The notes under the pieces are model-generated. The model was not told where the DNA came from. It was given only the letters and a program-made list of their open reading frames with translations, and did no database searches. A stretch of DNA of 44,998 nt from a virus. The stretch spans positions 1 through 44,998 of IMG/VR virus record IMGVR_UViG_3300015076_000003. One strand, given 5' to 3'. A program made the translations under genes and the position numbers. Below, in pieces: positions 1 through 44,998 of the stretch (position 1 is the stretch's first letter; every line of letters starts with the position of its first letter).

Positions 1-90
1 CTGCTCAGGTAGGCCCTGCTCAGGTCGGCCCTGCTCAGGTAGGCCCTGCTCAGGTAGGCCCCGCTCAGGTCGGCCCTGCTCAGGTCGGCC
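1..90. repeat. Tandem 15-bp repeat encoding pentapeptides
   Basis: Six near-identical 15-bp units (ctgctcaggtaggcc and variants with c or t at few positions) fill the first 90 bases. They are the DNA form of the pentapeptide repeat. Because the contig was cut here, the true unit number may have been collapsed or mis-set by assembly. Confidence 0.9.
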
Positions 91-191
91 CTGACTGCAA
101 TTGCCTCTTTGGCGGCGGCGGAAACGTCAGGAGCGGTGTCGCTGTGGTACAGCACCGCTTGCGTGTAGCGATTCAGAATATCGAAACTCAT
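1..191 (-). CDS. Pentapeptide-repeat protein, N-terminal part (continues at the right end of the window)
   Basis: The minus-strand ATG at 191 opens a protein beginning MSFDILNRYTQAVLYHSD, followed from about residue 34 by A(D/Y)LS(R/G) pentapeptides that run off the left edge. This N-terminal style (an ILNRYT..VLY head, then an Ala-rich helix) is common in phage pentapeptide proteins. The last two bases here plus base 44998 complete an Arg codon, and the frame continues as the 44671-44998 part, giving 172 residues in total. The start overlaps the stop of the Gp157-like gene (ATGA), so translation is probably coupled. Pentapeptide proteins fold as right-handed beta-helices. Some mimic DNA, but the role in phages is unknown. 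Confidence 0.85.
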   Translation of the reverse strand, partial: MSFDILNRYTQAVLYHSDTAPDVSAAAKEAIAVRADLSRADLSGAYLSRAYLSRADLSRAYLS

Positions 192-994
192 TTGATCCTC
201 AGGTGAACTTGATCCGTCACGAGCGCCAGACCCGCCACGGCGCCGACGTAGACCTTGCCGGTTCCCTTGCAGTACTCGCATGTGATGGGTGGTCTATTGG
301 ACCCGGTATGCGTGATGTCGCCAGTTCCGCCGCATGGCTCGCACGGCCCCTGCTGTTTGAGCACCGGCAGCGCCGCAGTCTTGCTCACTCCATGGTCTAA
401 AGTCGGATCGAGCGTCCAGGCTTCCCGGAGCGTCAGGTAGACCCGCTGGGCCCGACCCTCCTTGCTGGTGCCCAGCAGCGTCATCAGGTCATCCCACGTC
501 GCCTGATCGGTTTTGATGAGGCCGCGCTTGTACTGCGGCGGTACCATTTCAGGTTGCCGTACTTCGACAGAGGGCGGGTTGGCCTGGATGCGCAGCGTGT
601 TGTGGGCGCCCTCCAGCCGGCGCTGGCCCGTCGCCTGCATGGCCTGGGCGATGCGGCCGCGGAAGTCCTTCTGGGCACGTTCCCGCGCTGCTGCACGCGC
701 CAAGAGCCGCTGGCCTTCCTTGCGGTCGGATTCTACATGCGCGATCAGCTCGCGGTCCACGTAGGCGATGCCGTCTACCTTATCAGCCAGCTTGACGAAG
801 TAGCGGCCGATGGCCTCTTCGATGGCCAGCAGCTCGCCATTGCGTGTATCCTGGTCCAGGTCGAGATCGTTTTCGATGTCCGCCCGGTCCAGGATCAGGA
901 TGAACAGGCTCTCCAATATCGGGTAGAGCGCGAGGCGTGGCTCTTGCGCGGCGGGCGTCGTTGGCCTGAATAGATCTTCAGAAGGGGATGTCAT
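188..994 (-). CDS. Gp157-like phage protein with a C-terminal DnaJ-type zinc module
   Basis: Residues about 22-145 match the style of the siphovirus Gp157 family: an acidic helical start (ALYPILESL, then a DIENDLDLDQD stretch), a long charged coiled coil, and a short RIQANPPSVEV strand. Residues 218-248 then carry two CxxCxGTG motifs (CEPCGGTG and CEYCKGTG) spaced like a DnaJ zinc finger, which is not part of ordinary Gp157. The family was first tied to phage resistance in Streptococcus; its molecular role is unclear, and it often sits next to SSB and recombination genes, as here. I chose ATG 994; the open frame extends to 1186, but that part is a shadow of the upstream SSB-like gene. The ATG lies 17 bases inside the upstream gene's end, and the stop overlaps the pentapeptide start. 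Confidence 0.7.
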   Translation of the reverse strand: MTSPSEDLFRPTTPAAQEPRLALYPILESLFILILDRADIENDLDLDQDTRNGELLAIEEAIGRYFVKLADKVDGIAYVDRELIAHVESDRKEGQRLLARAAARERAQKDFRGRIAQAMQATGQRRLEGAHNTLRIQANPPSVEVRQPEMVPPQYKRGLIKTDQATWDDLMTLLGTSKEGRAQRVYLTLREAWTLDPTLDHGVSKTAALPVLKQQGPCEPCGGTGDITHTGSNRPPITCEYCKGTGKVYVGAVAGLALVTDQVHLRIK

Positions 995-1529
995 CGTCGC
1001 TCGGCTCCCAGCTCGGCTCCCATGGCAGTTCGTTGTGTTGCTGCTGATCTTCGATTGCCGCCGATTGCATTGGCTCGCGGTCCTTCTTCCGAATGTAGTC
1101 GCGTGGTTCGATTGCCTCCATGCTCTTTGGAAGCCGCATGATGCTGGCAACATTCGCGTAGGTTTCGCCGTCGCGCTTCTGCTCAATCACGTTGAGCAGA
1201 CACGGCACGCCAAGCACGGTCTCCACATCGAAACCCTCGAGCTCCAGCGGTGTGAAAGATCGCCCGCGCCACGATTCCAGGTCCTTCCGTAAGCTCGCCT
1301 TTTCGTGCAAGCTGAGCGTGTAGCGTTTCTGGACCGTGTAGGGCTTGTTGTTTTCCATTACCTCTTCGATCTGCCAAACCACACGAATCTTGTGTTGCTT
1401 TTTGGTCTTGCCGCCGAACGTTACCTCGATAATTCCCAGGTCGATCACGTCAACGCAGACAGCCGACCAGCTTCCAGGCGGGGCCGGAACAAACCCGCCT
1501 CCGCCCGTCGCCTTTGCCATTATTGCCAT
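978..1529 (-). CDS. Phage single-stranded-DNA-binding-like protein
   Basis: This 183-residue protein has a central beta-rich part (VCVDVIDLG, then KKQHKIRVVWQIEE, and a long TVQKRYTLSLHEKASLRKDLESW segment). Its acidic, flexible tail ends in DDDIPF, the classic C-terminal tip that SSB proteins use to recruit partners. This pattern fits the phage SSB-like proteins seen beside Gp157. It probably coats ssDNA during replication or recombination. The start is set at ATG 1529, after a strong AAAAGGAG site; the open frame extends upstream without such a site. The family assignment rests on the tail and gene context, so it is moderate. Confidence 0.6.
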   Translation of the reverse strand: MAIMAKATGGGGFVPAPPGSWSAVCVDVIDLGIIEVTFGGKTKKQHKIRVVWQIEEVMENNKPYTVQKRYTLSLHEKASLRKDLESWRGRSFTPLELEGFDVETVLGVPCLLNVIEQKRDGETYANVASIMRLPKSMEAIEPRDYIRKKDREPMQSAAIEDQQQHNELPWEPSWEPSDDDIPF

Positions 1530-1611
1530 GCCGTTCTCCTTTTCGTAAAAGTACCGCCGTTGCGCGTTGCGCTCCCAGTACGGCGGTGTCCACCTGAGAG
1601 CCACGAAGCCC

Positions 1612-1812
1612 TTACTGCTTGGGTTCGTTCTTGTACGCGGCCACGGCCTTCATGACCATCTTTTTGCAGAAATCGTGCAGCGCCTCGGAGACGCGCTCGG
1701 CGTCCCCGGCTTGGCATTCCGCTTTCTGCGAACAGAAAAAATCTCGGCTCTCGTAGTTCCCCACGTTCATCTTGTACGAGAATGATCTCGCGATTTCTAT
1801 CATGCCGTCCAT
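1612..1812 (-). CDS. Small conserved-looking phage protein, 66 aa
   Basis: The protein starts MDGMIEIARSFSYKMNVGNYESRDFFCSQ and ends in a Lys-rich helix. An AAAAGGAG Shine-Dalgarno sits 11 bases before ATG 1812. The 'YKMNVGNYESRDFF' strand resembles small unannotated phage proteins found near SSB and recombinase genes. I do not know the function. A longer open frame over the same bases (1520-1885) lacks a start signal and is a shadow. Confidence 0.7.
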   Translation of the reverse strand: MDGMIEIARSFSYKMNVGNYESRDFFCSQKAECQAGDAERVSEALHDFCKKMVMKAVAAYKNEPKQ

Positions 1813-1970
1813 AATGCTCCGATCTCCTTTTCGTCTCGAATCTGCTCACGTTCCCGAATCCGATGCAGCCGCGCCCTGGCCGCACGCTTCCGTCTCACCG
1901 CGTACTCGTCCTCGTCGTCCCGCAACGGCACGCGCTCAGCCGGATACTCGTCTCTGTCGTAGGTCAGCAT
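1800..1970 (-). CDS. Small charged protein, 56 aa
   Basis: The frame opens at ATG 1970 (MLTYDRDEYPAERVPLRDD), continues as an Arg-rich helix, and ends at 1800 inside the next gene's start region. Residues 26-48 are almost all Arg, Ala, Glu and Lys and should form one long helix. The overlap of 13 bases with the 1812 start and the close fit after the 1974 stop support it as a real operon member. Function unknown. Confidence 0.5.
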   Translation of the reverse strand: MLTYDRDEYPAERVPLRDDEDEYAVRRKRAARARLHRIREREQIRDEKEIGALWTA

Positions 1971-1973
1971 GGC

Positions 1974-2480
1974 TTACTCACGCGGAGGGCAACGCGCCTC
2001 TGGGTGCAGAAGATCCCACTCTTCGGAGCGCTGTTTTTTCTCGTAACACGGACCGCACAGCTCGTCGCCCTTCAGGCACGGTAGCCCGCAGTCATTACAT
2101 GGCCAAGTCTCCGCTTCGGATTCAGCTTGCGGCTCGGCTTCTGGAATAGCCGGTAGTACGGGCGGTACGTACTGGACCGCTTCCAGGTGCCCATGTACGG
2201 GGCAATTTTCTTTGGCGTACCCAACTGAGGTCCCAGCGTCGCCAACACAGATACACACTAACGGCTCTGCATTCGGCTGATACCCTACCGCTTCCAGGTG
2301 CGCCGTGAGCTTCGCGGCAAGGTCCGCCGCTTGCTCGGGACTCATTGAAATAAACAGATCGTTGAGGGCTCCATCGATCTTGACATTCACATCGGTCGGC
2401 CTATGAGCACCACCGGCCTGCGAGACCACAAAGCGCGATTCTGGAGATTGCCAGGGGTGAACGTACAGCGACATTATCAT
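1974..2480 (-). CDS. Hypothetical protein with C-terminal zinc-binding cysteines, 168 aa
   Basis: ATG 2480 follows GGGAGAGC and overlaps the stop of the upstream gene. Residues 1-70 (MIMSLYVHPWQSPESRF onwards, then SPEQAADLAAKLTAHLEAVGY) look like a small alpha/beta domain. The second half contains CICVGD and CPVHG, and then four cysteines in CNDCGLPC and CGPC near the C terminus, a likely zinc ribbon. No enzymatic motif is visible. It belongs to the run of cysteine-rich small proteins between 1974 and 5305. Confidence 0.65.
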   Translation of the reverse strand: MIMSLYVHPWQSPESRFVVSQAGGAHRPTDVNVKIDGALNDLFISMSPEQAADLAAKLTAHLEAVGYQPNAEPLVCICVGDAGTSVGYAKENCPVHGHLEAVQYVPPVLPAIPEAEPQAESEAETWPCNDCGLPCLKGDELCGPCYEKKQRSEEWDLLHPEARCPPRE

Positions 2481-2923
2481 GACTTGCTCTCCCGAATCGC
2501 AACCGCCAGGGGATTCGCCATGAGATCGGAGGTACGGGTACAGGCCCACGCGAAGGGCTGGACGATGCTCAGGATGGCTGACTCGCGTTCGATGCCGCTC
2601 AGGATGTTGGTCTGCCGCTCGGCGTATTCGTCTGGACTGTAGCCGTCGATGGTCCCGGCGTTGCGCTTGAAGCAGGCTTTGCAAATGTAGCCCTCTGCGG
2701 AGTAGATCGGGCAGGGTTCCGCGCACGCTTGGCAGACCTTCTCGCCGCACTCCTCGCAGACGCGCGTCGGGCACTCTGAGCAGAGGGCCGTCTCGCACGA
2801 TGGACACGGCGTAGTCGTTATCCCGCACTTGCTGGGATCGGCGGTCTGAAATTGCGCCCGGCACTCCGGGCACTCGCCCAGGTAGCGCTTGGCGTCGGGG
2901 TCGCGTGGGTCCATGTAGGGCAT
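2477..2923 (-). CDS. Multi-zinc-ribbon protein, 148 aa
   Basis: The first 90 residues hold repeated CxxC pairs: CPEC, CPSC, CSEC, CEEC, CQAC and CKAC. This is enough for three or more zinc knuckles in RING or treble-clef style. The C-terminal 60 residues are cysteine-poor (SPDEYAERQTNILSGIERE). ATG 2923 follows GGAGCAAG. Such clusters can bind RNA, DNA or protein; nothing here tells which. The frame upstream of 2923 is a shadow. Confidence 0.65.
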   Translation of the reverse strand: MPYMDPRDPDAKRYLGECPECRAQFQTADPSKCGITTTPCPSCETALCSECPTRVCEECGEKVCQACAEPCPIYSAEGYICKACFKRNAGTIDGYSPDEYAERQTNILSGIERESAILSIVQPFAWACTRTSDLMANPLAVAIRESKS

Positions 2924-2927
2924 GGCG

Positions 2928-3092
2928 TTACTTGCTCCGCTTCCCGCTGGCGATCTTGCGCGCTTCCATCCGCGCCTTCGATGGCCGGCCGCGCCGCTTC
3001 TCGGCCGCAATCATCTGCTCGGTTGCCGCGATGCAGCGTTCGATGATGACCCGCTGCTCGATCCAATAGTCAAGTATCTTTCGTGGACTCAT
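2928..3092 (-). CDS. Small basic protein with AT-hook-like motif, 54 aa
   Basis: ATG 3092 follows a strong AAAGGAG. The protein (MSPRKILDYWIEQRVIIERC) has one helix and then a basic tail with KRRGRPSKAR, a GRP core typical of AT-hook DNA minor-groove binders. It overlaps the upstream stop (ATGA). A DNA-binding role is an inference from the tail. Confidence 0.65.
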   Translation of the reverse strand: MSPRKILDYWIEQRVIIERCIAATEQMIAAEKRRGRPSKARMEARKIASGKRSK

Positions 3093-3253
3093 GATTTTCT
3101 CCTTTGCAGTTCCCGCGCCTTCGCCTCGCACTTGTGGCCTCTCGCGGTCGCTCGTTTCGCCGTCATCTCTCCGCACTTGCAGCGTGGTCCCTTGGAGCGC
3201 GGCCTACCGGCTCCCTTGCGCCGTCCGCCCCATTGCTGTTTGCGTGTGCTCAT
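3089..3253 (-). CDS. Small basic zinc-knuckle protein, 54 aa
   Basis: It begins MSTRKQQWGGRRKGAGRPRSK, a GGRRKGAGRP stretch seen at the N termini of many phage DNA-binding proteins, and continues with CKCGE, His and Cys in a short zinc knuckle. It overlaps both neighbours by four bases (ATGA), which argues for coupled translation. It is probably a nucleic-acid-binding accessory protein; the exact role is unknown. Confidence 0.6.
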   Translation of the reverse strand: MSTRKQQWGGRRKGAGRPRSKGPRCKCGEMTAKRATARGHKCEAKARELQRRKS

Positions 3254-3486
3254 TGCTTCGTGGGCCCGTTGCAGTCGGCGCAATGACAAACGGGCCAGCC
3301 CATCAAGATAGATTCGGCGTGCCACAGACAATCGCCCGTCTTGCTGATGTGCTCCGCGACGGCGGTAATCTGTGACTGGGTGAAGTTGCGCCCGTCCGGT
3401 TCTGCGGGCCAACGCTTCAGATCGCCCCAGAAACGCTCAATGATCTGTCCAACGGGATTATTTTGTAAACCGGTTTGTTGTTCCAC
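3250..3486 (-). CDS. Hypothetical protein with GTG start at a predicted transcription start, 78 aa
   Basis: The open frame could be read from a TTG at 3522, but that TTG is the first half of a perfect -35 box. The GTG at 3486 is seven bases past the -10 box, so it would be the 5' end of the mRNA: a leaderless start (VEQQTGLQNNPVGQ). The body has a WGDLKRWPAEPDG segment and a C-terminal CHCADC cysteine cluster. Function unknown. Confidence 0.55.
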   Translation of the reverse strand: MEQQTGLQNNPVGQIIERFWGDLKRWPAEPDGRNFTQSQITAVAEHISKTGDCLWHAESILMGWPVCHCADCNGPTKQ

Positions 3487-3493
3487 GGTCTTG

Positions 3494-3522
3494 ATTATGG
3501 CACAACGGCTTGAATATGTCAA
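3494..3522 (-). promoter_or_regulatory. Sigma70-type promoter for the leftward early genes
   Basis: The minus strand reads TTGACA (3522-3517), a 17-base spacer, and CATAAT (3499-3494). This is a near-consensus promoter. The expected start of transcription is base 3486-3487, exactly at the GTG of the next gene. Confidence 0.75.
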
Positions 3523-3543
3523 TAGGGCAGTGTAGATTTATTT

Positions 3544-3708
3544 TCAGGCTTCGTACATATCGCCGTTGTGCAGCAGCTCAGCCGCTACGCGCTCCGGGTC
3601 CACCTGCATCTCCACCGCTGCCCGCTCGATGAGCCGTTGATCCGCCAGGGAGAATGCTGCAAGCCAAGAGCGGTCAGTCGGTGGATGATTTGATCTTGCC
3701 GGTTCCAT
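3544..3708 (-). CDS. Small helical protein, 54 aa
   Basis: The frame from ATG 3708 (MEPARSNHPPTDRSWLAAF) overlaps the DnaJ-knuckle gene by 35 bases. It continues as a helical segment, SLADQRLIERAAVEMQVDPERV, and ends MYEA. The helix-plus-VDPERVA pattern resembles small phage helix-turn-helix-like proteins, but no family is clear. The strong 3494-3522 promoter begins just after its stop. Confidence 0.5.
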   Translation of the reverse strand: MEPARSNHPPTDRSWLAAFSLADQRLIERAAVEMQVDPERVAAELLHNGDMYEA

Positions 3709-3829
3709 TGCAAGCCGCGCACTTCTTGCCGGGAGCGCCTGAGTGTTTCCAAATGCTCGGCTGTGGATAGATGCAGCCCTTCCCGCCACACTCAGGACAC
3801 CGCGCCGGTTCCGCTCGCGTGCGCAGCAT
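3674..3829 (-). CDS. Stand-alone DnaJ-type zinc-finger protein, 51 aa
   Basis: The whole protein is essentially one double CxxCxGxG module: CPECGGKG at residues 11-18 and CAACNGTG at 37-44, joined by a 19-residue linker. This is the arrangement of DnaJ cysteine-rich domains and of small translation or chaperone-like zinc proteins. Its ATG shares one base with the stop of the upstream gene (TGATG). The same module is fused into the Gp157-like protein and both terminase subunits of this genome, so it may be a shared interaction domain. Confidence 0.65.
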   Translation of the reverse strand: MLRTRAEPARCPECGGKGCIYPQPSIWKHSGAPGKKCAACNGTGKIKSSTD

Positions 3830-3999
3830 CAACTGTTCAGCGCCGATTCAATCGCGGCAATCTCGGTATGCCAGTCGGGCGTTCCATCTTCGTTTCGCGG
3901 CTCGTCTGGGCCGATCAGGCCGATGCGGTCCCGCAGGTCCCGCAAGACGTTCTCCAGCAGATTAACGCGGGCCTGCCATACTTTCTGTGATGGGTCCAT
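3829..3999 (-). CDS. Small hypothetical protein, 56 aa
   Basis: A textbook AAGGAGG site lies five bases before ATG 3999. The product (MDPSQKVWQARVNLLENVLR) is two helices joined by a GPDEPRNEDGTPDW turn. No family is recognised. It is the first gene after a 486-bp gap, so it may begin a transcription unit. Confidence 0.65.
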   Translation of the reverse strand: MDPSQKVWQARVNLLENVLRDLRDRIGLIGPDEPRNEDGTPDWHTEIAAIESALNS

Positions 4000-4485
4000 C
4001 GTTTCCTCCTTAATTCAGAACTGGCGTGCCAGATCTTCGCTCGCGGATTACGCTCACTGCCGTTTCGCGAGGGCTTCCAGGCTACGGCTCAACTGCGAAC
4101 CGATCAGCAAAAGAAACTTGCCCACTAACAGGGGAACTCGCTTATCCGCTTACTGGCTCCCCGACACGCCAGCCCCAACGACGCCCCGGACCGCTTAGAA
4201 CGGAGCGCCGAACTCGATAAACTTGCGGGGCCGTCATCGGCGTCCGGCTTCCTGTTGGCCCCAAATCTCGCTGGATAGATCCCACCTTCAGGATACAAGG
4301 CGTGTGCCTCTATGCCGGTCCAGCAACATTCTCTCAGAACCGCCGATGCCCCTACTAAGTGCCATTGAAGACTTGGCCGCGCCGTTACGCGCGAAGCATC
4401 GACGGATCTCAGAGAGCCACAGCGGGGACCAGTGGCCCGCTGTGGCTCTCCAATGCTCCCGGCCTGGTCAGAGCCGGGGATGCCG
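4000..4485. other. 486-bp stretch with no convincing gene
   Basis: This is the largest apparent gap in an otherwise gap-free region. Frames on both strands are short, lack ribosome sites, and have odd Arg/Ser/Pro-rich products; the longest minus-strand candidate is 47 codons from a GTG. It holds one long perfect hairpin (4412-4450) and the Shine-Dalgarno of the 3999 gene. It could be a replication origin, an untranslated RNA or a transcription-control zone; the sequence does not decide. Confidence 0.5.
4412..4450. terminator. Perfect 15-bp hairpin, possible terminator or processing site
   Basis: GAGAGCCACAGCGGG (4412-4426) is mirrored exactly by CCCGCTGTGGCTCTC (4436-4450) with a 9-base loop. 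It starts 36 bases after the stop of the minus-strand gene ending at 4486. There is no T-run on either side, so it is not a classical intrinsic terminator. An attenuator, an RNase III-type processing site or part of an origin are alternatives. Confidence 0.5.
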
Positions 4486-5109
4486 TTAGACTTCGATCTG
4501 TTCGCCGTGGTGCTTCGCGGCTTGCGGATCGGGATCGGAGAAGCCGCCGGTTTTGGCCTTGGGAAGTTCCGGCAGGCCGTCGTTCATCAGCAGCGCGATT
4601 TCGGCTGCGATGGCCGGAGCTGCCAGGAGCTGCATGAGTTCCTGGGTTCCGGCGGGCAACGGTTCAGGCGTGCCCTCGCCGCCCTGGCCGGCCGTGGTCT
4701 TGTCCCAGGCGTGCGTGCCCATCACGAACTTCAGGAATTGCTCGGGGTCGCCTGTCTGCAGCATCCCGAAGACGGAAGCCAGCGGGAAGACCGGGCCGTA
4801 GTTTTCGACCGGGTCTTCGGTGTTCATCGGCACACCGTGGCGCACGTTGACGAACTGAATGCCCAGCATAAAGGTATCGTCTTCTTCCTTCGCGCCTGCC
4901 GCCACAAGATCCTTGTAGCTGCGGAAATGCAGAGTGCCACCGTTGGGGTTGGCGTAGACATCTTTCGGTTTGAGCCGTGGCACGAATGCGGCGATAGCGT
5001 TCAGGCGTTCGAGCGCCAAGGCGGCATAGCCAAATTTAACGGCGGGGTATTTCCCGGCGGCGCTTCCGCCGGTGCCGCGTCGATATGATTCTAGATTCAC
5101 TGGTTCCAT
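4486..5109 (-). CDS. Hypothetical early phage protein, 207 aa
   Basis: The frame opens MEPVNLESYRRGTGG, has a central globular part (FGYAALALERLNAIAAFVPR; TLHFRSYKDLV), and ends with a disordered acidic tail (GFSDPDPQAAKHHGEQIEV). AGAGGAG lies 13 bases before ATG 5109. No catalytic motif is seen. Its place directly behind the early promoter and a zinc-knuckle gene suggests an early role in host takeover or replication, but that is only positional inference. Confidence 0.7.
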   Translation of the reverse strand: MEPVNLESYRRGTGGSAAGKYPAVKFGYAALALERLNAIAAFVPRLKPKDVYANPNGGTLHFRSYKDLVAAGAKEEDDTFMLGIQFVNVRHGVPMNTEDPVENYGPVFPLASVFGMLQTGDPEQFLKFVMGTHAWDKTTAGQGGEGTPEPLPAGTQELMQLLAAPAIAAEIALLMNDGLPELPKAKTGGFSDPDPQAAKHHGEQIEV

Positions 5110-5134
5110 TTTGTTTGAGTGCTCCTCTGTGGGG

Positions 5135-5305
5135 TTACGTGCGTTTCTTGGTGCGCCGTTTCGTGATGAGATTCAGCCCGGTCAATGGCCGCTTCAGACA
5201 CGTCGGCAAATGCTTTCTGAGATCAGCCGCATTGAACGGCTTCTTTCTGCACCCCCATGGACACGGCGTCAGAATCGGGGGCCTTCCCATCTTGGGCTTG
5301 CTCAC
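5135..5305 (-). CDS. Small zinc-finger protein with GTG start, 56 aa
   Basis: The frame is VSKPKMGRPPILTPCPWGC, then an H/C pair (RKHLPTC), and a very basic tail (TKRRTKKRT). The CPWGC...H....C spacing fits a C2HC zinc finger, and GRPP resembles an AT-hook core. The GTG at 5305 falls where the promoter at 5313-5342 should start transcription, so the mRNA may be leaderless. An internal ATG at 5290 is the alternative start. It is probably an early DNA-binding regulator; no family is identified. Confidence 0.55.
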   Translation of the reverse strand: MSKPKMGRPPILTPCPWGCRKKPFNAADLRKHLPTCLKRPLTGLNLITKRRTKKRT

Positions 5306-5312
5306 GCTTGCT

Positions 5313-5342
5313 ACTTTACAACAGCGACGGACTTCTTGTCAA
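5313..5342 (-). promoter_or_regulatory. Leftward early promoter
   Basis: The minus strand has a perfect TTGACA (5342-5337), an 18-base spacer and TAAAGT (5318-5313). Transcription should begin about seven bases on, at 5305-5306, which is the GTG of the small zinc-finger gene. Confidence 0.65.
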
Positions 5343-5417
5343 ATAGTATTTGCAATGCGTCTCTGGTTGTGCGACAATCCCTTCGTAGTGCATCTTGAGC
5401 CTCTCCTGGCAGGCTCA

Positions 5418-5446
5418 TTGACAAAGAAAGCCAGGGAGCGTTTGGA
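5418..5446 (+). promoter_or_regulatory. Possible rightward promoter
   Basis: A perfect TTGACA at 5418-5423 is followed after 17 bases by TTTGGA (5441-5446), a weak -10. It points toward the plus-strand operon beginning at 5562 and would leave a leader of about 110 bases. With the 5313-5342 promoter it makes this the divergent control region of the genome. Confidence 0.4.
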
Positions 5447-5561
5447 TTGTGCAAGAGCTAACTAAGGAACGCTCTGGCGCGGGGCCGTTCGTGAAACCAG
5501 CGGAATGCAGTTGGGGTCATTACCGGCTACCGCGCTGAGGCGAAGCGAGGGAGGGGAGATT

Positions 5562-5720
5562 ATGACGGACCAACAGAAGCGCAAGCAGGCCATCCGGGCG
5601 CGGCTCGCTAAGGCGCTGGGTTATCAGTACCACACTGGCGAGATTCGCAGCGTTGAAGAGGCACGGAGGATTTATCGGGCCGTGCAGGGGATCGCAGAAG
5701 CGAGCACAGTAGCCCAATGA
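5562..5720 (+). CDS. Small basic protein, first gene of the rightward operon, 52 aa
   Basis: A GGAGGGGAG site sits four bases before ATG 5562. The product (MTDQQKRKQAIRARLAKALG) has a basic helix followed by a YHTGEIRSVEEARRIYRAVQ segment. It shares ATGA with the next gene. Upstream in-frame codons to 5505 lack a better start. Function unknown. Confidence 0.7.
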   Translation: MTDQQKRKQAIRARLAKALGYQYHTGEIRSVEEARRIYRAVQGIAEASTVAQ

Positions 5721-5884
5721 CCGAAACGGAGCGCGTCAACAAACTCGAACGGATTCTCAAGGGCGATACGCCGCAACGTCTTTACTGGAATCGGATGAAG
5801 AAGCGCTGGGAAGTTCATGACGGAGCAGGCGTGCTATACACCTTTGAGTTGTTCAGGAACGCGCTGGATTCGTGTGACGCATGA
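5717..5884 (+). CDS. Small hypothetical protein, 55 aa
   Basis: The ATG at 5717 overlaps the previous stop by four bases. The product reads MTETERVNKLERILKGDTPQ and then a Trp-rich basic part (RLYWNRMKKRWEVHDGAG). No family is recognised. Its length, tight coupling and sensible composition support a true gene. Confidence 0.55.
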   Translation: MTETERVNKLERILKGDTPQRLYWNRMKKRWEVHDGAGVLYTFELFRNALDSCDA

Positions 5885-5900
5885 GCTAGCAGGTAGCCCA

Positions 5901-6464
5901 ATGAGCTTCAAGGATGAGGAGATCGCCGAGAACGCGCCACAGCTTGCCGTTTACCGCAAACAGCCTGTCGGGAAATTTGCGCTGCATCTTCGGGTTGGAG
6001 TCCAACCACTCAGGAGTGGCCCCAGCATCGATCGCCCGATACGTCTGACCAAGCCCCGCAAGCCGATCCCACGGAAGCGCAAGGGACCAGCGAGGCGCGG
6101 ACGCAAGCTCGATCCCGACTATCTGGCGTTCATCGGCACGCTGCCGTGCTGCGTGTGTTTCGCGGCGTGTTACAGGAGCGGCGAAGTGTGGATGCTGATC
6201 GACGTTGGCTGGGAACCGGCGATTATGCGCGGCGATAGTCCAGCCGTTCAGGAGTCACGAACCGAAGCCGCGCACGTGGGCCCGCACGGCTCCTCGGATC
6301 AGAAAGCCGATGACCGCGAGACCGCCCCGCTGTGCCATGACGAGCACCACCAGAACGGCCCTGAGTCTCACCACAAGCTGCGCACGAAGTTCTGGGAGCA
6401 TCACGGCATCGACTGGCCGAAACTGCGCGCGGCTTTACAGGCGAGGTACGATGCCCAGCGCTGA
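5901..6464 (+). CDS. Ref/DUF968-like HNH-family nuclease
   Basis: The C-terminal half carries the pattern of the Ref/DUF968 nuclease family. There is a CCVC knuckle (residues 83-86). Next comes TEAAHVGPHG, then KADDRETAPLC, and finally CHDEHHQNGPESHH (about 145-158). The His and Cys residues are expected to bind zinc and the catalytic metal of a treble-clef HNH fold. P1 Ref is a RecA-dependent nuclease; related phage copies often replace resolvases or help recombination. The N terminus is a basic linker rich in Pro, Arg and Lys. I chose ATG 5901; the frame also reads back to 5817, inside the upstream gene. Confidence 0.65.
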   Translation: MSFKDEEIAENAPQLAVYRKQPVGKFALHLRVGVQPLRSGPSIDRPIRLTKPRKPIPRKRKGPARRGRKLDPDYLAFIGTLPCCVCFAACYRSGEVWMLIDVGWEPAIMRGDSPAVQESRTEAAHVGPHGSSDQKADDRETAPLCHDEHHQNGPESHHKLRTKFWEHHGIDWPKLRAALQARYDAQR

Positions 6465-6834
6465 GAAGAAGCCGACATTCGATAGCCACGGATACCCGAC
6501 CGAGGAGACGTGTGAGTACCTGCACTTGTGCTCCGATGCCACGCTCGCACTCGACTTCATGAAAGCGGCGTGGTTCTACCCGGATTTCATCGGACACGTC
6601 CTGAGACCGGCGGAGTCTGAAGTCGTTATGGCGGACCCAGAAGACCGCTTTCTCAGGGCTGCTACGGGTGGATGGTCGGGCAATGAGGAATTGATCGCAT
6701 CGCTACGCCAGAACTTCGTGGCGTGGGGTCTTACATGGCGGCTAAGTTCGTGCGGCGGACTGCACATCTTCGAGTATCCAAGCGCCGCCTCAGCTTCTCA
6801 ACCGACGCCGGGAGAGGGGAGCAAGGATGGCTAG
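6451..6834 (+). CDS. Hypothetical protein, 127 aa
   Basis: This frame starts at ATG 6451 (MPSAEKKPTFDSHGYPTEETC), 14 bases before the end of the Ref-like gene. It contains an amphipathic YLHLCSDATLALDFMKAAWF segment and a later NFVAWGLTWRLSSCGGLHIFEYP strand region. It looks like a compact alpha/beta protein without recognised motifs. GGCGAGG precedes the start. Confidence 0.6.
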   Translation: MPSAEKKPTFDSHGYPTEETCEYLHLCSDATLALDFMKAAWFYPDFIGHVLRPAESEVVMADPEDRFLRAATGGWSGNEELIASLRQNFVAWGLTWRLSSCGGLHIFEYPSAASASQPTPGEGSKDG

Positions 6835-6946
6835 CGGCGCGCCCTGCAAGTACGGCGACCCGCTCTGTCCCTGCCAGGACGGGGATATGTGCCACTACGA
6901 AGGGCAACAACTTACTTGCCTAACCGGACCAAACCGGGTAGACTGA
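6827..6946 (+). CDS. Tiny cysteine-rich protein, 39 aa
   Basis: A strong GGAGAGGGGAG site precedes ATG 6827, inside the end of the upstream gene. The product (MASGAPCKYGDPLCPCQDGD) has five cysteines and a His in 25 residues, enough for a zinc knuckle. It ends the rightward operon and converges on the minus-strand cassette 22 bases away. Function unknown. Confidence 0.5.
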   Translation: MASGAPCKYGDPLCPCQDGDMCHYEGQQLTCLTGPNRVD

Positions 6947-6968
6947 AACCGGCGTGACAGGCTGGCCG

Positions 6969-7136
6969 TCAGCGGCCTGCCTTCGCCTTCGCCCGCTTCC
7001 TGCGGTTCTTGGCCTTCCACTTGGCGTCTGCCTTCAGGTAGGCTTCCTTGGGCACACTGAGGAGCTTGGTGACGGCATTGTCGAACCGTTCCCATTCGGT
7101 GTTGCCCGATATGTTGGGTGCCGGTAGTGGTTTCAT
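6969..7136 (-). CDS. Tiny basic protein coupled to the nuclease-methyltransferase, 55 aa
   Basis: ATG 7136 overlaps the stop of the 725-residue nuclease-methyltransferase (ATGA). The product has a conserved-looking core (WERFDNAVTKLLSVPKEAYL) and a C-terminal run of Lys, Arg and Ala. The FDxAVxKLLSVPK pattern occurs in many small phage and plasmid proteins, some beside toxin-type genes. Here, strict coupling suggests it modulates or accompanies the enzyme; that is inference. Confidence 0.65.
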   Translation of the reverse strand: MKPLPAPNISGNTEWERFDNAVTKLLSVPKEAYLKADAKWKAKNRRKRAKAKAGR

Positions 7137-9310
7137 CCTTGAATCCGTTCCTCCGTTGTGAACAGGTTTCCCGACGATGAACGCGAGGCGTGCTCGCGTG
7201 CCGATGCGGCTGCGGTCGGGTGTTGATGCTGGTTCTCAAATCGAAACCTGGAGGCTCTGGCGTACACCGGATCAAGCTCCATACTGATCCACTGCCTGCC
7301 GAGAGATTCCGCAGCGGCACCCGTCACATTCGAGCCTCCGAACGGATCGAGAATCAGATCCCCTGGCTGCGTAAGGAAATTGATAAAGAACTCGGGCAGC
7401 ACTTGGGGGAACCGCGCTGGGTGCGGCCTGATGCCTTCCTCTTTGCATCGGCGCAAGTAGTAGCTGTTGCTTTCGGTATTGGCGAACTCCAGAAGATTCG
7501 GAGGGATCGATCCACGGTTGTCTTTCCGAAACTTGGTGCTGATGTCATGCCCGGACGGGCGAAGTTGCGCCTTGTAGCCGTTCTTGAGCAAGTCTTTCAT
7601 GCTATCGCTGTACGGGCGCAGCACCTTGCGGTTATCACTCTTGACGAACGGATCTAGGGTCAGCCACCAGACGTTATTGACCGCATCTTTCACACGCAAC
7701 CGGCGCACGGTTACCCACTCGGCTGGCGTGGGAAGCCGAGCCGGATTGTAGTGGTAGAAGTCTTGCGCAAGATAAAATCCGCTCTCGCACATTTGCAACA
7801 GCAACTTGAAATGGTACGTGCTCTTGCACGGCAGTCCCTTGATCCATGCCCCTCCGATATCGATAACCACGCTCCCGTCTGGCGTCAGAATTTCCTTAAA
7901 CAGCGGTGTGAACTGCGCGAACCATTCCAGGTAATCGTCCGCATCCTCATTGCCGTAGTCCTTCTTTCGCACCAAGGCGAATGGCGGGGAAGTGACGATC
8001 AGTTTAACCCTTACGCCCTGGTCGATCAGGTGGGGCAGGATCGCCAGCGAATCACCAGTGAACATTTTTCCGAGCTTCGTCGCATAGGCCAACTCGAAAC
8101 TTTGCTGAATAGCTTTATCTGAAACTGGCCGCTCTTTGGCTGGCTCTGGCTCAGCAGCCTTGACGGGAGTCCCGCCGTCTGAAGGGGGCACGGTCTTGAT
8201 GTGTTGAAGGCTCGGCTTCATCCGCAGCGCGTTCTCGGCTTGCCGCCGCAACACATCGACAAGTTGTGTTTGGTCCTTGATGATTATCTGAAGGAGCGGC
8301 CCATCGATGATGATGATGTTCAAATTGCTTGTGCCGACGATCTTCGTCCGGTACGTCAGTGCGGCATCGGTCGCTTTCTTCGTGCCCACTACAAGGATTA
8401 CGTTCGCGAGCGTTACATCCTTCATGCCGACCTCTTTCGAGACGGCTTCAAGGCTGATCTTTCCGACCTTGCATTGAACCTGCCAGCGCGAGTAGGTCAA
8501 CCGTGCGGAGTGCAGGAGCGCATCGACTTCCCCACCGCCCGCGACTTCCTCGTCCGTTTCGCGCCAGCCCATGAAATCCAGCGCTAGTAGTTGACACAAC
8601 CGAATCGCCAGAAATTCGAGAGCTTTGCCGCTGACATTGGTATCGGTGCTCTCCATCTCTGCCACGATGTCCGCAAGCGCCTTGCTGCGAATCGCTCGGA
8701 TTTCTGCGTAACCAGCGGCCTTGTAGAGCGCACTCAACAGAGGCTCAGCGATTTCCTTCTCAAACTTCCCCGTTGGCTGTACGTCCGCCGCTTTGCCGCC
8801 CCTACCCTCCGGTGTGTCCTTGTCCTGTTTCGATTTCTTGCGAATATTTATCAGTCCCGCAGCCTGCAACGGCTGAAGTACCGCCTTGACGATTTCCTTC
8901 CAGTTGAAACGAACCTCGCCGGAGTAGAGAGCTTCAGCGTGACGGCAGATTGAATTGTAGGGCGTCCAATCGGTGATGTTCAAGGCCACCATTGCACGGA
9001 GGAAACTGATTTGCTCGCTGTTGAGATTCTTGAGCGCATGGAGCGTTTCAGTTGGAGCTCCCACCAATCGCGCATACTCCGCATCGTTGATATCGTACTT
9101 GTTGAGGATAACCTGCGCTTCGCGCAGCCAGCCCAGCAGCCCGGAAAGATCGCTCGAATTGCTGCTTGCTTCGATGCCACGGCTTGTAAGCTCTCCGGGC
9201 AAAGACTTGAGCTCGATCTTGATTCCAGCCGCAGCCATCTCCCGCAACGTCTCTACGATGTTCACGCCGTCCGGCCCTTCAATCATCTCTGCCTTGTGGC
9301 GGGGCTTCAT
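7133..9310 (-). CDS. Fused PD-(D/E)xK-like nuclease and N4/N6 DNA methyltransferase, 725 aa
   Basis: Residues 1-170 are an unassigned helical N-terminal part. Residues about 185-345 look like a restriction-endonuclease fold: GKALEFLAIRLC, then E-VDALL (Asp263) and a QCK strand (Gln279-Lys281) in the Mrr-like D...QxK arrangement. Residues 415-700 are a beta-class amino-methyltransferase: TSPPF (440-444, motif IV) precedes DPFGGSNVTG (655-664, motif I, SAM binding). One chain therefore could cut and modify DNA, as in type IIG-like enzymes. It follows a DUF3800 gene and is coupled to a tiny basic protein. It may protect phage DNA while attacking competitor DNA; recognition site unknown. Confidence 0.75.
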   Translation of the reverse strand: MKPRHKAEMIEGPDGVNIVETLREMAAAGIKIELKSLPGELTSRGIEASSNSSDLSGLLGWLREAQVILNKYDINDAEYARLVGAPTETLHALKNLNSEQISFLRAMVALNITDWTPYNSICRHAEALYSGEVRFNWKEIVKAVLQPLQAAGLINIRKKSKQDKDTPEGRGGKAADVQPTGKFEKEIAEPLLSALYKAAGYAEIRAIRSKALADIVAEMESTDTNVSGKALEFLAIRLCQLLALDFMGWRETDEEVAGGGEVDALLHSARLTYSRWQVQCKVGKISLEAVSKEVGMKDVTLANVILVVGTKKATDAALTYRTKIVGTSNLNIIIIDGPLLQIIIKDQTQLVDVLRRQAENALRMKPSLQHIKTVPPSDGGTPVKAAEPEPAKERPVSDKAIQQSFELAYATKLGKMFTGDSLAILPHLIDQGVRVKLIVTSPPFALVRKKDYGNEDADDYLEWFAQFTPLFKEILTPDGSVVIDIGGAWIKGLPCKSTYHFKLLLQMCESGFYLAQDFYHYNPARLPTPAEWVTVRRLRVKDAVNNVWWLTLDPFVKSDNRKVLRPYSDSMKDLLKNGYKAQLRPSGHDISTKFRKDNRGSIPPNLLEFANTESNSYYLRRCKEEGIRPHPARFPQVLPEFFINFLTQPGDLILDPFGGSNVTGAAAESLGRQWISMELDPVYARASRFRFENQHQHPTAAASAREHASRSSSGNLFTTEERIQG

Positions 9311-9319
9311 GCTTCGATG

Positions 9320-10195
9320 TTACTCCGTTCGCGGCGAATCGTCAAAATAGTCTTCTAGCTCCTCTCTGTCCCAGTTGTGTATCGCTCCGTCACGTTCTTT
9401 CAGTAAATACCACATGCGGTTTTCTTCGGTTCTCTTAAAGCTTCCACTGTAGTAGCGCTGCAAGTGCCAACAGAGTACATCAGCCGCCTGAAGTGGAAGT
9501 TGCAGTTCTGGCGAAGCTGGCATCAGATCCCCCAAAAGAGGCGCGAGATCTGGCCTATGCTCGTTCACGGACACTTTGGTCACTTCAATAACGGCATTGA
9601 GTCCCTTGGTGACCTGTTTGCTCTTTCGAGACACTATGAAGTTCACGCGTGTTGCGTCGGGATAGATAGCGCTGACCCTGATGAGCATGATGCCGACGTA
9701 AGCCATGTAGCACAAGTAATCCGGCTCCTCGAAACCGATGGGAATGTCTTTCTTGTTCGGATACCGGCTATGAACTATTTCACGTATGTCTTTCTTCTTA
9801 ATCACTGAAGCCATTGCGGTGAGGCTCCCGCTTCCGTAAAGAATGCGAACGGCTTCAGCGACTCTGTTCTCAGCCTCATGGTAGGATATTGAATTCTTTT
9901 GCCGCCATGCTCTGCTGCGGATATCCGTCATGTGGAGATACGGTATGGGTGGAGAACCATCGAGAACTCTGTCCTGCCACGCTGCGGCTATCCAAGGCCA
10001 AGTTTCCTCGGAGGCCACATATCCAGCGACGAGAAACTCCCCATCGGCGTCTGCTATGGTCGCCTCATCCGAAAAGGCTACGTATACAGCCACTCTCTTT
10101 TCTCCTGGCCGCAATCCGCAGAACAGCGACCGCACAAGGGCGGCTGCTTCTCCCGGCGCTGGATGGTTCTCGTTTAGATGGCTGACGGCGAGCAT
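9320..10195 (-). CDS. DUF3800 protein (RNase H-like fold)
   Basis: A YVAFSDEA strand (Asp43-Glu44) near the start, a middle region with LHMTD, and LQAADVLCWHLQRY near the end (Gln236, Asp239) match the DUF3800 layout, whose conserved Asp/Glu and QxADxxxW motifs suggest an RNase H-like metal site. DUF3800 genes are often found in mobile and defence loci; activity is not established. I set the start at ATG 10195, behind GGAAAGG; the frame is open to 10396, but that part crosses a region with two inverted repeats. It lies nine bases before the nuclease-methyltransferase gene and is probably co-transcribed with it. Confidence 0.65.
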   Translation of the reverse strand: MLAVSHLNENHPAPGEAAALVRSLFCGLRPGEKRVAVYVAFSDEATIADADGEFLVAGYVASEETWPWIAAAWQDRVLDGSPPIPYLHMTDIRSRAWRQKNSISYHEAENRVAEAVRILYGSGSLTAMASVIKKKDIREIVHSRYPNKKDIPIGFEEPDYLCYMAYVGIMLIRVSAIYPDATRVNFIVSRKSKQVTKGLNAVIEVTKVSVNEHRPDLAPLLGDLMPASPELQLPLQAADVLCWHLQRYYSGSFKRTEENRMWYLLKERDGAIHNWDREELEDYFDDSPRTE

Positions 10196-10294
10196 GCACA
10201 CCTTTCCGCCGTAGCCGTGGTACACTACGACTAACGGAAAGGATCGAACGCGCCGTGCCGCCAAGCTTGAAGCGTTCAGCCTTCCAGAAAACCT

Positions 10295-10312
10295 CACCTG
10301 TTTTTTCAGGTG
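10295..10312. promoter_or_regulatory. Inverted repeat CACCTG-N6-CAGGTG
   Basis: A perfect 6-bp palindrome with a TTTTTT spacer lies about 100 bases upstream of the DUF3800 start. It could be an operator for a dimeric repressor controlling the cassette. Confidence 0.4.
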
Positions 10313-10327
10313 CTCCGATACTATCAT

Positions 10328-10342
10328 GGCACAAACTGTGCC
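10328..10342. promoter_or_regulatory. Inverted repeat GGCACA-AAC-TGTGCC
   Basis: A second perfect inverted repeat (6-3-6) lies 15 bases beyond the first, in the same intergenic region. It has operator-like size. Its sequence is unrelated to the first repeat, so two different regulators are possible. Confidence 0.4.
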
Positions 10343-10376
10343 CCGAGGAGCATCATGAAAAACAGGATTCTGAAGT

Positions 10377-10661
10377 CTATTGAATTGGTCCTTCAAACTT
10401 CCTTAGAAGCTCAGCTAGCTTTTCGCTCGTATCTAGGTCCTCCATTGCCTTCACCGCTTCCATTGCCGCCTGCATCCGAGGATCGGCGCGAATGTCGCCA
10501 TCAAGGCGTATTAGATAATCCGCCGGAACGGGGAGAGTCTTAGCGTTCATCAGAGCGACACGAAGGACCTGCATCCCAACCATCAGTTCGTGGATGTGTG
10601 CGTACAGGGCTTTGGTTATCGTAATGAAAGCTGTGACGAGTACATACTTTTGCTCGTCCAT
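10377..10661 (-). CDS. Small hypothetical protein, 94 aa
   Basis: MDEQKYVLVTAFITITKALY opens a helical, mildly hydrophobic N-terminal half (up to MQVLRVALMN), followed by a charged C-terminal half. ATG 10661 lies six bases after an extended -10 box (TGCTAGAAT), so its mRNA may be leaderless; the GGGGG in between could also serve as a weak ribosome site. It leads the DUF3800/nuclease-methyltransferase cassette, and a role as its regulator is possible but unproven. Confidence 0.6.
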   Translation of the reverse strand: MDEQKYVLVTAFITITKALYAHIHELMVGMQVLRVALMNAKTLPVPADYLIRLDGDIRADPRMQAAMEAVKAMEDLDTSEKLAELLRKFEGPIQ

Positions 10662-10667
10662 CCCCCG

Positions 10668-10676
10668 ATTCTAGCA
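10668..10676 (-). promoter_or_regulatory. Extended -10 promoter of the nuclease-methyltransferase cassette
   Basis: The minus strand has TGCTAGAAT (TGn plus TAGAAT) ending six bases before ATG 10661. No good -35 is present at 17 bases, as is usual for extended -10 promoters. Confidence 0.45.
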
Positions 10677-10801
10677 TCCCTGTCAGCCAAATATATTATC
10701 GCCCTTGAAATCACTGCGCCGATGTTGGTGGGGCGTATACCTCTAGGCGGACGCTTGGAGATGTATGCGATAGATTCAAGCGATCCAGACTTTTTCGCCG
10801 A

Positions 10802-11314
10802 CTAGGAAGCGGTCCGCCCGTAGAACGTGATGTTCGCGGTCCCGGTGATTGAGCCGACCGTCAGCGTGTAGTTGGTTCCGGTCCCACCACCGGCCCCGAG
10901 CGTTACCTGTGCGGGCGCCCCACACGCGGGACTCAGGCAGAGCGTGACTGTAGCGCCAGCCGGAACATGGACGATGCCGCCCTGAGCGGTTCCCGCCCCT
11001 ACGTTGCTCGCGGTCCAGAAGGTCAAGGGCAGGATCAGGCTGAGCTGCGTCGGCAGAATCGGAGTAACCGTGCCGGCCGTAGAGGTCGCCGCAGATCCGT
11101 TGGCCGCCTGGGTGACTGAACACGCGACCGAGCAGTACACCACGATCTGATCGATAAGCACCTGGCTCGCGTTCGTGGCGGGCTGCTGGATCGTCGCCGC
11201 CGTCGCCGCAGCCGAAAGCGCAACGTCTCCCGTGGTGGCTCCCCAGCGCTGGAACTGCTGTCCGAAAACAGGACCCAGCAGCGCGAGTAACAATGTTGCA
11301 AGCCGAATCTTCAT
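10802..11314 (-). CDS. Exported beta-rich protein at the end of the virion operon, 170 aa
   Basis: The start (MKIRLATLLLALLGPVFGQQ) is a clear Sec signal peptide: two basic residues, a leucine-rich core and cleavage after VFG, leaving Gln first. The mature part is Thr/Ala/Gly-rich with alternating beta pattern and Cys pairs (CSVACS; CLSPAC) that could form disulfides in the periplasm. AAAGGGGAAACC precedes the ATG. It may be a secreted virion-associated or receptor-masking protein; no family is identified. Confidence 0.65.
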   Translation of the reverse strand: MKIRLATLLLALLGPVFGQQFQRWGATTGDVALSAAATAATIQQPATNASQVLIDQIVVYCSVACSVTQAANGSAATSTAGTVTPILPTQLSLILPLTFWTASNVGAGTAQGGIVHVPAGATVTLCLSPACGAPAQVTLGAGGGTGTNYTLTVGSITGTANITFYGRTAS

Positions 11315-12813
11315 GGTTTCCCCTTTGTCATCATATCGCCTACGGTGGTGGTTTTGCTCAACTCCGAATTGAGAGCGCGAGCGGCCGCCAGAGCCTTTGG
11401 GTTATTCCGGAGCGAAGGCGGAAGCGCCGCTTCCATCATTTCCGCCGCAGTGGTTGCAACGGAACCTTTAGGCAGCAGGGGCTCGCTGATCGACCGGCGC
11501 CCCATCAGGTGTTCGTACAGCTCAAGCATGGATTCCTGGCTCATCTGGGTCATCGACTTGACGCCGAAAGACTCTTTCGCAACGTCGCTCAGCGCGTCGT
11601 GATCCAAGCCCAGCTCAGAACCCATGCCGTGCAGCGCCCGGTTGAGCTTCGAGCGCCCGATGATAAAATAGCCGTCCGCCGTCAGATGCTCGCGCGCCAA
11701 ATCTTCCGTGATGCCGTTCTCCCGGGCGTACCGCGTCAAGCCCTCTTCGCTCATCAGCTTAGAAGCTCCAAGGTTGCTACCGGGGGCAGCGGGCAGGTCT
11801 ACCACCTTGGAGGTTGGGGCGGGGCCGCTGGGCTCGGATGTTCCACGTGGAACAGTTTCGGCAACCGGGGCAGGTTGGGCCACCGGAGGCGCTGGGGCTG
11901 GCTCGGGAGGGGCAACCGGCATAGGCGGGGCTTCCGCTGGTGCTGGAACCAGCGCGGGCGCTGGGGCCGCTACAGGCCCATCCAAGTGCTGGTTCAGGTG
12001 CTTTTCCAGAGCGTCGATGATCTCTGGTGAATAGCCTTGAACGGCAGCGGCCTGGGAGCTAACCTCGGGGGCGGCTACGGGCGTTTCCGCGGCAAGCGGC
12101 TCGCCTTTCTTCACGACGGCGCGCACCGCATCTAAGAGCGAGTTGGCGATCTCTTTTCCCACCAAAGCTCCGGCCGTAGCTCCCCCTGGTCCCATGACGT
12201 GCCCGAGATAGGCACCGCCGGCCGCTCCCGCCGCTCGCGTGAGAGCCGGAACGGCCTTGGAGCCTCCGGCCACTACCGCCCGCCCAACTACCGGAGCGAC
12301 CTTGACCGCGCCCTTGACGATGCCCGCTGTGGCTGCTGGAACCCCGTAGCCGCCTACCGCAGTGCCGACCGCACCGGGTATGTCGCCTTCGCCGCCCACG
12401 CTTCGCGGTAGACCTTGCTGAATCGACCGCGCCGCCGTCTCCGTTCCCAGGGGGAGAACGCTGAATCCTTGCGGCATCTGGAGGGAGCCTGCCAGTTCAT
12501 CCAATCGCGCTTGCTCTTGGCGAGTAAGGTCCCGTTTCTCTTTCTCGGCAGTGCCCATGATGTGCATGGCTTCGCCGGTTGCTTTCAAGTTATCGTGCGC
12601 CGATCCGAGCGGATGCTGCCAGATTCCCTTAAGAATTTCGATGGGGTTGTATTGGCTCGCCGCGTCTTTCAGGCTTTGCCAGAAACCGCGAGCTTGGCCC
12701 GGCTCCTCCATGTCATCGTGTACTGCGGAGCCGCCGAATTTCACATAAGGATCGGCGATGGCCGCGCCTCCAAATTTGGCGTACGGATCAACGGACTCAG
12801 CCGGAGTTCCCAT
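11311..12813 (-). CDS. Probable DNA-ejection protein, 500 aa
   Basis: This is the third gene of a block where P22-type phages encode ejection proteins. It has an N-terminal helical region with two YxKFGG repeats. A Gly/Ala-rich, membrane-active-looking middle (GYGVPAATAGIVKGAVKVAP; AAGAAGGAYLGHVMGPGGA) follows. A long Pro/Ala linker comes next, then a helical C terminus. Such proteins leave the head during infection and form a trans-envelope conduit. No lysozyme or transglycosylase motif is visible. The Pro-rich linker DNA contains the parS-like palindrome at 11839-11854. Confidence 0.5.
   Translation of the reverse strand: MGTPAESVDPYAKFGGAAIADPYVKFGGSAVHDDMEEPGQARGFWQSLKDAASQYNPIEILKGIWQHPLGSAHDNLKATGEAMHIMGTAEKEKRDLTRQEQARLDELAGSLQMPQGFSVLPLGTETAARSIQQGLPRSVGGEGDIPGAVGTAVGGYGVPAATAGIVKGAVKVAPVVGRAVVAGGSKAVPALTRAAGAAGGAYLGHVMGPGGATAGALVGKEIANSLLDAVRAVVKKGEPLAAETPVAAPEVSSQAAAVQGYSPEIIDALEKHLNQHLDGPVAAPAPALVPAPAEAPPMPVAPPEPAPAPPVAQPAPVAETVPRGTSEPSGPAPTSKVVDLPAAPGSNLGASKLMSEEGLTRYARENGITEDLAREHLTADGYFIIGRSKLNRALHGMGSELGLDHDALSDVAKESFGVKSMTQMSQESMLELYEHLMGRRSISEPLLPKGSVATTAAEMMEAALPPSLRNNPKALAAARALNSELSKTTTVGDMMTKGKP
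11839..11854. promoter_or_regulatory. Perfect 16-bp palindrome matching the parS consensus
   Basis: TGTTCCACGTGGAACA is fully self-complementary and matches chromosomal parS sites (consensus TGTTNCACGTGNAACA), the loading sites of the partition CTPase ParB. It encodes TVPRGT in a disordered linker, so the protein puts little constraint on it. No parA or parB gene is present in the window. Confidence 0.6.
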
Positions 12814-14582
12814 TACAACACCTTGCCGTCAGGATGCGTTTTCAGGAAAGAGTCTTTTTGATCGGCTGGGATTTGGCCTGGCGGATGTCCCGGAATCTGA
12901 ACGCGGATCATTCCGCCGCCACCGCCGCCCGAGATCGGCTTCATGGTTTGCGGGTCCATGCCGCGCCGCGTCAGAATTTCTTGCGCGCTGGGGCCGAATA
13001 CATGGACAACATTATCGAGTTTCGCATCCTTCACTTTTTCAATGAGCGAAGTTGAGCGGCCCGCCGCCAGTTGCAACAGCGCACCGCCCGCCGCCTTGAT
13101 CTGATCGGGGCTGTTGCTACTTCCCAGATTCTCCACGATGCGCTTGATTTCGCCTTCAGCCGGGACTCCACCGGTTGCTACTTTGCCGGTTTCGCCCGCG
13201 AAGAATTGCGCGACGAGATTCGCCTGAGTCGGCGGGGCCGCACCGAACGCCGTTGCGACTCGATTGTAAATCGCGTTGCCAGGACGGAAGGTTCCGTTCT
13301 TCAACGCCTCCGCACTTTCCATGTAGAGGTCCGCGTGGTGGATGAGCGTGTTGAGCGCGAGCACCTGCCCGCCCGCCTTGCCCATCGACGAGCTGGTGAA
13401 TTCCTTCAGGGTGTTGTAGCGCTTCTCGATGTTGGCTTCGTCGAAGTTCGGGTCCGCCGCTTTTACTTGGCCGATGAGTCCAGGCATCCGGCGCAACATG
13501 GCGCGCACCGTTGCCGGATCAAGATCCCCATTCGCAATCGCTTTCGCCGTTGTAGAGATGCCGCCCGCCATATCGAAGCCGGCCTTCTCACGTTCGAGAT
13601 TCAGCCGCGCGCCTTCGATCCCCAGGCGGCTCTTGCCCTGCCGCTCCATTTCATGCTGGTGCGCCGCCGTCATGGCGTGGAGCTGCGCCGTCATCTCGGT
13701 CGTTACTTGCTGCTCCGGCGTCATGCCGAGATGCCGCGCCGTCGCGGCGTCTTTCACGCCCTGGAAAATCGCCGCGCGTTCGGGCGGGAGCGAGGCCAGA
13801 ACCTTATCGACCGCGCCTGGTACTTTGGAATCGAGTGCGGTTGCAACCAGCGAAGCGTCGGCTTGCCGCTGTTCCGCCGCTACCTTTACATCAGCCTCGG
13901 CTTTCTGCGATCCCTTGAGCGCCGTACCCGCCGCCGTCTCCGCAATTGCACCCTGCTCCTTCTCGCGCTTAAGCGCCGCCTCGGTCATACCGGCCCATAG
14001 ACCGTGCTTCACCGCGAGCGAATTTAGATCGTCCATCGAATTGATGGTCGGGGGGACTGAACCGGCGGGGAGATCTTTCAGCAATCCCTCTTGGGTCATG
14101 TTTTGAATTGCGGATTGATAAAACTCAGGAAGTTTCGCTGGGTCTTTTTGGCCTGCGAGTTTGAGGGAATCCAAAGTTTTGCCGATCTGGTTCGCTACCG
14201 TCAGATCGTTCGCGAGCTTTCCTGTTCTGGCAGCTTGAAGGTTTTTTACAGATTCGGCCCCCGCCAGCGTGAGAGCGTTGATCGTCCCTTCGGACACTCT
14301 ACCCCGGAACATGGAGTAATCGCCGGTTTCTCCAACCTTCTTCGCGTCGGCTGGATTCTGGAAAAAATGTTGCTGGATGAGATTCTGATCATGAAGCTGC
14401 TGGTTTTTTTGCGCGGTGGCCGCTTCCTGTTCCGCCGCCTGCTGCTGAGCGTGTTGCGTCTGCGCTTGCCGCAACGCCACTTGGCTCATCGTGTCGCGCA
14501 TCTGCATGAGCTGGCCGATGCTTTGCAGAGGCGATTGGATCTGCGGAGCGCGAAGTTCGAGGTATGCCGGATCAATGGGCAT
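12813..14582 (-). CDS. Probable DNA-ejection protein (gp20-like position), 589 aa
   Basis: A long helical protein: the N terminus (MPIDPAYLELRAPQIQSPLQ) leads into Gln/Ala-rich coiled coil, a central helical array (KADASLV-type and QHEMERQGKSRLGIE segments), then a C-terminal region ending in a Gly-rich turn and QIPGHPPGQIPADQKD. Size, composition and position after the gp7-like gene fit P22-type ejection proteins that enter the cell with DNA. It overlaps both neighbours (TAATG at the downstream end). Confidence 0.5.
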   Translation of the reverse strand: MPIDPAYLELRAPQIQSPLQSIGQLMQMRDTMSQVALRQAQTQHAQQQAAEQEAATAQKNQQLHDQNLIQQHFFQNPADAKKVGETGDYSMFRGRVSEGTINALTLAGAESVKNLQAARTGKLANDLTVANQIGKTLDSLKLAGQKDPAKLPEFYQSAIQNMTQEGLLKDLPAGSVPPTINSMDDLNSLAVKHGLWAGMTEAALKREKEQGAIAETAAGTALKGSQKAEADVKVAAEQRQADASLVATALDSKVPGAVDKVLASLPPERAAIFQGVKDAATARHLGMTPEQQVTTEMTAQLHAMTAAHQHEMERQGKSRLGIEGARLNLEREKAGFDMAGGISTTAKAIANGDLDPATVRAMLRRMPGLIGQVKAADPNFDEANIEKRYNTLKEFTSSSMGKAGGQVLALNTLIHHADLYMESAEALKNGTFRPGNAIYNRVATAFGAAPPTQANLVAQFFAGETGKVATGGVPAEGEIKRIVENLGSSNSPDQIKAAGGALLQLAAGRSTSLIEKVKDAKLDNVVHVFGPSAQEILTRRGMDPQTMKPISGGGGGGMIRVQIPGHPPGQIPADQKDSFLKTHPDGKVL

Positions 14583-15709
14583 CAGTGCGTGCCTCCAGGC
14601 CCGATCCCCTGCCCAGCAATAAGCCCCACCAGGCCCGAAAGATTATTCGGCTGGCTGCTGGCGGGATTGCCACCGAAAAGCTGGTTGAACAGCAACGATT
14701 GAATGAGGCTGTTGGTACCGCTGCCGATTGCCCCGCTGATGGCTTGCGCGCCGCCTAGCGTTGCGCCCGCCTGCGAATTCCCGATCTGCGTCATCAGGTT
14801 GCCGATGTTGACCGCCGCGCCCGAGCCCGCCGTGTTGACGGCGTTAACCGCGCTCTGGCCGACTCCCAATGGAGCGAGTAACTGGTTGAACTCCTGCTGC
14901 TGAGCACCTTCCTTGACCTGGAATTCGTTGAGGCTCTGGCCGTAGTGCGATAGGTTCGAAGCATCCTGCACCTGGAACGCTCCCAGCTTTTCGGCGAAGG
15001 CGTTCAGCCGCGCCTGATAGCCTTGGAGGTTTGTGTTGTACCCGGTTACTCCAGTCCCGAAGTCGGCAAGGGACTGGTTGAACTTGTTCATGTAATCGCC
15101 CACCGCCGTCTGGTGTGTGGCCAGCGAACGGTTGAACGTATCGCCGTAGGTGTTTTCGGCTAGGCCGGTATTGTACTCGCCGAGTCGCCGGAGAGTACCG
15201 CCGCTGATTGCGCCACCGGCGGCCGCCGCGCCCTGCAGGATGCTTTTCTCGCCCTGCGTCCGCGTGAACTCATAACCGGGTGTCGCGCGGGCTTCCTCGG
15301 CGGTCGGTGCCACGAACGCACCGGGCGCGCCTTCGGGCACTTTGAACTTATCGGTAAAGGCTCCGGGGGCTTCCGGTACGTTCGTCGGCGCGACTCCGGG
15401 CGTTGGGGCGGTCGGGGGAGCGCCGAGCGAACCCGGCCCGAACTTGCCTGATGAAATCGCCTCCATCAGCTTCGACAGCGAGAGCCTGCCCGCTTCCATG
15501 TAGGGAGCGAGCCGCGACTGCTGATCGGCGTAAACTTGCTTCTGGAAATCGAGTGCGGCGGTGTCGGCTTTCTGCTGCTGCTGGGCTGCTGTTTCGGCGG
15601 CGCTCTTTTGGAGCAAGCCTCCGCCTACCGCTCCGGCTGCTGCCAGACCGCCCATGATGAGTGCTGTGGTTGTTCCGACGAAGACGTCACCCCGCCAATT
15701 GGCGCTCAA
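14582..15709 (-). CDS. Probable DNA-ejection protein (gp7-like position), 375 aa
   Basis: After a Gly/Ala membrane-like helix (ALIMGGLAAAGAVGGGLLQ), the protein has a Gln-rich coiled coil, DFQKQVYADQQSRLAPYMEAG, a Pro-rich stretch, then TPGYEFTRTQGEKSILQGAAAAGG. The PGYxF...G....Q..AAA..G motif is frequent in phage DNA-transfer proteins. The C terminus is Gly/Asn/Ser-rich. The start is uncertain: TTG 15709 overlaps the GNAT gene, and ATG 15655 (MGGLAAAG) is the alternative; neither has a strong ribosome site. Confidence 0.6.
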   Translation of the reverse strand: MSANWRGDVFVGTTTALIMGGLAAAGAVGGGLLQKSAAETAAQQQQKADTAALDFQKQVYADQQSRLAPYMEAGRLSLSKLMEAISSGKFGPGSLGAPPTAPTPGVAPTNVPEAPGAFTDKFKVPEGAPGAFVAPTAEEARATPGYEFTRTQGEKSILQGAAAAGGAISGGTLRRLGEYNTGLAENTYGDTFNRSLATHQTAVGDYMNKFNQSLADFGTGVTGYNTNLQGYQARLNAFAEKLGAFQVQDASNLSHYGQSLNEFQVKEGAQQQEFNQLLAPLGVGQSAVNAVNTAGSGAAVNIGNLMTQIGNSQAGATLGGAQAISGAIGSGTNSLIQSLLFNQLFGGNPASSQPNNLSGLVGLIAGQGIGPGGTH

Positions 15710-16151
15710 CCTTTGTTAGCCGCTTGCTGTAGTTCGTTTCAACTGCACTGAATCCAAGTCTACGATAAACCGCCGCTATCTTGTCGGGCATCAGGTCGTG
15801 GAGGTGGCCCATACGGATCTCTTCGCAGCCGCGATCCCGCGCCCAGCCTTCGAAAGTGAAGTAGAGGCGCATACCAACGCCGCGATACTCGGGTTCTACG
15901 AACCAGAAGAATTCCTGCGCTATCAAATCGCCCGAGTATGGCTCGGGATAGACGACGCCGCCGATTGCGCCAACGATCTGATCGTTTTCGCGCACAACGA
16001 AAATGACGCCGGTTCCAGCGGAAAAAAGCGAAGACCACAGCGCAATAAACCGGCTGGCTTCGAAGACACGAAGGAATCGGGATGAGTTGTAGAACTTGCG
16101 TGCAGTTGGCTCCATCCGCTCCAGATCTTCAGTGGTGGCCTTTGCGATCAC
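15687..16151 (-). CDS. GNAT-family N-acetyltransferase
   Basis: The protein has the GNAT layout: an N-terminal helix (MEPTARKFYNSSRF), strands GVIFVVRENDQIVGAIGGVV, and the acetyl-CoA loop FFWFVEPEYRGVGMRLYFTFE, a V..EYRGxGxxL variant of motif A. LHDLMPDKIAAVYRRLGF closes the fold. GTG 16151 overlaps the stop of the upstream gene (GTGA). GNAT genes are found in tail or head operons of some phages, where the substrate is unknown. Here it lies between a gp10-like and an ejection-like gene. Confidence 0.75.
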   Translation of the reverse strand: MIAKATTEDLERMEPTARKFYNSSRFLRVFEASRFIALWSSLFSAGTGVIFVVRENDQIVGAIGGVVYPEPYSGDLIAQEFFWFVEPEYRGVGMRLYFTFEGWARDRGCEEIRMGHLHDLMPDKIAAVYRRLGFSAVETNYSKRLTKVERQLAG

Positions 16152-16519
16152 GAGTACTCCACCACAACCGGCGCAACCGTGAAAGTCAGCTTCACCCATG
16201 CGCCCAGCGGGAAGGGGATCACTATCACCGGATCGACCGGAGCCCACGAATCGTAATTTATGCCATCCGCACTGATCGCAATGGCCGATACTGTTCCGCC
16301 GGTGGTGATGACCAGCGTTGCGGTTCGCACGCCTTCATTGCGGAACGGAATATTCGAGGCTGGCGCAATCACAGTGCGGGTCGGCGGACTGACCAGATTA
16401 ACGATGAACTGCCTGAGCTTTACCAGGAAGGCGTTCAGGACGCGCCAATCGGCATCCGTGGTGGGGCCTGCGTTCCCAGGTCCGTAGCGGGGCGGTGGTG
16501 GTGGAAGCGCGGGACTCAT
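16148..16519 (-). CDS. Hypothetical virion-region protein, 123 aa
   Basis: A Pro-rich start (MSPALPPPPPRYGPG) is followed by a short helix (DWRVLNAFLVKLRQFIVNLV) and then a beta-rich domain ending in WVKLTFTVAPVVVEYS. It could be a tail-attached beta-sandwich such as a needle-tip or adaptor, but no motif proves it. It is coupled to both neighbours by overlap. In P22 the equivalent place holds the tail needle, which this does not resemble in length. Confidence 0.6.
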   Translation of the reverse strand: MSPALPPPPPRYGPGNAGPTTDADWRVLNAFLVKLRQFIVNLVSPPTRTVIAPASNIPFRNEGVRTATLVITTGGTVSAIAISADGINYDSWAPVDPVIVIPFPLGAWVKLTFTVAPVVVEYS

Positions 16520-18096
16520 CAGGAAGCCAACTCCATGATATCCAGTTCCGCATTGACGATGCCCCGCCGCGCGCCTCCGATGGCGCGAAGCCAGTACACG
16601 CGGTCCCTGGCGTAGCCCAGCCGGTTCAGGTAGGTCATGCGCTTAAAATCTCCGATCTGCCCGACCGGGAGATTGTACTCCGGGCCATAGGTATTGCCAT
16701 CGTCATTCGACCAGCGCAGCAGCATTTGGGGATTGGGGTCTGGATTTCCGCCGTCGCTGCCCGTTCCCTTCGCAAGCTCTAATTCCAGGCGGTTGTGGAT
16801 GATCCGCTTATTGTTGTGCCAGATGTGCGGACAGATACGGTCACTCACAATCGGCATGAGCGCCTGAGCGCCGTTGATGTCAACTCCGCAATCATAATCC
16901 GTGGCGTCGGAGTACTGGTAGACAGCGCCCGGGTTTCCGTCGAGTCCGGTTGATCCCACCAGGTGCTTTCCGTAGGCGAAGCAATGGAACTGCTCGCTCC
17001 GGGCCGTCTGCTGGCCTCTGGCATTCGTGTAGTTGCGCTCGGTCCAGACTTGACGCCCCAGCATCATTGAGGCCGTGGCATCGTACAGCCATGTCTTGCC
17101 CGCTGCCGGGAAGGTGATCTGACATTGCAGGTGCCCGTTCCAGATCATCGGGAACGAAATAGCGTCGTCAACCCGCGCGTATCCGGCCCAGGTTTGCTCG
17201 ACTGCGAAGGTAGAGATACGTTGCGGCTGGAACGCCGCGTCTCGCCAGCACGCACGCTGCCCTCTGGCATCCTGGCCGATCCAAATCAGCGAATCGCCCA
17301 TATCGGCGAGAGAGAAAGCCGCCCCGCAACCTGTTTCGATGAACGTCTCGTTATAACTCTGGAACGGAAACCCACCGATGCCGTTGTTGCCGACGTTGTA
17401 GTAGATCTGCGAGCGCCGTTCTCCCAGAATCCTCAGGTACTCGCGCGAAGAGATGATCGCTACCAAGTTGTCTTGCTGGCCTGCCTGGATCGAGACGTTG
17501 GCCGCGCTCCACACTCCCGCGTCTCCCAGGGGAACCAGATCGTTTCCGCTGATCTGGAATTGGTTTGCTTTTGCGGGCGATCCCATCGTGGTGGGGGGGC
17601 CCGGCGTCAACACGATAATGTAGCCGTCCTGGAACGTCGCATAGGACGCGCCCAGAAAGTCCGCGTGCGTCGGATCGACCTCAACCCAACCGGTGAGTCC
17701 CCCTTCGGTGGTATAACCGCGCCCCGCACTCGCCACGAAGATCTGACCGTTGCCGTTAGCCACCATCGAAACCGGCTTGCCGTCGTCCGCAATGTTATTC
17801 GACAGCGCCCTCATGCCGCCGCCCGGTTCCAGGAAAAACAGCGTGGTGCCGTTCACGCCGAACACGTTCCCGCGCAGCTCGAGAAGTCCGCGGCACGGCT
17901 GATTGAATGGCGATGGAACCGGAAGGCGAGAGAACGGCGCGTTCGCCGGCGATGGAGCCAGCGCCATGCGGAACTTGGATTCTTCCGCTGGCGCTTCGTT
18001 CACGTCCAGGTAGAAATTTACGGTGCGTTCCACGGCTGCGTACTTGTTCGAGAGCTGATAGCTCGGGCCCACGAAGCCGGGGAAGGGCTGGCTCAT
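16519..18096 (-). CDS. P22 gp10-like packaged-DNA stabilisation / tail protein
   Basis: The 525-residue protein starts MSQPFPGFVGPSYQLSNKYA, a phrase close to gp10-type starts (FxGPSYxxxS...A.VERTVNxY). It continues as a repeat-rich beta-propeller-like chain: RGLLELRGNVFGVNGTTLF, FQDGYIIVLTPG, and a long FAYGKHLVG region. Gp10 binds below the portal and gp4 ring and keeps DNA in the filled head. AGAGGA precedes ATG 18096. Its place upstream of the ejection-like genes supports the call. Confidence 0.65.
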   Translation of the reverse strand: MSQPFPGFVGPSYQLSNKYAAVERTVNFYLDVNEAPAEESKFRMALAPSPANAPFSRLPVPSPFNQPCRGLLELRGNVFGVNGTTLFFLEPGGGMRALSNNIADDGKPVSMVANGNGQIFVASAGRGYTTEGGLTGWVEVDPTHADFLGASYATFQDGYIIVLTPGPPTTMGSPAKANQFQISGNDLVPLGDAGVWSAANVSIQAGQQDNLVAIISSREYLRILGERRSQIYYNVGNNGIGGFPFQSYNETFIETGCGAAFSLADMGDSLIWIGQDARGQRACWRDAAFQPQRISTFAVEQTWAGYARVDDAISFPMIWNGHLQCQITFPAAGKTWLYDATASMMLGRQVWTERNYTNARGQQTARSEQFHCFAYGKHLVGSTGLDGNPGAVYQYSDATDYDCGVDINGAQALMPIVSDRICPHIWHNNKRIIHNRLELELAKGTGSDGGNPDPNPQMLLRWSNDDGNTYGPEYNLPVGQIGDFKRMTYLNRLGYARDRVYWLRAIGGARRGIVNAELDIMELAS

Positions 18097-18219
18097 GCGT
18101 GGATCCTCTCGCCATGAGCAGCGATGGGCGCCCCTCGCCGTTTCCGCAGTTGCTCGAGGCCCGCCGTTTCCGGCGATTTGGGATCCGCGCGTCGTTTCCG
18201 GCGATGCCAGCTCGAGGGC

Positions 18220-18248
18220 TTGACATTCTCGCCGGATTCAGCGATGCT
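18220..18248 (+). promoter_or_regulatory. Promoter of the plus-strand methylase
   Basis: A perfect TTGACA (18220-18225), a 17-base spacer and a weak GATGCT -10 (18243-18248) end six bases before ATG 18255. If used, the transcript would start at the ATG and be leaderless. Confidence 0.45.
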
Positions 18249-18254
18249 GCAGGA

Positions 18255-19049
18255 ATGACCTACCCAGGCGGAAAGAACGGAGCTGGCGTCTACCAGACCA
18301 TTATCAACCTTATGCCGCCCCACCAGACCTACATCGAGCCGTTCCTTGGAGGCGGCGCGATTATGCGGCTCAAGCGACCAGCGGCGCTCAACATCGGCCT
18401 GGATCTTCAAGCTGCTGTGCTCGCCAGAACGCGCGATGCGGTCCTCCACGCTGCTTTCGGCGATGCCGACGTCCCTACCGCCGCGAATGGCGATGGCCGC
18501 GGGTACCGCTTCCTCCGGCGATGCGCGATCGGTTATCTGGAGAAACGGCGATGGGGCCTCGAGGAGCTGGTCTACTGCGACCCGCCCTATCTGATGAGCA
18601 CCCGGCGAAGCGGGCCGCTGTATCAACACGAATTCTCCGATCGCCAGCATCGCCATTTGCTGCGAGTCCTCCGGAAGATCCCGGCCATGGTGATGATCTC
18701 TGGTTACTGGTCGGAGATGTACGCGAAGACGCTGAAGGACTGGAACCACACCACGTTCCAGACCACGAACCGCGCGGGACAGCGGACCACCGAGCACCTC
18801 TGGTACAACTACCCGACGCCGGTTGCGCTGCACGATTACAGGTATCTGGGAACCAACTTCCGTGAGCGGGAGCGCATCGGTCGGAAGAAAAAGCGCTGGG
18901 TCGCGAAGCTCACCGCAATGCCAACCCTGGAACGCCGGTGCTTGCTCAACGCGATTGACGAGGCATGGAGATCTCGCGCCGCCGGAAACAGCGAGTTTGC
19001 CGGCGGAATCGCCACACCCGGCGAGAGCGGCCGAAAACGCCAGAAGTAG
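18255..19049 (+). CDS. Dam-type (D12 class) DNA adenine methyltransferase
   Basis: Residues 3-7 read YPGGK, followed by YIEPFLGGGA (26-35), the SAM-binding motif I of alpha-class adenine methylases, and CDPPYL (108-113), the catalytic motif IV. WNHTTFQTTNRAGQRTTE and LWYNYP lie in the expected C-terminal part, and the tail is basic. It should methylate adenine, perhaps in a short palindrome. It is the only plus-strand gene inside the late operon and has its own promoter, so it behaves as a moron cassette. Upstream codons to 17907 on this strand are shadows of the gp10-like gene. Confidence 0.8.
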   Translation: MTYPGGKNGAGVYQTIINLMPPHQTYIEPFLGGGAIMRLKRPAALNIGLDLQAAVLARTRDAVLHAAFGDADVPTAANGDGRGYRFLRRCAIGYLEKRRWGLEELVYCDPPYLMSTRRSGPLYQHEFSDRQHRHLLRVLRKIPAMVMISGYWSEMYAKTLKDWNHTTFQTTNRAGQRTTEHLWYNYPTPVALHDYRYLGTNFRERERIGRKKKRWVAKLTAMPTLERRCLLNAIDEAWRSRAAGNSEFAGGIATPGESGRKRQK

Positions 19050-19177
19050 CGAGGGTGGCCAGCACCATCGGGAACGGCGAGCGGATCCGCCCACGCCAGA
19101 TCGGGCGATGGAGGCCTGCATCGCCAGGGGCAGCGAGGCTTGCCGGCGAACATCGCTCGATCCGGCGGGCGTCGACA

Positions 19178-19522
19178 TCACTTCTTCTCGGCCGACTTCG
19201 CCATGATCAACTCTCCCATGCAGCCGTTGAATTGCTTCAGCCAGCTCTCCGCTGCCGCCTGGAGCTGCTTGATCGCGGTGTCGCGCTGGGCGATGCCGGT
19301 TTTCAGGTCCGCGATTTCATTCTGGAGCGATTCAATAGTGGGCTTGGCTGGCTTGTCGCTTCCGTCTGGTGCGGCCAAGTTCGCTCCAACATCATTCTTG
19401 ACCGCGCGCACGTCCGTGGGAGGAAAGTCCATCTTTCCTTTTTGCGCTTGCTGTCCATCTGCGTTTACGGCCACATAGGCGAGTCCGAGAAGAATCAGGC
19501 ACGAGGCCTTGAGTGTTTTCAT
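19178..19522 (-). CDS. Exported coiled-coil protein, 114 aa
   Basis: MKTLKASCLILLGLAYVAVN is a signal peptide; cleavage after ADG would leave Gln-Gln first. The mature protein has a charged linker and then a heptad coiled coil (IESLQNEIADLKTGIAQRDT, then IKQLQAAAESWLKQF). Size and layout resemble an outer-spanin or small periplasmic adaptor, but the cysteine is not in a clean lipobox. It follows the last fibre gene and may help lysis or fibre assembly. The weak GAATGG site makes the ATG 19522 choice moderate. Confidence 0.55.
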   Translation of the reverse strand: MKTLKASCLILLGLAYVAVNADGQQAQKGKMDFPPTDVRAVKNDVGANLAAPDGSDKPAKPTIESLQNEIADLKTGIAQRDTAIKQLQAAAESWLKQFNGCMGELIMAKSAEKK

Positions 19523-19535
19523 GCCGACCATTCTA

Positions 19536-21899
19536 CTACGGCGTGGTGAGCGGGCCCGTGTGGTACTCCGTGCCGCCGATACACACGTAGAGTTGCTGGT
19601 TGCTGGTATTGAGCGCGAGCCAGCCATCCGCCACGCCCGCGCACGATGGAGCGCCGCCCGAAAAGAACCGCGTGTAGAAGTTTCCCGCCGATCCAATCGT
19701 GATAGCGCTGTTGGAGCTGGCGCCGGTGGTGATTCCTCCGCTGAAGGTGCTCCCGAGCAAGGCCGTGATCCCGCCGGTAGTCTGGATCGATCCCGCCCCG
19801 GCCCCGGTTGTGACCACGAGGCTGTTTTTGACTCGCAGGTTGCCGTTTCCGTCGACGGTGAAGTTTCCGTTGGAAAGATCGAATCCATTGAGTCCGCCGG
19901 AGACAGTTGATTTGAACTCGCTCCCTGTATGCACGTTGCCCTGGATATTGGCGAAGATCACGTTTGCTCCGGTATCGAGCGGTTGCGGAGTCGAAAAGGT
20001 AATCGTATTGCCGACCGGGTTCAGGATCACTTCGTTTGTCGTTCCTTGGAGCACGATGGCTCCCGTGAGGGCCCCGCTGCCCGCGTTGATGCTTGAAACT
20101 CCCGAGCCGCCTCCGGTCATGCACGCCCAGGAACCGCCGCTGTAGACGATCTCGCAATTCAGCGTGTCGCTGTAGGTGATCGTTCCGGCGATGGTAACCG
20201 TTCCCCCGGTGGTGGCTGTTGGACCTACGCCCGCCGCATAGGCTCCATGTCCAGTCTGGACGTAGCCGCCGGTGCCTCCATTGCCGGCCGTGAACGACAT
20301 CGCCGCCATACCGCCCGTGGGAGCCTGCACGATGTTCCAGGCAAGCGCTGTAGCCGGAGCCGTATGGTTGACGGCCAGCAGTCCTCCATCAGCTTGCAGC
20401 CAGCCCGGATAGACGATTACGCCCGGGGAGCCAGAGTTGACAGACACAACCGTCATGAGCTGGCTCGAAAAGGTGAAATTGGCCGATGCCGCGAAAGCCC
20501 CGCCGCCGCCACTGATTTGCACTTGCCCAGCGGCTCCGACCGAAGCCCCGCCTCCTCCTCCCAGCCCGACGAAGGCCGTGCCGTTGTAGACCAACTCTGC
20601 CGCGGTAGCGAGGTCCCAGTACATGTCGCCCCGCTTGAACCCCGCCATACCGGTAGTGAGCGGTGGCGGCCCAGCGGTCGGGCTTCCAACAGTCCCGCAG
20701 CAGATCCCGCTCTGGATAAAGTTGACGGCCGAGAAAGTAAGCGCCTGCATTCCTCCCGTGGGAACCTGGAACGTATTGTAGGGCAGGGGGGTGCTCGGGG
20801 TTGCATTGTTGACTCCCACAAAGCCCTGATCGCTCTGCACGTAGCTCGTGAGGTTCACAATCCCGGCCGTGCCCGTCTTGCCGATGTTGATGACCGCCTG
20901 GGTAGTCAGGTTGTACTCAAGATTTGCCACGCCGGTGAAGGTTCCGGCCGGGGAGGAGTTGAACTGTATCGCCATGGCCGGACCAGCGGCCGCGCCTCCG
21001 ATGGACGATAGATCGACCGATGACCAGGTAGTCGTGATGTCGTTGTAGTACCAGAAGACCGATCCGGCCTTGTGAGCGAACGCGCCATAGCCCGCCGATG
21101 GATTGTTCAGACTGGGCGAGGTCGCATGGTTCAGCAGATAGAGCGCCTGATCCGCCGTGTAGCCGAGCTTCACATACGCGCCGCCGTTGAGCGATTGGAT
21201 GCTGTTGTACTGGATGTTGCTCGTGGCAAGCCCGCCCATGGCGAACAGGTACGTATTGAGGTTCAAGCCTGAGATGGCTTGCTGTGGCAGGATCGTGGCG
21301 CACCCTGGCGGCGAGACTCCCGCCAGCGGGCTGGGACTGTTCCACAGGATCGCATCGGCGTTCTGAAAAGCCGCGCTTCCCGGTGTGGGCTTGGGCTGGT
21401 TGACCACATTGCCGTAGATATCCAGACAAGTAGTGTTCGGGTAGGTGATGAGCGGAAGGTCGATGTACCCCCCCGTTCCAGAAGATCCCGAGCCGGTCTG
21501 GATCACGTAGAGCGAGTTGAGGACGGCCTGCCCTCCGGTTCCGGGGAGGGGGATATTGTCTTGCGACCAAAGTATGGCTCCGGTGGTGCAGGCGTCCGAT
21601 GCCGGGTAAGCCGTGCCGCCCGAGCGAAGTACCAGCTTGTACAAAACCCCGTTTGCCGCACCCCACAGCGAGGCCCGCCCGGCTGAATCGAGCGTGACTG
21701 GGTTTGTGTTGGGAGTCCCGATTGAATCGACATAGGTGACCAGGGGCGTGCTCGTATTTGCGATGTAACTGCACAGCTTTCCGTTCGCCAACGGAGCGCC
21801 GGTATTGTCGAGGTACTGCACTTCAGGCGAAGGCATGGGCGCCGCCGTCTGAGCGACCGCCGCCACTGTGAACGCGAGAACGCTAAGGAGCCGCTTCAT
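19536..21899 (-). CDS. Tail fibre/spike-like protein with a signal peptide, 787 aa
   Basis: After a Sec signal (MKRLLSVLAFTVAAVAQTAA) comes the head-binding-like domain common to podovirus fibres: VQYLDNTGAPLANGKLCSY, then STPLVTYVDSIGT, NPVTLDSAGRASLW. The rest is a Gly/Thr/Ser-rich beta repeat chain with duplicated phrases, including VPTGGMQALTFSA and a later APTGGMAAMSFTA. This strongly suggests a receptor-binding appendage. A signal peptide in front of such a domain is unusual, because virion proteins normally assemble in the cytoplasm. The C terminus ends in a short CIGGTEYHTGP unit. Confidence 0.7.
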   Translation of the reverse strand: MKRLLSVLAFTVAAVAQTAAPMPSPEVQYLDNTGAPLANGKLCSYIANTSTPLVTYVDSIGTPNTNPVTLDSAGRASLWGAANGVLYKLVLRSGGTAYPASDACTTGAILWSQDNIPLPGTGGQAVLNSLYVIQTGSGSSGTGGYIDLPLITYPNTTCLDIYGNVVNQPKPTPGSAAFQNADAILWNSPSPLAGVSPPGCATILPQQAISGLNLNTYLFAMGGLATSNIQYNSIQSLNGGAYVKLGYTADQALYLLNHATSPSLNNPSAGYGAFAHKAGSVFWYYNDITTTWSSVDLSSIGGAAAGPAMAIQFNSSPAGTFTGVANLEYNLTTQAVINIGKTGTAGIVNLTSYVQSDQGFVGVNNATPSTPLPYNTFQVPTGGMQALTFSAVNFIQSGICCGTVGSPTAGPPPLTTGMAGFKRGDMYWDLATAAELVYNGTAFVGLGGGGGASVGAAGQVQISGGGGAFAASANFTFSSQLMTVVSVNSGSPGVIVYPGWLQADGGLLAVNHTAPATALAWNIVQAPTGGMAAMSFTAGNGGTGGYVQTGHGAYAAGVGPTATTGGTVTIAGTITYSDTLNCEIVYSGGSWACMTGGGSGVSSINAGSGALTGAIVLQGTTNEVILNPVGNTITFSTPQPLDTGANVIFANIQGNVHTGSEFKSTVSGGLNGFDLSNGNFTVDGNGNLRVKNSLVVTTGAGAGSIQTTGGITALLGSTFSGGITTGASSNSAITIGSAGNFYTRFFSGGAPSCAGVADGWLALNTSNQQLYVCIGGTEYHTGPLTTP

Positions 21900-22368
21900 A
21901 TTCGAACTCCACCACCATCGTTACTTCCTGGTGAATCGATACTCCGGTTTCGTTCAGGTACACCGCTTGCCGGAATGTCGCGACGTGATCGGCATCGAGC
22001 AGCCCGCCGAGGCTGACATCGAAGTCAAACGGAGCTCGAGCTGGAACTGAGCCCACGCCTTGCTGGATGTACAGGAAGCATCCCGAGCTGCCGAGGCCCG
22101 GCGCGACGAACGGGCTTTGTCCCGATGAGCTGGTGATGATGCCGAACAGGACCCCGGCCATGGTGCCGTCCGCAATCTTGCCGTGCGGCCACGCGATGTG
22201 ATCACCATACACGCGCGTGATGCGGACCCGGTGGCCCTCCGGCACGTTGATGAACGGAACCTTGGAGTCGAAGTAGGCGGCATCGCCCCATGTGTTCGGG
22301 CGAGTGTCCGGCGTGCCTTGCGCGTCATAGGCGATGTTGATGGAGAAAAAGTTCATAGGGTTTGTCAT
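21883..22368 (-). CDS. Hypothetical protein between fibre genes, 161 aa
   Basis: ATG 22368 overlaps the upstream fibre stop; the frame also reads from a TTG at 22386. The protein has an alternating beta pattern: FSINIAYDAQGTPDTRP, HRVRITRVYGDHIAWPHG, FDFDVSLGGLL, and EVTMVVEFEYEAAP. It lacks a signal peptide, unlike its neighbours. It may be a fibre chaperone or a baseplate-type adaptor; this is position-based inference. Confidence 0.6.
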   Translation of the reverse strand: MTNPMNFFSINIAYDAQGTPDTRPNTWGDAAYFDSKVPFINVPEGHRVRITRVYGDHIAWPHGKIADGTMAGVLFGIITSSSGQSPFVAPGLGSSGCFLYIQQGVGSVPARAPFDFDVSLGGLLDADHVATFRQAVYLNETGVSIHQEVTMVVEFEYEAAP

Positions 22369-24281
22369 TTTGCCGCGACCGTCCAATTTGAGCCGTCACA
22401 ATATCCCTTGATGTGGTTCGCGCCGCCGCCCGTGACGGTTGCTCCCCACGTGTTTGTGGTCGAGTCCGTAATAGCCGCCATAGCGCCTTCGGTTCCAGCC
22501 GCGCATGCGTCGAGCGTCGAGAATACCCGCGGAGCCAGGTCGAGCGATTGGTCTTTTTGGATCGACATCGCAAGCGTGGGCGTCACGCTGCTCGAGCGCG
22601 TGTTGAAGAAAGACATCTTCCCCGGCGCACTGCTCGATGTGAATGTGCCAGCCGCCGACGCTTGGATGTAGCCAGCGCCCCGGAACGTCGAGGCGTTGTC
22701 CATTCCCTGAAATTGGATGTAGCCCAGAATGTCGCCGGATTGCGTGGCCGTTGGGGCGATGGAACTGCCACGGCTGAAATTGACGTTCAGGATCGCCGCG
22801 CCGCCGAAACCGGTTCCATCATAGTTGTACATCTGGAATTGAGGAAAGTGCGCTCCGCCGGTTGCCGATGCAGTGTTGCCCATCGCTACCGTGGGATCGC
22901 CGTTCGTCAGCGCGATTTCGAGCAGAGAGTTGGGATTATTTGGCCCAATCCCTACTTTTCCGGTCTGGTCGATGATCATGCGCACCACCGGTGTGATGCT
23001 TCCGTTGGGAGTGGTCGACCACTTCATCGCCGCGCCGTGCGCTACGTTCGTCCAGGTCTGAGTGGTATACCCCATGATCTGCGCGGCGGTGTCGCTGATG
23101 ATCGTTCCGTCGTATCCTCGCCAGTCGAGTACTCCTAAGATGTCCCCGGATTGAACGGTTGTGGGCGAAGCGACCGTTCCCCTGTATCCTTCCATGGCGA
23201 AGATGGCCTGCGGAGTCGCCCCGCCGTTGTTATAGTGATCGAACCGGATCAGTCCCTCGTTTGCGCTCGTTCTTCGAAACCACGCCACGTTATCGCTGTT
23301 CGCGACTATGTTGACCTGTCCGTAGTTATTCCCCCAAGCGGTCGGGCCAACTCCGAAGAACGCCACGCCAGCCCCACCGCCCCCGCCCAGCATTGCCAGG
23401 GTCGGGTTGATTCCCTGGCCGGGAGAGTAGCCGGTCCCGATGTAGAGCGCGTTCTGATCCGCGTCATTCACGCCGAAATACCAGTTCGCTGTGGCTGCTG
23501 CGTTGAATACTTCGAATGCGGCCTGATAGCCTCCCACCGTGACTTGGTTTGTGCTGCTGGCCGATCCACTGACAGCCACGTAGAGCTTTCTTGATGGTCC
23601 CGTTGTCCCGATGCCCAAGCGGTGGTTCGTGGCGTCCCAGAAAAGGTTAGCGTTGTCCTGCGCAAACGCGCTCGCTCCCGCGAAGAGGATGGAGCCTTGC
23701 GTCCAGGCCGTTGAGGCGTTCGTTCCGCCACCCGAATACGGGAGAATACCGCCCGAGGCCGTAAGGCAGGTTGGACACCCCACGGTTCCACTTCCTGAGA
23801 TTGTGCCGCCCGTCAACGGAGCCGAGAAGCTGATGCTGGTGACTGTTCCACCACCCGCCGCCGCGATCCACTTCAAGCCGGTTGCGGCAGTTGAGTCGAG
23901 CGAGAGAATTTTCCCGTCCGAAGAGGCAGGCAGGATATCTAAAGCTCCCCCGCCGATGCCCGCCAGCATGCCACCCTTCGCGATAGCCGAGAAATCCCCT
24001 CCGGTTCCTCCGTGCGCTACTGTAGTCGGAAAAGAACCACCTCCGCCCGCGCATGGCTGGAAACTGGGATCGACCGAGGGGCCGTTCGATGTGAAGCACC
24101 AGCCCGCAGTCAAGGGCGGCGCGACACCAAAGGGATTTGTAGCTTCGCCCAGCAGCACGCCGTGAGCCGTGAAGGTTCCCGCGCCACTTCCGCCGTTGAC
24201 AGGATAGAGAATGAACGGAGCAACCGGAGCCTGGGCGTAGAGAGCCGCTGAGGCGAGCAACAAGGCAAAATATCTATTCAT
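22365..24281 (-). CDS. Tail-fibre-like protein with a signal peptide, 638 aa
   Basis: The N terminus (MNRYFALLLASAALYAQAPV) is a Sec signal, cleavage after LYA giving Gln first. The body carries repeats such as HGGTGGDFSAIAKGG, GNTASATGGAHFPQ, NHRLGIGTTGPSRKLYVA and TPTLAMSIQKD, a style typical of phage fibres with LGIGTxxPxxKL trimer motifs often found just before a chaperone domain. The C terminus resembles that of the 614-residue fibre (CDGSNW near the end), so the tips are related. The TTG at 24293 is a less likely start. Confidence 0.7.
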   Translation of the reverse strand: MNRYFALLLASAALYAQAPVAPFILYPVNGGSGAGTFTAHGVLLGEATNPFGVAPPLTAGWCFTSNGPSVDPSFQPCAGGGGSFPTTVAHGGTGGDFSAIAKGGMLAGIGGGALDILPASSDGKILSLDSTAATGLKWIAAAGGGTVTSISFSAPLTGGTISGSGTVGCPTCLTASGGILPYSGGGTNASTAWTQGSILFAGASAFAQDNANLFWDATNHRLGIGTTGPSRKLYVAVSGSASSTNQVTVGGYQAAFEVFNAAATANWYFGVNDADQNALYIGTGYSPGQGINPTLAMLGGGGGAGVAFFGVGPTAWGNNYGQVNIVANSDNVAWFRRTSANEGLIRFDHYNNGGATPQAIFAMEGYRGTVASPTTVQSGDILGVLDWRGYDGTIISDTAAQIMGYTTQTWTNVAHGAAMKWSTTPNGSITPVVRMIIDQTGKVGIGPNNPNSLLEIALTNGDPTVAMGNTASATGGAHFPQFQMYNYDGTGFGGAAILNVNFSRGSSIAPTATQSGDILGYIQFQGMDNASTFRGAGYIQASAAGTFTSSSAPGKMSFFNTRSSSVTPTLAMSIQKDQSLDLAPRVFSTLDACAAGTEGAMAAITDSTTNTWGATVTGGGANHIKGYCDGSNWTVAAK

Positions 24282-24289
24282 GAGGCAGT

Positions 24290-24634
24290 TCAAAATGTGA
24301 CCTTTCCGGTCGCTCCCGTTTCGCCGTGCTCGCCTTGCGGACCCGGCTCGCCTTGCGGACCTGGAGGGCCAGGCTTTCCGACCGACAACTCAGATCCAAG
24401 CTTGAGACCTTCCCGAAGTGCGGCGTCTTTGGTGGCGTTGACCAGCGCGTCCTTGAGGCCATCTGTGTTTTTGGCAAGTTCGGCGCTGCTCTGTTTCAAG
24501 TCCACCAGATGCTCTTCGTTGCGCTGGCCTCGGCTATCGGCTCGGCGCGCCAGCGTGGTGTTGAGGATTCCGAGCGCCGTCGTCATTGCTCCGCTTACGG
24601 CCACGATGAGAGCGAGCATCACAGGATCGGACAT
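24290..24634 (-). CDS. Membrane-anchored protein with collagen-like tail, 114 aa
   Basis: MSDPVMLALIVAVSGAMTTA forms one transmembrane segment near the N terminus. A charged helix follows (AELAKNTDGLKDALVNATKD), then Gly-X-Y repeats (GPPGPQGEPGPQGEHG). The topology suggests an inner-membrane or virion-anchored trimer stalk. It lies between two exported fibre genes. Holin activity is possible from the single segment but has no direct support. Confidence 0.6.
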   Translation of the reverse strand: MSDPVMLALIVAVSGAMTTALGILNTTLARRADSRGQRNEEHLVDLKQSSAELAKNTDGLKDALVNATKDAALREGLKLGSELSVGKPGPPGPQGEPGPQGEHGETGATGKVTF

Positions 24635-24635
24635 G

Positions 24636-26480
24636 CTAATTAGCCTTCCAGTTGGTTCCGTCGCAATATACTGCGGTATGAACCGCTCCGCCACCAACGA
24701 CCGTTGCAAGAAATGCCGGAGCCAAAGCATCATTGACTTGTGAGTATGTCCCTTCGGCTGCTCCGTTGCAGGTTGGCAGAGTCGCTACAGTCAGAACCCT
24801 CTTGAATTGAACAGTCCCATCCGCATTGAAGCCGACACGTGCCGCGTTCCCTCCAGTAGCGAACACGATACCTCCCGAGGCATTATCCACCATGAAAGCT
24901 AAGCCAGCGGCAGCAGCCGTGTACACATAACTTACATTTGCCACCAAAGATCCATAGGTACTCGTGGTAGATGAATAAGTGGCGAACTCCGCCGAGGAGA
25001 CATCCGATTTGGTTGTGAATGAAGCCTTCGAGGTAGTACCCGCCGTTGTGTTACTTACGCGTATAAGCGTAGCGCCGTTCTGGTTTCTGCAAGCCTCAAA
25101 AGTTGTTCCGGGCGTACAACCAAGTCCTATCTGGCTATTGGTCGTATCGATATCCATTACCACCGTGGAACCGTCTGCTTTGGTGACCTGGATCGCGGTC
25201 GTTGAATCCGATGGAGGCTTCCAAATTGGAGAAGTGAAGTTGGTTGTGAAGGTAGGGGTTGTAATCGTGGGACTCGCCGTCGTGGGGAAAACGGTTCCAG
25301 TGCCGCTTACGGTCGCCGAGCCTGGACACACACCAGCCCCGCCGCCGATCACAGGAGTGTTGGCGGTTAGCGCGCCGGAGGAAGCCAGCGTTCCCGATGC
25401 CGTATAGCACAGCACGCCGCCACTGGTACCCGACCCCAGATTAGTGCCGCCGCGCGCGACCGGGAGTGTCCCGGTTGTAATCGCCGCCGTATCCAGAGCA
25501 CCGCCGCCCGCCGCGTTCTGGTGATTGTGGGTTGCGTTCGTGAAAGATGCGATAGTCGGAGTCACGATGGTCGGGCTGGTCTGCAAGATCACGAGTCCCG
25601 TTCCCGATTCGTCGGTTATTGCCGCCGCGAAGTTGGCACTGGAAGCCGTCGCCAAAAATGTCGCCACGCCAGCTCCAAGACCAGAAATCCCGGTGCTTAC
25701 TGGCAACCCGGTCGCATTCGTGAGCACTCCGCTTGCCGGAGTTCCCAGCGCCGGAGTTACAAATACGGGGGATGTTGCAAAAACCAGCGCACCGGACCCC
25801 GTTTCGTCGGTAACGCAGGTTATCAAGTTGGCACTCGACGGAGTTGCCAGCCAAGCGGCGCAACCTGCCCCCAGTCCAGAGATGCCCGTGCTGATCGGCA
25901 GTCCAGTTGCGTTCGTCAACACGCCACTGGCGGGAGTTCCCAGGGCGGGAGCAATTAGCGTCGGCCCGTTGTTCAGAACCACCAGACCTGTGCCGGATTC
26001 GTCGCTGATAACGCCCGCAAACTGCGCGGATGTAGTCGAGGCGAACTGCGAGAGCGGACTTGCCGTCAATCCCAGACCCGAAGGCAAATCTCCCAGCACG
26101 AGCAAGCACGGCGCGAAGGTGGTTCCGGCGTTGCACGTGCCGATGACCTGGTGCGAAGCCTGAGCCGCCGTGGGAGTAACAGAGATAGCTGGCGTAGTGG
26201 TAGCCGTAGCGACCGAGGCCGTTAGCCAAGATGGGATTGCGGGAAAAGAAACCGATGTGACCGTGCCCGATCCGGTTCCGAGCGCAACCCAGTTCCCGCC
26301 CGCGCTCGGGCAGAAATATTCAGTGCCGCCGCTGTCGGTATAGAGCGCGCCCGCGCTGGGACACGGATTCGAGGGAGCGCCCGCGCCGGAGGTTCCAGGG
26401 ATGCCGCCGGGAATGATCGGACCCTGCGGAGCCTGGGCGAGCAGCACGGAAGCGAACGTAAGAATACACCACAGTTTCAT
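24636..26480 (-). CDS. Tail-fibre-like protein with a signal peptide and internal repeats, 614 aa
   Basis: A Sec signal (MKLWCILTFASVLLAQAPQG) precedes an IPGGIPGTSGAGAPSNP linker and a fibre-like beta chain. The phrase LGTPASGVLTNATGLP, then STGISGLGAG, occurs twice, and DESGTGLVVL-like phrases recur, in the style of known modular phage fibres. The C terminus (CDGTNWKAN) matches that of the 638-residue fibre. It is co-directional and coupled to the gp4-like gene upstream (TGATG). Confidence 0.7.
   Translation of the reverse strand: MKLWCILTFASVLLAQAPQGPIIPGGIPGTSGAGAPSNPCPSAGALYTDSGGTEYFCPSAGGNWVALGTGSGTVTSVSFPAIPSWLTASVATATTTPAISVTPTAAQASHQVIGTCNAGTTFAPCLLVLGDLPSGLGLTASPLSQFASTTSAQFAGVISDESGTGLVVLNNGPTLIAPALGTPASGVLTNATGLPISTGISGLGAGCAAWLATPSSANLITCVTDETGSGALVFATSPVFVTPALGTPASGVLTNATGLPVSTGISGLGAGVATFLATASSANFAAAITDESGTGLVILQTSPTIVTPTIASFTNATHNHQNAAGGGALDTAAITTGTLPVARGGTNLGSGTSGGVLCYTASGTLASSGALTANTPVIGGGAGVCPGSATVSGTGTVFPTTASPTITTPTFTTNFTSPIWKPPSDSTTAIQVTKADGSTVVMDIDTTNSQIGLGCTPGTTFEACRNQNGATLIRVSNTTAGTTSKASFTTKSDVSSAEFATYSSTTSTYGSLVANVSYVYTAAAAGLAFMVDNASGGIVFATGGNAARVGFNADGTVQFKRVLTVATLPTCNGAAEGTYSQVNDALAPAFLATVVGGGAVHTAVYCDGTNWKAN
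25690..25967. repeat. Imperfect direct repeats inside the fibre gene
   Basis: Two stretches of about 60 bases (near 25706-25765 and 25904-25963), about 198 bases apart, encode the same LGTPASGVLTNATGLP phrase with synonymous and minor changes. Such repeats can mediate shortening or lengthening of the fibre by recombination. Confidence 0.55.
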
Positions 26481-27265
26481 CAGTACGGTTCCCCCGTCGC
26501 AGTCACAAACCTGTCAAAATAGCCACCCGGCAACCCGCCATGCGGCCCATCGGTCGGCAGTTTCGGTATCGGGCGATTTACCGCACGGACCTTGTCTGCC
26601 GCCGCCTTCGCTTTCCCGCAGATAAAGGCGAATGGCAGCTTGTGGACCATCACGTCCTTGGTGCATAGCGGCCACAGCCGCTCAGCCAAGCCCCACACCA
26701 CCACATCGGCATAGCCGGGAGGCGCGGACCACAGGACCGCGAGCGTCGGCGGAATAGCCGGACCTGGAGGCGCGAGCACGCCCCAGGTGAACAGCTCGAT
26801 CGAATTGGCGTTCAGCGGCGGGAACACGTTGAAGACGCCATTGGGAAACTGAGGATCGTACCAGAACGCCGTGGTGACTCCCGTAGCCGGAAGATTGCGC
26901 ACCGAGAGCGCCGCGAATTGCTCCTGGCTCATCGGGTTCAGGTGGATATAGGTGGTGGCGGTGCCGGTTCCGTACTTCAGGTTGGCCCGGATGATCGAAT
27001 CGGGCCGGGGACCGGTCCAGTCGGCGCCAACCGGCCCGACGGTGTAGCCCAGTCCGCCGTTCTGGGATCCTGGGCCTGTCACCGGATACACGAAGTCGGG
27101 ATTCGAGTAGTTCATGGTCCGTTCGGCGTTGAAGCCGTCGAACATGAGCCACCATTCGTTGAGGCCGTCCATGAGCAGCTCGGGGCCGGGGGTGTAGCCG
27201 GGCCGCATCTGCCCGCATTTGCGCAAGGACTGATACAGGTAGTCGAACGCCGTCAGGAGCGCCAT
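26480..27265 (-). CDS. Tail accessory protein, second gp4-like copy, 261 aa
   Basis: The start (MALLTAFDYLYQSLRKCGQM) and PGPELLMDGLNEWWLMFDGF helix recall the three-helix core of P22-type gp4 head-tail adaptors. A central beta insertion holds HLNPMSQEQFAALSVRNLPA. The C terminus has ALKA-type helix residues (CGKAKAAADKVRAVNR). It lies directly after the 244-residue gp4-like gene and shares the same helix-beta-helix outline. It is probably a paralog; the call is weaker than for its neighbour. Confidence 0.45.
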   Translation of the reverse strand: MALLTAFDYLYQSLRKCGQMRPGYTPGPELLMDGLNEWWLMFDGFNAERTMNYSNPDFVYPVTGPGSQNGGLGYTVGPVGADWTGPRPDSIIRANLKYGTGTATTYIHLNPMSQEQFAALSVRNLPATGVTTAFWYDPQFPNGVFNVFPPLNANSIELFTWGVLAPPGPAIPPTLAVLWSAPPGYADVVVWGLAERLWPLCTKDVMVHKLPFAFICGKAKAAADKVRAVNRPIPKLPTDGPHGGLPGGYFDRFVTATGEPY

Positions 27266-27267
27266 TG

Positions 27268-28002
27268 CTACGCCTTCCCTTGTGCACCAGCCGCCACGGC
27301 TTCAGCCGCCGGCTGCGCACTGGCGCCGGGAGGTAGTTTGCGGTTGAAGGCGTTCATGGCCCGAATACGCGCTTCCGCGGCCTTAGCCTTCGCGGTCACA
27401 AGTAACGCTACTTGTTCGGCGACGGCCACGCCGAACCTGGATAGCAGCCGGAAGGCCAAACACTCCTGAATGGCGTCCTGGTAGCCTTGCGGGAGATTGT
27501 AATTGGTGCCAAGGGTCCACCCGCTGAATGTCGCGCCGGTTTCGAGTTCCAGGCTCGCTCCCGAGATGGTGTGAATAGGCCAGAGCCGGAGCGTGGCTGA
27601 TCCGGTGGCGGGGTTGACATTGAAATCCGGGTATAACTCGTCTGGCGAGACGGCGGATGCCGCCAGATCGTTGTGGGCAAAGTACCGCATGGCGTCCACA
27701 ATGTCAATTTCGTTCCGTCCGCCAGATGTGATGAAAAACGCCTTATAGATTTTGCTTGGCAGCGGCACATTGAACGGCGGCGAGGCGAGAGGCCCGATCC
27801 CGTACGTGCCGACGTTCTGGACCAGCGCATACTGAGCGGTTGAGACCCCGAAGATTAGCCCTTCGTCGATTCCCCAGCCGCCCCACATGCTGTTGAGGTC
27901 CGCCAGGGAATCGTTAGAGTCCGATGTGCTGGGAACACCGCCCTGTTCGAGAATCCCCAGATCGGTCAGGGCGGCATTGACGATGATTTGGCCAGTGGGC
28001 AT
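27268..28002 (-). CDS. P22 gp4-like tail accessory / head-completion protein, 244 aa
   Basis: MPTGQIIVNAALTDLGILEQ starts a domain where ADLNSMWGGWGIDEGLIFG is typical of gp4 and related adaptor proteins. The end has a helix (LVTAKAKAAEARIRAMNAFN) that binds the portal in P22. Gp4 attaches under the portal and begins tail assembly. No Shine-Dalgarno is visible before ATG 28002. Followed by a gp10-like gene further on, this fits the P22 order with fibre genes inserted between. Confidence 0.6.
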   Translation of the reverse strand: MPTGQIIVNAALTDLGILEQGGVPSTSDSNDSLADLNSMWGGWGIDEGLIFGVSTAQYALVQNVGTYGIGPLASPPFNVPLPSKIYKAFFITSGGRNEIDIVDAMRYFAHNDLAASAVSPDELYPDFNVNPATGSATLRLWPIHTISGASLELETGATFSGWTLGTNYNLPQGYQDAIQECLAFRLLSRFGVAVAEQVALLVTAKAKAAEARIRAMNAFNRKLPPGASAQPAAEAVAAGAQGKA

Positions 28003-28078
28003 AAATAGTCATGGGCCGCTTTCCACGGCCCTCGGCGCGTAAGCCCGCCGTGCTACTTCCTCTACGAACGAAACAGCC

Positions 28079-28519
28079 TTACGCCATCTCGTTGGCGCGC
28101 GGGCGTGCCGGGCTTTCCCTGGCCGCCTCGTCGCGGATGTCCGTTTCGGTCTGGCGTACCTGATCCGCTCGCGGCTGATCCTCTGGATAGGCCCGATCGG
28201 CGGCAACCTGATCGCCCGTAATCCGCTCGCCCGGTTTGGTATTCGGCAACGCTGCTCGCGAATGCTCTACTAGTTCCGAGGCGTCGGCTTCGATCTGATC
28301 GAGCAGCAGCCCTCTGGGCGGTTCCTGGCCCGGCTTCATGTTGAGCTTGCGAATCTTGCCCAGCAGATCGCTGAGGCGAGCGTGCAGCCCGTGGGGCGTG
28401 GTGATGCTGAGCGGATGCCCTGGCGCCCCCAAGTCTCCGGTTTGGCGTAACCCGCCGCCCGCGCTGCCTTCAACGCTCTGGCCTTGCGAGTCCTGCGAAA
28501 GGTCTGTTCTGTTGTCCAT
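28079..28519 (-). CDS. Hypothetical hydrophilic protein, 146 aa
   Basis: AAAAGGAG precedes ATG 28519. The N terminus (MDNRTDLSQDSQGQSVEGSA) and C terminus are disordered and charged; the middle (HARLSDLLGKIRKLNMKPGQ, then LLLDQIEADASELVEHSRAA) is helical. It may be a structural or assembly protein. No family is recognised. Confidence 0.6.
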   Translation of the reverse strand: MDNRTDLSQDSQGQSVEGSAGGGLRQTGDLGAPGHPLSITTPHGLHARLSDLLGKIRKLNMKPGQEPPRGLLLDQIEADASELVEHSRAALPNTKPGERITGDQVAADRAYPEDQPRADQVRQTETDIRDEAARESPARPRANEMA

Positions 28520-28531
28520 CGTCTTCTCCTT

Positions 28532-29008
28532 TTACGACTTGGTTTCCATCGCCTTCAGACGTTCGTCCATTCGCGCCAGAGCATCGCCCTGGGCCGTGAC
28601 CTGCCCCTCGAGCTCCTGATTGCGCTTGATCAGTGCGGCCTTCTCGGTTGCCGGGTCGTGGACCGCAACCTGAGGCTTGATGTAAGGCTCGGCTCGGTAC
28701 CCGGTCTTCAGTGTCGTGGCGAGCGCCGATTCGTTGTCTTTGACGATCTGCGCACGCAGACGCGCGTCCTCAACGCCCTTGAGCGAGCGCCCCACAGTCA
28801 ATTCGCCCTTGGCGGCATGGTGGACCATTACGGGCCACTGATTGTCCTGGTGATCGGGATCGTAGACCGGACGCGGCGCGTTCGTCTTTTTGCCCTCCAT
28901 CAAGTTGACCAGCGCAGCCGTATTGCCATGGTGCGCATTGCGGAAAGTTTCGACGCTCTGTTCGTGTCCGTCGATCCCGAAATTCTGTTCAAAAGCCTGG
29001 ACTGCCAT
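28532..29008 (-). CDS. Hypothetical protein with C-terminal coiled coil, 158 aa
   Basis: TAAAGGAGAG precedes ATG 29008. The N-terminal part includes HHGNTAALVNLMEGKKTN and YDPDHQDNQWPVMVHHA; the C terminus is a coiled coil (AALIKRNQELEGQVTAQGDA). It sits between coat-region genes and probably belongs to head assembly; no specific role is shown. Confidence 0.65.
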   Translation of the reverse strand: MAVQAFEQNFGIDGHEQSVETFRNAHHGNTAALVNLMEGKKTNAPRPVYDPDHQDNQWPVMVHHAAKGELTVGRSLKGVEDARLRAQIVKDNESALATTLKTGYRAEPYIKPQVAVHDPATEKAALIKRNQELEGQVTAQGDALARMDERLKAMETKS

Positions 29009-29020
29009 AATGTCTCTCCT

Positions 29021-29827
29021 TTACGAGAACGTGATCCCGACCGAGCTGATAACGATCCACTTGCCGTTGTAGGCCATGAGGACCAGACCCGCCCCGGCTT
29101 GCGCCGCGAAGGTTGCGAGGTTGACTGAAGCGGTTCCGGTCTGGAACAATCCGGTGGCTGTAAGGGTGTGGGCGTTGGCTGTAGTGCTCATGATCCGGAT
29201 CAACGTGCCGTCCTGGGTTCCCGCCGTGGGAGCCGCCAGCGTATCGGCCAATACGCCCGCTTTCGTGATGACGTAGTTTCCCGATGCCACCGTAATGGCG
29301 CCGTTGACCGAAAGAGTCTGGAACGGAGCCCCTTGGACCGGATCTCCCCATTCGTTGTAGGGTACCCAAACGCCATTGCAGTCCCGCTTTACGCCAAGAT
29401 CGACCCAGATTCGCGGCAAATAGATTTGGGCCGCCCGCGTGCAGGGTCCGACGTCGGCGAGCTGCATTCCGTGAATAAATCCGGTAATGCCGGGAAGCGC
29501 CGAGAGTCCAGGCGTAAGAGCAAGCCACGCAACTGCCCCGTTTGCGTGCGCGGTTGGAGATCCACGGCCCGAGCGGTTGCTCCGGCTCACCGGCACATTA
29601 GCGTTTGTTGCGGCGAGCACCTGATTATTAGCGAGTTGCACCAGCATGAGCTCGTTATCGACGTATAGGCCGGTCTGGTTGACGACATTCGTTGTCGACG
29701 TCAGACACGCATAGGCCTGTGTTGAGGTCATGGGCGCGCAAAGCGTCGTGTTCGGCGTAGCCGTTTGAGCGAAGGCGACGGACGCGGCCAGGGCCAGAAG
29801 GATCGAGAATTTCATCAAGTTTTTCAT
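29021..29827 (-). CDS. Exported protein next to the coat gene (decoration or fibre-like), 268 aa
   Basis: MKNLMKFSILLALAASVAFA is a clean Sec signal, leaving Gln-Thr-Ala first. The mature protein has an N-terminal CAPMTSTQAYACL pair of cysteines and a C-terminal beta domain (SVNGAITVASGNYVITKAG, then LTATGLFQTGTASVNLATF) that resembles capsid fibre or decoration folds. CTAGGAGACGAAC precedes ATG 29827. Its place directly after the coat gene would suit a decoration protein, yet the signal peptide would send it out of the cytoplasm. Confidence 0.65.
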   Translation of the reverse strand: MKNLMKFSILLALAASVAFAQTATPNTTLCAPMTSTQAYACLTSTTNVVNQTGLYVDNELMLVQLANNQVLAATNANVPVSRSNRSGRGSPTAHANGAVAWLALTPGLSALPGITGFIHGMQLADVGPCTRAAQIYLPRIWVDLGVKRDCNGVWVPYNEWGDPVQGAPFQTLSVNGAITVASGNYVITKAGVLADTLAAPTAGTQDGTLIRIMSTTANAHTLTATGLFQTGTASVNLATFAAQAGAGLVLMAYNGKWIVISSVGITFS

Positions 29828-29836
29828 GTTCGTCTC

Positions 29837-31069
29837 CTAGCCGAAGATGATGACCGATTTGCGGTCGGCTTGCGTTTGGGCGATGCCCCAGACGAAATCC
29901 ATGCGGTTCGTTACTTCGCCGAGCCGGTTATCCCACTGCTGAATGCAGCGAATGGAGATTCCGGTATCGGGGTCTGTCATGACCGTACATTGAGCGCCCA
30001 GGCCGCTCACGTCCTGCAGCGGGATCGACACCCACGTGTAGGCGTCTTCCTGGAACGCGAACGCCGTCTGACAGAGGGTTCCTGAAGCTCCCACGATGGT
30101 GACGGCACCGCCGTTTGTGGGCGAAGCCGAGCAGTTCTGGTAAGGACCGCCGGGGATGATCGCGGGAAAGATTTGCAGCGTGGCCGCGCCGGCCGCGTCG
30201 GTTACGGGCGCAATGACGGCGAACTGCTTCAGGACGTTCGGCACCACGAGCCGCGATTGCAGGTTGATCTCGTAGCAACCGGCGAAAGTGACGTGATCGA
30301 CACCCGGCCCCTGGCTGAGGGACAAGCTAGCCGCGTTCCAGGTATTCGTGATGATGCTGTAACCCACCTGATTGGCCCCGTTCACTACTCCGGCGCCGGC
30401 GTAGGTCCCGACCGTCATGCTGGGAATTTGCTCGTCCAGATAGACATCGAATTCGGCGAAACGGCCCTGTTTGCCCGTCAGCCATTCCTTTCCGATGATC
30501 GACTGCGGATTGAAGAGCGTCTGCCCCTGCTTCACCATCGGCTGGTTGAAGTAGGAATTCAGCACCGCCGAGCGATCCGTGCCGAGCGCGAGAAGCTGAT
30601 TGAGCTTCGTCTGCGCGCTCGACAGCGCATCGAGCGCCGTCGTGGCGGTCAGCGCGGTTCCGGGCGTCCCGATCCAGTTCGGCGTGGTGGCCTGCATGTA
30701 CTGAAGCATGTAGCGGTCAACCTTATTGGCGAGGTTGATGGCCTGCGGCCGCACGTAGTTCTTTTTGATGTCGTCGTTGAGGAACATCGCCTCTTCGGTA
30801 TCGTTGTACACGAAGGACTGCTGGTTCCAGTAGTTGATCGACAGCGGCAGCGTGACGCGCACCATCCCCTCGGGCTGGAACGCCTGGCCGTCCGCGCCTA
30901 CAACGCGGATCGCTTCCTTGATGTCGAGCGAGGAACCGATCTTCGCGCCCTGCTGGAAATACTTTTCGTAGTTGCGCTTGAGCAACCGCGGCATAACGCA
31001 GTTGTTCGTGAACTCGCGCAGGAATTCGGCGGTGACTTCGCGCCGTACTGCCTCGTAGTTGCCTGCCAT
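29837..31069 (-). CDS. Major capsid protein, P22 coat-like
   Basis: The 410-residue protein begins MAGNYEAVRREVTAEFLREF and has the N-arm and spine patterns of P22-type coats: IGSSLDIKE, VRVTLPLSINYWNQQSFVYN, DIKKNYVRPQAINLANKVDR, FNPQSIIGKEWLTGKQGRFA and DVYLDEQIPSMTVGTYAGAG. It ends MDFVWGIAQTQADRKSVIIF. It should form the HK97-fold shell with the upstream scaffold. The GGAGG site before ATG 31069 is buried in the hairpin 31073-31114. Confidence 0.75.
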   Translation of the reverse strand: MAGNYEAVRREVTAEFLREFTNNCVMPRLLKRNYEKYFQQGAKIGSSLDIKEAIRVVGADGQAFQPEGMVRVTLPLSINYWNQQSFVYNDTEEAMFLNDDIKKNYVRPQAINLANKVDRYMLQYMQATTPNWIGTPGTALTATTALDALSSAQTKLNQLLALGTDRSAVLNSYFNQPMVKQGQTLFNPQSIIGKEWLTGKQGRFAEFDVYLDEQIPSMTVGTYAGAGVVNGANQVGYSIITNTWNAASLSLSQGPGVDHVTFAGCYEINLQSRLVVPNVLKQFAVIAPVTDAAGAATLQIFPAIIPGGPYQNCSASPTNGGAVTIVGASGTLCQTAFAFQEDAYTWVSIPLQDVSGLGAQCTVMTDPDTGISIRCIQQWDNRLGEVTNRMDFVWGIAQTQADRKSVIIFG

Positions 31070-31072
31070 GGC

Positions 31073-31114
31073 GGGCGAACCTCCAGTGGTGAATTTTCAC
31101 TGCGGTTTTCGCCC
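31073..31114 (-). promoter_or_regulatory. Hairpin that sequesters the coat-gene Shine-Dalgarno
   Basis: The RNA can pair GGGCGAA with TTCGCCC, CC with GG, and CAGTG with CACTG around a 9-base loop. The Shine-Dalgarno TGGAGG (31085-31080) lies in the 3' arm, ten bases before ATG 31069. It could delay or throttle coat translation. Confidence 0.5.
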
Positions 31115-31187
31115 AAGCCGTGAGGCTATATGCGAGGTCAGTGCGGTCTTTGAGGTTTCCCTCGGGCTTGCGCGGCCCTTACTGCTT

Positions 31188-31262
31188 TGGTGGGGGTGGA
31201 TGGATTCGAACCACCGACCTTCAGGTTATGAGCCTGAAGAGCTGCCTCTGCTCCACACCCCG
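31188..31262 (-). tRNA. tRNA-Met (CAT anticodon), initiator-like, CCA encoded
   Basis: The 75-base sequence folds as a complete cloverleaf: acceptor CGGGGTG with CACCCCC, D stem GAGC/GCTC, anticodon arm TCAGG-CTCATAA-CCTGA, variable AGGTC, T arm GGTGG-TTCGAAT-CCATC (one G-U), discriminator A and encoded CCA. Base 1 is C facing C72, so the first pair is broken, and the D stem has A11-U24; both are bacterial initiator features. The three G-C pairs of initiator anticodon stems are reduced to AGG/CCT. It starts five bases after the scaffold stop, inside the virion operon. Confidence 0.85.
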
Positions 31263-31266
31263 ATAC

Positions 31267-32313
31267 TTACCGTCTCACTCCCGAGCGCGTGTTCTGCTCG
31301 GCCTTCCATGCCGGGTTCAGCGTCTTGCCGTCCGGGAGCAGCATCTCTACTTTCCCGTCCGTCGCCGTCCCGCCTCTGACCGCTACGCTTTCCGATGGCT
31401 TCGGTTTCCTGGCGTCTAACTCAGCCGTGGAAGGTTTGGCCTCTTTGGCGTCCGGTTTCTGTTTGGGAGTATACAACACTTTTACTTCACCTTCAAGCTG
31501 CCGGAAGGTGTCAAGCTGGCTTTCGAAGTTCGGTGTCAGTTCCAAAAGCTCGCGCAAAACCTCGGGGTGCTTGGCGAAATGATACAGAACGCCCGCTTTT
31601 TGCTTGCTCCGGGCGATCATGATCGTAAGGCTGGGATGCTGATCGGGAACGAACTCAGCGTCCGCGTGCCCCGCCTTTTCCCATCGTTCCAGATCGGCCT
31701 CGTATAAGGCGTCCGTGGCGAAATTGGCAGGCTTGGGCTTCCCAGCAGCCGCAGCGACCGCCATCCAAGAATCGGGGCCTTCTGTTGGGAAATTAACCTT
31801 CAGGTCGGCCTCGCACTTTTTCTCCATCTCCTGGATCTCAGTCCGGACGGCTTCTACTTGCGCTGCCTGTGCGCCCTGCGTTCCGGCCTTCTCCAGCTCC
31901 TTTCGGGCTTCCTGGCGGGCGTCCCACCGGCCAGCCGCGCGATTGTATGCGGCATCGTCGGGAAAGTCCTTGCGCTGTGGTTCCGGATCCGCCTCGGCTT
32001 CGGTCTGCACTTTGGGCTGGCCAGTCGGCGATACCGTGATGCCCTTGGCTAGCAACTCCTCAAGCGCTGTGCGGCGTCCGCGCTCCTCTGCCGCTGCTTC
32101 GCGTAGCCGGTTCATCTCGCGGCGTGCGCTGCGAGAAATCCCGTGGTGCTCGTCCTGCTCGCCGTCTTTCGGTTTGGCCTCTTCGGTCTTGACCAGTACG
32201 GCGGGCGTCTTGCCGTCGCGCCGGTCCTGTTCGGCCTGATTCGCGCGCCGCAGTTCCTCGGTGAGGGTCAGCTTGCTTTCTTCGTTCGTCGCGGTCCCGT
32301 TGGTGGGCATCAT
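31267..32313 (-). CDS. Probable scaffolding protein, 348 aa
   Basis: The protein is highly charged and helical with disordered ends. It has a coiled coil (SRSARREMNRLREAAAEERG), a DDAAYNRAAGRWDARQEARK domain and a helical VLYHFAKHPEVLRELLELTP segment. P22-type scaffolds have the same low-complexity, acidic/Lys layout and always lie between portal and coat, as here. Two ATG codons (32313, 32310) open it. It should guide coat assembly and then leave the head. The tRNA follows directly. Confidence 0.65.
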   Translation of the reverse strand: MMPTNGTATNEESKLTLTEELRRANQAEQDRRDGKTPAVLVKTEEAKPKDGEQDEHHGISRSARREMNRLREAAAEERGRRTALEELLAKGITVSPTGQPKVQTEAEADPEPQRKDFPDDAAYNRAAGRWDARQEARKELEKAGTQGAQAAQVEAVRTEIQEMEKKCEADLKVNFPTEGPDSWMAVAAAAGKPKPANFATDALYEADLERWEKAGHADAEFVPDQHPSLTIMIARSKQKAGVLYHFAKHPEVLRELLELTPNFESQLDTFRQLEGEVKVLYTPKQKPDAKEAKPSTAELDARKPKPSESVAVRGGTATDGKVEMLLPDGKTLNPAWKAEQNTRSGVRR

Positions 32314-32319
32314 TGGGTT

Positions 32320-34596
32320 TTATTGTACTCCTGTTTCGGGCTGATTGTCTTGCTGGGCTTGTTGCTGCTCTGCCGCCGCTCCCTCTGCCTGTGTCTGAGA
32401 CGATGCCGCCGCGTCTTGCTGGCTCTGCTGCTGGTCTTTCTCGTGGGCGTGCTGGGTGGCCTGCATTCCGGCATCGTGAGCCAGTCCCGTCATGTGCTCC
32501 AACATGGATGCGTCGATTTCGGCGGTATCCACACCGGCTTTGATCTGAGCCGCGCGGATGTTCGATAAGGCATTCATGCCGGCGATCCACTTGCGAGCCT
32601 CGATCTCCGGCAGCTTCGAAGCGAGAGCTTGCTGAAGCTTCTGGATGATCTGCTGCTGGGCCTGCTGCATCTGCTGGCCCTTTTGCAACATGGCCTGCAT
32701 CTGCTCGGGCGAGGCGTCCTGTGTTTGATCGGGAGCGATGGCATCGGCGAGCGATTCCACTTGAGGATTCCCTTCTCCCACCATCCGGAGGAACTTCGCC
32801 GCCACGATGGGCGACTGGAGGATCTGGGGAACGACGTGGAATACCTCCGTCAGAGCTTCGATGGTCTTCTCGGTACGCTCGTGGAAGTTCGGCCCCGCCG
32901 TTACGTGCATCGCATAATCGCCGCGCGTGATGTAGTTGAGCGATTCGAGCTTGCCGCCCGCCGTCTTGCGCTTGCCCGACGCTATGTCGATTTCGCTGGC
33001 GGGAAATTCGCGGTTGATCTCCACGATTTCATGCTGGTTATCAGGCCGAACGATTGTCTTGACGCGCGGGCCGTCGAGCAGCTTGCGCAGAATCGTTCCG
33101 GCTTCCTGGTAGCTCAGCCCTACCGCACGGTGTAGCTGGTCCTGCCAGTTCAGTGTGCCGATGTTGGTCTGCTGCTGAAGCTCTTTGATGGCCGTGCCGC
33201 TCTGCACCTGAGCCGCGCTGCGCAGCGATGGCTCGAAAAACACGCTGGTAGCCGCTTTGATCTGCTCCCCGAAGAACGTCGCGAGCTCCATCAGCCGCGC
33301 AATCGGGGCTTCCCAGGTATTTCGTTGCGGAGCGGGCATCAAATGGCTTTGGCCTGTGATGGGATCTTGCGCAAATGTCGGCTTGACCTCCATGTAGGCC
33401 CACATCTGGGTGTTCGAAGATTCCCACGGATTGAACCCCTGCGCGTTCGTGGTGTCGAACTGGCCTTCCCAGCCGATCCACGGCGATTTCGTCATGCTGC
33501 CGGTGATTTCGGCCGCCGACGTAGCGGTGTAGTTCAGGCCGCGCTGGGCATCCTGGGCGTTGCTGATAAGCGAGAGCCGGTAGAGCTTGCCGTCCATCCT
33601 GATCTCCGGCCCCATGACATAAAAATGCGGGATCTGGGTTCCGAGCCAGTCTGTTTTCTTCAGAAGGTCCATCGCCGTTACGACATATTTCTTGACGGTG
33701 CGCTTCGGTTCCCATCGCTGGATTTCATGACCCAGATCGTCGACCTTGATCGTCACGCCCTCGGGCATGTTGTCTAGTTCCTTGCCGAGCCTGAAAATGC
33801 TATCGGTGCAGAGTGCCAGTTTGACGCGCTCAATCACCACGCGGTAGAACTCACAGACGTAGAACGGCCCTTTGTTCTCCGAACCGCCCGTCCACACGTT
33901 CTGAGTGGCCAGATCATTCTGGTATCCGAACGCATCCGCCATCCAGCCGCCGACCGCGCCCGCGCCGCGGTCGAATAGCGAACGGTTCAGCACCTTCAAC
34001 TCGGCCCCGTAGTCTTCGATGAGTTGTTCACGCGATAGCTTGCGGATCTTGCCGCCCCACATCGAATCCTCGCGGCACGGCATGACGGCATCGGGATCGT
34101 AGAACAACAGCGCCGGGTCCGTAACTGGCTTGACGACGAGTTGCTGCTCCATCGTGCGCTCGCCTGCATATTCGGTCGCGAGTTCGAACGCCCCACGTCC
34201 TCCCGCAGCGCCATACCTGAGCGCAATGATGTAAGCCGTCTTGGCGTCCGAACGATACTCGTACTCTCGGATCAGTCCTTCGAGGATATCGGCTCCGTCC
34301 TTATCGGCCCCGCCGCCTACCGGATGCGCTTGGGGGCCAGGCGGATTGCTGCGCGCTTCGTTTTCGACCTGATCGACCGCTGGTTTACAGCGGTTGATCG
34401 ACATCCACGGGCGATTGTTTCCCTGGCGGTTCTCGCATTCGCCTGGACGCCACTGGTGCTTGCCGCCTATCCAGAAACCGAGCGATTCCTTTTCGGCCAG
34501 GCGCTCTTCTTGCGTGGCGGTTTGATAGCGGTCCCAGCAGCGCCGCACGTATCGCGGAATGTCTTCGTCGGAGATTGTGTTACCGGCTACTGCCAT
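32320..34596 (-). CDS. Portal protein, P22-like
   Basis: The 758-residue protein opens with a helical PRYVRRCWDRYQTATQEERL, then GNNRPWMSINRCKPAVDQVE, the classic portal phrase before the N-rich loop. GGRGAFELATEYAGERT and VTDPALLFYDPDAVMP follow as in P22 gp1. The C-terminal 120 residues are a Gln/Ala-rich coiled coil, fitting the long barrel of P22-type portals. It forms the dodecameric DNA gate and docks TerL. It is coupled to the upstream gene (TAATG). Confidence 0.8.
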   Translation of the reverse strand: MAVAGNTISDEDIPRYVRRCWDRYQTATQEERLAEKESLGFWIGGKHQWRPGECENRQGNNRPWMSINRCKPAVDQVENEARSNPPGPQAHPVGGGADKDGADILEGLIREYEYRSDAKTAYIIALRYGAAGGRGAFELATEYAGERTMEQQLVVKPVTDPALLFYDPDAVMPCREDSMWGGKIRKLSREQLIEDYGAELKVLNRSLFDRGAGAVGGWMADAFGYQNDLATQNVWTGGSENKGPFYVCEFYRVVIERVKLALCTDSIFRLGKELDNMPEGVTIKVDDLGHEIQRWEPKRTVKKYVVTAMDLLKKTDWLGTQIPHFYVMGPEIRMDGKLYRLSLISNAQDAQRGLNYTATSAAEITGSMTKSPWIGWEGQFDTTNAQGFNPWESSNTQMWAYMEVKPTFAQDPITGQSHLMPAPQRNTWEAPIARLMELATFFGEQIKAATSVFFEPSLRSAAQVQSGTAIKELQQQTNIGTLNWQDQLHRAVGLSYQEAGTILRKLLDGPRVKTIVRPDNQHEIVEINREFPASEIDIASGKRKTAGGKLESLNYITRGDYAMHVTAGPNFHERTEKTIEALTEVFHVVPQILQSPIVAAKFLRMVGEGNPQVESLADAIAPDQTQDASPEQMQAMLQKGQQMQQAQQQIIQKLQQALASKLPEIEARKWIAGMNALSNIRAAQIKAGVDTAEIDASMLEHMTGLAHDAGMQATQHAHEKDQQQSQQDAAASSQTQAEGAAAEQQQAQQDNQPETGVQ

Positions 34597-34916
34597 TAGT
34601 TCGCCAGAGGACTCGCCGTCGACCCGTTGGGTGTGATGACGCGCGGCTCGCCGTCGCGCTCTTCTATCGAAAATTGCGTATTGCTGCCGGTCCTTTGCTG
34701 CTCAGAGCGCCAATCTTCCCCCGCAGCCTCACGTAGCCACCGTTGGGCGCGCTCGTCGTTCATGAACAACCTCTTCTTCGCGTCCTGGATCGTCTCGCCG
34801 ATCTGCACCATGTTGCCGACGCGCATCCCGATCAGCAAGCCAGAATCGGCGCGGAAAAGCTGCTCCTGGTTGGCGCTCGGATGGGTGATGATAACGTGCG
34901 TGGGCTTCGGGTCCAT
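34596..34916 (-). CDS. Hypothetical protein upstream of the portal, 106 aa
   Basis: MDPKPTHVIITHPSANQEQL starts a beta strand followed by GLLIGMRVGNMVQIGETIQD and a basic helix with RLFMNDERAQRWLRE. The C-terminal 30 residues are disordered. GGGGG lies before ATG 34916. Its position between terminase and portal suggests a packaging or head role; no family is recognised. Confidence 0.65.
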   Translation of the reverse strand: MDPKPTHVIITHPSANQEQLFRADSGLLIGMRVGNMVQIGETIQDAKKRLFMNDERAQRWLREAAGEDWRSEQQRTGSNTQFSIEERDGEPRVITPNGSTASPLAN

Positions 34917-34917
34917 T

Positions 34918-35082
34918 CTATACCCCCAGTTTCTCTCGCATCATTTCGAAGACCTGTTCCTCATCGTACTCCGCGATCTCGCGCGCCGCCATATCGACCG
35001 CCGCGCGCTTCGCCAAGCATCGGAGACAGTAGCGCTTGTTCAGCGACACAGCCCGTCCGCAACCTTGCTCGCACGGATGCAC
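34918..35082 (-). CDS. Small zinc-knuckle protein, GTG start, 54 aa
   Basis: VHPCEQGCGRAVSLNKRYCL contains C-x3-C and then CLRC, a four-cysteine knuckle, followed by an acidic helix (EIAEYDEEQVFEMMREKLGV). The GTG at 35082 is right after GAAGG. It fits exactly between its neighbours. It is probably a nucleic-acid or protein adaptor; the role is unknown. Confidence 0.55.
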   Translation of the reverse strand: MHPCEQGCGRAVSLNKRYCLRCLAKRAAVDMAAREIAEYDEEQVFEMMREKLGV

Positions 35083-35084
35083 CT

Positions 35085-35285
35085 TCAGTGCCCCGCTCCC
35101 ATCATCTCGGCGACGTTGGTCTTGCGGCTGACGTTTTTCGGTAAGCCGGAACGTGGCGTCTTGGCGAAATCGCGCAGTTGGCTGGCGGACATCTTCAGTA
35201 TCCCGCGATTGGACTTGTTCAGTTTCTTCGGCGCGTGGAGCGCGATGGCCATGGCCATTTGCTGGGCTTGGCTGGTGGCTGGCAT
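35085..35285 (-). CDS. DUF3008-like small protein, 66 aa
   Basis: MPATSQAQQMAMAIALHAPK followed by a basic turn, SASQLRDFAKTPRSGLPKNV, matches the DUF3008 outline (MPAxSxAQQ..... then DFAxTxxxGLP). These proteins are common in phages, have no known activity and often lie near terminase genes. The start at ATG 35285 is fixed by the conserved MPA. Confidence 0.65.
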   Translation of the reverse strand: MPATSQAQQMAMAIALHAPKKLNKSNRGILKMSASQLRDFAKTPRSGLPKNVSRKTNVAEMMGAGH

Positions 35286-35292
35286 ATTGGAT

Positions 35293-35457
35293 TCACTCTA
35301 TCACTTTCCCCGGAACGCCGTGCGGAGTCTCTACCGGAGCGGACCAAACGAGCCTGTTTACGCCGAGCGGGACAATCTGGAACTCCTTAAGGCAGTCCAC
35401 GCAATAATACAAGTCGCTCAGGCTCTTGCGCCACAACTGCGGGTGATTACAGTCCAT
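35293..35457 (-). CDS. Small zinc-knuckle protein, 54 aa
   Basis: AAGGAGAAAACTTG leads into ATG 35457. The product begins MDCNHPQLWRKSLSDLYYCV, with C-x-H near the start and CVDC later, a CH-CC knuckle. The C-terminal half is beta-like (FQIVPLGVNRLVWSAP). Unknown role in the packaging region. Confidence 0.6.
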   Translation of the reverse strand: MDCNHPQLWRKSLSDLYYCVDCLKEFQIVPLGVNRLVWSAPVETPHGVPGKVIE

Positions 35458-35470
35458 CAAGTTTTCTCCT

Positions 35471-35554
35471 TCAATTAGGGTCCATCCACTTCCCGTCGAT
35501 CAGCAGTTCCCAGAAGCGCCCTACTGCTCGCTTGGGCCGCCTTAGCCAGCTCAA
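35471..35554 (-). CDS. Possible coupled mini-protein with TTG start, 27 aa
   Basis: The TTG at 35554 overlaps the stop of the collagen-like gene (TTGA), the same coupling used by the methyltransferase at 40956. The frame gives MSWLRRPKRAVGRFWELLID and ends GKWMDPN. It is basic and Trp-rich. The stop codon and start lie inside an inverted repeat (35537-35559), which could control coupling. Support is limited to this geometry. Confidence 0.35.
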   Translation of the reverse strand: MSWLRRPKRAVGRFWELLIDGKWMDPN

Positions 35555-35934
35555 GGCGGTGCCCACTTGGTAGGCGAGAATTCCCGTACCCACGTGTTAA
35601 GCGCAATGCACTCATAGTGCGCAATCACGGCCTCTTTGGCGTCGATGGTCCAGGCGTAATCGATTCCGGGTTCGCAGGGATCGCGCCAGGTTGAGGGATG
35701 CAAGACGAGGCGGCGAGAGACCCCGCCTGTGCCGATACCGTCACGCCCCGGCAATCCTTGAATCCCCGCTGGTCCTATCGGCCCCTGGATGCCTTGCGGG
35801 CCTATCGGTCCAGGTGGCCCTTGCTGAGCGACCGCTACGCCGCTTGTACCGGGAGCCAGGAACGTCATGGTGACCCAGCGCACTTCCTCTTGGCCCATGA
35901 GCGGGAGAGCGGCGAGCAGCAGTAGCCAGCGCAT
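35551..35934 (-). CDS. Exported collagen-like protein, 127 aa
   Basis: MRWLLLLAALPLMGQEEVRW is a Sec signal, cleavage after LMG leaving Gln first. Residues about 40-68 are Gly-X-Y repeats (GPPGPIGPQGIQGPIGPAG), then a C-terminal domain with LHPSTWRDPCEPGIDYAWTI and ECIALNTWVREFSP. Collagen-like stalks in phages form trimers in fibres. It lies just behind TerL, far from the main fibre block. The GTG at 35937 is a less likely start. Confidence 0.65.
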   Translation of the reverse strand: MRWLLLLAALPLMGQEEVRWVTMTFLAPGTSGVAVAQQGPPGPIGPQGIQGPIGPAGIQGLPGRDGIGTGGVSRRLVLHPSTWRDPCEPGIDYAWTIDAKEAVIAHYECIALNTWVREFSPTKWAPP

Positions 35935-36152
35935 CACGGAAGCACCTTGACCGTCGTCGGCGGAATATCGCGCTCCCTGACAAACTTAATCGAGATTCCT
36001 TCATCGAAATCCGAAGGCTGCCTATCTGGCCAAGGATTGTGTGGGTCCCACAAAAAGAACGGACCACTAAAATAGCTATAACGCTGCGCCTGCTTGCATT
36101 CCCGAAGCTTGGGCCCGTCCCACCAGCGCCGTTTCATCATCGCAGCCATCAT
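35934..36152 (-). CDS. Hypothetical small protein after TerL, 72 aa
   Basis: The frame starts MMAAMMKRRWWDGPKLRECK and has a Trp/Pro-rich middle (FLWDPHNPWPDRQPSDFDEG). Several ATG codons (36152, 36149, 36140, 36137) are possible starts; none has a clear ribosome site. It links TerL and the collagen-like gene without gap. Function unknown. Confidence 0.55.
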   Translation of the reverse strand: MMAAMMKRRWWDGPKLRECKQAQRYSYFSGPFFLWDPHNPWPDRQPSDFDEGISIKFVRERDIPPTTVKVLP

Positions 36153-36153
36153 A

Positions 36154-37527
36154 TCACCCGAATGGGATGTAGGTCTGCGGCCGCAGGCGCGGTGGGGGCG
36201 TTGGCCGTTCTTCCTTCTCCGGCGGTGCCTTGATCGCCACCGCTGCCGCCTGGAACCCATCGGCGCCGTGCGAGGCCCAGTTGTGCAGTGGCTCTTTCTT
36301 TTTCTTCTTCTCTGGATCGGCTTGGCCGGTCCCATGGCATATCGGGCACGTTGTGCCCTGCAGCTTGCCGGTTCCCTGGCACTCCGAGCATGTATCGCCT
36401 TCCCATTGGTAGTGACGAAGCGCCTGTAGACCGTCCGCGCACTTCTCTTGATCGAACCTGCATCGGCTGAAGATTGTTCGGGCCGCATTGATGCGGTCGG
36501 TGATGAGCAGCTTCGGAACGATGCGCACCTTTCGGCCGGCCGCGCGCGCCAGTTGCTCAATCGACATCGTGCGATCACCTGTACCGCTCAGCTTGTGGTG
36601 GATGATGGCGTCAATGGCGTCGTGAGGCATCCAGTCGGTTCCGTACACATAGCCCTTGGTTTGGAGCGTCACAATCCAATCGGCAATCGTGAGGCCCCGG
36701 CCTTGTGCGTAGTCGATGAAGTTGTACCAGCCGTCATAGGGCTGCAGGAACCAGATGGTGTTGAGATCCCCGAACCCAAGATCCCAGGCAGTCTGTACCG
36801 GAAGAGCTTTGTTGTACGGCACCTGTCCGATTCTGCCATCGGCCAATGCCGCCGCCATTTCGTTCTTGAAGATCGCGCCCACTACGCTCGACTTGCATTC
36901 GCCGCCGTAAACGTGCGCGAATCCAATTGGATCAGTCGCGCGCATGTGCTCGATTCGGGCTATGCTGATGCGGGAGAGCCAGCGGTTATCCTCCCAGCCG
37001 ATCTTTTGCACCCATGTGTTCGGTGGTGGGTTCAGTACCCAGCGCACATGCGTGTTGTCGGTCGAAAGCTCCGGGTTGTAGGTGACGTAAATCTTCGCGC
37101 CTTCGGTTCGGATCGTCGGGAGAACGACGTCCCAGGAGTGTTTCGAGACGCTCTGCGCTTCCTCTACCCAGATCTTGGTGATGCGTTCGTACGATTTGAT
37201 TCCGTCGACGTTGTGCTTGAGGCCAGCGAAGAAAAACTCGGTACCGGCAGCCGCACCTATGCCGATGATGGTTTTCTTCTGGACGTTATACAGATGCCCC
37301 ATGTTCATCTGCTTGATCTGGTCTTCGAGGAGCTGGTGTACGGATTCCTGGATGGACTGCTGAGTCTCGCGGGCGCACAGAATACGCTCGGGGGCCTGCG
37401 TGCCCATCTCAAGCAACGCGCGCGCCACGCCCCATGACTTGGTTCCGTCCCGGCCACCGTAGATCACGTAGGCGTCGTACTGCGGATCGAACAGCGGGCG
37501 GAGCTTGCGCGGGAACTCGATGTCCAT
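36154..37527 (-). CDS. terL: Terminase large subunit with a zinc-module insertion
   Basis: The 457-residue packaging ATPase-nuclease has a Walker A-like loop GGRDGTKSW (24-32), Walker B IWVEEA (119-124) with catalytic Glu, TYNPEL coupling motif (149-154) and the RNase H-like nuclease with WDLG (Asp249) and SHGADGF (Asp423). It cuts and pumps DNA through the portal. Residues 380-401 hold CSECQGTG and CPICHGTG, a DnaJ-type zinc pair, placed in the loop just before the final nuclease Asp, where ordinary terminases have a short turn. A Lys-rich run (KKKKK) follows. It overlaps TerS by TGATG. Confidence 0.85.
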   Translation of the reverse strand: MDIEFPRKLRPLFDPQYDAYVIYGGRDGTKSWGVARALLEMGTQAPERILCARETQQSIQESVHQLLEDQIKQMNMGHLYNVQKKTIIGIGAAAGTEFFFAGLKHNVDGIKSYERITKIWVEEAQSVSKHSWDVVLPTIRTEGAKIYVTYNPELSTDNTHVRWVLNPPPNTWVQKIGWEDNRWLSRISIARIEHMRATDPIGFAHVYGGECKSSVVGAIFKNEMAAALADGRIGQVPYNKALPVQTAWDLGFGDLNTIWFLQPYDGWYNFIDYAQGRGLTIADWIVTLQTKGYVYGTDWMPHDAIDAIIHHKLSGTGDRTMSIEQLARAAGRKVRIVPKLLITDRINAARTIFSRCRFDQEKCADGLQALRHYQWEGDTCSECQGTGKLQGTTCPICHGTGQADPEKKKKKEPLHNWASHGADGFQAAAVAIKAPPEKEERPTPPPRLRPQTYIPFG

Positions 37528-37907
37528 CAGTCCTTGAAGATCAGCGTATGGGTGTGCTGGATCGGCTGGCCGTCGATACCCGCAATCTCCACCGCCTTGC
37601 GCTTCGCATGGCCATACTCCATGATTTCGAGCGCCGCGCGCAGCCTTTCGCCAGGCGATAGCCTTTCAAAGCCAGAGCCATAGCAGGACTGGCAGGTGCG
37701 TTCCAGCAGCCGATTCTCGCCCTTGGCTGGCTGATACTTCGTCTTGCCCTTGCCACGGCACACGCCACACGGGAGCTTGCCATCGAGCACTTGCTCAACC
37801 AGCAGATGCGATTTGTCGATCAGCGGGTCCAGGACAGCCCGCACCATCTTCGTGAGCTTGTTTACCGACCCTGGCTTGCGTCCGCCGGTCTTTCTGCCGA
37901 GTGCCAT
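37527..37907 (-). CDS. Terminase small subunit-like protein with zinc module
   Basis: The start MALGRKTGGRKPGSVNKLTK (GGRKPGSxNK) is typical of small terminase DNA-binding N termini. Residues 47-79 carry CGVCRGKG and CQSCYGSG, a DnaJ-type zinc pair; then comes LRAALEIMEYGHAKRKAVE, a TerS-like helix. It should recognise the packaging site and load TerL. Position directly before terL supports this. The ribosome site before ATG 37907 is weak. Confidence 0.65.
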   Translation of the reverse strand: MALGRKTGGRKPGSVNKLTKMVRAVLDPLIDKSHLLVEQVLDGKLPCGVCRGKGKTKYQPAKGENRLLERTCQSCYGSGFERLSPGERLRAALEIMEYGHAKRKAVEIAGIDGQPIQHTHTLIFKD

Positions 37908-37961
37908 CTAATTCAGTCTATCTTAGAGGGGCGGCGCGCTTGCCGCCCCAGGGTTTGCGCT

Positions 37962-38105
37962 TCAATTTAGCGTCTCCAGCATCACTTCGATGTCGTCTCG
38001 CAGTTCCTTGAGCGCCTCGCGCGTGTCGCCGCGAGAGACGCTAGTGTCTCCGAATACCGCATTGATCGCATCCTTGGCGGCTTCTAGCAGGTCTTCTTGG
38101 CTCAT
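37962..38105 (-). CDS. Small acidic protein, 47 aa
   Basis: GGAG lies five bases before ATG 38105. The product MSQEDLLEAAKDAINAVFGD ends in a second helix (ALKELRDDIEVMLETLN). Two-helix proteins of this type, with IEVMLExLN at the end, are common short phage ORFs. Unknown role just upstream of TerS. Confidence 0.6.
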   Translation of the reverse strand: MSQEDLLEAAKDAINAVFGDTSVSRGDTREALKELRDDIEVMLETLN

Positions 38106-38153
38106 GAGAACTCCACATCTCCGAACAAGCAGCCAGACGATACTGGTCATTTC

Positions 38154-38213
38154 GGGGAGCGCTCTCCACAGAGCTTTCGCGCGCGCTTATCCGAGTCGAA
38201 CGGACCTCTCCCC
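38154..38213 (-). ncRNA. Possible three-way-junction RNA element upstream of TerS
   Basis: On the minus strand GGGGAG (38213-38208) can pair with CTCCCC (38159-38154). Inside are two hairpins: GTCCG-TTCGACT-CGGAT, which looks like a tRNA T arm, and GCTCT-GTGG-AGAGC. Sixteen pairs in 60 bases in a 120-base intergenic space are suggestive. It could be a packaging-site or RNA-processing element; no cloverleaf is possible. Confidence 0.3.
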
Positions 38214-38225
38214 ATTCAGATCATA

Positions 38226-38546
38226 TCACTTCGTCGGCGGTTTGGTCGGCGGCGGGTCGCTCGGATCGAGCGGCTTGCCCGCTGGTTTCAATTCCGGCGG
38301 ATCGTCAGGGTAGGCTCGCGCCGTGGCTTCGTGAATGCCTCCCATCGCTTTATTCAGCGCCGCGATTTGCTCGGGAGCGTTTCCTGCGATGATGGCTTCC
38401 CGCAAGTGCGCTGGGATCATGTTCCAGTGGCCGACACAGAATAGGCCGAAGTGGCGGGACTTTGCTCGGGCGCAGTAATCGACATAGCAGAATGGGTTCG
38501 TCGGATCTTGCAGCGAGAGACGGCCCGCTGGCTTCCGCTGCGACAT
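38226..38546 (-). CDS. Hypothetical protein with zinc-like cysteines, 106 aa
   Basis: MSQRKPAGRLSLQDPTNPFC begins a region with CYVDYC and then CVGHW, likely a single metal site. A helical part follows (HLREAIIAGNAPEQIAALNK), then a Pro/Lys tail. ATG 38546 overlaps the upstream stop (TGATG). No family is known. Confidence 0.6.
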   Translation of the reverse strand: MSQRKPAGRLSLQDPTNPFCYVDYCARAKSRHFGLFCVGHWNMIPAHLREAIIAGNAPEQIAALNKAMGGIHEATARAYPDDPPELKPAGKPLDPSDPPPTKPPTK

Positions 38547-38920
38547 CAGTCCTGTCCTTCGCAATCCATGTCTCGCTTACAGATCTTGCAGCGAACGAAT
38601 CCACCTGATCGTGGGTCGATGAATTCCTCGTCCTCGTGGTACCCACGCTCGTAACAGATGCGTTGTACCTTGGTCAGTTCATCGGGCTTCCGCTGTGCCG
38701 CCGCTTCCTCTACTGGTCTCATACGATATCCTTCGTTGGAAGCGTTATCGCGTTCGTTGCCTGCAAAGCTCGCATCTCCGCAAACCGGACAGCATGGCTC
38801 GCAGTAATTTCCGTACAGTCCATGATCTGAGTCGGTGACTTCGTGGACTGGCGCCGTAGACTCACGGCAGCGAAAGCAAATCGCCTTGGCTTTTCTCTCG
38901 ATGTGGCAGTTGACGCTCAT
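38546..38920 (-). CDS. Multi-zinc-finger protein, 124 aa
   Basis: From ATG 38920 (MSVNCHIERKAKAICFRCRE) the protein has CFRC, CEPCCPVC and CKIC, enough for two or three zinc ribbons. A helix with QRICYERGYHEDEEFIDPR precedes the last knuckle. ATG 38938 is an alternative start. A 17-codon frame with GAGGGG ribosome site lies just upstream and ends on this ATG, perhaps coupling translation. Confidence 0.6.
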   Translation of the reverse strand: MSVNCHIERKAKAICFRCRESTAPVHEVTDSDHGLYGNYCEPCCPVCGDASFAGNERDNASNEGYRMRPVEEAAAQRKPDELTKVQRICYERGYHEDEEFIDPRSGGFVRCKICKRDMDCEGQD

Positions 38921-38966
38921 GCGCGCCTCGCTTGGCATCCACAGGCCCGCTCGGTCGCCAGTCTCA

Positions 38967-39170
38967 TCATCCCCTCAGCTTTCCCGTCGCAATCTTCGCG
39001 AACGTAACTACGCCGATCCAATACGGCTCTGCTTGTGAATCGCCGAGTGGTCTGCGTTGGACACGCACCATTGCGCCGCGCCGCCGCAATACGTAGATGC
39101 TCCCGCCGTCGATGTGCTCCCACTGCTCACCGCGTTGCGGGTCTGGTCGCTCGGTCCATGCGGTCCTCAT
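38967..39170 (-). CDS. Small SH3-like protein, 67 aa
   Basis: MRTAWTERPDPQRGEQWEHI and then strands SIYVLRRRGAMVRVQRRP and YWIGVVTFAKIATG suggest a compact beta barrel. It is coupled to the HTH replication-like gene (ATGA). Function unknown. Confidence 0.6.
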   Translation of the reverse strand: MRTAWTERPDPQRGEQWEHIDGGSIYVLRRRGAMVRVQRRPLGDSQAEPYWIGVVTFAKIATGKLRG

Positions 39171-39859
39171 AACCGTTTCCTTGCCGCCAGGGCCGCCATG
39201 TCGACGCCGGAGTCTCCGTAGTACCGCCCGGCGTCGTCCGTGCCAGCGTGGGGCGAATGGGCCACGGCAACCGGCTTGGGTTTGGGAACGCCGCGCTCGC
39301 GATCGGCCATGCAGCCGTTTTCCACTACTGTGACGATCCAGCCGGCCGATTCCGGCATGTTGCTGGTGCCTTGGACCTTGCGCCGCGCTCGCTCGATATG
39401 GGCCGCAATGACGAACCCGGTAACGCCGAAGTGGTGGGCCTTCCGGGCCAGCCGCGCCAGCAGCTCCGGGGTGGGGTCGATGTTGCAGGCTTCGATGTGC
39501 ATCTGGAGGGTTTGCTTTTCCGCTTCTGAGAATGGGGTTGGCTCAGTCGCGGAGCGCTTGGATTGATTCAACGTCTTCCTCCGGGAGGGTTCAGTAATAG
39601 ATAGACGGCCCTTGCTCCGCCAAAGCTCCGCCAAAGCTCCGCCATTTTCCTTTACAAAGTACTCCGCCGCCCCAGGTCCGGACTGCTCAACCGAGATCAG
39701 ATCCATTGTGACAAGTTGGCTCAGCCAGCGCTGGACCGAACGGAGCGGCCGGCCAAGCTCCGAGGCGATGCGGGGCTGGCGGATGGCAACATTTCCCTCC
39801 CCATAGGCTGTCTGGTAGCGCCACAGCAGCGAGAGGCACTGCCGGGCGCCCGCCTTCAC
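39167..39859 (-). CDS. Phage replication-initiator-like protein with winged HTH, 230 aa
   Basis: The N-terminal 70 residues (CLSLLWRYQTAYGEGNVAIR, then QPRIASELGRPLRSVQRWLS, LVTMDLISVEQ) have the form of a winged helix-turn-helix, as in phage O-type and RepA-type initiators. The middle contains ALAELWRSKGRL and a linker; the C-terminal half is helical (LLARLARKAHHFGVTGFVIA). It probably binds the phage origin or regulates late genes. GTG 39859 overlaps the upstream stop (GTGA). A transcription-factor role is the main alternative. Confidence 0.55.
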   Translation of the reverse strand: MKAGARQCLSLLWRYQTAYGEGNVAIRQPRIASELGRPLRSVQRWLSQLVTMDLISVEQSGPGAAEYFVKENGGALAELWRSKGRLSITEPSRRKTLNQSKRSATEPTPFSEAEKQTLQMHIEACNIDPTPELLARLARKAHHFGVTGFVIAAHIERARRKVQGTSNMPESAGWIVTVVENGCMADRERGVPKPKPVAVAHSPHAGTDDAGRYYGDSGVDMAALAARKRL

Positions 39860-40167
39860 GGCTGAACCCCGGCTCCCTTCAGCGCCGCCACGCATTCCTC
39901 TACGACGCTCGTGAAGTACTCCTGAGTGACCGAGGCTTTCCAGCCGTTGTGGGTGTACGGAACGCCGTCTCGCGCGTGGATCGCATTCAGTTCATGGAAC
40001 GCCTTCTGGAGTGCCGCGAGCAGCGCGTCGTAGGACGCCAGAGCTGCGTCACGTCCACAGTCGCAATAATCCGGGCCATCAATTTTGTAAATGACCGCCC
40101 CGCATGTATCGTGGTGGTGATCGTAGAACTTGAATGCGGCTGACACGCCGCGTGGTGAATCTTTCAT
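39856..40167 (-). CDS. Hypothetical protein, first gene of the late transcript, 103 aa
   Basis: GAGGAGG lies seven bases before ATG 40167. The protein (MKDSPRGVSAAFKFYDHHHD) has an early His/Cys cluster (HHHDTC, CDCGRD) and a helical C-terminal half (LASYDALLAALQKAFHELNA). It may bind zinc. Its 5' leader holds a hairpin and promoter. Role unknown. Confidence 0.65.
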   Translation of the reverse strand: MKDSPRGVSAAFKFYDHHHDTCGAVIYKIDGPDYCDCGRDAALASYDALLAALQKAFHELNAIHARDGVPYTHNGWKASVTQEYFTSVVEECVAALKGAGVQP

Positions 40168-40188
40168 GTCGCCCTCCTCGAAAAGGCG

Positions 40189-40221
40189 GTGGGTGCCCTC
40201 GTTCGAGGCTCAGGCACCCAC
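40189..40221 (-). promoter_or_regulatory. Leader hairpin before the late transcript's first gene
   Basis: GTGGGTGCC (40189-40197) pairs exactly with GGCACCCAC (40213-40221), and an inner CTCG-TT-CGAG (40198-40207) can form an alternative stem. CGCCTTTT follows on the RNA. It could be an attenuator or a protein-binding leader. Confidence 0.45.
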
Positions 40222-40247
40222 ACAAGTTTCTGTCCAGAACTGAATTC

Positions 40248-40256
40248 ATTCTACCA
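40248..40256 (-). promoter_or_regulatory. Extended -10 promoter for the 40167 gene
   Basis: The minus strand has TGGTAGAAT (TGn plus TAGAAT). The transcript would start near 40241 and give a 74-base leader that contains the hairpin. No clear -35. Confidence 0.45.
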
Positions 40257-40278
40257 TACCCGGTCGCAAGCCACATCC

Positions 40279-40956
40279 CTAACCCGCGAAGTCCAGCACT
40301 TCCTGGCTGAGCCGCTTGGCCGCGATCTCGCAGTAGCGCTCCTCAATCTCGATGCCGATGGCTGGCAGGCTGCATTGTGCTGCAGCCAGCAGCGTGGATC
40401 CACTTCCGCAATATGGGTCCACAATCGGGCCGCGATCAACGCCGCTATACCGAATGATGAATCGCAGCAGACCCAGAGGTTTTTGGTGAGGATGCAGCTT
40501 CTCGGAAATAGACACGTTCTCTTCGCCACTGCGGATGATGCCGCGCCACAGATGCCGATAGATGCGCGCCGGGGCTTGGAAGTTAGTCCAGATCAACTCG
40601 CAGTCGGCCTGATTATCTGGCGTCGTCTCAACGCGTTTATCCCAGACAATCCAACACCTCGAGGGTGGCAATACGTGGGCGCAGTAGTTCCCTCCGAAGA
40701 TTGCAGCCAGGGGCGCGATTTGCTCAAGGTGTCCCGGATCCAGCGGCGCATCATCGCCAACAATGCCAGGGAAGTTTTCGCTACGCGCCCAGCGAACCCG
40801 GACTGGATCCCGCCAACCGCTGTTGTGGTTCGAGCGGTAGCTGATCCCATACGGCGGATCCGTGAGCAGCAGCGAGCCACCCCAAACATCCGGCAGAATC
40901 TCGCGGCAGTCTCCGTGGAAAATCTGAATCCCGACATGATCGTAGTACGGCTTCAA
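40279..40956 (-). CDS. Beta-class DNA (N4/N6) methyltransferase, 225 aa
   Basis: LTDPPYGISY (DPPY at 33-36, motif IV) comes before DPYCGSGSTLL (from 180, motif I, SAM binding), the order of beta-class amino-methyltransferases. The HPHQKPLGLLRFII segment (motif X) fits. It is small and lacks a large recognition domain, as in many phage orphan methylases that guard against host restriction. The start is TTG 40956, overlapping the stop of the upstream gene (TTGA); earlier codons are shadows of that gene. Confidence 0.75.
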   Translation of the reverse strand: MKPYYDHVGIQIFHGDCREILPDVWGGSLLLTDPPYGISYRSNHNSGWRDPVRVRWARSENFPGIVGDDAPLDPGHLEQIAPLAAIFGGNYCAHVLPPSRCWIVWDKRVETTPDNQADCELIWTNFQAPARIYRHLWRGIIRSGEENVSISEKLHPHQKPLGLLRFIIRYSGVDRGPIVDPYCGSGSTLLAAAQCSLPAIGIEIEERYCEIAAKRLSQEVLDFAG

Positions 40957-41369
40957 GGCCGCACCACCGGCTCCCCATCCCGATACACCACTCCCGCAAT
41001 ACCGGGGTCGCACGTAACCGCTTTCCAGCGCCCCTCCGCGAGCTGCTCTTTCCACCACATCGACGTACACTCCGGGTTCGCTTGGGCTTCGGTGTGCCGC
41101 GCGTGGGCCTTCTGGCAGGCCAGCCACCACGCCATAGCCATATCGCGCCCGCCCTTGTAGAAATCGCGCTCGCGGGCTGTAGAGATCAGCGTCTCGCGGT
41201 AAAACTTGACCTCCTGAGCATGCGCCTTCTCGGTCGCTTCTCTCTGGCGCTTCAGTTCCTCCGTAGCCGCGTTGATCTGCCAGCCGACGTCCAGCACCAG
41301 GAAGATCCCGATTGCCAGAATAGTGATTGTAGCGGAGAGCCACCAAGTAGAGGAGCGAGGGCGGGTCAT
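40953..41369 (-). CDS. Membrane-anchored coiled-coil protein, 138 aa
   Basis: MTRPRSSTWWLSATITILAI is a transmembrane anchor with short basic cytoplasmic end. A coiled coil follows (NAATEELKRQREATEKAHAQ) and then a domain with MAMAWWLACQKAHARH and a C-terminal RDGEPVVRP. The anchor plus periplasmic coiled coil resembles an inner spanin, yet it is among early genes. Coupled at both ends. Confidence 0.6.
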   Translation of the reverse strand: MTRPRSSTWWLSATITILAIGIFLVLDVGWQINAATEELKRQREATEKAHAQEVKFYRETLISTARERDFYKGGRDMAMAWWLACQKAHARHTEAQANPECTSMWWKEQLAEGRWKAVTCDPGIAGVVYRDGEPVVRP

Positions 41370-41557
41370 GCGGGCCGTCTCCTTTTACCTACGGCTCGCT
41401 TGGCGTCCGCAATCACATTTTCGTAGGCCATCTCCAGCGCCTCATGAAAATCGAGTCCCCAATCGCGCACGGAGTGTCGCCGTAGGTGGGCGATGGACTG
41501 ATACAACGTGATTCGCTTCAGCGCATCGAAGTATCGCTTCTCGTTCTGAGCCTTCAT
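41366..41557 (-). CDS. Small helical protein, 63 aa
   Basis: GGGAGGGG precedes ATG 41557. The product (MKAQNEKRYFDALKRITLYQ) is helical, basic at the end (KRAVGKRRRPA), with a YQSIAHLRRHSVRDWGLDF middle. No family recognised. Confidence 0.65.
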   Translation of the reverse strand: MKAQNEKRYFDALKRITLYQSIAHLRRHSVRDWGLDFHEALEMAYENVIADAKRAVGKRRRPA

Positions 41558-41766
41558 TTCCCCTCCCTGCATTCGTGCGGCACTCGGTTGCCGGTACAGG
41601 CCGCTACAGCTTCCCAAGCTCGCTGCTGGTCCGCGAATCGCAACTCACGCCGCTGCTGATCGTCCACGCGAAAGAAATGTGGAGCGAGCAACACGCCGCC
41701 CCAGAAGGTTGCAATGAAAACCGGGATCAGCAGCACCCCCACGTTCACTTTGGAATCGTAGCTCAT
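41554..41766 (-). CDS. Single-span membrane protein, 70 aa
   Basis: MSYDSKVNVGVLLIPVFIAT followed by FWGGVLLAPHFF forms one membrane segment. The C-terminal half is a charged helix (QQRRELRFADQQRAWEAVAA) with two cysteines at the end. It might act in envelope interaction or as a holin-like protein; unproven. Confidence 0.6.
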   Translation of the reverse strand: MSYDSKVNVGVLLIPVFIATFWGGVLLAPHFFRVDDQQRRELRFADQQRAWEAVAACTGNRVPHECREGK

Positions 41767-42341
41767 AGACCTCCTAGCGCCTCCCCGTTCTCCCGTGCGA
41801 GTGCGGTTTCCTCTGCGGTCGGCTCGGTGCGCTTCGTGATTACTGCCTCGAATCTGAAGCCGATGTACTGGCCCACCTTCGCGTAGCCGACTTTCTCCGC
41901 CCACTCAGCGAAGAACGGGTTATCTGGCCATGGCACTGGTCCTTTCATTCCTCCGTCGATCCAGTCATTGATCGTTATAACTACGTCGGCTGAAAAGCCG
42001 TAAGTTCCGTTGTTCCACGCTCGGAGTACCCTGAGAGCGATATGCATTCGCAAGGGAGTATTCGTGTCCGTGGCCGCCCCGGCGTCGGGAGAGAGGGCGG
42101 CGCGAGCTTCCTCAGCAGCGCGCAATGCCGATGGTGCTCCAAATTGCACAATGTCGTCCAGCATCCCGTAGTACATCCCCTGGCTGGCCTCATCGAGGGC
42201 ATTGGCGGCTTTCGTCAGCGCCGCGTCCTTCGCCGCGAGCTGGGCTTCCAGTTGGGCAACCTCGGCGGCAAAGGCTAGAAACGGGGCATCGGTGGCGATG
42301 TTGCACGCCTCGTGTATCCGCACACTCAACAAGTCAGCCAT
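41763..42341 (-). CDS. Hypothetical protein with N-terminal coiled coil, 192 aa
   Basis: The N-terminal half has a coiled coil (VAQLEAQLAAKDAALTKAAN) and ALDEASQGMYYGMLDDIVQF; the C-terminal half is globular (DVVITINDWIDGGMKGPVPW; VGQYIGFRFEAVITKRTEP). It is part of a fully overlapped early operon. No motif gives a function. Confidence 0.6.
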   Translation of the reverse strand: MADLLSVRIHEACNIATDAPFLAFAAEVAQLEAQLAAKDAALTKAANALDEASQGMYYGMLDDIVQFGAPSALRAAEEARAALSPDAGAATDTNTPLRMHIALRVLRAWNNGTYGFSADVVITINDWIDGGMKGPVPWPDNPFFAEWAEKVGYAKVGQYIGFRFEAVITKRTEPTAEETALARENGEALGGL

Positions 42342-42624
42342 TCTGCACCGCCTTTCTGATCGACTCCACCTTCCCGCGCTTCCGCGGCGTCCGTTCGTTG
42401 GCCGGCTGGATCGGCTGGCGGTGGGCCCGCCATGCCTTGAGTCCGTCGTCCGATCGGTGCGCGAGGTTCGCGTGCCATCGAGACGTGAACAGCAGACACC
42501 GGACGATCAGGCTAGGCACCGTGGGCCATCGGCTCCCGTTGTGCCAGGCGATGAACCGGCAAGCCTCATGACCCAGGAAGACGAACAGCGGCCACCACCA
42601 GCCGACGTCGGGTATCCAGGTCAT
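42334..42624 (-). CDS. Small protein with an N-terminal hydrophobic helix, 96 aa
   Basis: MTWIPDVGWWWPLFVFLGHE is hydrophobic and could be membrane-associated; CRFIAWHNGSRWPTVPSLIV follows, and the C-terminal 40 residues are basic. It overlaps the RusA-like gene by four bases. Unknown function. Confidence 0.6.
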   Translation of the reverse strand: MTWIPDVGWWWPLFVFLGHEACRFIAWHNGSRWPTVPSLIVRCLLFTSRWHANLAHRSDDGLKAWRAHRQPIQPANERTPRKRGKVESIRKAVQNG

Positions 42625-43070
42625 GGGACGATCTCCACTTCGATCCGCGGTCGCACGCGGTCCAGATCCAACCGCGTGCCGTCCCACGAATAGATCAGTT
42701 TGTCGTTCTGGATAATTCCAGTTTCCTCCAGAACGTCGCCCAGCGCTTGCTCATAGCCCACCAGATCACCCGCGAGCCTATCCCGGTAGAAAGTGGCCCG
42801 GACCTGGATCGAGCCGCTCACAGGCAAAACGACGCGCTTTAAGCGCAATGCCACGCGGATGCCCGCAAGGTGAACCATGGCGACATCGTGCCACTGCTCA
42901 TAAGCGATGCTCTGGATATGAAAGCGCCGTCCACCCCGGACAATTACCCGACCGTGATTCTTCTTCGTTCGTGGTGGACCGAGGATCGTGAACGAGGCTA
43001 TCGCACTCGCCGATGGAACGAAGGGCCGCAGTCCCTCTACGAACTCGCGAGCGTCTGCCTTCGTGCTCAC
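42621..43070 (-). CDS. rusA: RusA-type Holliday-junction resolvase
   Basis: The 149-residue protein shows the RusA pattern: a strand with ILGPPRTKKNHGRV (basic PxxKxR-like DNA-contact loop), a long beta segment, and FYRDRLAGDLVGYEQALGDV with GIIQNDK (conserved Asp residues of the metal site). It cuts four-way junctions in replicating phage DNA and prepares it for packaging. GTG 43070 overlaps the previous stop (GTGA), with GAGG upstream. It is the clearest recombination enzyme in the genome. Confidence 0.8.
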   Translation of the reverse strand: MSTKADAREFVEGLRPFVPSASAIASFTILGPPRTKKNHGRVIVRGGRRFHIQSIAYEQWHDVAMVHLAGIRVALRLKRVVLPVSGSIQVRATFYRDRLAGDLVGYEQALGDVLEETGIIQNDKLIYSWDGTRLDLDRVRPRIEVEIVP

Positions 43071-43252
43071 TTCAACCTCATTGCAATTCCGGTCAGATTT
43101 CCCGAAGCCACTATCAGTTTTTCTTTCGCTTCCCTAACGCAGGATTCTCCCAACCCGGTAGCGGCGTCGGTTAAGTTCTGGGCCGCAGCCAACAGAAACC
43201 CAATTTCAGACATCAGGTTGCTGTGCTGTTCGCGCAACTCAATCGGATGCAT
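43067..43252 (-). CDS. Small helical protein, 61 aa
   Basis: MHPIELREQHSNLMSEIGFL starts one long helix, then AAAQNLTDAATGLGESCVRE and a terminal helix. The start ATG 43252 shares a base with the stop of the upstream gene (TGATG). Unknown. Confidence 0.55.
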   Translation of the reverse strand: MHPIELREQHSNLMSEIGFLLAAAQNLTDAATGLGESCVREAKEKLIVASGNLTGIAMRLK

Positions 43253-43443
43253 CACGGCAGCAAGCTCCCCTGGCCGTCCTTTGGCGCGCGCTTCTTCGGC
43301 GTCCGAAATTCCAGCGCGAGTTCGACCGAGTTCGCCAGATCTCGCAACGTCGCCAGCGTGCAGGTCTTCATGAAGGCCCGGATGCCCTCGAATTGCTCCC
43401 GCTCTTTCGCGATATCGTCTTCGCTTCGTGCCGTCTTTGCCAT
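43252..43443 (-). CDS. Small helical protein, 63 aa
   Basis: AAAAGGAG precedes ATG 43443. MAKTARSEDDIAKEREQFEG leads into a helix (CTLATLRDLANSVELALEF) and a basic tail. The frame continues upstream to 43695 only as a shadow. Unknown. Confidence 0.6.
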   Translation of the reverse strand: MAKTARSEDDIAKEREQFEGIRAFMKTCTLATLRDLANSVELALEFRTPKKRAPKDGQGSLLP

Positions 43444-43453
43444 TTCGCTCCTT

Positions 43454-43612
43454 TTATAAAACTCCCACCCATTCGAACCAGTGTTCCCAGCAGCGGTTGT
43501 GTCCGTCCTTGCGAATGATCGCAGCCACCCGCTTGCAGCGGACGTTGTATTTATTGCCGATCTCATCCACAACACGATCCACCACGCAACAACGCGGGCG
43601 CTCATCCGCCAT
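43454..43612 (-). CDS. Small cysteine/tryptophan-rich protein, 52 aa
   Basis: MADERPRCCVVDRVVDEIGN then YNVRCKRVAAIIRKDGHNRC and WEHWFEWVGVL. Four cysteines and two histidines could bind zinc, and a beta-strand plus helix fold is likely. It overlaps the upstream gene by 11 bases. Unknown function. Confidence 0.55.
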   Translation of the reverse strand: MADERPRCCVVDRVVDEIGNKYNVRCKRVAAIIRKDGHNRCWEHWFEWVGVL

Positions 43613-43724
43613 GACGCACCGCCCACCACTTCAACGCCATCCAGAACACGCCCCACACCGCCGCCACAGTCGCCAGGATCAACGCGAGCAGGCAACCGGG
43701 CCGCACTCTGGCTTGTGGGTCCAT
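43602..43724 (-). CDS. Tiny single-span membrane protein, 40 aa
   Basis: GAAGGG lies before ATG 43724. The product has one transmembrane helix (CLLALILATVAAVWGVFWMA) and a short basic tail. Size and topology allow a holin-like or membrane regulator role, but no lysis enzyme is nearby. Confidence 0.5.
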   Translation of the reverse strand: MDPQARVRPGCLLALILATVAAVWGVFWMALKWWAVRHGG

Positions 43725-43727
43725 GCG

Positions 43728-44264
43728 CTACCCTTCGTCGGCCTCTTCGCTGGTATCGTCGGCCTGTTCTTTCGAGATCAGCCGCAATTGGTTACTTGCC
43801 TCGGTCGCCGCTTTCTTCGCCGCCGGCGTGATTTCGATATCGACGCCGTCTTTCTTGATCGCGTGGATAAGCTGGTGCATCGCGGCGTCCGAGTCGATCA
43901 GGATTATTTGGAAGCTGAGCAGCATCTGCTCGTCGTCGGCGTGTTGCTTGATCGTGACTTTGTGGAGCCGGAGAACTCGGAAGTCCGAGCCTTTGCCGTC
44001 GATCTTCGCCCTGCCGTCAAGCGTTCCCTGGCGGGCGCGGAATGTGACCATCGGACCATACCAGTCGATGCCCAGATCGTAGCCGCGCACGTCGGGATCT
44101 TCGGGGTCCGCCTTGCGCTTGTACACACGGTCCTTCACGCCGAGCTGCTCGGCTATGTCCGGGTTGAACGGCGCCGAGCAGTGAACGGTCATCAGAACTT
44201 CAGAACTCAGCTTCATACTGGCTGAGCGAAAGTTTGCGTTGAGTAATTTAGTCTTCTTCGCCAT
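43728..44264 (-). CDS. Hypothetical early protein, 178 aa
   Basis: GAGGAG precedes ATG 44264. The protein (MAKKTKLLNANFRSASMKLS) is beta-rich: SEVLMTVHCSAPF, GYDLGIDWYGPMVTFRARQG, RVLRLHKVTIKQHADDEQML, LLSFQIILIDSD. An acidic C terminus ends in SEEADEG. It resembles a compact beta-barrel or sandwich, of unknown function. Confidence 0.65.
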   Translation of the reverse strand: MAKKTKLLNANFRSASMKLSSEVLMTVHCSAPFNPDIAEQLGVKDRVYKRKADPEDPDVRGYDLGIDWYGPMVTFRARQGTLDGRAKIDGKGSDFRVLRLHKVTIKQHADDEQMLLSFQIILIDSDAAMHQLIHAIKKDGVDIEITPAAKKAATEASNQLRLISKEQADDTSEEADEG

Positions 44265-44385
44265 TGGTCTCCTCTTCTGAATCGGTCTGTTCTTCGCGCA
44301 TCTCGTCGGGAAAGATGCCGCTGGTTACATCGTCGCCGTTGTCCTCATCGCCCGAATACATGTGACATGAGAGTGTGTCTGCCAT
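44248..44385 (-). CDS. Small acidic protein, 45 aa
   Basis: AATAGGAG lies before ATG 44385. MADTLSCHMYSGDEDNGDDV continues as a strongly acidic chain (EEQTDSEEETNGEED). It overlaps the next gene by 17 bases. A DNA-mimic role is conceivable from charge alone; unproven. Confidence 0.55.
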   Translation of the reverse strand: MADTLSCHMYSGDEDNGDDVTSGIFPDEMREEQTDSEEETNGEED

Positions 44386-44392
44386 GGTTCTC

Positions 44393-44671
44393 CTATTTGA
44401 CGTCTGGGTGTTGCTTTAGAAGTTCTTCGCCCGGAGGTTGCAAGCCATTGATGCAATCCCAGAGCGTTGTGATGTTGCGACAGTGCGGGCTTCGCCGGAG
44501 CGATTCAGCAGCAGCAGCGTTGTAGCAAACGCTGTAGGCTGTATTGCCGTAGTCGTTCAGGTAACTTGCGATCAGATCCGGCTGGGGGTCCACTTCGCCG
44601 CTCCCGTCGTCATAGATGCCGTCGTTGCGAAGCATTTTGCAGATCAGCTTCGGATTGTCGATGGTCGCCAT
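44393..44671 (-). CDS. Hypothetical protein, 92 aa
   Basis: GGAGATCAAGTA precedes ATG 44671, which overlaps the pentapeptide gene's stop (TAATG). The protein (MATIDNPKLICKMLRNDGIY) has a DPQPDLIASYLNDYGNTAYS middle and Cys near the end. It is compact and helical. No family recognised. Confidence 0.65.
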   Translation of the reverse strand: MATIDNPKLICKMLRNDGIYDDGSGEVDPQPDLIASYLNDYGNTAYSVCYNAAAAESLRRSPHCRNITTLWDCINGLQPPGEELLKQHPDVK

Positions 44672-44998
44672 TACTTGATCTCCGCTGGTGTTTCGATCCC
44701 TACAATTCCATACTTTTCCATCCACTGCCGCGCGTGTGCGATATGCGCTCGGTACTCGGTGACTTGCTCAGACGTGTAGCCTTCGGTCCTTCCGATAGCG
44801 GCGTAGTGCTCTTCCCACCATGCCAGCGTGTTGTGGTGACAGCCAATGGTCAAGTAGCCCGCCGTGCGCGCAATCAGCGCGTGGCGCGTACCCATGATTT
44901 GCAGCGGCATTAGACCGTCCTTCAGTAGACCGATAACCCCGCTCAGGTTGGCTCCGCTCAGGTCGGCCCTGCTCAGGTTGGCCCCGCTCAGGTCGGCC
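44671..44998 (-). CDS. Pentapeptide-repeat protein, C-terminal part (continues from base 1)
   Basis: The frame enters from the right edge as ADLSG-ANLSR-ADLSG-ANLSG, then VIGLLKDGL and a C-terminal domain (LQIMGTRHALIARTAGYLTI; GCHHNTLAWWEEHYAAIG). This cap (IxGxRHxIxxxxGxxxIGCxxxTxxxW) is a typical end for phage pentapeptide proteins. Joined to 1-191 it gives 172 residues with ten pentapeptides. Stop TAA overlaps the 92-residue gene. Confidence 0.85.
   Translation of the reverse strand, partial: ADLSGANLSRADLSGANLSGVIGLLKDGLMPLQIMGTRHALIARTAGYLTIGCHHNTLAWWEEHYAAIGRTEGYTSEQVTEYRAHIAHARQWMEKYGIVGIETPAEIK
44941..44998. repeat. Tandem 15-bp repeat, right end
   Basis: Four near-identical 15-bp units continue the array at 1-90 when the ends are joined. 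They encode the last four pentapeptides. Confidence 0.85.

Follow-up and report, generated by a model that had tools for sequence, protein, structure and literature searches.

Why would a virus keep a tRNA gene among the genes that build its head, and does that tRNA serve to start proteins? The question is raised by a metagenomic virus record of 44,998 bases (the window, by which we mean the whole stretch of DNA analysed), in which the only tRNA gene, a tRNA-Met(CAU), occupies positions 31262-31188 of the minus strand. Both ARAGORN and the Rfam tRNA model (RF00005; 60.1 bits against a gathering score of 29, E 1.2e-10) place it where the original prediction had put it, with the strand, which was lacking there, now assigned. 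A chance fold is ruled out by dinucleotide shuffling, since 200 shuffled versions of the window yielded six ARAGORN hits and not one tRNA-Met. The gene interrupts a P22-like head cluster that lies entirely on the minus strand, in the order terminase large subunit, portal, scaffold, tRNA and coat:

36154..37527, minus strand: terminase large subunit gene (PF04466, E 2.3e-35)
32320..34596, minus strand: P22-like portal protein gene (PF16510, E 8.7e-94)
31267..32313, minus strand: head scaffolding protein gene, stop codon at 31269-31267 (phrog_8865, E 3.2e-7)
31188..31262, minus strand: initiator-like tRNA-Met(CAU), 75 nt with encoded CCA (ARAGORN, Rfam RF00005)
29837..31069, minus strand: P22-like major coat protein gene (PF11651, E 5.4e-31; phrog_283, E 5.7e-51)

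Gene order and protein families are those of P22-like podovirus head clusters, from which the window differs by the extra tRNA and by a leader, structured and conserved, that precedes its coat gene. The predicted neighbourhood holds to the base: the scaffold stop (31269-31267) is followed by GTAT, the tRNA begins at the fifth base, and the coat ATG at 31069 lies 3' of it, the whole gap from scaffold stop to coat ATG being 197 nt. No terminator-like site was found on the minus strand between scaffold and coat, and promoter-like and terminator-like sites in the tRNA region remain at chance level (both weak tests); the lack of such a terminator-like site makes co-transcription of the tRNA with the head genes likely. 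An attachment-site (attP) remnant was considered and rejected, given that no phage-integrase/resolvase family occurs in the record (possibly a fragment) and that the tRNA is complete and sits inside a virion gene cluster.

Read from its 5' end by structural segment, the tRNA is CGGGGUG UG GAGC AGAGGCA GCUC U UCAGG CUCAUAA CCUGA AGGUC GGUGG UUCGAAU CCAUC CACCCCC A CCA. The unpaired C1:C72 end, the A11-U24 pair, the discriminator A and the CCA that had been claimed for it are all present. Its cloverleaf is complete, with C1xC72 as the sole non-standard stem pair; the remaining stem pairs are intact, and the gene therefore carries no sign of decay. The D stem contains A11:U24 and encloses a D loop of 7 nt, the anticodon loop is CUCAUAA with a CAU anticodon, and the discriminator is A73. 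Within the anticodon stem (UCAGG/CCUGA), positions 29-31:39-41 form AGG/CCU (A29:U41, G30:C40, G31:C39). The acceptor stem includes G2:C71, G3:C70 and U6:A67, and position 26 is a U.

These features bear on which of the three CAU-reading classes the tRNA belongs to. Initiators lack a Watson-Crick pair at 1:72, join a purine at 11 to a pyrimidine at 24 (nearly always A:U), have either three G-C pairs at 29-31:39-41 or the known AGG/CCU variant, and hold CAU in a CUCAUAA loop together with A73; the phage tRNA presents C1xC72, A11:U24, AGG/CCU, and that same loop and discriminator. Elongator tRNA-Met combines C11:G24 with a paired 1:72, and lysidine-modified tRNA-Ile2 combines a Y11:R24 D stem with a paired 1:72, neither of which agrees with A11:U24 and C1xC72. 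Published counts from 9917 reannotated CAU tRNA genes (PMC5143459) show how sharply these positions discriminate: C C at 1:72 occurs in 90 initiators, no elongator Met and two tRNA-Ile2 genes; A:U at 11:24 occurs in 4430 of 4438 initiators and in none of the 5479 genes for elongator Met or Ile2; and the AGG/CCU stem, the second commonest of bacterial initiators, occurs in 522 of 4438 initiators, one Met and one Ile2 gene. An initiator-like identity is thus well supported by three independent sequence diagnostics (C1xC72, A11:U24 and the AGG/CCU stem). The original prediction rightly counted two of the three G-C pairs in the anticodon stem, but its hint of a lost pair leads astray; AGG/CCU stems are normal among initiators, and a degenerate anticodon stem was rejected on the basis of the 522 published initiators and the many genomic loci that carry it. 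When one genome of each species was scanned, it appeared in at least 119 stretches, mostly of Alphaproteobacteria and also of Verrucomicrobiota and others.

Whole-molecule comparisons, made against 174 initiator-type tRNAs from viruses and 50 from genomes, are less uniform. Over its full length the phage tRNA is at most 84-85% identical to initiator-type tRNAs and at most 73% identical to elongator CAU tRNAs. A column-wise log-odds score favours the initiator class by +45 bits over all columns, a figure inflated by the choice of search patterns; with the pattern-fixed columns removed, and the most informative columns thereby discarded, it falls to +2.2 bits, under the initiators' 5th percentile (5.9), owing to an acceptor stem with the unusual pairs G3:C70 and U6:A67. 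The PMC5143459 tables are the fairer class test than either log-odds figure. That atypical acceptor stem would suit an elongator tRNA-Met or a tRNA-Ile2 that had lost its 1:72 pair by chance, for which a single G1 to C change in a GGGGGUG/CACCCCC stem would suffice, yet not one of the 5479 published genes for elongator Met or Ile2 has A11:U24 and only two have AGG/CCU, and no elongator exceeds the 73% identity given above. Elongator Met or Ile2 identity was accordingly rejected on A11:U24, C1xC72 and AGG/CCU, and we regard it as extremely improbable.

The closest bacterial counterpart is the AGG/CCU variant of tRNA-fMet, which is common in Alphaproteobacteria and also found in Verrucomicrobiota and some Bacteroidales. 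The phage tRNA shares with it A11:U24, an unpaired 1:72, G30:C40, G31:C39, CUCAUAA, A73 and CCA, and matches on Azospirillum replicons reach 80.5% full-length identity. Whereas the bacterial molecules usually have C1xA72, C3:G70 and G26, the phage tRNA has C1xC72, G3:C70, U26 and a 7-nt D loop. G3:C70 (versus C3:G70) and U26 (versus G26) are atypical for an initiator. Among at least 162 distinct viral initiator-type tRNAs, a count that leaves out any with an identical genomic copy, pair 3:70 is C:G in 136, U:G in 25 and G:C in one; this last is a misparse, which leaves no cleanly parsed initiator with G3:C70. U26 occurs in none of the 162 listed, and a scan of viral contigs with a U26-specific pattern gave no other match. 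Formylation in E. coli is helped by G2:C71, C3:G70 and A11:U24 (PMC7949028); of the two acceptor pairs, the phage tRNA has G2:C71 but G:C in place of C:G at 3:70. From its sequence, formylation by the host enzyme appears likely, with an uncertainty that stems from G3:C70 and U26.

Is this tRNA an oddity of one virus? Two search patterns, with the D stem and anticodon arm fixed and 1:72 left free, each returned at least 120 matches in viral contigs (L006-L125 and L411-L530), a set that includes some proviruses with host edges. Viral CAU tRNAs with R11:Y24 (at least 174 distinct) show 137 mismatches, 35 A:U or G:U pairs and two G:C pairs at 1:72; those with Y11:R24 (107 distinct, as listed) show 80 G:C pairs, 19 weak pairs and eight mismatches. 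Among the matches listed, then, 1:72 is unpaired in 137 of 174 against 8 of 107 (Fisher p 3e-34, uncorrected for kinship). The mismatched bases vary (CA, UU, CU, AC, AA, CC, UC), with seven further viral cases of C C among the matches listed, and this variety argues for selection on non-pairing and against host genes having merely been copied. With at least 162 distinct sequences, initiator-type tRNAs prove widespread across viral contigs. Of these, 45 sit no more than 500 bases from the end of their locus; the rest comprise 72 that stand as the only tRNA gene and 45 with a further tRNA inside 3 kb. Phage initiator-type tRNAs are thus commoner than the statement that most phage tRNAs are elongators suggests. 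Terminase or portal genes lie near four of a dozen hand-picked loci (L034, L044, L046 and L073), an anecdotal observation. Genes for tRNA-fMet have been reported before in single phages, such as Erwinia phage pEa_SNUABM_47 (PMC7760394), and the tRNA described here is a further case of a known, under-studied class. It resembles the other members in its initiator D stem, its unpaired 1:72 and its occurrence, as often, as a single gene that, as sometimes, lies near packaging genes; unlike them it lies inside a P22-like head cluster, flanked by scaffold and coat, and where those that could be parsed have C3:G70 or U3:G70 and a purine at 26, it has G3:C70 and U26.

Comparison with relatives indicates how the tRNA came to lie there. 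Protein and profile searches with the coat protein supplied the loci for comparison. None of those searched contains a tRNA, relatives with coats 41-71% identical included. In the closest, L001/L004, with 71% coat identity, the scaffold stop TAA is followed directly by GCAGTAAGGGCC; in the window the corresponding TAA and GCAGTAAGGGCC are separated by GTAT, the tRNA and AA. The segment so delimited is:

31186..31266, minus strand: inferred insertion, about 81 nt long (GTAT + tRNA + AA), from the empty site in L001/L004

Its ends are ambiguous by a few bases owing to AAG being repeated at both. Read most simply, the window's lineage gained about 81 nt in one insertion just past the scaffold stop; this is preferred over loss, which would need several events in the relatives, and the arrival of the segment in the capsid gene cluster is apparently recent.

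We assign a probability of about 0.5 to the reading that an initiator-type (tRNA-fMet-like) tRNA entered this lineage by a clean insertion, which now separates the scaffold stop from the coat leader, and is used in initiation. RNase P excision, charging by MetRS and formylation belong to general tRNA biology, and the tRNA would plausibly pass through each of them. Transcribed as part of the late head operon, it would be freed from the late mRNA by host RNase P and 3' trimming, its CCA being already encoded; host MetRS would charge it through CAU and A73; the unpaired 1:72 and the A:U at 11:24 would allow at least partial formylation; and IF2 would take the formylated tRNA into the start of translation, so that the host tRNA-fMet pool would be supplemented or replaced in late infection. 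The possible benefit would be supply under heavy late translation, or a substitute for host tRNA-fMet under attack (VapC, AtaT).

The insertion might instead have brought no benefit, as a captured host- or phage-type tRNA gene tolerated past a stop codon. Its absence from every coat relative searched, the clean junctions with their short AAG repeat and the frequency of single genes among listed phage initiator-type tRNAs (72/162) would fit such a passenger; against it, the tRNA has diverged by about 15% from the nearest known initiator with cloverleaf and diagnostic features still intact, and many phages carry initiator-type tRNAs in which different bases preserve the mismatch at 1:72. We consider this account unlikely. 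Unlikely, too, is a special case of the initiation reading, in which the tRNA is a spare that replaces, or acts as a decoy for, host tRNA-fMet hit by defence or toxin enzymes. Host tRNA-fMet is a known target of VapC, which cuts the anticodon region, and of AtaT, which acetylates Met-tRNA-fMet; the phage tRNA departs from typical initiators in the D loop, at position 26 and in the acceptor stem, but its CUCAUAA loop and AGG/CCU stem are those of ordinary initiators, so that the VapC site bears no evasion change. Phage tRNAs have been proposed to evade anticodon nucleases, but in the same work S. flexneri phages generally avoid encoding tRNA-fMet (PMC10264068).

The position of the tRNA acquires a further aspect from the RNA that follows it. 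Inspection of the region ahead of the coat gene revealed a second element:

31103..31180, minus strand: conserved structured RNA element (coat leader) with P1, P2, AAAGACCGCA-n-ACC, and P3 enclosing P4 (model R1, covariation)

P1 has the loop CGCGCAA, P2 is followed by AAAGACCGCA and then ACC, P3 pairs YCGC with GCGR around P4, and many P2 and P4 hairpins carry GNRA loops. Model R1 scores the window's leader at 70.4 bits (E 7e-15), the window being part of its training set, and also matches relatives from outside that set (for example L270, L267, L265, L271 and L003), where the copies lie some 180-310 bases upstream of the coat gene's start. Over 11 pairs of P1, P3 and P4 in 21 sequences, standard pairs make up 89.6% of the total, as compared with 77.2% after column shuffling and 27-51% after sliding, both-side changes number 30 cells where shuffles give 8.5, and the covariation score reaches 0.375 as compared with 0.139, for a structure hand-chosen on the same 21-sequence alignment, which is partly misaligned. 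Because minimum-free-energy folding of the leader alone is unimpressive, the case for it rests on covariation and conservation. It is present in nearly the whole clade (the window, L001, L002, L245-L253, L255-L261, L264-L272 and L531-L553), intergenic in close relatives and inside the scaffold ORF in distant ones, where it is read in different frames (L540 ...KDRTHPAE, L532 ...GKTASTPQ); it is therefore the nucleotides of the leader that are conserved, and not the protein. R1 found no match in the more distant P22-like L274-L278 (28% coat identity), nor in six genomes with coat homologues, a run made without a positive control; blastn of a consensus-like query against characterised phages likewise gave no match. 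In searches of the window and of the L248 leader with Rfam covariance models no leader match rose above the gathering score, and the tRNA was the window's only match. The leader may be the more novel feature of the two, and we would guess that it controls the translation of coat or the processing of mRNA.

With the tRNA exactly between the scaffold stop and this leader, the tRNA fold could act mainly as a cut site that parts scaffold from coat mRNA and gives the coat message a new 5' end at the leader. Scaffold and coat are required in different amounts in P22-like heads, and the scaffold-coat gap lacks a minus-strand terminator-like site, both of which would suit such punctuation. Any tRNA could serve for cutting, however, while this one keeps initiator-specific features, and the relatives do without a tRNA; we rate the proposal improbable. 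Scarcely better are the prospects of a joint action, in which processing would both free a working initiator tRNA and yield a coat mRNA starting at the leader, a hitherto undescribed structured RNA that would govern coat synthesis or mRNA processing across the phage clade. If that were true, one insertion would have supplied an extra starter tRNA and a new control of the scaffold-to-coat ratio.

Assignment of a host from the tRNA stem or from coat homologues failed, as AGG/CCU occurs in several phyla and the homologues are scattered: distant ones turned up in 14 of 385, 6 of 369 and 1 of 289 sampled genomes around Azospirillum, Marinicella and Akkermansiaceae centres, respectively. Known phage records hold no coat relative above about 31% identity, and a plasmid search with the coat protein gave no match. 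Elsewhere in the window lie two DNA methyltransferase genes (N6_N4_Mtase, PF01555) at 7133-9310 and 40279-41346, both on the minus strand; the first has a marginal match to an Mrr-type restriction endonuclease (PF04471, 21.9 bits, cut-off 21), and its predicted product may be a fused restriction-modification protein. Three ORFs of 787, 589 and 500 aa (19536-21899, 12813-14582 and 11311-12813, minus strand, as the virion genes) have no PHROG match.

What most merits following is the recurrence of phage initiator-type tRNAs, together with the leader RNA. That many viral initiator-type tRNAs exist, mostly with 1:72 left unpaired by different bases, argues for a selected function. If phages do supply initiator tRNAs, they would influence the step that starts every protein and a tRNA that toxins target, and a general question becomes testable: whether phage initiator tRNAs take part in initiation and rescue infection when host tRNA-fMet is attacked.
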